The notes under the pieces are model-generated. The model was not told the origin of the DNA. It saw only the letters and a list, made by a program, of their open reading frames with translations, and did no database searches. From contig WELB01000079.1 of NCBI GenBank assembly GCA_009602725.1, positions 346,562 through 394,147 on the forward strand: 47,586 nucleotides of DNA. Direction: 5' to 3'. The stretch comes from Spirogloea muscicola. Taxonomy: Eukaryota; Streptophyta; Zygnematophyceae; Spirogloeales; Spirogloeaceae. The position numbers and the translations under genes were made by a program. This document shows positions 1-47,586 of the stretch, in pieces (the first letter of the stretch is position 1; every line of letters starts with the position of its first letter).

Positions 1-14
1 CCCCGCCGCCTCCC

Positions 15-46
<32 letters not shown>
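15..46. repeat. (GGC)n microsatellite at the left edge
   Basis: Uninterrupted GGC/GCG trinucleotide run of about 32 bases, 44 bases upstream of the helicase start codon, so probably in its 5' UTR or promoter. A second GGC tract (about 161-190) lies inside the first coding exon and encodes a run of ten glycines. The position at the sequence edge suggests the assembly broke here. Confidence 0.9.
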
Positions 47-89
47 CGGCGGGCGCCAGCGGGTTAGTTCGCGGCCTCGCCTCGCGGCT

Positions 90-159
90 ATGAGCGCCGG
101 CAACCTCCGCAGAGCCTCGAAGCGCGAGCGCGAGAGAAGGACCGCAGAGAACGGCCACA

Positions 160-190
<31 letters not shown>

Positions 191-3100
191 AGATCGAGGC
201 ACGATGATGATGGGAGGCGGCGGCAGGGGCATGGACGGGGCCGTCGGGTCGGCGCGGCGGCCGGCGCCGTGGGATGAGAACCCCAAGAACTTCCTGCAGG
301 CCAGCCCGGCGTACGACCGCGCCCGCAACGGCATGACCGCCAAGCTCCCGCTCGATGTCAGGGCCGAGGGCCCCGAGCACTCCAAGGTGGCAGCCAGCTT
401 TGCTTGCCACAAGCAGCAGACGCTGCCTGCCTGTCATGGCAGCCGAGGCGGCTGCTGCAGCGGCCCCAGCTGCAGTGACGCTTGCATCGGCCAACATTGA
501 GTGGTGCCCGCCCCGCAGCATGCAGCGTGCCATGACTCGACAGGCTGCTGGAGGAGTCGAGCACGCAGCAGTGACATCTTCTCTTCTTCTTCAGCTGCTG
601 CTTGCGGTGCTGACAGACCCGACTGGCAGCCCCCTCCATGTGGCCTTCATGCATCTGCTGATTCGGCTTCGCATTGCCCCCAGACCTTCACGGCGACGCT
701 GGCGGTGCCCCTGCCGTACGGCTCGTGGGTGGCAGTCGGCAAGGGCCGCAATAAGTCGGAGGCGGAGCGGATGTGCTGCGTGGCAGCCTGTGAGAAGCTG
801 TACCAGGAGGGGCTCCTCTACGTGCCGAGCCGGCTCCCCCCAAGCTCAGGGGGAGGTGGAGGAGGAGCCCCCGGGCCGCAGCGGGATGTGAGTCGAACAG
901 CCTGCTCAAGACACAGCTGCCATGACGAAGCTGTTCTTTCAGCTGTCTGCTGAGGGCTTCTGGACAGGCACCATAGTCGACGGTGGGGTGTTGAGGGAAG
1001 TGGAGTAGCACTGTCCTTGATTGCCAGTATGCCACGGTGATTTGCATTGTTGTTTCGATTTCGTAGGAGACCAGAGGCTCTTCATCAATGCAACTTTAAT
1101 TGTCGTTGCAGCTTATGGATGAGCTCCCAGTGCTGCACGTGAATGCACAAGCCTTGGAGGAGATGGAGACGGTGATGAGCAACTTGCAGGATGTCTATGC
1201 AGCCGAGGCTCGGCAGCGGATGGGGGCTAGCTCACAGCCAAGAGGTGGGAGCAAGAACGGCGACCTCCATGAGCGCTTGGGCAGGTCAAGGTTTGGGGCC
1301 GGAGAGTCTATGGCGATGGATGCCAGCAACAGTCAGATACAAAGGGAAGCACAGCGGCGGGTCGCCAGCCTTGAGCTGAAAGAGCAGAGGAAGGTGAGGG
1401 AAGCCCTACCAGCGTGGAAGGAGCGGGATAACATTCTCAAGCTCGTGCAGGAGAATCGAGTGATTGTGCTGACTGGCGAAACTGGGTGTGGCAAGACTAC
1501 TCAGGTGATGACTGCACCCATCGTTCTTGTCACATCCGACTAATGACATTGATGTGCTTCTCAATGTGTCTCAGTAAGTGCTTCATGAACTTGCCTCTGG
1601 GAGTGGAAGACTTGCTGAAAGATGGAGCAAGGTATAATCGGTGCTTTAATGGAATACGGCCAAAGCATAGTAGGCGTGGAACCTGATATGCAGACTTGTT
1701 GCCCAGGTTCCGCAATACATCTTGGAGACAGCAGAGGGCCAAGGAACCGCTGGTCAAGTGCGTGTCATAATCACGCAGCCACGGCGCATTGCTGCAATAA
1801 GGTATACAGGATTGAAGGTCATTCTGCAATGTCATAGTTTGATTGCTATGCTATGCTCACAGACAAGTAGTAAGTAGATCGATCTTGTCATCAACTCATT
1901 TTGAAGTGAGGTCTTGTGAGGTCCTTTGTTGTATTATAGTAGTATACAACAGGTAGTAGATATTGTTTGGCAAATCTGGGCTTGATCCTGCAGCGCGAGG
2001 AACTCTTGCAAGTGCCGTGCAATTTCTTTGATGTGATGCCTGCTTGGATTCTTAAGTACCTTGGCAGGCTCCTTGCAAGAGCTCAGAGCAGCACGCTTAG
2101 ATTGTCCTTACTTTGCATCCTTGGGCAGTGTAGCAGAACGTGTGGCATGGGAAAGGGGCGAGCCAATAGGCCGAAGTGTGGGGTTTGCAGTGCGGTTGGA
2201 AAGTGTGGCCCCACGGATGCAAGGAAGTCTTCTTTTCTGTACAACTGGCATTCTTCTTCGTAATCTGCAGGTTGGGACTACAGGCAGACTGCTCTTCCAT
2301 TGCGCTTCTCAGTCATTCAAGTGCTTGTGAGACGTACTTTTGAATAAGTTGCAGAACTCGTCTGTACTCTACTTCTGCATTTGTGATACTTAGAAGTCAG
2401 TGATGTACGCATTCTGCAGAATAAAGATTATCTGGCCACTGCCAGTCATATCATTATCGACGAGGTGCATGAACGGGATGTGAATACGGACTTTCTGCTG
2501 ATAGTGGTGAAGGAGCTGCTGCCCAGCTATCCTTCCCTGCGGATCATAATTATGAGTGCTACCCTGGACTCTGATAGTCTAACTAGGTATGTGCATCTGC
2601 GGCTGCTATAATTGTTTACAACCTTATAGCGCTTTTACAGCAAAATGCTTTTTTCGGAAGGTACCCACGGCTGAAACATTAGTATTGGATAGAAAGCACA
2701 TTGTCTGAAACAATCTCAAGCACCTAGTGAATGAGCACTTCAATTATCAACTTACTGATGTTGATATCTTGGCTTTGACTTATTGATCTTGCCAGATACT
2801 TTGGGTCTTGTCCACACGTCCACATTCCTGGATTCCTTTATCCAGTACAGATTTCCTACCTTGAAGACTTGCCCCAGCTCATGGGTTCAGCTTGCCCTTT
2901 GGTGGTCAAAGCAGCGGCTCAGGGAAGGCTGCCAGCTGCACTAGAGGAAGACGAAGTCGACCCCCAGCTGACAGCGGCAGTCATTGGCTGGTACGTGGAC
3001 CACGTTGAGCACTTCGATGGAGCTGTGCTCTGCTTCCTACCTGTGAGTGCCCTCTGCCTCCACCTGGGGTCCAAGTACAGCATGATGGTCATTTTGTAGG

Positions 3101-6100
3101 CGACGTCTCTGTACATTAGTGCAAATGGCCGTTGCATACCCATGTCTGTTAATGACATGGTGCATGATATTATTATATGCCATAAGAAGCGTCCTTTGCA
3201 CTACATGTCCATGTCTTTCACTGGAAAAGCTGTGTGTTGTCAATATGGCACCAATTACTGTTTGATCATTGCTAGATGTCTTGATGCATGATGCCCCTCT
3301 ATCTGGTGCCGTGGTTCTGATAGATACAGTATGACTTCTTCAGGGATGGGAAACTATCTCCAAGGTCACGGAGAAGCTTATGTCGCATTCCGCAGCTCGT
3401 CGAATGCACATTGTGCCTCTCCATTCACAGCTCCCTGTCAGGGAGCAACATTTGGCCTTCCGTCGTGCTCCAGAAGGCTATTGCAAGGTGAAGGCCTGAA
3501 GGAGGTTGAGAGCATGTGAGGTCGCGCTTATTCTGCACATATGCCTCAAATAATTATGGATGATGTTGTTCCTGACCTCTGACAAGCAAGAGGCCTGCTA
3601 GTGATGCTCTCATAGTCGCTTGTCATGCCTTGCAATGCAAGTACTTCCATGAAGTACATAATTGGTTAAGCCTTGGACAGACATCTTCTTGTTCTCACAC
3701 ACTGCAGATTGTACTAGCAACGAACATCGCAGAAACAAGCATAACAATAGATGATATTGTCTGCGTCGTGGACTTGGGGCGGCACAAGATGAAGGCCTAT
3801 GATTCAAGTCGAGATATCACAGCAATGCGAGTGCAGGTACAACTGTTATAAGCACATACCACACATGTCCTGCATTGTAGTGCCTCTATGACGTGCCAGA
3901 CACGAGACTTGAGTGACGTGCCACTTGGACTTTTGCAAGAGAACGAAGGGCACAAGCAAGCCAGTTTTCATGGCAGTGAGAAGCTGGCAGGGAACACTTT
4001 GCCTTTTTTTGTCCTTGTTGTGAAGTATTGAGCAGATAGGCTGCAGAGTGCTAAATGAGAGTGCTAAATGAAGACTGCCTTTGATCAGTACTTATGTCCC
4101 TTGCAAATGTTGCATGCAGTGGATCTCCAAGTCAAATGCAAGGCAGCGAAAGGGTCGGGCCGGCAGAGTGCAATCTGGCCATTGCTTTCGACTATACAGT
4201 GAGCAAGTGAAGCCTCCTGTCCTGGTTGACAACTTCCTGCTTTCTGGTTGATACTGCTTGCTTAACATTCGACCTAAGCCTGAATTGTGTCCTCCCTATC
4301 ATGATATGAAGAGCAACTTGGAGAATGAGCTAACTTGAGATTTACTTTTGATAAGTATGAAGCCAAAGTCTTGATGAGTTTGGTTTCATATCATATCAAG
4401 ACCATTTCTCACCTGTTGAACATATCGGACGAGCTCTCTCAAAATCAGACATTCAGCCGCATTCCTTAGTCACAAATATAATGGTTGTTGAGATTATATT
4501 GATCTGTGACCTGTAATTACAATGTTGTCCAGGGTAGGCATGTCCTTGACTTGTGGGTCGTTGACACGCAGCTCCATATGTGCAATCACTTGTAGTCCAT
4601 TTCACACCGCCAATGCTTGAAAAGCAGTCCTCTGAAGTGAGCAACTTTCATATGGACACTTGTTTCTTGCATTGTTTGTCCTCCAGATCCATGCTGCCAT
4701 GTATGATCAACCCATTCCGGAGATGCTACGGATGCCATTGGAGGAGGTCTGCCTTCAGATCAAGTCCTTGGCGGTCACAGGCCTTGTAAGCAATCTGTCA
4801 TTCCTACACTCTCAGTTCTCCTCAACTGCTCAACTTTAAGCAATGCTGGGATCGCAGAGTTGGACATAATCTTGAAAGTATACCTGTAGCTGTCCCAAAG
4901 GTTGTGAGATAGTCTCAGAACAAGCATGTGAAAGCACGAAGAGATAATCTCTTGCCAATTCAGAATTCAGATTCTCTTGCCAATTAAGCTATGTTGCAAA
5001 GAGGCGTGCAGGTGGAGAAGCGAGGTACAGCAGCTTCAGAAATCCATAGCTGGAGGCACTCATCAGTCGTGGACTTGGCAGACATCACCACCTTTCTTGC
5101 AAGGGCCCTGCAGCCACCGAAAGCTTCAGCCGTGTACTCTGCCATCAGGACCCTGCGGGACATGGGTGCACTTGACAAGGTCAGGCGGCTGAATGATACT
5201 CAAGAGTTGACGAGTGACGTGTCCATTTCACATTGATGACAGGTTTGTAGATTGGCTCAAGGCTGTGGAAGACAAGTTTCACAATCAGCTGATTGAAGCT
5301 TGCTTCCCTGCTTCAGGAGGAGAATTTGACACCCCTTGGTCAGAAGCTGTCGAAGTTGGCAGTGCACCCTCGGCTTGGCAAGATGCTCATTTACGCAGCT
5401 CTGCTGGGCTGCTTGCCTCCCCTGCTCACAGTGGCAGCTGCAGCCTGCTTCCGTGACCCGTTCCTCTCGCCCATGTACAAGAGGGACGAGGCAGACAGGA
5501 TACGACTGGGCTTGGCCACGGGTGCTGCTAGCAACAGTGACCACCTCGTTGTTGCTCGAGCTTTCGAGATGTGGGAGGATGCTCAAGCCTCTGGGAGGGG
5601 CTTCGAGTTTTGTGATGTCCATTTTCTGGCCGTCGGCACCATGCAGCTAATTGCAGGCACCCGCAAGCAGGTCTGTACGTGCACGGCCGCCACACTAGGG
5701 TTGCTTTGCAGCACGATTGTGGCAGAGCTGCACTGCAACTTGGAAATGCATAACCTCATCTCATCAGTGTGCTGCGCTTTTTGTTTGCACTAGTAGCTGG
5801 TACAGGCAGTAATGGTCAGGAGTACTCCTACAGGAGGAGGAAGACCGTAACGAACTTCCATGCTGCTGCAGTTTGAGAGGGAGCTTCTGGACTCTGGCCT
5901 CTGGCAACCAGAGAGGCAGCTGCCTGACCGAAGCATCATCAGGGTGGCACGATGTGCTTTGACGGTTGGCATGCACCAGAATATTGCATACACCGAGATG
6001 TTCAAGGAAAGTAAGGGGTACAAGAGTGGTTCAAAGAAGGCATATCGCACCAAGTTGGGCTTCAAGTCTGATGGTTCTCGGGTGTTCATACATCCCACGT

Positions 6101-6724
6101 CGGTCGTGTCAGAGAAGAGGCTGGACCAAGCAGAGCACCATTTCCTTCTCTTCCAGGAGAAGGTGGCTTCCACAAGTCAGGTATGTGTCAAGCAGGCCTG
6201 CTGAGTGCAAGCAGGAGTAAGCAGAGCTATGATGAGTGCGCCAAGAGTTGAGCTAGTCCTACTACATCTCTTCTTTGTTGTACTCATAGCACAACTAGTA
6301 TTCATCTTTTTGGTGAATGAGCCACAACATGACTTTTTGCCCTGGCTACTAATAAGCAATGGGGGAAACCATCTTGCTTGCTGCATAGCTTGTGTGAGGC
6401 TCGTCTGACTAGGCTGTCTTTCTCATGTAGGAACAGGTTTTTGTGAAGACCTGCACTCTTGTCTCACCGATCAACCTGGGAATATTTGGAGGCTCTCTCC
6501 GATTTGGCAGCAACAGCTCAAGCAGTTATGCCAGTGAATACAAGGTCATGGAAGTCAATGAGCAGGTCAAGCTCTTGGTCAAGAGTGGTGTGGGGGAGGT
6601 GGTGGTGCAGATTCGGCGGATGCTTGACGAGATTGTGGAGAGGTGGCTACTGGGGGTGCAGCGCAACGAGCTGGAGATCCAGTTCATGGAGAGCCTGGTG
6701 AACCTGCTAGTGCAGTCACTCTGA
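90..6724 (+). CDS. DHX36-like DExH-box RNA helicase with N-terminal dsRBD-like segment
   Basis: ATP-dependent RNA helicase of the DHX36/DHX57/plant DExH group, about 1,015 aa. Exons that keep frame and have GT-AG borders: 90-386, 684-887, 1112-1504, 1707-1801, 2129-2270, 2420-2586, 2796-3042, 3344-3487, 3708-3836, 4120-4206, 4687-4785, about 5085-5179 (left border unresolved), 5317-5670, 5872-6180, 6431-6724. Exons 1 and 2 join to give a dsRBD-like segment (PEHSKTFTA, then [10 protein letters not shown]; residues ~75-150) after an Arg/Gly-rich start. Motif I is GETGCGKTT (289-297), motif II DEVH (391-394), motif III SAT (423-425), motif [13 protein letters not shown], motif [10 protein letters not shown] (615-622). 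Helicase-associated (HA2) and OB-fold regions follow. [16 protein letters not shown] and the C-terminal region match DHX36 closely, from recall of the family. DHX36 unwinds G-quadruplexes; that activity here is inference. The start at 90 is the first in-frame ATG; an upstream exon cannot be excluded. Confidence 0.93.
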
Positions 6725-6739
6725 CGTGCTAGCAGCGCG

Positions 6740-7186
6740 TCAAATGTAGAGCGTCAACGACACAACAGTCGTGGATGTCAATTGTTTGCCAAGTAGCACA
6801 GCTGCTCGGCCCAGATTCAAATAGATGCCCGTCTGAGAGTTGCTGCTGTCGGAGCCACGAGCAAAGGTGAAACAATCCATGACTGTGGGCCGGTCAGACA
6901 TAGCTTCAGACCATAGATCGTTAAGACCAGGCCCACGCTCCCCTGGTCCAAGACCAACTTGACAGCCCCACAACATTCGGAGGTCATGCTTCTGAGAGTG
7001 TGTGCCCAACTGGTTACAATCCGGGTCAAGAAGCTGCAAAGCTCTGTCAATGCCCACTCCATCCAAGTGCGAAGTTATGAATGTGCTCAGAGGCTTGTAT
7101 TGCCATGGAGGACTGGACAGCCAAGCCTTACTGCTTGCAAATCCTCTTCCCTGATGTGGACCACAAGGCTTGTGGGCAGCTTGCAA
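6740..7186 (-). other. Open frame in the convergent intergenic gap, possible extra 3' exon
   Basis: A 148-codon frame fills most of the 680-base gap between the helicase stop and the zinc-finger gene stop. Its C-terminal half (for example SDRPTVMDCFTFARGSD) is not low complexity and shows no retrotransposon similarity. It could be a further 3' exon of the zinc-finger gene on the same strand, part of a 3' UTR, or chance. I could not find a donor/acceptor pair that joins it in frame, and I do not recognise the protein. The rest of the gap (7187-7405) shows nothing further. Confidence 0.25.
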
Positions 7187-7405
7187 TGCTTTGCCTCAAT
7201 CATTAAAGACAGCTTCCTGATGGCTATCTGATCATAAGCGACAAGATTTCTAACAGCTAGTTGAGTTGATTAAGTACGAGTTGGACAACCTGTAACTACA
7301 AGCTGGAGAACCTATTTTGCACCAAAACCTGCAGAGACCAATATGGACTCTGATCGATCAGATCTATATGTCACCCCCTGGTCACTTGCCATGGCGGCAC
7401 CTGCC

Positions 7406-8742
7406 TTAGAAATGATCTGCCAGCCTTGCGGGCAAGCCTGCCAGGCCGAACCAGCTGGACTCGGAGGGGCAGATCTGCTGAAAGATTGGTAGTCGACGCG
7501 CGCGTGCGGCCATGCCGCAGCCCCAGCTCGCTTCGCTGAGCGATGCGAGTAACTTCACAGCAGGATCTGTTGCCGCTGCGAAGAAGGGCCGCGCTTCCTG
7601 CTTCTTAAGTAAGGCTGCGGCTACCAGCCCTGTGCGGTGGTGGATGAAGCGGCAGCGAGTTCCATAGGGGCAAGTTCCGTTTGTGTTGAAGGTGCGGCAG
7701 ATCTGCATGGGCCAACATCCCTCGGCAACGCTTCAGCAGCAGCATGCTTGCCAGCGGGCTTGGCAGTGGAACCCGATTCGAGTAAGAGATTGATACAACA
7801 GTAAGACGATCATTGTTTCATTTGTTGATCCAGCGGCCGGTCTGATGGAGATTGCAGGCTCCTACACACCTTGCTCCATTGGGTCGGACAATTTTCTTTC
7901 GAATTATGCAGCCTGTATGTAAGAAGCTCAAGACAAGGATGGTGCACCACAAGCACATTACCTCGGTCTTGTATTTGGGGTGGCGTGCCACGGGCCTGAG
8001 TTCCCCCTTTCCATGAGCAAACTGCACCAACAAGGACCGACTTGTGGATGAGCAGGAGGTCGCACTCATATGAGATTATGGCCAGTGGCATACTACAGCA
8101 GTGTGTGCCGAGTCCTCAGACGACAGCCTGGTGCATGAAAGAGTCTAGCAGCTGGCTATGAGATTGATAGTCAGCACACGCAATAACAAGGCTTGCAGAC
8201 GGGCTGCTGCAGGCGGCTTATGCATGGGCCTCCGCTGGCTGCACAGTGCTCCATAGCTGCTATGATGCAGGTCAAGCTAAAGCCATCATGCACGTTTTCG
8301 GACAAAGTTGCCCAACCTGGCACTTGCTGCCGTAGCGGCAGGAGCCAGTCTCCTCCCAGGACCGGCACAGCTCGGTCTTGTACAGGCTGTGTGGGGAGTG
8401 GGAAGGCCCAGGGGCAGCTGCTGCGGCCATGCTGCAGGAGGCGAGGCTGCTGCTGCTGCTACTGGACGTGTCGATGGAGCTGCCTGGGCTGCTGGGCAGG
8501 TCGCCGATGCTGCCGTCCTCGTCGTGGTCGCTCACGTAGCTAACCTCGTCGTAATTCTTTGCCGACCATGGAAGGTGCACAGCCTCCAGGGGCAGCTTGA
8601 AGTGATATGGCGGTGGCGTAGCCGCCGCCGGATCCATGCCACCGTAGTCAGGCAGCGAGCTCGAGCTGTGTGAGCTAGAGCCTACTGCGGAGCCAGCTGC
8701 GTTCCATGCCAGTAGCGTGGTGTGCCGCGGTAGCTGCAGCAT
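7406..8742 (-). CDS. Tristetraprolin-type tandem CCCH zinc-finger protein
   Basis: Predicted mRNA-binding protein of the TTP/ZFP36 (TIS11) class, about 260 aa from three exons read leftward: 8742-8317, 8021-7962 and 7702-7406. Joining them across GT-AG introns (all phase 0) gives two complete fingers, each C-x8-C-x5-C-x3-H: CRSWEETGSCRYGSKCQFAH and CRTFNTNGTCPYGTRCRFIH. Each is preceded by a YKTE lead-in (YKTEL, YKTEI), and an 18-residue linker separates them, as in animal TTP. The first finger is split by intron 1 after its third cysteine; intron 2 lies just before the first cysteine of finger 2. TTP proteins bind AU-rich 3' UTR elements and promote deadenylation and decay; that role here is inference from the family. 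The N-terminal ~115 residues are Ser-rich and acidic. The start MLQLPRH is the first ATG of that frame. The gene is convergent with the helicase, and its upstream side carries the G/GA tracts. Confidence 0.9.
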
Positions 8743-9080
8743 CGTGGGCAGCGGGCTCGTGGGTTCTGTGACGGCGGCAACGTCGGCGGCCTTGTCCGCG
8801 GGTGCCCACGCGGCGCTAGCACCCAGCGGCGGCCGTCCTGCGTCCAGGGAGGCGCTTGCAGCTACGCCGGCGCCGGCGCTCGACTTGGGTGGCCAGAACG
8901 GCAGCCGAAGCCCGCCCGCGGCTGGCAGTGGCAGCCCCGGAGGTGCGGGCTGGCGCTAGCGGGCAAGTGGGCTGCCGCGCCTGGAGGAGGGCTGCGGGCT
9001 GCTCAGCTGGCGATCGCGTGCGAGCTAGCGAGCGAGAGAGCGAGCGGGAGAGGGGAGGGGGGAGGGGAGAGAGGGGGAGA

Positions 9081-9082
<2 letters not shown>

Positions 9083-9127
<45 letters not shown>
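9083..9127. repeat. (GA)n microsatellite
   Basis: About 22 GA units, running directly into the G tract. It lies 340 bases upstream of the zinc-finger start codon; on that gene's strand it reads (TC)n, a common promoter or 5' UTR element in plants. Confidence 0.92.
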
Positions 9128-9173
<46 letters not shown>

Positions 9174-9186
9174 GGGGGGGGGGGGG

Positions 9187-9242
<56 letters not shown>
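9127..9242. repeat. ~116-bp homopurine G tract
   Basis: Nearly pure guanine, interrupted only by A at 9173 and 9189, flanked by GA-rich purine sequence (9030-9127 and 9243-9370). The whole 9030-9370 block is polypurine on the plus strand and could form G-quadruplex or triplex DNA. The exact length is unreliable in any assembly. The long open frames here (polyproline or polyglycine) are artefacts of composition. Confidence 0.9.
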
Positions 9243-9243
<1 letters not shown>

Positions 9244-9370
9244 GGGGAGAGGAGAGGAAGATGCGGGGAAGGAGAGGGAGAGGCGGGGCGCGAGGAGAGG
9301 AAGGGCGAGGGCGAGGGCGAGCGAGAGTGAGAGGAAGCGGGAGAGGAGAGGGGGAGGGGGAGGGGGAGGG

Positions 9371-10247
9371 ACCTCGCACGCAGAGCTGCAGGCGCGGGGG
9401 TGGGGAGAGGGGCAGAGGGCTCCCCACATGGGCGCCCGCGCCACGCGCAGCGCCACGGCGCGTGGGCGCCTCATGGCCGCGGCACCTGCAGGCCGCCGCC
9501 TGCAGGGCATGCAGCGCGGGCATGCATGCAGGCGGCGCATGGCGGCCACGCGACTGATCGCGACCGCGCGCCCGCCCAGCCCAAGTGCTCGCCACTGCCC
9601 CGCCGCCCGGCTTGCAGCCGCGTGCCAAGCCAGACAAGATCACACTCTGCATGCACGTCGCTGGCGTTCACAGCCGCTCGTAGATATCCGCAGCCGCAAC
9701 TTTCTCCCTCTCGGGCCTCGCACTGCCGCCGGGCCTCGCCCGTGCGCTTTCTGGCTCCGATTCATGTAGCCCCATTCTGCCTGAACAACGTACTGGCCTG
9801 AGTTGGCCACCCTATCATTTCATGCGGACCGCACGCCTTCTCACTTTTCTGGGCCGGCCTCTCGCAGCCATGGCCTCGCTCTGGACGAGCTGTCTTTCAC
9901 CCCGCGTTGCAGCGCTTCCTTGTCTCCCCTTCCTCCGACGAGCCCGAGGGGCCGTGCGAAGCTCGAGATCCCAAGTCTCTCTGCCCGTGGCCCCCGCCTC
10001 TCGCCCCTCCGCCCGCGCCCGCCGCGGCTAGCAGCGAGGGCGCGCCTGCAAAGCCGGCGCCAGCTCCTCCCCGCTGCCTGCCGGCGGTGCCAGCTTACTC
10101 GAGACTCCTCGACGGCACCGCAGTGGCGGCAGCCAGCCTGCTTGCCCTTTGACGATCGTGACCGTGTGATGCGACTCCCACAGTCTGTCAAGGACCCACA
10201 ACGGCGAGATTTGTGCAGTCCTGGGTGAACCTCCGTTGAGGCATACC
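9371..10247. other. GC-rich stretch, no gene recognised
   Basis: Very GC-rich sequence with overlapping open frames in several phases, none resembling a protein I know. A segment near 9798-9860 (TTGGCCACCCTATCATTT, then CGCCTTCTC) resembles 26310-26350, so part of this is probably dispersed-repeat debris. Confidence 0.5.
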
Positions 10248-10321
10248 TGCTTGGCGTTGTCGCTGTCATTGTCTCCATGCCTGGGGTATGCTTGGCGTTG
10301 TCGCTGTCATTGTCTCCATGC
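10248..10321. repeat. 33-bp direct duplication, 41-bp period
   Basis: The 33-base unit starting TGCTTGGCGTTGTCGCTGTC occurs at 10248-10280 and again, unchanged, at 10289-10321, separated by 8 bases. Confidence 0.9.
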
Positions 10322-11300
10322 TTGGTAATACGGGCGCTGTTTTGGTCGAGGTGCTTGGATATTACACCTCAGCGCGTGGGCCCCGGCTGCCAACATTAAC
10401 CTGCTTCACAATAGCCCAAAAGTCGAGATGTGAGCACAAACCTCTCGGTGCTGAGCACGATCTTGCTGCTTCCGCTCTATACTAGCACTGTTCCATATTG
10501 GCTGGCTTCCCGCTTTGGCAAACACGGGGGAAAGGGCAAGTAGCTTATAAGAAGACTGAGCTGCTTCAAGATCTGCAGCTCGCAGCTAGACGGTCACATT
10601 CAGCCTCCTCGGTGCGATCACTATGGCGACCCCCTTATGTTGTTGAGGATGTTAGTGTATAGAGCAACTGCTCCACGCTTTGCTGCCACAGTAGCTATCT
10701 GCATACGAATATGTATTCCTTAGCAAGCGTGTAGGATTGGTCTACGTTGCCGCCGTACAAGTTGCAACAGTGTAGGCCTGTTTAGCACACTTCTAGCATC
10801 CGTGCGGCTCAGAGCGTGTGTCAACGTATCGTACCCTGACCGCTTGCAGCCAAGCAGCGTCACAGCAGATCTCATTGAAATTGAGTCGGATAAAAGTGAG
10901 AGGAGGCGGTGGCTATGAAAGGCCAGCCCAAGAGGTTGACAAAATCGAAGGGATGCCCAAACAGGAATGGTCAAATAACAAACAGAAGCAAGCTGCGAGC
11001 AAAAACGTTAATGATGGCAGGCAATTCACGTTAAGGACCCCCCGGTGGGGCTGCTCACAGCCATCGTTTGCTGACTTCGCCTCCATGCAAAGCAGAAGGC
11101 CAGCACTTGGTGCATTCCTGCAATTTTTCGTGGGGACATTGCCTGTGTTTGCCGCACCCTCACTAATTTCGCCAACTTTTGCCATTGCAGGCCTAAACAG
11201 GTCGCTCAAAGCAAGCTTTCTTGAGTCCATTGAGCTGACCAAAGATCCGAAGTGCCAGCAAGAGTTAAAAGTTCACGACTAATGAGTCCATTAGGACTTT
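10322..11300. other. No gene recognised
   Basis: Contains a 154-codon plus-strand open frame (10818-11282) of unremarkable composition. The repeat-core-like piece GGGGCTGCTCACAGCCATCG near 11050 falls inside it, so it is more likely repeat-derived than a gene. Confidence 0.4.
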
Positions 11301-11864
11301 CCAGAGCTGCCATCTGACCTTGCGGGAAAGAGGCGCGCGGTCATGTTGGAGGAACGACAAGGCAAGCGCGAGCCAATACAACGGTTATACGGAAAAGCAA
11401 AAGGAAGCAGGAAAGAGGTTGTTTGCGACCTGCACGACGATTTGGGCGCGCCCGGTCGGTGCGGATGGGCTGATTGTGAGTATCTTACCGGGAAAGCTTT
11501 AGGAATGCGCTATTTGGCCCCTTCGAACCTTGTCAGATGTTCTCGGGCTGGCTGTTCACAGCCCTTGCGCCCCCTTTATGAGGCCCACTTCCTTCCGATG
11601 AGCTGACCTAATTTAAAAGGTAAAAAGATTCTAAACCCCTCATTATACTCCAGCTGCTGCCACGTCGGCTGATCGCAGCGTTTGAGCCACGCCTTCAAGG
11701 GGCATTCATGCGCGGCTGTCTGCACTGGAACGCTCGTCAGCTCCGACGTCATGCGGCGCACGCGGCGGCGTTCCGTAGCCATAGCCACGTGGGCGTAAGT
11801 GCTAGAGCCCGTGGCCCGCAAGTACTAGAGCCCGTGGCCCCTGATTCAGGGGCCCCGCAAGAAA

Positions 11865-11928
11865 AATTGCTCGCCCGTAGAGAAGAGGGGGCTGCCGGCT
11901 CAGGTCTTTCGCATGCGGCTCTCCGTCT
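11865..11928 (+). mobile_element. Retrotransposon fragments abutting an N
   Basis: 11865-11892 matches the type A 3' tail in minus orientation (TTGCTCGCCC, then GAGAAGAGGGG). Immediately after it, 11893-11928 reads in plus orientation as PAQVFRMRLSV, the retrotransposon C-terminal peptide. It stops at a single N at 11929, beyond which the same peptide region runs in the opposite direction. Confidence 0.75.
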
Positions 11929-11929
11929 N

Positions 11930-12790
11930 CGCGGCAATGCAAAGCAAGCGCTTGGGAACGCTGTAGCGACATAGACAAACGCATACGGTAGCAGGACACA
12001 AGACCCAAAGGCACCGAGCCATCGGGAAGGGCTGCACCCTGTTCCCGGCGCCGCTGGTCAGCTTGAGATGCAGCAGCGAAAGTAACGAGGACCACCGACC
12101 CCCGTAACACCCATGGATGTCCATGGCCAGGGGGTAAAAGGTATCACCCACCGGGTGGTCCTTGTACTTGTGCAACTTCTTCTGTTCGGCCACCTTCACG
12201 GCATAGCCGGTCTCAGAAGTTACGGGGCCCTTCGTCCGGAAGCTGTCGGTTAGGACGACGTCCATGAGAAGCCGCTTGCCACCTCCCAGGGGGACGCCGA
12301 CCAGATCGACACGCCGCGTCCGAGGGACCCCGTTGCGGAGCTGGACGGGCATCACCCCGGTGCTCCTTAACGCCACTTGATATCCCGCCTCCTTGACGAT
12401 GCCATACATGGCGTCACGTAGGAGGTTGTGGGAGCCCGTGCGCTCACTGCCTTTGGCACACCTGAGCATGTGGTCACCCATGAGCACTGCATCATGCTCA
12501 ATAAGCCCACATTCACATTGGGTCACCCCTGCCAAGCACAGGGATGGTAAGCCAAGACGGCGGCGCATAGCATCGCAAAACAAAGCATTTTCCATCCGCA
12601 AGCCCGCATGCAAAGGCTAAGCGCGGAGCCACTCAGACGCTCCCAGAGACGATACAGATAGGAGCCGAGCCTGGCCTCGAGCATCCCCTTGGAGGAGACT
12701 CCGGAGATGCTCCAGTGGTTGCTCGTCTGCAGCACGGGAAAACCGCGATTGAGCCTTAACATCAGAAACGTCAGCCCAGGCAGCAAAGCT
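11930..12790 (-). pseudogene. Non-LTR retrotransposon ORF, C-terminal RLE-like part, broken
   Basis: Largest piece of the family. The minus frame runs from ~12790, crosses one in-frame stop (12614-12616, WLRA*PLHAG) and continues to about 12020, where the frame shifts before MRLSMSLQRSQALALH. In order it shows SLGASEWLRA, a GLRMEN...RRRLGLPSL block, a zinc-knuckle-like CECG...DHMLRC...ERTGSHN, RRVDLVG, then LLMDVVLTD, K..KY and PLAMDIHG. The CCHC knuckle followed by R-x-D...D-V-x-V...K resembles the restriction-like endonuclease end of R2-type and related algal elements; that is inference from motif order. No reverse transcriptase palm motif (YxDD) is present, so the copy is 5'-truncated and dead. 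Confidence 0.82.
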
Positions 12791-12794
12791 AAGA

Positions 12795-12990
12795 GAGAGA
12801 GAGAAGGGCTCGCCCATTGAGGATAGGGGCTGGAAAAAGACAGCCCAGAAAAGATGAACAAAGGACGAGAAGGGGCCAGGGGAAGTACGAAGAACAGCAG
12901 GCACAGAAAAGAGACGAAGCAGCTACGAAGCACTCAGTAACCCCTGCTAAGCAGCCTCAGGTCAGAGAATAGAGGGGCTAGCAAAGCCAG
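12795..12990 (-). mobile_element. Retrotransposon 3' end with type A tail
   Basis: On the minus strand, SDLRLLSRGY and a stop at ~12935 are followed by a tail with the hairpin GGGCTG-TCTTTTTC-CAGCCCC and CAATGGGCGAGCCCTTCTCT. It abuts the larger minus-strand fragment at ~12790. A further GGGGCTAGCAAAGCCAGCCC hairpin at 12972-12995 may belong to a separate copy. Confidence 0.75.
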
Positions 12991-13001
12991 CCCAGAAAAG
13001 A

Positions 13002-13484
13002 ATGGACATTGTCCGCCCAGCCTGCGGGGGGCCTCGGCTCATTGCCGACGTTGTCACGACTGACTGTGTAGATTCGAGGAGCGCCAAACGCTCGTCGGAG
13101 GAGGCGGGCTATGCAGTCCGCCTTGCGGCGGACGCAAAGGTACGGAAATACTCGGATTACCCGATGGCAGACGAGTTTGTCCCACTCGCCGTCGACGTAC
13201 GCGGCGCCTTTGGCACGAAATGGCTTGACCTGCTTCACCTCCTTGCGCGGCGTGCAGCGGCCCGCCGCCACGGGCGGCAGGGCGAGCAGCCTGGCTTCAA
13301 TGTCGCCGGGTCCCTCGCTCAAGTCTTTCGGATGCGCTTGGCCATCTCTTGGCAGCGGTCCCTTGCCTTCGCGGTTCACTTGCGCGCAAGCCGCGCTTTG
13401 GCGGCGGCCTCTGGCTTCTGTCTGGGCGACGTCTTTCCGCCAGCTAGCTATTCAGACTTGCATCCTCTGACTAGAGGTTACTGA
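13002..13484 (+). pseudogene. Non-LTR retrotransposon ORF C-terminus, intact frame
   Basis: 160 codons open to the stop. This is the best preserved copy of the shared C-terminus: ADVVTTD, EEAGYAVRLA, AKVRKYSDYP, PLAVDVRGAFG, AGSLAQVFRMRLAIS, FAVHLRASRALAAASGF, SYSDLHPLTRGY, stop. The left part aligns with the endonuclease-like D-V-V...K..KY part of the minus copy at 11930-12790. It is truncated at the 5' side at ~13002 and cannot be autonomous. Confidence 0.85.
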
Positions 13485-13692
13485 GAGTCCCTTTTGCTGA
13501 TGTCTTAGTCCTTAGCACTCCGGCTCCTTCAGACCTTGTCCATTCCTTTGGGCTGACCTCTCCCAGCCACCAGTTAATTTGGCCGCGCGTGCTACTCCGG
13601 CTTCAGACCTTGTCCATTCCTTTTGGGCTGGCTTCTCCCAGCCACCAGTCAATCTGGCCGCGCTTGCTCTGCAGCGACTTACTCAGACTTTG
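13485..13692 (+). repeat. Type B 3' tails, tandem duplication
   Basis: Directly after the LTRGY stop. Two adjacent ~85-base units (from ~13525 and ~13605) each read CTTCAGACCTTGTCCATTCC, a GGGCTG...CAGCC hairpin, then CCAGTTAATTTGGCCGCGCG or a close variant. The inverse copy at 16785-16870 has one unit. Confidence 0.8.
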
Positions 13693-13945
13693 ATGTTGCT
13701 CACTCGCGGGTTTAGGGTTTAGCTTCCATATGCATCGTCTCGTGTCTAGTTGTGTATTTTTTCTTTTCGGCACCTTTTTGGGCTTTGGATATCGTCCATT
13801 CTTTTTGGGCTGGCTTGGCCAGCCCCTCTTCTCTAAGGGCGCGCCATTTTAAGAAATAATGGACAATATCCAAAGCCAAAAAAGGTGCCGAAAAGGAAAA
13901 CTGCACAACTAGACACGTGACGATGCTGAAAGGAAGCTCAGTACC
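13690..13945. mobile_element. Two retrotransposon type A tails joined tail to tail (inverted repeat)
   Basis: The left element ends SDFDVAHSRV in one frame and DLMLLTRGF in the other, with its stop region altered at 13708-13722, then a plus-oriented tail (13722-13830). The right element is the mirror image: stop TGA at 13940-13938 of LTRGY on the minus strand, tail to ~13850. The arms share CATCGTC, TGTCTAGTTGTG, TTCGGCACC, TTTGG and TGTCCATTCTT blocks over ~75 bases. The spacer contains the palindrome GGGCTGGCTTGGCCAGCCCC. Confidence 0.8.
13708..13722 (+). repeat. Short interstitial TTTAGGG telomere-like motif
   Basis: GGGTTTAGGGTTTAG, two units of the plant/green-alga telomere repeat, sits exactly where other copies have the TAC-stop junction of LTRGY. 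A second hint is GGGTTTAGGGA at 14355-14365. Confidence 0.6.
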
Positions 13946-14380
13946 CGCGAGTGAGCCCCTCACCCCCCTCACCTCGAGCACCATTGAACACCCAACGACG
14001 TGCTTGCCAAAGCCGTTGAAAGTAGGAACAGCCCTTCGGACCTTGTCACCTTATTCCGGGCTGGCTGTTTACAGCTCTTGCCTTTTAATGAAAAACGTGT
14101 ATTTGGAACAAACGAAGGCCAAATGGCCAAAGTACAAAGGCAAGCACATCACGTACATGATCTACAGCAGATTGACCCGCTCAGTAACCACGGGTCAATA
14201 CTTGAAGGTCGCTAATCGATGCCTGAATACTAGATGGCAGATACGAAGCCTTAGGGAGCACTTTCTTTTTCACAGACTTCGCCCCCTTTTGTAAGGAACC
14301 TCGCCCTACACACGCAGTTAGGGTGAGCAGTCCTTCTTGAGTTCGGCTGTAGGGGTTTAGGGACCAACCCACTACACAGG
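13946..14380 (-). mobile_element. Retrotransposon 3' end remnant
   Basis: On the minus strand QASISDLQVLTRGY with stop TGA at 14183-14181, followed by a GGGTCAATCTGCTG tail and a segment with AAGGCCAAATGGCC (14111-14135). The 14105-14253 stretch is repeated nearly unchanged at 16283-16430. A plus-strand core (TTCGGACCTTGTCACCTT, GGGCTGGCTGTTTACAGC) lies at 14036-14075. Confidence 0.75.
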
Positions 14381-15330
14381 CAAAGCACTAGCGCATAGGC
14401 GCAGCGGAAGACAGGCCCCGTGGCGCCGCCGTCCGGCGGCGACTCCACCTCCTGGGCGCAGGCCGGCGCAGCAGGCCCCGCAACAAGGTGCGGCGGCGGC
14501 TGCGGCGGCGAGCAGCGGCAAGGCTGCTCCTGGGCTTCACCGGCTCGAACTCCCCCCCGAGCCTCAGCCCCCAAGGCTCTTCGTGCTTCCCCGTGCCACC
14601 CCCCCCTCCAGGAAGAAGTGCTCTCCCAATGAGGGCAAGGGCTGTGAGAAGCCAGCCCGAAAAGGGCTGTGAGGGGGTCGGCCCAAGGCCTGCCCTTGCG
14701 GGCGGGCCCAATGGTCCCCCCCTGGCAGGGTGGAACCTGGCGAGGGATATTTCTGGACGGGCGGCCACTTGCCCGGCAAGCCAGCCCGCCACCTGGCGGG
14801 CCCACTTGTCCCAAATAGCCGGTCATGTAACGCCAACAGAGCCATGTGGCTTAACCAAATGGCTGGTTCATTACACCTTTGGATGAGCTTACGCCTTCTA
14901 GTGTAAGCAATGAAAGAAGTGGCTCTCCCAAAGGGGGCAAGGGCAAAGGCCGTGAGAGGCCAGCCCGAAGTGAAGAATGATTCTTCCAGAAGAGGGCGAT
15001 GGCTACATTTGTGAAGTAGCCAGCCAGAATAAAAGTGATGTACAAGGAATGATAATGCCCAAAGAAATGTACAAGGTCTAGAAGGGCCAGACGGCACAAA
15101 AAATAGATATAAGACACTACTCTCCATGATTTCTGCAAGTGGGGAGGCACTCGATGATTATGTGTTATCAGCAAGTGCAGATCAGATGAAGTAGAGGGCG
15201 GAAAGGCGTCGCCCTGACAACTTGGAGGCAGCAGCCAAGGCGAGGCCTGCCGGCAGTGTTTGGTGCACAGTGGTTTTCTTACATAAGTGATGAAGAGGGA
15301 ATCACAAGGTTACAATCGTGACTAGCCCGT
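14381..15330 (-). mobile_element. Decayed retrotransposon tails, no gene
   Basis: Series of minus-oriented tail cores: GGGCTGTGAGAAGCCAGCCC at 14640-14660, GGCCGTGAGAGGCCAGCCC near 14950-14970, and weaker ones near 15000. Each is preceded by a GTGGCTCTCCCAAAGGGGGC-like block. GC-rich open frames at 14390-14830 are composition artefacts. Confidence 0.55.
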
Positions 15331-16190
15331 TATACGCCGTCACAGATTCTGAAGTAAGCTTCCAAAGGCAGTAGCTGTGTAAGGCCTTGCTAGCCACGGC
15401 GGGTGCTGAGGGGGGACACACCGTGTTCACAAATATGTGGTGCTGGCTGAGATCGACCAGCCCAAGAAGAATGTGACAGTAGTTCTGAAGCAAAGTACGC
15501 CAATAGGAAGGGGCGGAAGTCATGCCAGCATGGGCAGCCGCTCCGCTTGTGAGGGCCGGACCGAGAAGAAAGCACATGTCTTCGAAAGGGAAGTCGCAAA
15601 CCTGCCAATGCCAACCTGTCATTGCCACCTGCCTGCATTCACAATCACTCTTGATGCATATACTGGAGAGCGGTTGCGGCCAACAAATGGACCAAGTCGT
15701 GGGGCGAGGTAATGAGGCTGCCGTGCTCTAGCTGCGGCCTCTGGCTTTGGTCAAGGGACTGCTTTCGGCGGCTAGTCTTTCTGACTTTTGCTGCTAAGAA
15801 GAGGTCTCAAGTGAATGGTTCATGGTACTTGCATAATGATATGTTTCAGCACTTTTCGGCCCCTTCGGACCTTGTCCTTTTCTGGGCTGGCCTCACCCCA
15901 AGGGAGAGCCACTTCTTCCTTCTTTCACCCCTGGCCTCGCCCCCTTTGGAAGAGCTCACTCTCTATCAGGACGCCCGCTCTGACAAGAAGAAGTGAGCTC
16001 TTCCATAGAAAATGCTCGCCCATAGAGAAGAGGGGCTGAGAAAGGCCAGCCCAAAAAGAATGGACAAGATCCAAAGAGCCAAAAGGTGCAGAAAAAGAAA
16101 TTCTACACAGCTAGACACTAGACGACGCAGATGGAAGCTCAGTACCCACGAGTGAGCAGCAGCAAGTCCAAGTAACTCGCAGCTGGAAAA
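15331..16190. mobile_element. Opposed retrotransposon tails, second inverted pair
   Basis: Plus-strand tail core at 15860-15950 (CCCTTCGGACCTTGTCC, GGGCTGGCCTCACCCC) faces a minus-strand type A end: tail from ~16005 to 16138 (CTCGCCCATAGAGAAGAGGG, GGCTGAGAAAGGCCAGCCC, AGAATGGACAAGATCC) and the terminus AASYLDLLLLTRGY with stop at 16141-16139. A similar tail-to-tail arrangement occurs at 13690-13945. Nothing coding was recognised at 15331-15850. Confidence 0.65.
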
Positions 16191-16985
16191 GAGGCACTCC
16201 GCCTAGACCCAGATGCAGCAGCCATAGAGCGCGGCCTGCTCGCGAGAGGACTGCATGAGCCAGGAAAATTTCGTGTATTTGAAACGAACGAAGGCCAAAT
16301 GGCCAAGTACTAAGGCAAGCACATCTATAGACCTACATAACCTACAGCAGATTGACCCGCTCAGTAACCACGGGTCAACACATAGAGGTCGCTAATCGAT
16401 ACCTGCATCCTAGATGCCAGACACGAAGCCCTTCTGCCAGCAACTAGAGCTCGCCAGGGAGCGCAGGAATGACATGCGGAAGACCTGCCCCATTGGAAGA
16501 TTCTTTCACAGCCCCAGCGGGGGCTGTGAAAGGAAGGAAGGCAAGGGCTGTGAAAAGGCAGCCTTAAAATTGAACAGTCCAAGGGGCCGGAAGGTGCCAA
16601 AACCACGCAGCTATGCAAGAGACTACAGTGAATGGGGAGCTTAGTAACCCCGAGTTAGCAGCCGTAAGTCGAATTAACTTGTAGCTGGAAAGAGGCACCC
16701 CGACGACGCCCAGAGTTAGCAGCCAAAGCGCGGGCTGCCCACATACACAAACCACCACATACAAGCAAGCGCGGCCAGATTAACTGGTGGCTGGGAGAGG
16801 CCAGCCCAAAAGAATGGACAAGGTCTGAAGGAGTCGGAGTGCTAAGGACTGAGACAGCAGTAAGCGAAACTCTCAGTAACCTCTCGTCAGTAGATGCAAA
16901 TCTGAGTAGCTAGCAGGCGGAAAGACGTCGCCCTGACGGAAGCCGGAGGCCGCCGCCAGAGCGCGGCCTGCGCGCAAGTGGACCG
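16191..16985 (-). mobile_element. Three minus-strand retrotransposon 3' ends in a row
   Basis: (1) SISDLYVLTRGY, stop at ~16363-16361, near-duplicate of 14105-14253. (2) A degenerate end at 16640-16760 (RALAANSG-like, frame broken). (3) A clean end at ~16985-16873: HLRAGRALAAASGF, GDVFPPASYSDLHLLTRGY, stop TGA at 16875-16873, then a type B tail to 16785 that ends with ACTGGTGGCTGGGAGAGGCC when read on the plus strand. Confidence 0.78.
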
Positions 16986-17322
16986 CAAAAGCTAGGGACC
17001 GCTGCAAAGAGACGGCCAGGCGCATACAACTGTGACGCCGAGCATCGTAGAGATGATTTCGCCGGCTTCATCGGGCCGTCATCAGAATGCCGCGTGGTGC
17101 ATCCCACGGCATTGGGGCGCCCGCGGATTGTGCCGCGCCCCCAAGCGTTCAAGTTTTCGAAATTCGTGTTCGAAATCACCACCACGCCCTTCCCCCCCCC
17201 AAGCCTCTCTCCTCAACCCCCGCAGTCCCGGCGCCCCCCCTCCCCTGCCCGCCATCAAAGCTGTGACCAGACCCCTCGCCCGTCCATCACCGAACTCCCC
17301 CCGCCGGAGCGCACCAGCTCAC
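16986..17322. other. GC-rich leader before the cyclin gene
   Basis: No coding feature recognised; C-rich tracts at 17190-17300. Probably the promoter or 5' UTR of the cyclin gene, but the junction at 17323 is an adapter, so its link to the gene is not certain. Confidence 0.4.
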
Positions 17323-17340
17323 AGATCGGAAGAGCACACN
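17323..17340 (+). other. Illumina adapter sequence plus N (assembly artefact)
   Basis: 17323-17339 reads AGATCGGAAGAGCACAC, identical to the first 17 bases of the standard TruSeq adapter, followed by N at 17340. The chance of a natural exact match ending at an ambiguous base is very low. The sequence on the two sides may not be contiguous in the genome. Confidence 0.95.
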
Positions 17341-17345
17341 AGCCG

Positions 17346-20300
17346 ATGTCAAGCGCGCCTCCGGAGCCCCGCCTGCGCGCGCGCATCCACGCCTGCAGCG
17401 CGGCGGCGGCGGCGGCGGAGGAGGAGGCGGTGAGCGGCCCCTCCGCCGCTGGCGATGACGGCGGCGCCATGAGGAGGACGACGCGCGCCGCCGCCAAGCG
17501 CGCTGCCATGGAAGCTGCTGGCAAGCCCGGGGGGGCTGCAGCGGCGGGGACCTCGGCGCCGCGGGACGCCCGCAGCAAGCGCCCCGCGCTGGCCGACCTC
17601 AGCAACCGGCAGAGCGTCTCGCCGGGCTCCGAGGCCCCCTCCAAGCCTCCTCCACGGCAGGTCAGCTCAGACGAAACGAGACGAGACGGTCATGCAGTGC
17701 TGCATCGACCGATGCAGCGCTAGCGCGAGCACCGGGCTCGTGACGGCCTCTCATGGGGTCCTCGACCCTTTGCCTCACCCGCGGCCGCATGGCGCCTGGC
17801 TCCAGGCAAAGGCTGGCAGCGTGTCCGTTGCATCGATCCAGCGAAGGACCGAGCAGAGCCTGCGCATCTCGTCTCTCAGCCAAACCCCCGACTGCCGAGG
17901 TTCTTGCAGCGGTCGCCCTTGCCCTCGTCGTGCCTCCTCGTCCATGGACCTCCAGCCTGGCTTCAGATCCTGCAGAAGTGGTGCAATGGAATGCATTGGC
18001 TGCTTGCTCTGACGCTGTTGTCTACATTGTTCAGCGGGCAGGTGTTGCCTTGGTGACACGAAGGTTGACCCTGCCTCTGAGCTGTGGTGGTCGCCGTCTG
18101 TCACAGACATGGAGGACGAGGACAGTGGGAGCTGGATGGTCAGTCCGTGTCACAACGACATTGACAGCAACCATGCAGATCCCCAGATGTGTACGTCCTA
18201 TGCTTCAGAGATCTACGACCACCTCCGGATCGCCGAGGTAGTTGTGCAAGAGCTCCCTAATCAGTGGACCATTTGGAGCGGTGTTCCTAGCCGCTAAGCT
18301 TGCCAGTGCTAAGAACAACTAAGATCAAGCTGGCACTTGCAGCTGCAACGAAGCAGACTCAGTTGAAGTGAGTGCACGCAAAATCGTCCTGCAGTCGTAT
18401 TGGCTTGACGCTTTCTTCGAAGGAGCTCGTCTTTGTTCAGGAGCGGCGGAGGCCCTCCATAGACTTCATGGAGACCTGCCAGCAGGACATTAATTCCAGC
18501 ATGCGGGGCATCCTCGTAGATTGGCTTGTTGAGGTGCGTCAGTGCATCTGTTGCCCTATCTAACCACGGCTAACCACACCTAAGCTAGTGATTGACGGAC
18601 ACATGTGGGCTTGCTTTGGGCCAGTGGTACGTCCCTCTGATAGTACAGTACAGCATGAGGCTGAAGATTGTGCACTTGTCATGCTCGCAAGGTGGCTGAG
18701 GAGTACAAACTTGTACCAGACACGCTCTACTTGACCTGCTCGTACATTGATAGATACTTGTCTGGCAACACCGTCCCACGTGGCCGCCTCCAGCTGCTGG
18801 GTGTGTCGTGCATGCTTGTGGCCGCGTAAGTGTCATACTGAGGCCATATTGTCTTGCCTTCTGGCAAGCACCCGCTGCCCGCCGCATTGCTCGTTGCAGT
18901 GGGCCCAAAAGTGCCTGCTGGACAATCAGCTGTATATTGTACAATTGCAACGTTGAATGTATCAACCAAGCATGAGCTGCAATTTGCCCACGTCACGGCT
19001 GACTCATGCCAGCACCTTCGTCTCCTTGAGCAGCAAGTACGAAGAGATCTACGCTCCACAGGTGGAGGAGTTTTGTTACATCACCGACAACACATATCGA
19101 AGAACTGAGGTGGATATCTCACACAAGCACAGAGGATTCACAAGCCAGCAAGTGCAGGAGCTTTGCTGTCAAGTCTGTGAATTGCTTTTGGGATTGGCTG
19201 ATGTTACCAAATTATTGCTACTGCAGGTGCTTGAGATGGAAAGAGCGGTCCTCAATCACCTACACTTTGAGCTCACAACACCGACCACCAAGAGCTTCTT
19301 GAGGTTCTTGCCTTATCATATCTTGCCCACCTGTATTGTGAAATTCAGGATACACATTACTGTCAAGAAAATCCATCCAGTCAAATTGCACAAGGGTAGC
19401 TTCTCCTTCCCCAAGTTTGAAACAGTGCTCTTCTGCAATCACTCTGAAATGCACCGCTCCATATCCTCCTTGTGCAGACGCTTCATCCGAGCTGCGCAAG
19501 CTGGCTTACGTGTACGTCATTCACCATGCCTGCTGCTCATTGGCTGCAATAGCTCATACACTCACCACCTGTATAGCTGGTGTGGTCTTCTCACAGCTGC
19601 TGCATTTTGTTGTGTGCTCAGAGAGCAGGTCTTGATACGCCTATGTTGCCCCTTTCATTATTGCCAGGTTGTGAAGCTGGAGTTGGAGTTCCTTGCTAAT
19701 TACTTGGCTGAGCTCACGCTGATGGAGTACTCGTTTCTGAAGTTCCTGCCCTCGCTAATAGGCGCTTCTGCCGTTTTCCTAGCAAGCCTCACTCTGCAGC
19801 CTGACAAGAACCCTTGGGTGAGTTCTCAGCACAAGGACGCCTGAGTTCACAAAATCTTGCTGTGTTGCCGAATTACTGCACTTATGACAATGACAGGCTT
19901 CCGAGCAATGTCCGAGCAATCTTTCCCCTTCTCCGATATAGAGATTGCAGTATCTAGGAATGCGCTGTCAGTGCTGATTGCTGGAGTTGCTGATGGTGCT
20001 GTGTGCTACAGACCCCAACACTGCAGCACTATTCTCACTACAAGCCATCAGACCTGCGGGAGTGTGTCATAGCACTGCACGCACTGCAGATGAACAGCAG
20101 AGGCTGCCAATTGCCAGCCATACGAGAAAAGTACCGGCAGCACAGAGTACACAACTGCCATGCTTTGTTGCCAATTGTATATGCCTGCTGCTTTAGTCAT
20201 GGAACAAAACAGTTTGCTTGTACTCAATGCAGATTGAGCTTCAGTTTCTTTGCATCTGATCAAGGATAGCATAGCAAAGCAAAGAAAGAGCCGGCTGAAG

Positions 20301-20495
20301 TACATGTGTACTAGCAGAGGGAATTTGGGTCAGGCTTCACTCGGCATGCATGTGGAGTTGGAAAGGTGGTGCAAACAATTACAACATGGCTTATGTGCCC
20401 TGCTTGTGCAGTTCAACTGTGTCTCGAGCCTCACTCCTCCCAGCACCCTCTCTTCAACACTCTTTCAAGACCTTCTAGAAGATGCTACAGGCTGA
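17346..20495 (+). CDS. A-type cyclin (mitotic/S-phase cyclin)
   Basis: Regulatory subunit of cyclin-dependent kinase, about 424 aa in ten exons that keep frame: 17346-17660, 18064-18237 (left border weak), 18441-18533, 18692-18825, 19031-19109, 19227-19303, 19478-19511, 19668-19817, 20012-20146, 20412-20495. A destruction box RPALADLSN (RxxLxxxxN) lies in exon 1, for APC/C-mediated degradation. DIDSNHADPQMCTSYASEIY precedes the cyclin box, which has MRGILVDWLVE, EEYKLVPDTLYLTCSYIDRY, RLQLLGVSCMLVAASKYEEI and EEFCYITDNTYRR. The C-terminal cyclin fold has LEFLANYLAELTLMEYSFLK and REKYRQHR. These match plant cyclin A2/A3 blocks, not B-type ones (no HLKFK-like signature). The start 17346 lies 6 bases after the N that ends the adapter, so the true N-terminus may lie upstream or be lost; MRRTTRAAAKRAA (17469) is an alternative start. 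Confidence 0.92.
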
Positions 20496-23400
20496 AGTGG
20501 CAGTATCCTGTCCTGTTTACTGTTGCCTACAATCCCTGCATAAGTGCAGAGCTGCGGAAGTTGTTGTGATGGGTGCAAAGCGAAGCTGTGTACAGACATT
20601 GCAGCTTTGCTGCACAAACACTGCAGCCTGGACAATGCAAAATGGATCGCAGGTTGCTGCAGGATCTTGATTTAAATATCAATCGATTATCCTGTGCCCT
20701 GGACACAGCACTTCGACGTTATAGCAAGTGCCAACAACGCAATCTGATATTGTCTGGAGCAAACGTTGATTCACCGAATCCGCTGTCTGGAGCATGTTTT
20801 ACTGCCGAATCTAGTAGCAGGTATAGTGTTGTTAGCATTTTAAGGACCTGATCAGAATTGATAGACAAGGTTTTAATTGCTTGATGCAACAGAAAGCAGT
20901 CACATTGTAAGCCTGGATGGCCGGTCAGTTTGCAGAGCACAGATGCGTACACATCTCCAGACCATGTTCTGCGGACAAGTAGCAAACCTACTAATGACAG
21001 AAAGCGGAAGACAGTACTATTGCTTCACGTGGTCATGTACATAGAAATTATAGAAGGCAACAATTAGGAAAACCGCCATTGCCTCGAGAAGTTTAAAAGT
21101 CTAGCTGGCCACTGCTGCCACATGAAACACTTCACATCGTAAGCCAAGGTCAACGTCTAAATGCTCTTGAAAGCAGAACGACTTCAGCGTACTCTTCTAC
21201 AATGCGAAACGGTCGGATGTCGTTCTGGTCATAAGCACAGGAGGTGGTATGATTAGGGAGAAGGAAGTTCAAAACTCCAACGCTGCACAACTGCCAAGGG
21301 ATTCCACCATGTGGCTTGCTTGCAGCTTCTTGGCTTGAAAGCTCCTGAGTCTCTCTGCTCATTATTGAAAAGTACCTCCATGCAAATACCTCAGCTTGAG
21401 TGCCCCAGACTTGATGCCATTACTGGATTCCAAGCAGCTGCATCTGACATGCTGCTCAGACGAGGTCCCTGCAGGCTATCGATCTTCTCCAGGGCAAGCC
21501 AAGAACGTTGGCAGTCCCTCATGGCCACTGCCTAGACTAAGAAGTGACTTTCATCCACTAGCACCTATGGAAGTAGCATCTAAACTTGCATTGTGAAGAA
21601 AGGACACCACATGATGAATCAGAAGAAGCTCCTCCAAGTTTGACTTTCCACGGTTTCTGCGACATTCTGAAAAAGAGGTTTCAATGACATTCTGAAATGG
21701 AGTGGGCTGGCAACTCTTCCCCGCTTATATGTGGCATCTTGATATGATCAGTGCGCTCAAATATTTCATGGATTGACAATTCATGTGTACCTAGCAATTA
21801 ACCCAGACGCCATGCACTGGACCCAGAGCTTACAAAGGAAATCAGAGCTGGATTGTAGACTTGGTTTCCTTCCTCAGTGACCTCAGAGAATAAGGACGAC
21901 ATAGCAACTGGAATTGTGAGCTGACGCAGCAACTGGGCAGTTGAACCTCACAGAGGTTGTTGTAAAGCTTCAACGACCGCTGTGCACGGACCTCAAGACA
22001 GGCGGCGCATGTAGATGAGGAAGTCAGTGCTGCGGCCAGCGGAAGCGGGCAAGCAGAGCAGCATAGGCGGGAGGACAATGACGCGGCCTTGCAGCCTAAC
22101 TTGGCGCGTCCACGCCTCCAGGCCCTGCCCTATGGGTGATGCTGCCGGCTGACGGGTGTACGGGTCCCGCTGTGTCGCTGGAGGTTGCAGATAGCAGCAA
22201 GCTGCTGATGGCAGCCGCCAGGCAGCCCTGGCCCTCCAGCCCTGAACACGCTTCTCTCCGCCAGTGGCCGCCATTGCATCGAGACGGGTTCCGCCATTGA
22301 GCTGGGCCCGAGGGGCAGCCGCGGCAGGCGGTCGCGGCGAGACTCGGGTGCAGGCGGGGCAGCCCACGCCGCTGCAGCACTCGGGTGCCAGACCGGCCGG
22401 GGCCGGCGAGCGCCCACCTGCTGAAGCCTGGCACGTCCTCTTTCCATCATCCTCGGGCAGTGCTCCGGCTCCCCACTTCAGCCTGTCAGATTTTCCCGTG
22501 TCCAGTCGTGCGTACTGAAGTCCCCTCCTTTCTTGTACTTTCGGCCTCTTACTTCAGCCCCTCTTAGCCAAGGGCTTCGCTAAGTGTAGCTCCTTTGGTT
22601 GCACGTACTTTTGCAGCAAAATGTACAGGCTCAGCTTAGCGTCCCTTTCAATTTCTGTGCACCGCGCACTTCCGTGTACGGGACGTGAATGTAATTGTCC
22701 ATGTAATTGACCTCTCAGGCCCTTTGTCAATAATCTATACCCTCTCTTCTGTACCCCTCGTGGTACTCCGTCGTCTGTCTCCGGGTAGCGTCTTTCATTC
22801 CCGTCACTTGTCACCGACCTGTCGCGAGCGAGGACCCGACCAGGGCCACCGCCACGGACCTCCTGAAGCCCTTCTTTGCCTCGACTCGGCCGGCCGCTGG
22901 CTCTTGGCGGCGGCCCAAGCGCCCCGCTCTACGTAGGCACTAGTGGCCGGGCGTCTTAGATACCTGCCCTCCGCCTCAACCAGGCAGCACATGCGTGGGC
23001 CTCGCCGAGCGAGGCAAGGAATTCCACGAAGAGGTGGTATTTATCACTGACTGCTGCCTGCAGGGTGGACCGCTGGGGCTGCCTGGGCCCTAGGCTGCAG
23101 CTTTCACACTCCTCCCAGAGCCTTGATTTATCGATAGTTGTGTGTGCTCGATAGCTAAACAGATTTACACCGCCAACATGTGGTTGTCTGCGGCTGTCCT
23201 CTTCCTGTTGCGCCGCGGGCAGTACATTTGTACATAGCGAGCTCAGCTTCTCGCGTAGCTGTAGCACCCTGAGCAAGCCTCAGCTAGGCGCACTGGGGTC
23301 AGTTGATCTGCCATCTTAGTAGACACCTTGGACCCCTCGCCTTGACATATTGTGCACATGACTCGCTAAATACTAGATCGCTTCTAACTGAAGTGTCATC

Positions 23401-24538
23401 ACTTCAGTAATCAACTATAGTGACAACTTCCTACTAAGAACGACATTGTTGATTCTGCTGGTAGACTTCGTATTCTTTTGGGCTGGTATCTCTCAACCAC
23501 TATGTCTCCTCCTAAGAGGCTTCTCATCCTATGCTCCTTACTTACGCGCCAGCGCTAGCACAAGTCATACTTGGCTACAGATGCTGTAAGATTCGTGCTG
23601 GGTGCATGACCTGCTCATCACGGAGTTGTGTTGAGCTTGTTACTTCAACCCATTGTCAGACATCATGGTCGCTGTCTTTGCTGGCTCCACATTTAGAAAT
23701 TGTTGCTTACTGTATCTCAGAAGGTCAGAAGGACTCAGGAAAATTGTTGTACTGACACTGACACACCAGAATATGTATGCATTTTCATGAGCAAAGAGCA
23801 CATACTCATGCCAACTGAGCATTTTGACACTGATGGACTTGCACAACATTGTTGTAAACCTGAAGTTTGATCTACATTCCACTTCTTGTCAAGAATCATC
23901 CAGATATCAAGATGTTGCTGCTATGTGTGGCATCTGCCAAGTGGCTATGCCCGTCATCACGTTCCATTGAAGATGTACACTCTGTGCAACTCTGACACCT
24001 ATTCAATGACTTGGAACAGATATAGGACACAGCAGCATTTCGTCGTTGCATGTCGGTGTGTCGCTTTGGTGCCACATTGACATGTGCTGCAAGAAGTGCT
24101 TAGCATGATGACTAATGCAAATACTCAATGAATAGGACTGCACAAGCCTTGTTGAGGCCAGCGTTGATAACTCACATGACTCTCATTACTTACTGCAACG
24201 TCCAACTTCTTGCGAGGTTCACATGAAAATTGGTAAATTATGCAGTTCACTGTATTTTTCAATATAAAAACAAGGTGCAAAACTGTATGTCCGTATGCCT
24301 GCCAGATATTCTCAGGAACTCAGGTTGGGCAAGCATCTTATGCAGGAAAAGCAGCTGAAAGTACTTGGAGAAGAGGAGCACAGAAGCGCTCGATGAGAAG
24401 CTACGAATTACTTCTACAATCTGACATAGAAAACAAGCTCATATGATCTCAGTATGAAGTAGTAGTCCGATGCATTCTGTTTGAGGAAGCTGACCAAGCG
24501 GCCTGCAGCTTTGTCACTACTGACCAAGACCTAGACGT
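20496..24538. other. 4-kb stretch without a recognised gene
   Basis: Low-coding sequence with only short, unrelated open frames. 22000-22470 is GC-rich with several overlapping frames but no known domain. A decayed retrotransposon tail core is visible at 23466-23520 (TATTCTTTTGGGCTGG, then CCTCCTAAGAGGCTTC). The first part is probably the cyclin 3' UTR. Confidence 0.5.
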
Positions 24539-25184
24539 TCACAGGTGCCTGCCACCCCTGCCCCTATGGTGATTGCCTCGAAAGACGAAGCTGGGAGCTG
24601 GGCCAGGGGCACTAGCAAAGTAGCTGTGGTTGTGGCGGGCTCCGTGAGTATGATTGGCTGTGCCATTGACGGTGCCGTTGACGTTGAGCAATTTGTTGCA
24701 ATCATGTCCATGGGTAGTGCCGTTGACAGTCACACTTGTGCCTTGGGGATAGACGCAGGTGTGCGTGCCATTGCCAAACAGGGTGTAATTTCCAGCAAAG
24801 GGACCATTGCCATGGTGGTGCCTGCTGCCCTTGCCACCCCCGCCGTGGCCACCTCTAGCAAAGCCTCCTGCACGTGCACATGCACACACTTCCACAGTAA
24901 GCACGTGCAGCACTTCCCTGTAGTGAAGGTTTGCCGGCTTTGGACATCATATGAACTAAGAGATACTGAGGAGCAAAGGTTGCCTAGTCCTAAGCAGAAG
25001 GCGGGGATGTGCGTTTCCTTCTGAGAGCGTCAGGGATTGCTGAGGCATCAAGGCATCACTCGGGGGGGGTGTCTCTATAGTGTCTCCCTTCCAGTGTCAA
25101 ATGCACCGCGTGCTCACCATGCGGCAGGGTGGCGAACACCAGCGCCATGACAGCCAAAATGAAGAGCATGCGCGAGATTGCCAT
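24539..25184 (-). CDS. Secreted His/Gly-rich protein dense in N-glycosylation sequons (twin 1)
   Basis: Predicted secreted glycoprotein of 131 aa; I do not recognise a family. Exon 1 (25184-25118, 67 nt) encodes a signal peptide, MAISRMLFILAVMALVFATL, and ends at a GTGAG donor. A phase-1 intron follows, and exon 2 runs 24867-24539. The mature part is Gly/His-rich (GGHGGGGKGSRHHHGNG), then carries seven N-x-S/T sequons in about 60 residues (NYT, NGT four times, NHT, NHS), two cysteines, a short SAPGPAPS stretch and a basic Gly/Arg/His tail (HHRGRGGRHL). It fits a cell-wall or extracellular-matrix glycoprotein, or a metal-binding His-rich protein; both are inference. It has a structural twin at 28167-28910. 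Retrotransposon sequence begins within ~120-400 bases upstream of its start. Confidence 0.72.
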
Positions 25185-25299
25185 TCTGAGCGTGGAGATG
25201 GCTTGCCATGCACGAACATAGCAACACCATCTGTTAGAGCTGTGTTATGTAGCTGCTCGAAGTAAATGGCTTCTCATGCAAAGTGGAGTAGGTGTTGCT

Positions 25300-25600
25300 T
25301 GAGGCATCATCAACAAGCAACTCCTTGTGCGCGAGCTCACTCAGCAAGAACCCGGCAGCTGCAGGTCGTGTGGACATTCGACTCGCGCTGAGGCCTGTCG
25401 CTGGTCGGGCCCACGAGCTTGACGCCCACTGGCCCCAAGAGATGGCGGAGCAGGCACCGTAGCGCAGGGGAGAAAGAAGGAAGCCCTTGCGAGCACCTAC
25501 CTGGAGACACGAAGGGGCCGCTGGGGCAATGGCGGGAGGCCTTGTCCTGAACGAGTCTGGTGGGGCGGCGAAGGAGACTGCAGTAAGAGGCTCGCGGAGG
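25300..25600. mobile_element. Probable retrotransposon-associated sequence upstream of twin 1
   Basis: GC-rich sequence between the twin 1 promoter and the clear retrotransposon end at 25600. Several open frames, none recognised. It may be part of the same insertion, but no diagnostic motif was found. Confidence 0.35.
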
Positions 25601-25870
25601 GAGGGCCTTATTAAGAAGAATGCGGCTGCTGATATCAAAAGAGCGGCTGTGAAAGCCAGCCAGATGCATACAGGTGTTCATGACGGAGCCACAGGCTAGG
25701 CAGCCAGGGCGCTCTTAGTAACCCCGTGTCAGCAGTAGGAAGTCAGATGAGCTGAGGGGAGGAAGAGCAACCCCGCTGCGCAAGCCAGAGGCTGCTGCAA
25801 GGGCACGACCAGCGCGGCGATGCAAAGCAAGCGCTTGGGAACGCTGTAGCGACATAGACAAACGCATAAA
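25600..25870 (-). mobile_element. Retrotransposon 3' end with type C tail
   Basis: On the minus strand: MRLSMSLQRSQALALH, GRALAAASGL, LPPLSSSDFLLLTRGY, stop TAA at 25717-25715. The type C tail that follows (GAGCGCCCTGGCTGCCTAGC, GCATCTGGCTGGC, GATATCAGCAGCCGC) is almost identical over ~120 bases to 31131-31255 on the plus strand. The 5' piece 25816-25869 nearly equals 11931-11984. Truncated, with no complete ORF. Confidence 0.85.
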
Positions 25871-26770
25871 GGAGGGCGTGTACAAGTGGTGGAGGCCACG
25901 GTGGGTGGGTTGCTCAGTCAGCGTGGAATAACATTACTCGCTATTGCTTGACCCGTCGAACCGCGACGGCGACTTCCCCATTTGCGCCGATGGGCGGTGC
26001 GACAAGGGCCCCCGAGAGGCAGCTTCGCTGCGGCCGCACTACGGAGAGTCCCCGCTGGTGTGGCACGTGGCCACTGGCGTGGCCGGGCCCCGCTGCCCAC
26101 GTCCCGCGAAACCGCGCGCCCCTGACACCTCGGCTTCGCCAGGTGCCCTCCCCAAGGCCCCCATCTCACGCTCCGAGCCGGCCGCTTGGCAAACTGGACC
26201 TGTCCATTCTTTCTTGTGCGGGCCACTACGACGTTGCCCCTCTTGAAGAGCTTCCTCTTTCTACCCCGCTCTTTGCACTAGCTTTTGGATAAACAATATC
26301 TTGGCTTGATTTGGCCACCCTTTCCATTTAAGCGCGCGCCTTCTCTCATTTTGCAAGCAGGACTCGACGAGCATCAAAGTGTGGTGATATAGATAATCTC
26401 GTCCAGGATGCGCTCTCTCTCGATCGCCTCGATCGAGGTAATCAAAGATGCTGACCATCCTGGGGGGTGGGTGACTGTGGTCCCACTGCGACGTGACGCT
26501 CACGGGGCAATTTGCCTCCGTGGCTCGGGCACCTCCGAACTTCATTCATTCTTTCCCTGGTCTGGCCAACGACAGCCATCGCCCTCTCTGCAAGAGACTT
26601 TTTTTCTTGTAATAGCTCACCTTCAGTAGCAACCGCCTCTTTGGAAAATATTTCATCTCTTGCCTGTATGGCTGCCCTTGTAGCGGCCTCGCTGCCTTAC
26701 GAGCACTGGAAACAGTTTGAGCCCCCGCATTGCCAGCGAGAGCACTTTCCCTCCCTCCTCTTTGTCAGTC
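25871..26770. other. Repeat-like region, no gene recognised
   Basis: Contains two overlapping ~100-codon open frames at 25944-26292 (for example ICADGRCDKGPREAASL) that I do not recognise, and a segment at 26310-26350 shared with 9798-9860. Flanked on both sides by retrotransposon ends, so probably part of the same nest. Confidence 0.4.
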
Positions 26771-26779
26771 GCTCAGACT

Positions 26780-27090
26780 TGTATCACTAATTGACCACTC
26801 CTGGCAGGCGAAGCACGCAAAAGGTCTGGTGAGATTAGATTTTCCGCTCGCTATTGATATCCACGGGGCCTTTGGGCTCAAGGGTTTGATTTGCTGCACC
26901 AGCTTGCACAATGCACGATGGTCTGTGGCAAGAAAGCAGGCTCTCTGGCTTCTCAATATCCTGCAGCATTGTCTGGAGCACGCCTCGTGTCTGCATGCTG
27001 GCAGTGCCCTGGCTGCTGCCTCCGGCTATCGGTATTGGTATCCAGCTGCTGGTATATCTTGACTGCGGCTGCTGACCAAGGGGTTACTGA
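26780..27090 (+). mobile_element. Degenerate retrotransposon 3' end
   Basis: FPLAIDIHGAFG near 26843-26880, then shifted frames, LHAGSALAAASGYRYW at ~26990-27040, a stop, and CTGACCAAGGGGTTACTGAG, the decayed LTRGY-stop. A tail with GGGCTGGCGCTTTGCAGCCC follows at 27091-27125. Confidence 0.75.
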
Positions 27091-27125
27091 GAGGGCCGTG
27101 GGCTGGCGCTTTGCAGCCCTTGCTC

Positions 27126-28166
27126 CACTGGAGAGAGCTGCTTCTCTCGCACCGCCCCCTTCAAATAGCTGTTGTCTGTCCTCATTGAGTTCTCTTCCCC
27201 TCTCTGATCACAGGCTGCTGCGGCATCACGATATCAGCTGCTAGGAGCCATCCACGTAAAGGTGGGCTTGTGGGCTTGAAGCCCATCTCTGCAAGTTGCC
27301 CTCGGCATGCCTGGCCAACATCCGAGGACCAGCAAACGGAAGCACCAATCTCGTTGATGACCCTAGTGATTACTTCCGCATGCCCATAAGTACTATTTCC
27401 TCTATATCAACTTTGCTTATTTGTGCTCTATGACTTCTGACCCTTGTATTCTTCAGTGTGACCTGCAAGTGCTAGTCTGTGCCTCGCACCTTTCACAGAT
27501 TCGCACCAGCTGCTGACGTGGGCTTCTGCCATGGGGGCTCCTTTCTGTGACCAGTTTGTGACCTTGGCCTACGCTCTTGAGTTGAACAGTGAGTCAAACA
27601 GGCAGTACCCTCTGCTGGCGCAATCTTGGGCCGACGTTTCTATACGTTTGCTTGGGCTAGTCGCTCACAGTCATTGCATGTAAAGGGAGCTTGCATGGAC
27701 CTGAAACGAAGTGTATGAACTATCATCAAACCAACGGAGGGCAGTTATCTCACTGTGAGAGACGATGGGGCCCAGAGGTTTTCTGGAAGTTCTGAACAAT
27801 CAAAACATCAAAATCATGGCAACATGTTTGCAGCATACATACCGTGCTTCTGCAAGGCTCATGCCTAGCCATATCAACAATTGTCAGTAGACCAAGTGCG
27901 CAATTTATACATCAAGCATACTGGAATTGATGTACAGAAGACTGTCCTCAACCAAGTCTTTGAAAAAAAAGAGGAATGTAGTAGTGCAGGTCAGAGTGTA
28001 TCACTCAGACTGCAATGAGAACGACTACAGTCCAACAACTGCCCAAGTCCTGGCCTTGCACAAAATAATCCTGGCCTTGCACACAAGTGCCTCAGCAAAT
28101 CTAGCTAAGAAAGACGACAGCCAAATGACTGTTGATACTCAGATAGTCTTGCCAATTTCATAGTAT
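27126..28166. other. No gene recognised between the retrotransposon and twin 2
   Basis: Intron-like or intergenic sequence; only short frames. Probably includes the 3' UTR of twin 2 near its right end. Confidence 0.45.
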
Positions 28167-28910
28167 TTAGTGACCACGGAAACGTCCAAAGAAGCCAGCC
28201 CTGCGGCCACCTCCATGCGTCCCATTCAAAGTCTTGTTGCCAGTAGTGCAGTTTGAGTGGAGAGTGTGGTTGAATCCGAGAGTGTGATTGTATCCAACAG
28301 TGTGATTGTGAATAGTATGATTGTGAGCAGTTCCATTAAACTTGGTGCCATTGTGTGTGCCGTTGAGGTGGAAAAAATGACCATGTCCTCTGCCTGGTCC
28401 ATGCAACAAAGAACAAGTCTGCTGCTTAAGATCTGCAACCTCAAAAGCAAGCTGCAACTAGAGAAGCAGCAGTAGCTGCAATGTATGTCGCAGACATCCG
28501 CTTTGCAACAGGCTGGTTACCTACCATGAAGCATGCGACCTTCTACAGCAGCGTTCACAGCGCTGCCTTGACCTGCGACCAATTAAGTAACGCAAGTCAA
28601 TTGACCAGAGATAAAGCTGGTGTCTGACTGATTGCGCCTCCCTAAACTAGCATTGACAAAAGTTTGGGACATACCATCTATCTGTGCGACATCTGCAGGA
28701 CCTCAGATGCAAATCTACCCCAGACCTGTAAGAGATGGTTCACAATTTGCCTTATGCTCTTGTCTTGGAGCAGGCATCTCCCATTCTGTCCTTGATGATG
28801 GCAGAACTAGACTTGCCATTCAGGCCTCGATGATCAAACTCACCAAGGAGTAGCACAACTGCCACAACAAGAGCAGCCAGAAGCCCCATAAGATTGATTT
28901 GACCCGCCAT
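28167..28910 (-). CDS. Secreted His-rich protein dense in N-glycosylation sequons (twin 2)
   Basis: Paralogue of the gene at 24539-25184, 110 aa predicted. Exon 1 (28910-28844, again exactly 67 nt) encodes the signal peptide MAGQINLMGLLAALVVAVVL and ends at GTGAGT. A phase-1 intron of ~411 bases follows; exon 2 is 28432-28167. The mature chain starts DLKQQTCSLLHGPGRGHGHF and then carries ten sequons within about 55 residues (NGT four times, NHT four times, NCT, NKT), often as repeated GxNHTLGFNHTL-like units. It ends in a Gly/Arg/Phe tail, FFGRFRGH. Two cysteines occur, as in twin 1. Function unknown; a heavily glycosylated, possibly metal-binding, wall or matrix protein is inference. It is distinguished from a chance frame by the signal peptide and the matching gene structure. 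Confidence 0.72.
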
Positions 28911-29700
28911 CTCTTCTGAAGATCTGCAAGTCAATCAAGGGCGCTGCTAAAAGTTCAGTACTTATGGCCCATGCGGCCTCCCAGCTAACTTAAGCCTCAT
29001 AAGAGGTGCTTCGAAGGTGAAGAACCATCGGCACACTATTTCCAGATCCACAGCAACGACATTGGTCAATACTGCGACAAGCATGCCAGTTAATGTCAAA
29101 GTTCAAATCAATGTCCACTGGCTGGGTGCAAGTCTGTGGTGGCGGAGAGTGCCATGCAACAAACAGAGGCTGCTGATGCGTGACACAGCCAGCCATGACT
29201 TGGGTCTGCGGCAGCCTTCCGTGTGCTCACCTCGGCGACGAGGAGTTGCTCAGCCGGGGCAGCCGGCGGGGCGGGGCGAGGCGAGGGAGGGCTGGGGAAT
29301 GGGAAGCGGCTGAGGGGGGGCTGTGCCTTAAAGGGGCGTTGGCAGCAAGGGACGGTGAGACCGACAATGGCTGCACCGGGGCCGGTCTCGAACGGTGAGG
29401 CGGTCAACGGCCGCGGCACAGAATTTCGGCAGCGCTGCAGGCGGCCGGATCTGGGGATGCTGCTGGAGCCGCATCCGGAGATACGGAACGGCCGATGTGG
29501 CTCCGCTCTGGCCGCCAGTCTCCGATTTTGCGGCAACCGCGGGTTTGGCGAACGTGCCCCCGGGCGCAAGGAAGCCGCGCTGGCGCAGCAACTGACACGG
29601 GAGTCAGTTTCGCAACATCCCCGTCCGCGGCGGCCGGCGGCCTCGTCGGGAGGCCGGCTTGATCCGCGGGCGCGCCAACTGCGCCAGGTCGATCGGTAAG
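28911..29700. other. Twin 2 upstream region and GC-rich block
   Basis: 28911-29200 is the likely promoter side of twin 2. 29200-29700 is GC-rich with overlapping open frames in four phases and no known domain. It ends at retrotransposon sequence. Confidence 0.4.
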
Positions 29701-30260
29701 AGTTGGAAGTCTCGGCACAGCTGGCTTCCCCCTTCATAAAAGCTGCACCTTCTTGCAGAAAGCGGCTGCCGATATCAAAAGAGCGGCTGTAGAGAAGAAG
29801 TGGCACTCCCAATGGGGGCAAGGGCTGTGAAAAGCCAGCCCGAAAAAAATTTACAAAGGTTCGAAGGGGCCAAATGACGGAGGGGCCTAAGAACCGCTAA
29901 AAAAGCTGTAGAGAGAAGTGGCTCTCCCAATTGGGGCAAGGGCTTTGAAAAGCCAGCCCGAAAAGCATTGACAAGGTGTTAAGGGGCCAAAAGCGCTGTT
30001 TCGAAAACTGGGGTACACTGCCGTATAGAAGAAATTGCTCGCCCCTGGAGAAGAGGGGCTGGCAAAGCCAGCCTAAACAGAATGGACAGAATCCATAGAG
30101 CCAAAGAAGGTGCCGAAAAGAAAAGATATACAGCTAGACACGAGACGACGCAGAGGAAACGTCAGTACCCACGGGTGAGCAGCAGCAAGTCCAAGTAACT
30201 CGCAGCCGGGAAAGAGGCTGTATAAGCCAGCCAAGTGCATACAGAGCTCAACTCTCGTCC
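29700..30260 (-). mobile_element. Minus-strand retrotransposon 3' ends
   Basis: Tail cores at 29750-29870 (GATATCAAAAGAGCGGCTGT; GGCTGTGAAAAGCCAGCC), at 29915-29990, and a full type A end: tail 30030-30161 with GGGGCTGGCAAAGCCAGCC and AGAATGGACAGAATCC, and terminus PAASYLDLLLLTRGY with stop TGA at 30164-30162. The last end nearly duplicates 16005-16190. Confidence 0.8.
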
Positions 30261-30329
30261 CCCTGAAAGAGCTTGTTTCTCTCTCAGTTACATAACGACT
30301 TCTCTCTACACGTTCCTTGCTCAGTAATG

Positions 30330-30790
30330 TCCATCAGCACTTTTTGGCCCCTTCGGACCTTGTCAAATGTGTTGGGCTGGCTGTTCAGGGCGACGTCTTT
30401 CCGCCCTCTAGCTAAAACGACTTGCAATTTCTAACTTGCTCTACTGAGAGCCTACTTGCTGACGTCTTAGAGATTAGTCTCTTGCTTTTTGTGCTGTCCA
30501 GCCCTTTCAGACCTTGTCCATTGACTTGGGCTGGCCTCTCAAGGCCACTGCCCCCACTGGGAGAGCCACTAATTCACAAGGCCACTGCTGTCATTTTGGA
30601 AGCGCTGTTCTTTTGTTTGCAGCCCTCACCCCCTTTGGGACAGCCACATTCTTTCTTCCCGCAGGTGCAACGGTTGTGTGACTCAACAGACAAGGTCCGA
30701 AGGAGGCCGGAAAGCGCTGCACACACAGCCACGCAAGTGGCTGCCAGGGGCTCAAGATTTTCAGCTGCCGCAAGTCAGTAAGGTCTTCTC
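30330..30790 (+). mobile_element. Plus-strand retrotransposon tails, type B-like
   Basis: TTGGCCCCTTCGGACCTTGT at ~30350, then a decayed C-terminal end (GGCGACGTCTTTCCGCC, CTACTGAGAG) at 30388-30450, and a tail with CTTTCAGACCTTGTCCATTG and GGGCTGGCCTCTCAAGGCC (30507-30545). Confidence 0.65.
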
Positions 30791-31255
30791 TTAATTGTTT
30801 CTTTTCTGTTTCTGGGCTGGCCACTCACAGCCATCGTCCTCTACTGGAAGAGCCTCTCTCTCTTTTCCAACTCTCCCACCCCTGGCGATAGATGTACACG
30901 GGGCTTTCGGCAGCCGCTGGTTGGATCTCCTCCAGCGGCTTGCCCGTCAGGCCATTGACCGGCGGCAGGGTCTGCCAAGGGCGATGCCCGGCTTCAACGC
31001 CGCCGGGTCGCTCGCCCAAGTCTTCCGTATGCGCCTGGCGGTATCGTTTCAACGCTCCTTGCCTACGCCGTTCACACGCCGTCCACAGCGCAGCGGGGTT
31101 GCTCTTCCTCCCCTCAGCTCATCTGACTTCCTACTGCTGACACGGGGTTACTAAGAGCGCCCTGGCTGCCTAGCCTGTGGCTCCGTCATGAACTCCTGTA
31201 TGCATCTGGCTGGCTTTCACAATCGCTCTTTTAATATCAGCAGCCGCTTCTTCTT
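30790..31255 (+). mobile_element. Retrotransposon C-terminus with type C tail
   Basis: Frame with PPLAIDVHGAFGSRWLDLLQ, AGSLAQVFRMRLAVSFQRS and LPPLSSSDFLLLTRGY, stop at 31152-31154. The tail matches the minus-strand copy at 25600-25715 almost base for base. Compared with 13002-13484, the GRALAAASG block is altered (RPQRSGVA), so the frame is partly decayed. Confidence 0.83.
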
Positions 31256-31510
31256 CGCGAGCAGGCCGTGCTATGGCTGCCGCCTCTGGGTCTCGGCGGA
31301 GTGCCTCTTTCCCTGCAGCGAGCTACTCCGACCTGATGTTGCCCACTCGCGGGTACTGAGCTTCCCTTTGCATTGTCTTGCGTTTTGTAGTGTTTTGAGG
31401 TGTATCCTTTTTCCGGCACTTCTTCTTTGGCTTTGGACATTGTCCATTCTTTTCGGGCTGGCTTTGCCAGCCCCTCCTCTATGGGCGAGCCTCTTCTCTA
31501 TGGGCTCCAC
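31256..31510 (+). mobile_element. Retrotransposon 3' end with type A tail
   Basis: SYSDLMLPTRGY, stop TGA at 31357-31359, then GCTTCCCTTTGCATTGTC, CCGGCACTTCTTCTTTGG, ATTGTCCATTCTTTTCGG and the perfect palindrome GGGCTGGC-TTT-GCCAGCCC, then TATGGGCGAGCCTCTTCTC. This is the cleanest example of the type A hairpin. Confidence 0.82.
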
Positions 31511-31935
31511 CCGTCCGCCGCCGCCCTGCTCGAGAAGAGGGAGGCTGTAGAAAGAAGCAGCTTTGAAACGGTGAAAGCTCTTCCGAGAAGAGGCAGTGGC
31601 TGCGAGACCAGCCCAGAAGAGACTGGACAAGGTCAACAGACGGAACTGTTGAAATAAAGAAGCAGCTCTCTGAAAAGAGGCAGTGCCCTCAAGCGTCCTC
31701 TTCTTTCAAATGGGGCGAGGGTTGTGAAAAGCCAGCTCACAAAAGGATTAACAAGCTCCAAAGGAGCTGGGAATACGTGGAGGCCACTAAGGGTGCCTGC
31801 TCAGTAACCCCTGGCAGCAGCCACGAGTCGGAGAAAGTACCAGCAGGAAACAAATAGCTCTTTCAAGTTTAGGCGATGGTTGAAAGAGGCCACTCCGTAA
31901 GTATGAACGAGGTCCAGAAGGGTCGGACGAATTAG
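31511..31935 (-). mobile_element. Decayed minus-strand retrotransposon tails, reaching the LRR exon
   Basis: Tail cores at 31600-31635 and 31710-31760 (GGGTTGTGAAAAGCCAGC), a decayed LTRGY terminus at ~31800 (CTCAGTAACCCCTGGCAGCAG), and a last core ending GAACGAGGTCCAGAAGGGTC at 31905-31925. Only about 10 bases separate this core from the LRR exon. Confidence 0.65.
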
Positions 31936-32513
31936 TGACGTAGAGGTCCTTCATCGCCTGCTGAAGCTGCGAGTGCTGGACCTGTCAGGCAACAAGATTA
32001 CTACCACCAAAGGACTTGGGCAGCTTGCTGCTAATCATGGATCACTGCTAGCGTTGAACGTGCTTGATAACCCAGTAGTGACACTTGTTGGAGAGGAAGC
32101 CATCCGGCGCACACTTGGTGGTGAGGCTTTGCCCTAACCTGCGTAGCACTGCACCTCGTCCTTGTTGCTGTACCTAATCTGTCTTCGCTAAACTGCAGAT
32201 GACACTGCAGCAAGATCCTGACTGTGCGTAGTCAACTGCCTCAGCTGATATGCTTCAGTGACATCGTACTGTCTCAGGGCTACTCCCCAGACTCATGCTC
32301 TTGAATGAACAGCCTATGAGGGGTTCTTCTGACCGAGAAGGGAACCGAGTGCGCAGCGTCATCCCAACACAGTCCCTTGCTCATACCACCAGAAGCAGCA
32401 GTGGCCGAAAGTCGTCGGCAGTGAAGAGGAACTCGTCAGGCCATCAGAGCTTATCAAGGCTCAACTCTAGCGTCGCAGGGCAGGTGTCTTCTGGGAGGAG
32501 GCAGCGCCACTAG
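31936..32513 (+). pseudogene. Leucine-rich-repeat protein, last two exons only
   Basis: Two exons join in frame (31936-~32120 and 32278-32513). The first has two LRR-like units (LRVLDLSGNKITTTKGLGQL and SLLALNVLDNPVVTLVG). The second starts GLLPRLMLLNEQPMR and ends in a Ser/Arg-rich tail (SSGRKSSAVKRNSSGHQS) with a stop at 32511-32513. The LRR-LNxQP-Ser/Arg-tail order fits the plant/algal family annotated as outer-arm dynein light chain 1-like LRR proteins. Exons for the N-terminal part are not visible upstream, where retrotransposon sequence runs directly to the splice acceptor. The gene may be cut by the insertion, or its 5' exons may lie beyond it. Marked as a broken gene with that reservation. 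Confidence 0.65.
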
Positions 32514-34060
32514 AGGAGGGTCGCCACCAGATGTTCGTCGGGGTCTCACTGAGGAAAGAGTTCTGCCAGAAGTGCTTGTGAAAGGCAATATTATGTGCTG
32601 CCTGATATTGAGGCAGGTGACATTCTACTGTCGCCAAACATGAGCTCCCTGAGCTCATGACATGACAACGAGCCAAGCAATGTGGCACAGATTCGTCAAC
32701 AATCTTCTAAGTCAAAGAGCCCTATCAACCATGAGACTGTTTTGTTTTACCCTTCAGCCTCTAGAGCACTAGTAAATTATCGAACAGCGTATAAAGGTTT
32801 CACGATTGGCAGATTGCTTAGGCCTTCAATCTGCGCAACTGACTTGTCAACTCACGTATGAGTGCTTCACATTTTCGACAGTATAGCTATGTTTTGCTCC
32901 GATGGGATCTGGTCATGCAAGTGACATCTGTATGGACCACATAATTCATGAAGGAACGTTCCTTGTAGACAACTGTAAGACTTTCCCACAGCTGACTCTA
33001 TGGGTTGACGCACATGATTTGCTGAGTACTTCCGACATCCAAAGATGTGGAGATCATACATGCTGACCATCTCTAGACCATATATTGAATAGGATATTCA
33101 GCAATCTCTTTTCTTCCGAGACCATCTACACTCCCGGACGTGTTCCTTGCTGTTATATCCAGTCACTCTCAAAGTCCAGAGATAATCCCCACCAATATCA
33201 AATGACAAACTCCCTCCAGCCGCACTCATCACCAGAATTCTGTCAGTCACTCTGTCTTGGAGACATACTTCAACTATGTCTATACAGGATACATTCTACT
33301 CCGCATATATATGTCAATATTTCTGGAGATTTTCAGCTGCTAAAAATACGTATTAAGGAGGAGTCAGAAGATCAAGGCCAATGAGTCCGGGTCATCCCAT
33401 GTGCGTGATAGCCCAGCTTTGTGGGATAGTCTTACTGCTAGCTATGAGCAAGACTGTCATATATCCAAGATGAATTGATCAGAAGCCAATCAAGATGCAC
33501 CAACTCCTGCCAGTGCTGGCCGGTCTCTGCAGCAAAATTTTCTCAAGCCCGATGGCGAGGCATCAGCATGTGTGACCTAGGCTAAGCGAAGTACTAGGCT
33601 CTGACATAAAAGTGTGCCGTTCATCAATTGCATGCCAGATTGACCTGCCAAATCTAGTAAAGCATGTTCAGTTAGAACTAGTAACCTCTCGGCTAGCCAC
33701 TCAGATTGTGAGGAGCTCGGCAGGTGGACATCCTTATGAACAGGAGTAGGTGACATAGTAGCATTGTAGAGCTACTGAGCAGTCATTCAACGCAAGCTTC
33801 CATGCACTCCCTTGCTCAGTAGAGACTGCGTTATCCTGCCTTGGATGGCCCTCAGAGCAGAAGCTGTAGCTCAGCACACAATGTATTGCATCTGCAGCCG
33901 GAGATGTGCCAAATGATGTAATACTTACGCTGCGAGGCAGAAGCCAATGCTTAGGTACCTGCAGATCTCTCAAGGCATGCCACTTGTCTGGAAGCATCGA
34001 TACTTGTTGATATATCGTGCAGACCTGCTTGACCTGATCGACCTGATGAGTTTGTAGCCT
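32514..34060. other. No gene recognised
   Basis: AT-richer sequence with only short frames; likely LRR gene 3' UTR followed by intergenic DNA. Confidence 0.45.
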
Positions 34061-35110
34061 CTTGCCAAGAGTGGCTGCCTCTGGCAGGGACTTCAGTGAC
34101 AGGTACCCATCAGTACGGGCACACCTCGGTTGCCCGTGCCGGAGCCTGTTGGCGGCTCTAGACGGCGCACCTGAGCCAGCCGTGCTTGAGGGGCCTTCGG
34201 ATGGCCCTTCTGAAAGTTGCTGTAGCGGCTATGTTTATACTCTGCAGGTGCGGCTCAAGCGCGTACATGTACGGCTGCGTAACGCTACTGTCCTGCGGCA
34301 GCCCTCACAGCCGCCGCTGCAGCCCAAGCGCCGTCAGCCGAGCACGGTCGCCGCCACTGACGAATGGCCGAGTCCAGGCGGGCCTGCTCAGGCGGAGGCT
34401 CTACTGCCGGCAGCGGCACTGCCGGCCACAGGCCAGCCCGGGCTGCGTCGTGCGAGGGGCCCGGAGAGAAGGCGCGCAGTGGAGGCGAGCGAGCTGCGAG
34501 CCTCGCGGGGCGCGCGACCTCGGCGGGTGGCCCCGAGGTGGCGCAGGCGGCGGCGCGGCGGAGCCTCGGGGCCCGGGGGGGCGGCTGCCATGGCGGCCGG
34601 CCCGAGCCTCGTCTGCGCCCGAACCTCGCACCGCCGTGTCCCCTCGCCTCAGTCTCGCTCCGTCGCTCGCCATTAAAGCAAGCGCGGCCAGCCCAAAGGA
34701 ATGGACAAGGTCTGAAGGAGTGGGGAAGAACTCTTCTACGGGTCAATTTGCAGTTGGCGATGTACGTCATCAGATGTGCTTGCCTTCGTACTCGGCCATT
34801 TTGGCCTTCGTTCCTCTCAAATACACGAACATCCTTCCACGGGAATGGCGAGCGTCGTTAGCACTCACGGCTCCTCATTTTATGCGCATCGCCTTCTCTC
34901 CTCCTCGTCCTCCGTCCATTCTTCCTGATGCCCAGCCTGCGACTCCGCAAAGTGGAGAAGCGTCGTTACCCCCGCATCACTAACCCCCGGCTTAATCCCA
35001 TGCATGCACCCGGCTGGCTTGCACAGCCGCCTATGGACATCAGCGGCCGCTTTCGCTTTGCCAAGAGCCTCCTCTCTTCTAGACTTACCAGCGAGGATCA
35101 GTTCCCTCTG
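34061..35110. mobile_element. GC-rich block and retrotransposon debris
   Basis: 34061-34676 is GC-rich with long frames in several phases that look compositional. From 34676 a type B core in minus orientation appears (AAGCGCGGCCAGCCCAAAGG, AATGGACAAGGTCTGAAGG). 34750-34815 is the reverse complement of the shared segment at 14111-14155 (TTGGCCTTCGTT, GTGCTTGCCTTCGTACT). A plus-strand type C-like tail occurs at 35012-35080 (GGCTGGCTTGCACAGCCGCC, ATCAGCGGCCGCTT). Confidence 0.6.
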
Positions 35111-35362
35111 TACTAGGCTCTCTGACCCTCTGTCACTTAAGTACATGCTCTCCGCCCCTCTCCGCACATCGAAGCTTCCATCCGCTTCTTGCAGGCTCCA
35201 CTTCAATCCATATCCACAAATGTGCTCCTTCCCATGCAGTCATCGCGGTTGGCCATTACTGCTTCTAGGCCCATCAGTCTCGTACTGCAGCGGCCAGACG
35301 TGCCATCCTGCAGGTCACCGAGCATCCTGACTCGCATGCACAAGAACTGATTCGGCGGCATC

Positions 35363-37781
35363 ATGGAGTGTACATGGAAGCGCCAGAGGCTCGCTGATCG
35401 CCTGCATGGTGACAAGAGCAGGATGGGCAAGAAAGGCAGACCGTCTCCGGCCAACCTTGTCAAGTACAAGGCACCCACTATGCTCCCAATGATAGTATTG
35501 CTGTGGATAAATGCCGGCAAGATCTCACGCAGCTTGGGTGTGCATCCAAGGCACTTCGATGCTGAGCGAGCACTTCTGCAGGTAGGTCATATGCAGGAGA
35601 TGTCTCGCCCAGTTATCTTGATTTGTTGGCAGCAGCCACATACTGTTGGAGCTCTGCTTGCAGCGGCACTGTCCTTAATCAATAGACTGATCGTATCGGG
35701 CCTCTTGCCGGCTGTTGTACCTCACATCGTGATGCAGGCATGCAAGGCCACTGGTCTTCAGGACTTCGGCGAGCCGGGCTTCATGGAGCCACTGCAAATA
35801 CTACTGAAAGGCCTTTCAGACGAGGCAAAGCTGACTGCTTTTGGGAGGTCCTTTGCTTGGGGCATGCTGCAACGCCTTCTCCAGGTTATTCCGTTTTCAC
35901 GAAGTTTAAACTCCGTGCTCACCGGCAAAGCACAGGTGACAGAGAAGTTGCACCCGCATCTAACATGATGTATGCTCAAGTACAAATTGATATTGCTCAA
36001 TCTGCAGGGCAGGCTGCATCTGGTGGACGTCATGGACCGCCACCCCGAAATCGATGAGCAGACTCTGGAAGTAAGTCACTCATGACCTCCTTCGCAAGCA
36101 TTCAGAAACTGCCTCAGACTGCCCCGAAGCCTGCCCAGCTTATGTTGATCAGTAATTGTCAGGTTCCTGTGCATGTATGGCAGGAGCCATTATTTGTGGT
36201 GGGCCTGCCAAGAACAGGCACGACCCTGCTTCACCACCTCCTAGCCCAGGACACAAGTAGCCGCTCTCCTGCCACGTGGGAGGTCCACTACATCTACCCA
36301 CCACCTGATGCAGCCACGTACACAACAGACCCCCGCATTGCGCGTATGGAGAAGACATTGGCCAAGCTTGACGCTCTGCTGCCCACCTTCAAGCGAATCC
36401 ACCACGTGACAGGTAAGCCGCAGCTTGGAGCAGTAGCCTCGTCTCGATTAAGCCAAGCTGTGTCTTTCATTCAGACAGCAGCCGTGCAGAAATAGCTTAC
36501 ATGTGCTGCTTGCGATATTCCCAACAGCACAATCGCCACAAGAGTGCATGGGCTTCATGATGTACGACTTCGCCTCCTTTGCCTTCCCCGGTGTTCATTT
36601 CGATCTCCCAACCTATTGGACGTGGTATGAGGCGGCAGACCTTTACCCAACATATAAGTTCATGCGCTGGCAACTCAAGTATCTTCAGGTGAGCTGCAGC
36701 CATCTAAATTTCTGCATTTCCCGGTACTCTTTCATTGGAGATCACATGCTGAATCGCAAGATAATCTCCTCTACCTGCTGGGTCAGTGGAGAGGGCCCAA
36801 GGGCCAGCGTTGGGTCCTCAAGTGCCCAGCTCACTTATGGAGCATGAAGTACCTCATCAAGGTACATAAACTCATATGTCAGTTGCGCTGTCTATGTACA
36901 ATCTAGCATTCAAATACATATTCCCGAGCATGTTTCTGACAAGGTAAGATGCACCTTGGAATTATATGACCTCCTAGAAGATTGTCTTGGCCAGTTGTGA
37001 CCACAGCTCACTATCGGTAATGGTCAGGCATTCCCGGATGCTCGCTTCATCTTCACACACAGAGACCCGCTCAAAACGCTTGCGTCAGCAGCAAGCCTCA
37101 TAACAACATCCCAGCGACTGGCCTCTCAAAGGGTCAATATATCAAAGGTAACAAGACCTATCCCTGACCATCTTAACAAGCTGGAGTCTCAGCTTCGGAG
37201 CATGAGGATGCATCTGTTATGGTGCTTGCTATCGTGGTGTGCTCTAAAGAGCGCCTTTACTGCTACTGACAGGCCGCATGAAAATCGTACAGAATGCAGC
37301 CGAGTGGGCACCAAGATTTGCAAATGCCCTTGCAAGCTGCGAAGCAGCACGATATGCACATGGCCTGTGGGATCCCAGAAGAGCTGCTGATTTGCACTTC
37401 GACGAACTGATAAGATCACCGGTGGAGAGCATGCAGACTATATATAGTGGGTTCGGCTATAAGGTGGGCAGAATTGGATTTTACTGTCCCAGATTATTTG
37501 AGCATTTAGATTGTTGCGTGAGAGCCTCATCTGCCTTTGCTGACTACGAAATGACTACTACGGCCATCATGCCCACCTTTTAAACACTGCATGGTTGTGT
37601 AATTGTGTAGATGACAGAGGCGCTGCAGGGTCGCATGAAGACATTCCTCAGGAACCACGAGCGAGACAAGCACGGGGCTCACCAGTATAGCTGGGCTGAC
37701 ACTGCACTGGATGAGGGACGTGAGCGAAACCGTTTCTCCTCATACGAGCAGAGATTTGACATTCCAAGGGAGCTGCTATAG
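35363..37781 (+). CDS. PAPS-dependent sulfotransferase (Sulfotransfer_3-like)
   Basis: Predicted to transfer sulfate from PAPS to an unknown acceptor. Exons: 35363-35581, 35738-35884, 36008-36070, 36163-36412, 36528-36688, 36787-36861, 37028-37147, about 37272-37463, 37611-37781; all but the eighth left border fit phase. The 5'-phosphosulfate-binding loop is GLPRTGTTLLHHLLAQD; the 3'-phosphate-binding part is FIFTHRDPLKTLASAASL. Other family blocks are TGLQDFGEPGF near the N-terminus, YPPPDAATYTTDPRI, LQ/WRGPKGQRWVLKCPAHL formed across a splice, and the C-terminal KHGAHQYSWAD...RFDIPREL. The layout matches a family common in bacteria and present in algae. MLPMIVLLWINAG near the start might be a short membrane anchor or part of an alternative start (ATG at 35363, 35423 or 35480). 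In frame, exon 7 ends at phase 0 but exon 8 seems to need phase 1, so one border there is wrong or the gene carries a small indel. Confidence 0.88.
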
Positions 37782-38447
37782 ACAGTGTGCATGTTTTGAT
37801 AGCACTTGCGCCATCTCCGCATGGGCCTCACCTGATCTGCCTGCATATACATATCAACAGCAGATGGAACTGGATGATGCAAGTGCATAGCAAAGCCCTC
37901 AGAGTCACAAGAAAGAGGTCGACCTTGACAATGCTCAGGACTGGCAACTAATGGCACCCTAGCGACAATCAGTGCAAAAGTGTGCTCTCATGGATCTGAT
38001 TGCAACTAAAACCAGCAACCAGACTGCAGGGCAATGGGGCTATTTTGTAGAGGGTAAAGTCAAGGATGCCTTGTGCTCGGTGTTTCCAGACAACGTCAGT
38101 GCATCAGCTACTAAGGATATTTGCGTGCATGTCCATCAGTCCCGAGCTAACTTGAAAGAGTGGGTGCTGGCAGCACAAGGCCGTTGATTGAGCTTACGGG
38201 ATTGAATGCAGGTCTCCAACAGCGGAAGGCTAACGTGCGGTGTTAGATCCCTTAACCATCCCTTGTCCTCATAAAGAATCCGTGAGTTTACTCATTACTA
38301 ATTAAGTCAAGGGACATCTTATGTCTATTTGCTGAACAAACACCAGTTGGAAATTTATTCTGTTTGATGCACAGTGATTCCACTACCTGCAGCAGTGACA
38401 ACTACGGCACTGCATTCGAGAATCATAATAAACCAATTGCCACGACA
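37782..38447. other. Intergenic, no gene recognised
   Basis: Sulfotransferase 3' region; short unrelated frames only. Confidence 0.5.
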
Positions 38448-38660
38448 TTAGGGAAAGGAAGCTTTCCGAAGGGGTCGATGGCTGTGAGATGCCAGCCAAT
38501 GGAGATGGACGGCTAAAAACAACGTCCTGTGGAAAGCGAGCAAGAGGAGCAACGCTAGGTGACTACTACACATAGGAGCTGCATAGACCCTAGTCAACAC
38601 TCGCAGGTCGGACCACCTAGCAGCTGGAAAAGATCGCCATGCCAATAGCACCAATAGCAC
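38448..38660 (-). mobile_element. Degenerate retrotransposon 3' end
   Basis: On the minus strand FPAARWSDLRVLTRVY, a decayed version of the SYSDL..LTRGY terminus, followed by a tail core (CCGTCCATCTCCATTGGCTG, GGCATCTCACAGCC) to 38448. The stop has been lost, leaving a 70-codon open frame. Confidence 0.7.
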
Positions 38661-38799
38661 ACGGCCGTAGATAGACGAAAATGCTCAAGATCAATATAAA
38701 TCTCTGCCATATGTGACGCGTAAGCACCAATGCACCCGAAGGCGGGCTGTCCTAGGTGAGCAAGACGCACTGAAGCACATAGGGACGTCAGCTTCAGCA

Positions 38800-39160
38800 A
38801 CACATCTTCAAGGCAACTTGCTAATTGAGGTAGAGAGTGGCGCCGAATCTGGCGACTGCTGGTGGGTAGTGGACTTGCTGGAACTGCAGCAGCGCCTCAG
38901 CCCCAGCAGAATCAGTGAATGACAAAGGTGTTCAACAGCGACTGATGCTGTACTTTGCCTCCTCATTGCTAGGCCATGAGCCTTCCATGCAGACTTGGGT
39001 CTAGACGAGGTAGAGCTGCCGGACCCTGGCGTCCCAGGAGGTGTTGCAAGATGCATGTGGTTCTTTTCCATGCACGTCAGCTGGGACGACCGAAGTGTCC
39101 ACATGAAGCGCTCCCGCTTCCTGCAACTTGCAGTGTCACAAGAGGACAGTGTCACATGAG
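38800..39160 (-). other. Possible coding exon, unknown protein
   Basis: Minus-strand open frame of 115 codons with a protein-like polar segment (KRERFMWTLRSSQLTCMEK, then HLATPPGTPGSGSSTSSRPK, then SAWKAHGLA), preceded by a plausible TTGCAG acceptor. LATPPGTP-type motifs occur in plant proteins, but I cannot assign a family or find neighbouring exons. It may be a chance frame. Confidence 0.25.
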
Positions 39161-40451
39161 CTAGCTATTAGACCTTACATAGCGGAGCATCATCAGTTTG
39201 CAAAAAGTGTGCAACACATATCAAGCTTGCCTGTGCTTTCTGAAAGCTGTGTTGCCATGCATAAGCATTGGGTGGTCATAGCATATCCCCTTATGATTTC
39301 AAAGCTCCATTGTCGCTGTCATCTCATGCTATGACCTGGCCTCAGTGATTCTCCGCTTAGAAAGCCCCAGGCGCCTGTGCAGACAATCTCTTTGTGCAGT
39401 ACAACATTCAACATGCGCTTACTTACACCGTCCCTAAAGCTTTTAAGCTGCGTAGACTACTGGTGACTCAAGAGCCGATGTGGAAGTCAACACAAGCTGA
39501 CTAAGGTGGGCATACATGTCTGCAGGTGCAGTCGCTCTGGGGTACTGTCACGAAGCCTCAGAAAGACACTTCCTTTTTTTAAAGAAACCGGCATTTAGTC
39601 ACCCTAAGATCGCCTGTAGCTCTCAGAAGGATCGAGCTCTCGCAAGGCTTGCAACGGTGCCTGGTATGGACGGACCATCTGCTTTGAGGTCACTCACAGA
39701 ACACCATCCAGGATCAGTGTCAATGCCAAAGGGGTATTACTTGCAGGCAACCTCATTCCTCTCAGCAGCCATTAGTAAGTAGAAGCTATGTGATGATGGT
39801 AAACATGCATTAAGCTTGCGGTGTGAATCTGAGTGCTAGGGGTTCTAAGCAGACAGAAAACTGCCTCGAAAAGGTGTTACTGGAGCAATTCACCAGTAAA
39901 AGCTCTACAACATCAAGGACAAGGTATACCATTCTTAGTCTATGGCACATAACAGTGCTTCCACATGTCATGACGATACACATCCATACACATCGCACGT
40001 GTCCTACTCAAGCTTTCTCACGTGAAGGTCACTTGGCATGGTGCAGACGTTTTGAGACTCATATTGCACACCAACTAAATGTTTATGCTTTGCAAACTCA
40101 GCACCACATCTACACAGTCAATGCTGCTCAGTGCGTGTCTAATTGTGTTTGTCAATGTTGCCTGCAGTATAGTCTTATGGCTGTCCCCTCATCTTATAGT
40201 CTGGCAGCCACAGGCATATTGACTTTGCTTTCAGTAAGTTATCAAAATGCCATCACTGTGATGACAAGCAGCGTGTTATGGGACTTATATTTGACACAAT
40301 TCCTCAACACACATAAATTCACCGCTACATTCAATAAAAGCGAGCTCCAATACTACAGGTTGGAAGCATAGCCACTAGGTGCGCACGGTAATGTCCGGCA
40401 CTTGCCTGAAAGAATGTGTCAGTATATTGACATGCAAGCTCCTGTTTGGAG
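39161..40451. other. No gene recognised
   Basis: AT-rich sequence with short frames; a 182-codon plus-strand frame (39823-40371) has no recognisable feature and a composition like the surrounding non-coding DNA. Confidence 0.45.
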
Positions 40452-43400
40452 CTACACATCACCTTCCTTGATAACAACTGTATAATTACGGTGAGGGCCA
40501 GTGTACCTACGGAAGATTTGGTAGGCTACAGCGAACAGGGCTGCTGAGAGGAGCGCTACAACGGTTATAGCCGTCCAGCCAGGAAGCACCAAGGGTCCAA
40601 TTTTTATGGAGGTTGCCAAAGCTGCAGCTTTTGCTTTCTCATGTTCAAGGAGCTGCACACCAATGAAGCAACAACACTCTCAGCAGTGTTGGCAAACTGA
40701 TATGCTGACAAGATTATGAATGTCAAGCGAGCAGGCGTGAAGCCCAGAAGCCAGCCCCCAAGGTGGCATGTGCTATTCATAGGGGTGTAATCAAGACAGT
40801 GAACAGGCTTCAATACTACTGACACTACTGTCAGGATACATGCAACTTATTAATATTAACCAGCAAAAGTGAAGCAGTGGGTTCAAGAACCTGCTTGGTA
40901 CTCACGTTTTTCAGCACATCAATTTCCTTCTGCAACTCTGCTGGATCCTGTTTGCCGCCCACAAACAGTCCTTTACGGTTTGCTAGCCTTACCAATCGAT
41001 AGCACTCAGGATTCAGCACTGTGGCATTGAGGTTTGATAGGCACTGTCCATAATATCCAACCACAACATTTCCTGTACTTGCAGGATGAGAAGGACAATA
41101 CTTCTCCACGTCACTATCGCACTGCTTTGTTAGGTCAGCTCCAGCCAAATATTGGAAAAGAGCCATGCGTACAGCATAGGACACCTGACACAAAGCAGCA
41201 ATGAAGAGCTCAGATATTGGCAGATCACTCGAAGCTGAATGACATGCCACGTGTTATTATGACTGTACACACACCTTTTATGATAATACGACTGAGAAAT
41301 TCTACAATCTCAACTTCAAGATTTCCTGAGTAAAGTCCCCTGCATGCAAGTTTGCCAGCTTCTGCCCATCAAATGCTGCCCGTAAGGATCTTCACTGCTA
41401 ATGGATACATACCTCAGTGCCGCAACTATCTGTCAGATTTTTGAAAGTACTTATCAAGCACAGGAGGACTTTAGCATGGCCTTCTTGGCCCTTGTCAGCA
41501 TCCTTGCATAGACGTTGTACGTCATTTTTGCACTCATCTCGTAATCTTATGTCCAACTTGTAATTGGCAGCATGTCGAGCCTCCTACACGATCACAGGAC
41601 ACAAGGCTTGTTATTGAGATCATGGCCGGCACAGTTACAAGAGGAGTGAACATGTCAAGCACCATGCGATGTGGCCTAGCCCGTCAGTAGTAACAGACCT
41701 ATGTGATGCTGAATGGAGGCAAAAGCTAACCTGAATGTTGACTTCTCCTTGACAAGCAGCTCCCAGTTTACCCTCTAGCAAAGCCATCTGCAGGCACTTA
41801 AAAGCTTCCCCATTTGAAGGAGACACGCTTTTGCACATCAGATTCAAATCTGCAAGGGGCGGTGACAGATGATGAGAGGTGTCCTGATCGATTGAGTGCA
41901 CAACCCCAGCTAGTCGTACAAAACAGCAGCTACACGTACGCTGTCAACTCTGCTGGTGCTTGCACCCTTGCTTGGCTAAGCATCTGTTGCACTGAAGGGC
42001 AAGCTCTTCTTCTGCAAAGTGTTACCCAAAATAATGATGATATCCTTTACCTAGACCGCACGCGTTCATGAGGGTAGGCGTCAAGCGTATGTCACTTGCC
42101 TGTCAAACACATGCACCATCAAGACACCTGAATTATTTTAAGAGGTATATGCAGTACTCTGGTCAGGCAAACTCATGCAATGATATATACAACGCTTCAC
42201 ATCAAGCACACAGCATAAGTTGAGTCGCCGAAAACAAGCATACCATACAAATCTAGGACTGTCTCCCAGGACAGTAAAGTCGCTCATATCATGAAAGAGT
42301 CTACTATTGACCATGAAATGCACTTTGCGGCCTACCTCCATCTCACTAAAACGCATCTCCTCGACCTTGCACTTGTCTGTTAGCTGTTCACGATTCTTCC
42401 TCAGACAAGTCAATGTCTTCGAGTGGTCCTTGCTGACACGCTTGCAGAACTTTGTGAGGTCATCCTTGCATGCCATTTGGAGGGGCACATCGAGTTGTAT
42501 GTCTGCTGCCTCCAACGTTTGGAAAAGAAATACTTCATCCCCACAAGAGGAGCTCAGATTGCCCACGTTTTTCTCAAGGCACTCAATCATCTTGCCATTG
42601 CAGGTTTCAGACCCAGCTGCTGCATCTTCGTCACATGCATGTAGACACAACGAGGAAGTCTCTTTCACGCACGCTTTCGTCAGCTTGTAGTTAAGGCGAT
42701 AATCTGCGCAAAAGGCCACCCACAGAGCTCTTCCAATGAGTGCACACAACAATCTGGGACCCAACATTCTAAAGTGCATGAGCAGATGACTGCTGCATGT
42801 AAATGGTACCAGCGAGTGCTGATAGCGGTTGCCCATACCAGAAGGCTGAAGGCCGCGGACACTGACCTACCCTATTGCCAACAACAGCCACGTCTCAAGA
42901 GTGGTGAAGCATCAGAGCCTCTCCTTACTGACCTTGAGCTGAGTGCTCCATGTCGCGCTTGACCTCCTTCTTACATTCTTCACTCATGCTCTTCAGCTTA
43001 ATACTCCCTTGTAAGCATTTAATGATCCGCCCATGACCTGGATATGCCCGTTTCATAGAGCAGCAACCACCTCAATGACAGTGCATGCTCGTATGATAGT
43101 CACCACAATATACTACATACTATGTTTCCAGTGCAATGTACATTGCACTTGATTCGACCATTTCCATGCCTGCCGTCCAATCAGCAGAGAGGTTGACTGA
43201 CCCTCGTGGATAAGAAGCTCAAGCTTGTTGCACATGCACTAATGAGGTCGGACAGACCCTTGCGTGACAGAGGCAGTCACCTTGCTTGATGTCCTTGCAG
43301 AGATCTTTGATTTCCATGGCACAGGCTTGCTTCATTGGCAGTTTGAAGTCAATGTCTTCTGCCATTCGCATCTCCTGATCAAACCAGATTATCAAGACCA

Positions 43401-46400
43401 AATGACATAAGGGTACAGAAGCAATGTATATCAAGCTGAGGCTGACTGTTTACAATTCCCGACCTCCTGGCTCCTTGATGCTACAGCTTAAGTTCGGCCT
43501 TGTACAAGCAAGTGTCACCGATTACATAGCGCAGTCTTGTGTGAATGACCTTGTACAAGTGATCTGCTACATCTGAATGGAATTTCTAAGACCTTGTCGA
43601 TGCTCTCGTACTTGCTCAAACAAAACCGACTGACACGGCAATTGCAGTTGGTCCTTGTGATCCTGTAAGCACTTCACTTCTTCACCAGGTCCAAAAGGCT
43701 TGTCAGGCTTGTCTTCACAGAACTTTGCCAGGTCATCTGTCAGAAAGGATGACAACGTCATATGAGAAAAGGGGGGGGGGGGAGAAAGGGGGGGGCGAGG
43801 CGGGCGGGGGTGGCAGCAAAGCAGCCCTGTAGGTGTGGTGCTGTCCAGAGGAGATATTAGTGGAGCTACAAGCCAGCTGCCACACTTACTTTTACAAACC
43901 GCTGCCAAAGGGTAATTGAAGCGAATGTCCTCAGCAGCTCGCTGAGTAAGTCGGTGAACTTGCTGGCGACACATGGGATCTGTGAGTTCGTCCTTGAAGT
44001 CTTGGATGCACTGTATGATCTCCGAATCATGACGGCTCCTCACTGCATAATACTCCACATCCTCAGTGCAGATCTGACACAGATACATTAACCTAGGACC
44101 AGGTCAGTGTGTGCAATGACGCACCTCCACAATGTGCAACAGATTGGTCGTACTGGTGCAACAGAAATAATGTTCAGATAGACATATAACAACCAGAACT
44201 TTGATGTGGTCGATCTGGAGGTGTGATCCAGGCGTACATAGTCAATGTCACTGCCGCAGTACTTGACGAGGTTTGCATCCAGTCGAAAGTCCGAAGCACG
44301 ACGAGCCATCATCTTCTCTAATTCTCCTTTGCTACATGATGAAGCGAATTCTGATTTAGACAGCATCCAGCACTAATTTCTCCTCACAAGTAGCAGGTCA
44401 AAGTTGAGCAGGTGTTGCACTGAGGCCTCTACCCACCCACCCAACAAGGAAGCTTTTGATCTAAAAACCGGTCATGCCCTATTTGGAGCCAATCTGTCAA
44501 GAAATTGTGTCAGGCACCTAACCGTCCTCACTATTCCTTACCAGCTTGCTGAGAATGACGATTCAAGTCGATGTGCTTCAAGGCAGTCCTTAACTCGGGC
44601 TTCACCAGGTACAACGTCTTTGCAGAAGGCCTTCTTATCATTGATGCAGGCTGGAAAAGCATCAATCAGATTGTTACTGACAGAGTTGCATAGCCAGTAT
44701 TCTGAAGCACAGGAGCCTTTCATAGTATGCCTCAAAAGATCCAAACGTCTAGGGGGTAAATTAGCTTATGCAAAACTAAAATGAAAATATTAGAGACAAT
44801 TGGAACACAATCTGCAAGCAGATAGTGGATACTTGATGGAAAAGCAGTGACCTTTGTACAGGCGAACATTTAGGCGGATGTCATCGGTAGTATCAATCTC
44901 CTCAGAAAACATTTCTTCAGCACAATCCTGGCCTAGTTCCAACAGATGACTTGTCTGCAGCACAAACATCCGGCGGAGAAGACAAATGTCCATTCATCCA
45001 TGTCCAGAGCAAATAGCAAGTCATCCTCTCATGGCCGCAGAGTGCAAGCGACACCAACCTTGGACCCTCTAGCGACCCTCAAGAGTTACTGCTAGATACA
45101 TTGCCTGTTCCTTTCACCTATGCCAACATATTTCAGACCTGATACATTGGCTAATTGTAACAAGCACCACAATCCATATTAGTTCTCGTTAACATTACCA
45201 GGCAAGCCTGTACACGACTTCCTCCAGGTGTTGTGTCATTGCAAAATCTCTTGACGTCTTTGCTGCACGCATTCTTGAGACCTGGATTAAAGGCATAGTC
45301 GACTGCAGCATCTAAGCGAGCTTTGAACACCTCATCCTTGCAGGCTGGAGTCACAGAGTCTTTCTTGTATCTGAACATAAGGTCCACCACAGAACAAAAA
45401 CAAGGCAGAGAGTCACGTATAGCAGACTTATGCAGCCAGGTCCAAGGAGCATCGGTAGCGCAGAAGGTGGTGGAGAAGCTGAAGGCAAACAAAGAGCACT
45501 GTGCAATAATCACGGTTCAGATGTCACTATCTACATTCACTTGCCCCCATCTATGTCCAAAGTGTATGCCACTGCATGAAGCTACTGCCACCTACTTCAA
45601 GCATCTAAGGAGGTCATCTCCAAATTGTGGGTCGTTTTCACAGTGCTTCTCAATATCTGCCCTGCAAGCGTCATCTGCAATATAACAACTCCAAGGCCTG
45701 CCTCAGAGACTTGCTTCCAAAAAAATAACCATTGTATCTAACAAGCCCCATAGCAGCCCAGCTTGGAAAATACAGCCACTCAGGACCTGGCACTGCTCTG
45801 GCCTGCATATGGCTCATACACGCAACAGTCCCACTGCTGTCACGGGACTATTACATTGCACCTCACACAATTTACTCGTCACTTACACAGTTTCTTGTCC
45901 AGCGTCAAGTTGCTGTACATCTGGATCTTGAAGTCTCGCAAGTCACCCTGGCAAGGTGCAGAAACTTGAAGGCCTGTAGACAACCAGTGCATTTGCTTAC
46001 AGATGAAGATACCGACTGCGTACATTACCCGTGGCTTTTAATTTAATAAGCTCAAAGGAGGCACACCTCCTTCGAGTCCTCTGGCACAGTGCAATGTGCA
46101 GATTTGCAAGCAAGGTATTCTGCTGTCTCATGCAGTGTGAGTGGCGACTAGAATACCGCTGTCCACGTTGGCAAGCTTCTCTTGGGTCACTTGCGCACTC
46201 AAACACTCCAGTAACCGACCCCCTCCTGGCTTAACGTCCTTGCAGAAAGTTACAGCATCTCTGCTGCAATTACCTGCGAGTTTGGCAGAGGGCGGCGAGC
46301 CTGAGGAGAACTGACGGTAAGTCATGCTGTCAGTGGAAAGCAATTGAGAGCAGAGGACATTCGTCGGCATCATGCCAGAAACAGACTTGCTGCGGTTGGC

Positions 46401-46649
46401 ACAACGACCACCTTTCAATGACACGTCGTCTGCAGGCGCTCCGGCAGCATTGGCAGTGGGAGAAGCCACCACCGTGGGGGGGGGGGGATTGTCCATAAGG
46501 AGGTCATCCTCGTCGTCTATAGGGTCGTCGGCATCGAGGGCAGACGTTGCGTGCTGGAAGCCCGTGACGAGCAGTGTGGCGACAAGCAGGAACCGGTACG
46601 TCCGCGTTGGCCGTCCCTGGTCAGGAGGCGCCGGGCCAAGGATCAGCAA
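40452..46649 (-). CDS. GLG1: Golgi apparatus protein 1-like cysteine-rich membrane protein
   Basis: Type I Golgi membrane protein with many cysteine-rich GLG1 repeats, about 17 exons read leftward. Exon 1 (start 46649) has a signal peptide (YRFLLVATLLVTGFQHATSA) and an acidic stretch. Repeats of the form C..D...FC.....G......CL......L...C follow: NCSRDAVTFCKDVKPGGGRL (~46275-46150), DLRDFKIQMYSNLTLDKKL (~45955-45895), CRADIEKHCENDPQFGDDLL (~45670-45605), NACSKDVKRFCNDTTPGGSR (~45375-45185), DCAEEMFSEEIDTTDDIRLN (~44955-44845), AFCKDVVPGEARVKDCLEAH (~44655-44560), then ~44345-44220, 44080-43885, 43740-43575, 43380-43280, 43035-42950, 42705-42320, 41855-41720, 41595-41412, 41195-40905. The last exon (to 40452) has a juxtamembrane helix, one membrane span (WTAITVVALLSAALFAVAY) and a short basic tail, YQIFRRYTGPHRNYTVV. 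In animals GLG1 binds growth factors and selectin in the Golgi; the algal role is unknown. Exon borders are approximate. An intronic G tract lies at 43770-43815. Confidence 0.9.
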
Positions 46650-47030
46650 TCCAAAGCTTGGACTCCCATCGTGCGCTCGCCGGGCGAAGCGAGCAGCAAA
46701 GGCGGGCCGCGCCTACTTCAAGGCCAGCCGGCCCCCGCGAGGGCGGATCGGCGGGCGGCAGGCATGCGACTGTCGGCACGAAGCCCGGGCGACGAGGCGG
46801 GCCTGACCATGGCAACGGCGAGCGCGCGGCGGAGCGGCACGACGGCGGTGGCCGCGGCGCTTGTGGCGGCGGAGATGGCGGCGGAAGCGGGGGGCCCGGG
46901 CCGGCTGGGGCTGGCTGGCGAGGGGCGCGGGGCGGGAAGCGGCGCGCCGGATCCGTCGGCGCCGCTGCCGGCGGGCCGCCTGGGAAAGGGGGCGCGCGGG
47001 GACCTCGAAGGAGCGGGCTTTGATTGTTAG
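46650..47030. promoter_or_regulatory. GC-rich upstream region of the GLG1-like gene
   Basis: About 380 bases of very GC-rich DNA directly 5' of the GLG1-like start, bounded on the right by retrotransposon sequence at ~47040. Long open frames in all phases are compositional. Inferred to hold the promoter and 5' UTR; no specific element seen. Confidence 0.4.
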
Positions 47031-47039
47031 GCTGGGCTA

Positions 47040-47586
47040 CCATCGCCACCGCCAGACCTTGTCCATTCCATTGGGCTGGCCACTCCCAGCCACAGCCACC
47101 AGTTCATCTGGCCGCGCTTGCTTCTCTTACTTTGCAGGAGCCGTCTCCTGCGCACTTTAACAGAGAGAGAAGTGCGCGCCCACTTTAACAGGGCTGGACT
47201 TTCACGGCGCGCACTTCGCTCTTTTCGGGCTGGCTTCTCACAGCCCTTGCCCCCATTGGGAGAGCCACTTCTTTCTGCAGCGAGCTACTCAGACCTGATG
47301 TTGCTCCTGCGCCGCCCGGGCCAAGGAGCTAAAATACGCATATCGTATGTTGTAGTGTAGTCCTTTCTCCGGCTCCTCTTGCTTTGAGCCGGCTGACTTC
47401 AACGCCGCTGGCTCGTGGGCTCAGGTGTATCGTATGCGCTTGTCCGTCTCCCTCCAGCGGTCCATGGCCCACGCCTTGCATCTGCGTGCTGGCCGTGCTC
47501 TCGCTGCGGCCTCCGGCTTTCGTCAGGGGGATAGTTTACCGGCAGCTAGTCTGTCGGATGTGAGGCTCCTCACTCGTAACTACTAA
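47040..47586 (+). mobile_element. Retrotransposon tails and C-terminus reaching the sequence end
   Basis: A type B core at 47054-47120 (CAGACCTTGTCCATTCCATT, GGGCTGGCCACTCCCAGCC, CCAGTTCATCTGGCCGCGC), another core at 47221-47270, an interrupted SYSDLMLL at ~47283-47310, then the C-terminus from ~47398: DFNAAGSWAQVYRMRLSVSL, MAHALHLRAGRALAAASGF, LPAASLSDVRLLTRNY, stop TAA at 47584-47586, the last bases of the window. The final peptide is LTRNY instead of LTRGY. Confidence 0.85.

Follow-up and report, generated by a model that had tools for sequence, protein, structure and literature searches.

Two probable genes for histidine-rich, sequon-dense proteins of predicted secretion in a zygnematophyte genome

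Classical AGPs consist to about half or more of Pro, Ala, Ser and Thr, with repeated AP, SP and TP, and mammalian histidine-rich glycoprotein, a large, multidomain, secreted, N-glycosylated and His-rich protein, is said to bind both metals and acidic polysaccharides. In the Zygnematophyceae, AGPs and homogalacturonan-rich mucilage sheaths are named as protection against desiccation in a preprint (PMC9915684). In another paper, a His-rich plant AGP and cationic AGP peptides promote the bridging of a pectin domain by boron in vitro (PMC9555800), and shepherin I, a Gly/His-rich plant peptide, is antifungal with Zn according to a third (PMC10698721). No family like gene A or the gene B family described below was found in the literature searched on function, relatives and habitat, and the word 'histidine' is absent from the accessible parts of a paper on the Penium secretome (PMC6027541) and of a review of the green-algal matrix (PMC10762512).

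Exon plans and predicted chains of the two genes

Genes A and B lie on the minus strand of the window, the whole stretch of 47,586 nucleotides analysed here. Each has two copies, about 90% identical, on other contigs of the same genome, and all three copies of either gene carry an open frame, GT-AG sites and a stop; these copies suggest that A and B are probably both real genes. The host genome, probably that of Spirogloea muscicola, looks triplicated and of the green lineage, an origin borne out by three PsaD genes of plant/green-algal type found in it. The features are as follows.

25118..25184, minus strand: gene A exon 1, 67 nt, with a hydrophobic start that resembles a signal peptide by hydropathy; all 3 copies are open, conserved and retain the GT donor
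24868..25117, minus strand: gene A intron, 250 nt, phase 1; GT-AG in 3 copies, 45 of 239 columns variable, 6 indel events
24539..24867, minus strand: gene A exon 2, with a Gly/His linker, the sequon stretch (7 sequons), a basic tail and the stop
28844..28910, minus strand: gene B exon 1, 67 nt, hydrophobic start; conserved in 3 copies
28573..28843, minus strand: gene B intron 1, 271 nt, phase 1; GT-AG in 3 copies
28525..28572, minus strand: gene B middle exon, 48 nt; conserved in 3 copies, homologous to a 45-nt exon in the paralogues C220a, C220b and C158
28433..28524, minus strand: gene B intron 2, 92 nt (131 nt with the second acceptor); GT-AG in 3 copies
28394..28432, minus strand: gene B 39-nt segment, coding only with the acceptor at 28432; 2 of 39 columns variable
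28167..28393, minus strand: gene B last exon, with 10 sequons, a basic tail and the stop; open in 3 copies without indel, homologous to C220a and C158

For gene A, the model of the first-pass annotation stands: a 67-nt exon 1, a phase-1 intron (splice 25118/24867), 7 sequons and two cysteines, with both cysteines and the splice sites conserved in all three copies. The product is 131 aa long and has a short APGPAPS motif in every copy, and the coding columns of its two exons vary at 35 of 390 positions, with one 6-nt indel. The same annotation was right about the 67-nt exon 1, phase-1 intron and 10 sequons of gene B, and its two-exon model missed the 48-nt middle exon, which is in frame, flanked by GT-AG introns and in phase 1 on both sides. 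This exon holds a candidate signal-cleavage site, between V-N-A and A (V-D-A and A in the other copies), that is common to B's paralogues. The last exon of B has two candidate starts: 28432, the acceptor first proposed, which gives two cysteines, or 28393, which would give one. Mature chains of some 55-60 residues, as initially described, fit the sequon stretch only; the predicted lengths are about 105 residues for A and 83-96 for B.

All eight chains have a hydrophobic N-terminal 11-mer (mean hydropathy 2.95-3.40) and contain candidate cleavage sites by a simple hydropathy and -3/-1 rule, and past residue 35 no 15-residue segment exceeds a hydropathy of 1.1. Histidine makes up 13-18% of the mature chain in 9 of 9 computed, with 8-19 Lys and Arg against 1-3 Asp and Glu and 0-2 cysteines (none in the C paralogues). 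Prolines number 4-5 in A and 0-1 in B; P, A, S and T together account for 17-26% of mature chains, with 0-4 AP/SP/TP-like pairs. The last 20 residues are basic, with 2-5 hydrophobic residues, and the tails of B and C contain basic pairs. That these are real genes with the dense sequons, abundant histidines, hydrophobic N-terminus and basic end initially noticed is supported. Single-sequence folding gave a mean pLDDT of 42 for A exon 2 and 52 for the last exon of B, which is consistent with probably disordered chains, a low pLDDT without an alignment being weak evidence for disorder.

Chance is rejected as the origin of the sequons, both by shuffling of the chains and by simulated frames. The sequon count of the mature chain was never reached in 20,000 shuffles per chain (8 of 8 chains), and none of the 146,834 frames from 20 Mb of simulated first-order Markov sequence held at least 7 N-x-S/T sequons in 60 aa. 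In 137,656 real bases, a sample of slightly overlapping pieces, 7 sequons in 60 aa occurred in 8 of 1,168 frames, and all 8 belong to A, B or the C220/C158 genes. A spacing test, chosen post hoc, gave P 0.0005 for B, 0.017 for C and 0.50 for A.

Family relationships and constraint

Gene B is a member of a small family, comprising the B locus and the C220/C158 locus (C), and the homology is clear: the mature chains of B and C align with a z of 11.2, or 7.7 when shuffles keep sequons whole. Their plan, with three exons, phase-1 introns, an NGT-NGTK-GTAHN core, an NHT array and a basic Gly tail, is present in the three copies of B, in C220a and in C158; C220b retains these exons with a frameshift, and was therefore excluded from the coding and sequon counts. 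Since the first exon of these paralogues is 64 nt long (the middle exon 45 nt), the exactly 67-nt exon 1 noted earlier is indeed shared by A and B but is not a family mark. Membership of gene A in the B/C family is not supported, homology to B or C being undetectable in shuffle tests. For mature chains, residue and sequon-block shuffles gave P 0.15 and 0.62 for A and B, 0.08 and 0.30 for A and C, and 0.48 and 0.88 for A_C70 and B_C1; the signal parts of A and B gave P 0.55. The 'twin genes' of the first reading therefore have a common plan, but B groups with C220/C158 rather than with A.

Further relatives were sought in several collections. Pfam returned no family for A, B (long form) or C220a at E up to 1, and the best matches in PDB profile searches had E 2.5 (B/C profile) and E 0.27 (A profile, an antibody chain). 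Among viral and prokaryotic sequences, 41, 113 and 29 stretches fit short patterns and none was confirmed by tblastn, the gene A profile being run on viral_contigs only. Searches for other NHT-rich genes in the same genome, at protein level with E up to 10, recovered the A, B and C loci and one weak C4 match with an internal stop, and may miss low-complexity relatives. The proposal of an undescribed family agrees with a comparison that covered Pfam, PDB, viral and prokaryotic sequences and the literature.

The exons change less than the introns, with 63 of 732 columns variable against 90 of 595 (P 2.7e-4) and one indel event (6 nt, in frame) against nine (P 0.007); the disputed 39 nt of B are outside both counts, and gapped codons of A were skipped. 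Silent and replacement rates in the true frame are 0.097 and 0.049 for A, 0.083 and 0.045 for B, and 0.119 and 0.075 for C, whereas the +2 frame gives a practically equal contrast in B (0.079 and 0.044) and a somewhat weaker one in C (0.105 and 0.078). Constraint is weak: dN/dS is 0.32-0.92, and the replacement/silent ratios, when pooled, are 0.51 for A, 0.54 for B and 0.63 for C, higher than in six comparisons of exon pieces from the neighbourhood (0.04-0.49).

Selection that keeps sequons in B and C220, above the rest of the chain, is partly shown. Between B_C79 and C220a, sequon codons have 6 replacement and 11 silent changes, as against 29 and 8 elsewhere (P 0.005), and the other B copies gave P 0.003 and 0.027 in the same test, which is not independent of the first. 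Across this repetitive stretch the B-C220a alignment may itself favour matched sequons. Between the B/C homeologues, replacement changes fall in 2 of 60 sequon codons versus 27 of 141 others (P 0.0035); silent changes are also few (1 of 60 versus 11 of 141; P 1.0 for the ratio test), and the cause may be a locally low divergence. No such preservation is seen in gene A, where 6 of 10 sites are common to all three copies and variable positions make up 7 of 30 within sequons and 7 of 75 outside them. Change is lowest in the basic tails: with boundaries chosen after the data were seen, replacement changes affect 3 of 61 tail codons versus 40 of 245 mid-chain codons (P 0.022), and silent change is likewise low (2 of 61 versus 19 of 245, P 0.27).

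A putative extracellular role and its rivals

We posit, at about even probability, that A and B are small secreted N-glycoproteins of the zygnematophyte wall or mucilage, whose histidines and basic tail bind acidic polysaccharide, metal or both; the earlier idea of a wall or mucilage glycoprotein or a metal-binding coat is a plausible guess. We infer splicing, secretion, glycosylation, matrix location, binding and function alike from the features above. The signal peptide would take the chain to the ER, and N-glycosylation may follow there at several of the 7-10 sequons, although some of those just 4 residues apart may stay unoccupied. The glycosylated segment, probably disordered, could form a bottlebrush, in which B might carry one glycan per 5 residues or so. 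Once exported, the protein would use its histidines and its basic Gly/Arg/Lys/His tail to bind homogalacturonan-type acidic mucilage, transition-metal ions or both, and would thus act as a hydrated spacer whose sticky end responds to pH or metal. The plan common to A and B would have arisen from sequences not detectably related. In a further and unlikely reading, plant AGPs would have an N-glycan counterpart that arose in a zygnematophyte, in two unrelated and adjacent gene families: in short disordered chains, sequons kept by selection, about 5 residues apart with His between them, would form a pH- and metal-switchable bottlebrush, with homogalacturonan mucilage anchored through the conserved basic tail.

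Could the tail rather be the active part? Secreted antimicrobial proteins, with a cationic Gly/Arg/His tail that the glycosylated stretch keeps soluble or harmless until release, would fit tails that are basic and the least changed (3 of 61 codons), but we know of no Gly/His-rich antimicrobial peptides with dense sequons, and the A, B and C tails are unlike one another. Shepherin I offers a precedent, being Gly/His-rich and antifungal with Zn (PMC10698721); even so, we consider this explanation unlikely. An extracellular metal trap, whose histidines, set between the glycans, would mainly serve to bind Zn, Cu or Ni for uptake or detoxification, draws on the 13-18% His of all nine mature chains and the two conserved cysteines of A; the Pfam search found no known metal-binding domain, however, and C lacks Cys, which leaves it rather improbable.

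It is distinctly improbable that these are non-functional frames, or genes in decay, which have by chance stayed open after a recent triplication. Weak constraint, the ambiguous +2 frame, the frameshift in one of three C copies and the turnover of sequons in A all speak for decay, yet A and B have no out-of-frame indel in three copies as against nine intron indels, and the older B-C homology spans three exons with sequons kept. Least probable of all is a precursor with a glycosylated pro-region, whose tail would release a signalling or mating peptide, perhaps amidated. The chains are small and predicted to be secreted, the tails of B and C contain paired basic residues, and domains of peptide-amidating type occur in the genome; nevertheless, the B and C tails have just basic and Gly residues in common, and some amidase-type matches contain internal stops.

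Comparison with known systems

The AGP31-type (type 3 PAC-domain) wall glycoproteins of land plants resemble A and B in being secreted, glycosylated (both predicted here), His-rich and cationic; A, B and C have such a His-rich cationic stretch (13-18% His), and the APGPAPS motif of all three gene A copies is a further, short likeness. They differ in that A, B and C lack the C-terminal PAC/Ole e 1 domain (no Pfam match) and its six spaced cysteines (0-2 Cys), whilst prolines are few in A and B and sugars are expected on Asn instead of hydroxyproline. Classical AGPs are likewise heavily glycosylated, probably disordered extracellular chains, as predicted for A and B, but A, B and C have a PAST content of 17-26%, 0-4 AP/SP/TP-like pairs and no hydrophobic C-terminal GPI signal. 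Shepherins, as far as one abstract describes them, are similarly rich in Gly and His, and A and B differ from them in their dense sequons and longer, more basic chain. Mammalian histidine-rich glycoprotein is His-rich, N-glycosylated and secreted, the latter two predicted for A and B, but is large and multidomain, and gave no match in PDB profile searches with A or B/C. If secretion and glycosylation hold, A and B would be small matrix proteins that are dense in sugar, rich in histidine and basic at the tail, and that do without the proline-rich design of AGP31-type proteins or classical AGPs.

Gene structures and ancestry

Genes A and B, whose small products are predicted to be secreted and are rich in histidine and in N-x-S/T sequons, had been described in the first-pass annotation as twins of two exons each. 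That structure is borne out for gene A, whilst gene B has three exons, its proposed intron being interrupted by one of 48 nt (28572-28525) that keeps the frame and lies between AG and GT in 3/3 copies. This model could be checked since B-like paralogues (collectively C: one on contig C158 and, separated by 7.6 kb, two on contig C220, of which the second has a frameshift) align to B exon by exon: their first exon has 64 nt and their middle exon 45 nt, and the last exon matches as well. In all five B and C chains examined, the sequence V-[N/D]-A|A, a candidate site of signal cleavage, falls in the middle exon. For the last exon of B, acceptors at 28432 and 28393 are both possible; the intervening 39 nt vary at 2/39 columns, which decides nothing. 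The frameshift of the second C220 copy (within C220:204500-210500) falls in the sequon region, and this copy is either a pseudogene or an assembly error.

The twin relationship did not hold: the A-B alignment (score 63) lies within the range of residue shuffles (53.8 +/- 8.7, P 0.15) and of shuffles keeping sequons whole (66.7 +/- 10.4, P 0.62), and B is related to C instead (score 138; z 11.2 and 7.7, respectively). The signal parts follow the mature chains, with P 0.55 for A-B, 0.29 for A-C and 0.001 for B-C. Judged from these alignments, the plan common to the two neighbours would be a resemblance; common descent that escapes detection is possible.

Genome setting

The genome searched comprises 153.1 Mb in 471 contigs; the Spirogloea muscicola assembly is reported as 174 Mb with an N50 of 566 kb (PMC9915684). 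Photosystem I gene PsaD gave three equal matches, on three contigs. Among the best 60 of 81 PDB matches, its top single-domain score was 267 bits, with 5l8r, compared with 262 for 6igz and 235 for 6ijj; we take these entries to be pea, the chlorophyte Bryopsis and Chlamydomonas. The predicted PsaD thus places the genome in the green lineage and only hints at a streptophyte, since 6igz scores so close to 5l8r. In the pieces fetched, the window runs parallel, with gaps, to contig C1 (~15 to 40.7 kb) and contig C70 (~9.2 to 39.8 kb), where A and B keep their order and strand at similar spacing. This collinearity (about 9234-40662, gaps included) is as expected for a triplicated genome, and a whole-genome triplication is reported for this species (PMC7994812; PMC9065682).

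Features of the window: genes A and B, Pfam matches, and dispersed repeats common to several window sites and/or to fetched pieces of C1, C70, C220 or C158
5293-5793, plus strand, HA2 helicase-associated domain (Pfam)
8272-8955, minus strand, CCCH zinc finger (Pfam)
12794-12968, dispersed repeat
14096-14250, dispersed repeat
16010-16455, dispersed repeat
18957-19844, plus strand, cyclin (Pfam)
24539-25184, minus strand, gene A
25617-25853, dispersed repeat
28167-28910, minus strand, gene B
29757-30244, dispersed repeat
31071-31499, dispersed repeat
36058-36495, plus strand, sulfotransferase (Pfam)
42138-42866, minus strand, Cys_rich_FGFR repeats (Pfam)
47385-47584, dispersed repeat

Genes A and B each have one short repeat upstream (25617-25650 and 29757-29790, respectively). 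Elsewhere in the genome, 34 matches above cut-off, many clustered, to PF01190 (pollen Ole e 1) fall on contigs C40, C55, C139, C46, C47, C66 and six others, although PAC-domain proteins are reported to appear first in bryophytes (PMC7177597); this Pfam family may be broader than PAC. PF03712, the C-terminal domain of copper type II monooxygenases of the peptide-amidating kind, has 12 exon matches at two places on each of C7, C11 and C212, 6/12 with internal stops that may be introns.

Tests of constraint on genes and sequons

Among the three copies of A and B, exons vary at 63/732 columns vs 90/595 in introns (Fisher P 2.7e-4), with one indel event (6 nt, in frame) vs nine (P 0.007). Gene A gives pairwise dN/dS values of 0.53, 0.69 and 0.32, gene B 0.52, 0.40 and 0.92, and C a single value of 0.61; pooled replacement/silent ratios of A, B and C are 0.51, 0.54 and 0.63. 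Exon pieces of the neighbouring sulfotransferase and cyclin give 0.04-0.49 in six comparisons, the sulfotransferase piece extending to the open-frame end and perhaps including some intron. In the frame control, which was only partly clean, no silent/replacement contrast was seen in the +1 frame of A, B or C, whilst the +2 frame gave a weak contrast in A, one practically equal to the true frame in B and one somewhat weaker in C. We regard A and B as probably real genes that evolve fast and are mildly constrained.

Sequons number 7, 9 and 9 in gene A (C79, the window's contig, then C70 and C1), 10, 9 and 10 in gene B, and 10 each in C220a (the first C220 copy) and C158, counts reached in none of 20,000 shuffles per mature chain. 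Seven sequons within 60 residues occurred in 0/146,834 simulated vs 8/1,168 real frames, all eight being members of the A, B or C220/C158 genes. In gene B, sequons follow one another at an even spacing of 4 to 6 residues (P 0.0005 vs random placement, in a test chosen afterwards).

Between B/C homeologues, replacements touch 2/60 sequon codons vs 27/141 others (P 0.0035), but silent changes are also fewer (1/60 vs 11/141), and the homeologue test alone is therefore no proof of selection. Across the older split of B_C79 from C220a, silent changes among unchanged residues are 11/24 in sequons and 8/18 elsewhere, and replacements 6/30 vs 29/47 (silent-to-replacement P 0.005; P 0.003 and 0.027 for the other B copies, not independent). 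Since the alignment may favour sequons, selection that would keep those of B/C is partly shown. The trend in gene A goes the other way: all copies share 6/10 sequon sites, and sequons vary more (7/30 positions vs 7/75 in the rest).

Possible roles of the chains

The A, B and C chains have no second hydrophobic segment by hydropathy; the mature parts are basic, with 13-18% His and 15-24% Gly, structure prediction gave no confident fold for A and B, and the tails (last 16-26 residues) are least changed (3/61 codons vs 40/245, P 0.022). A predicted glycosylated spacer with a binding tail would fit these features. We found no such protein family in the openly accessible papers searched. Antimicrobial, metal or signalling roles are also possible. 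The analogy with known wall glycoproteins suggests that the A and B proteins may bind acidic mucilage: homogalacturonan-rich sheaths and arabinogalactan proteins (AGPs) are described as protecting Zygnematophyceae from drying (PMC9915684), and Arabidopsis AGP31, a His-rich wall glycoprotein, and cationic AGP peptides are reported to help boron to bridge RG-II, a pectin domain, in vitro (PMC9555800).
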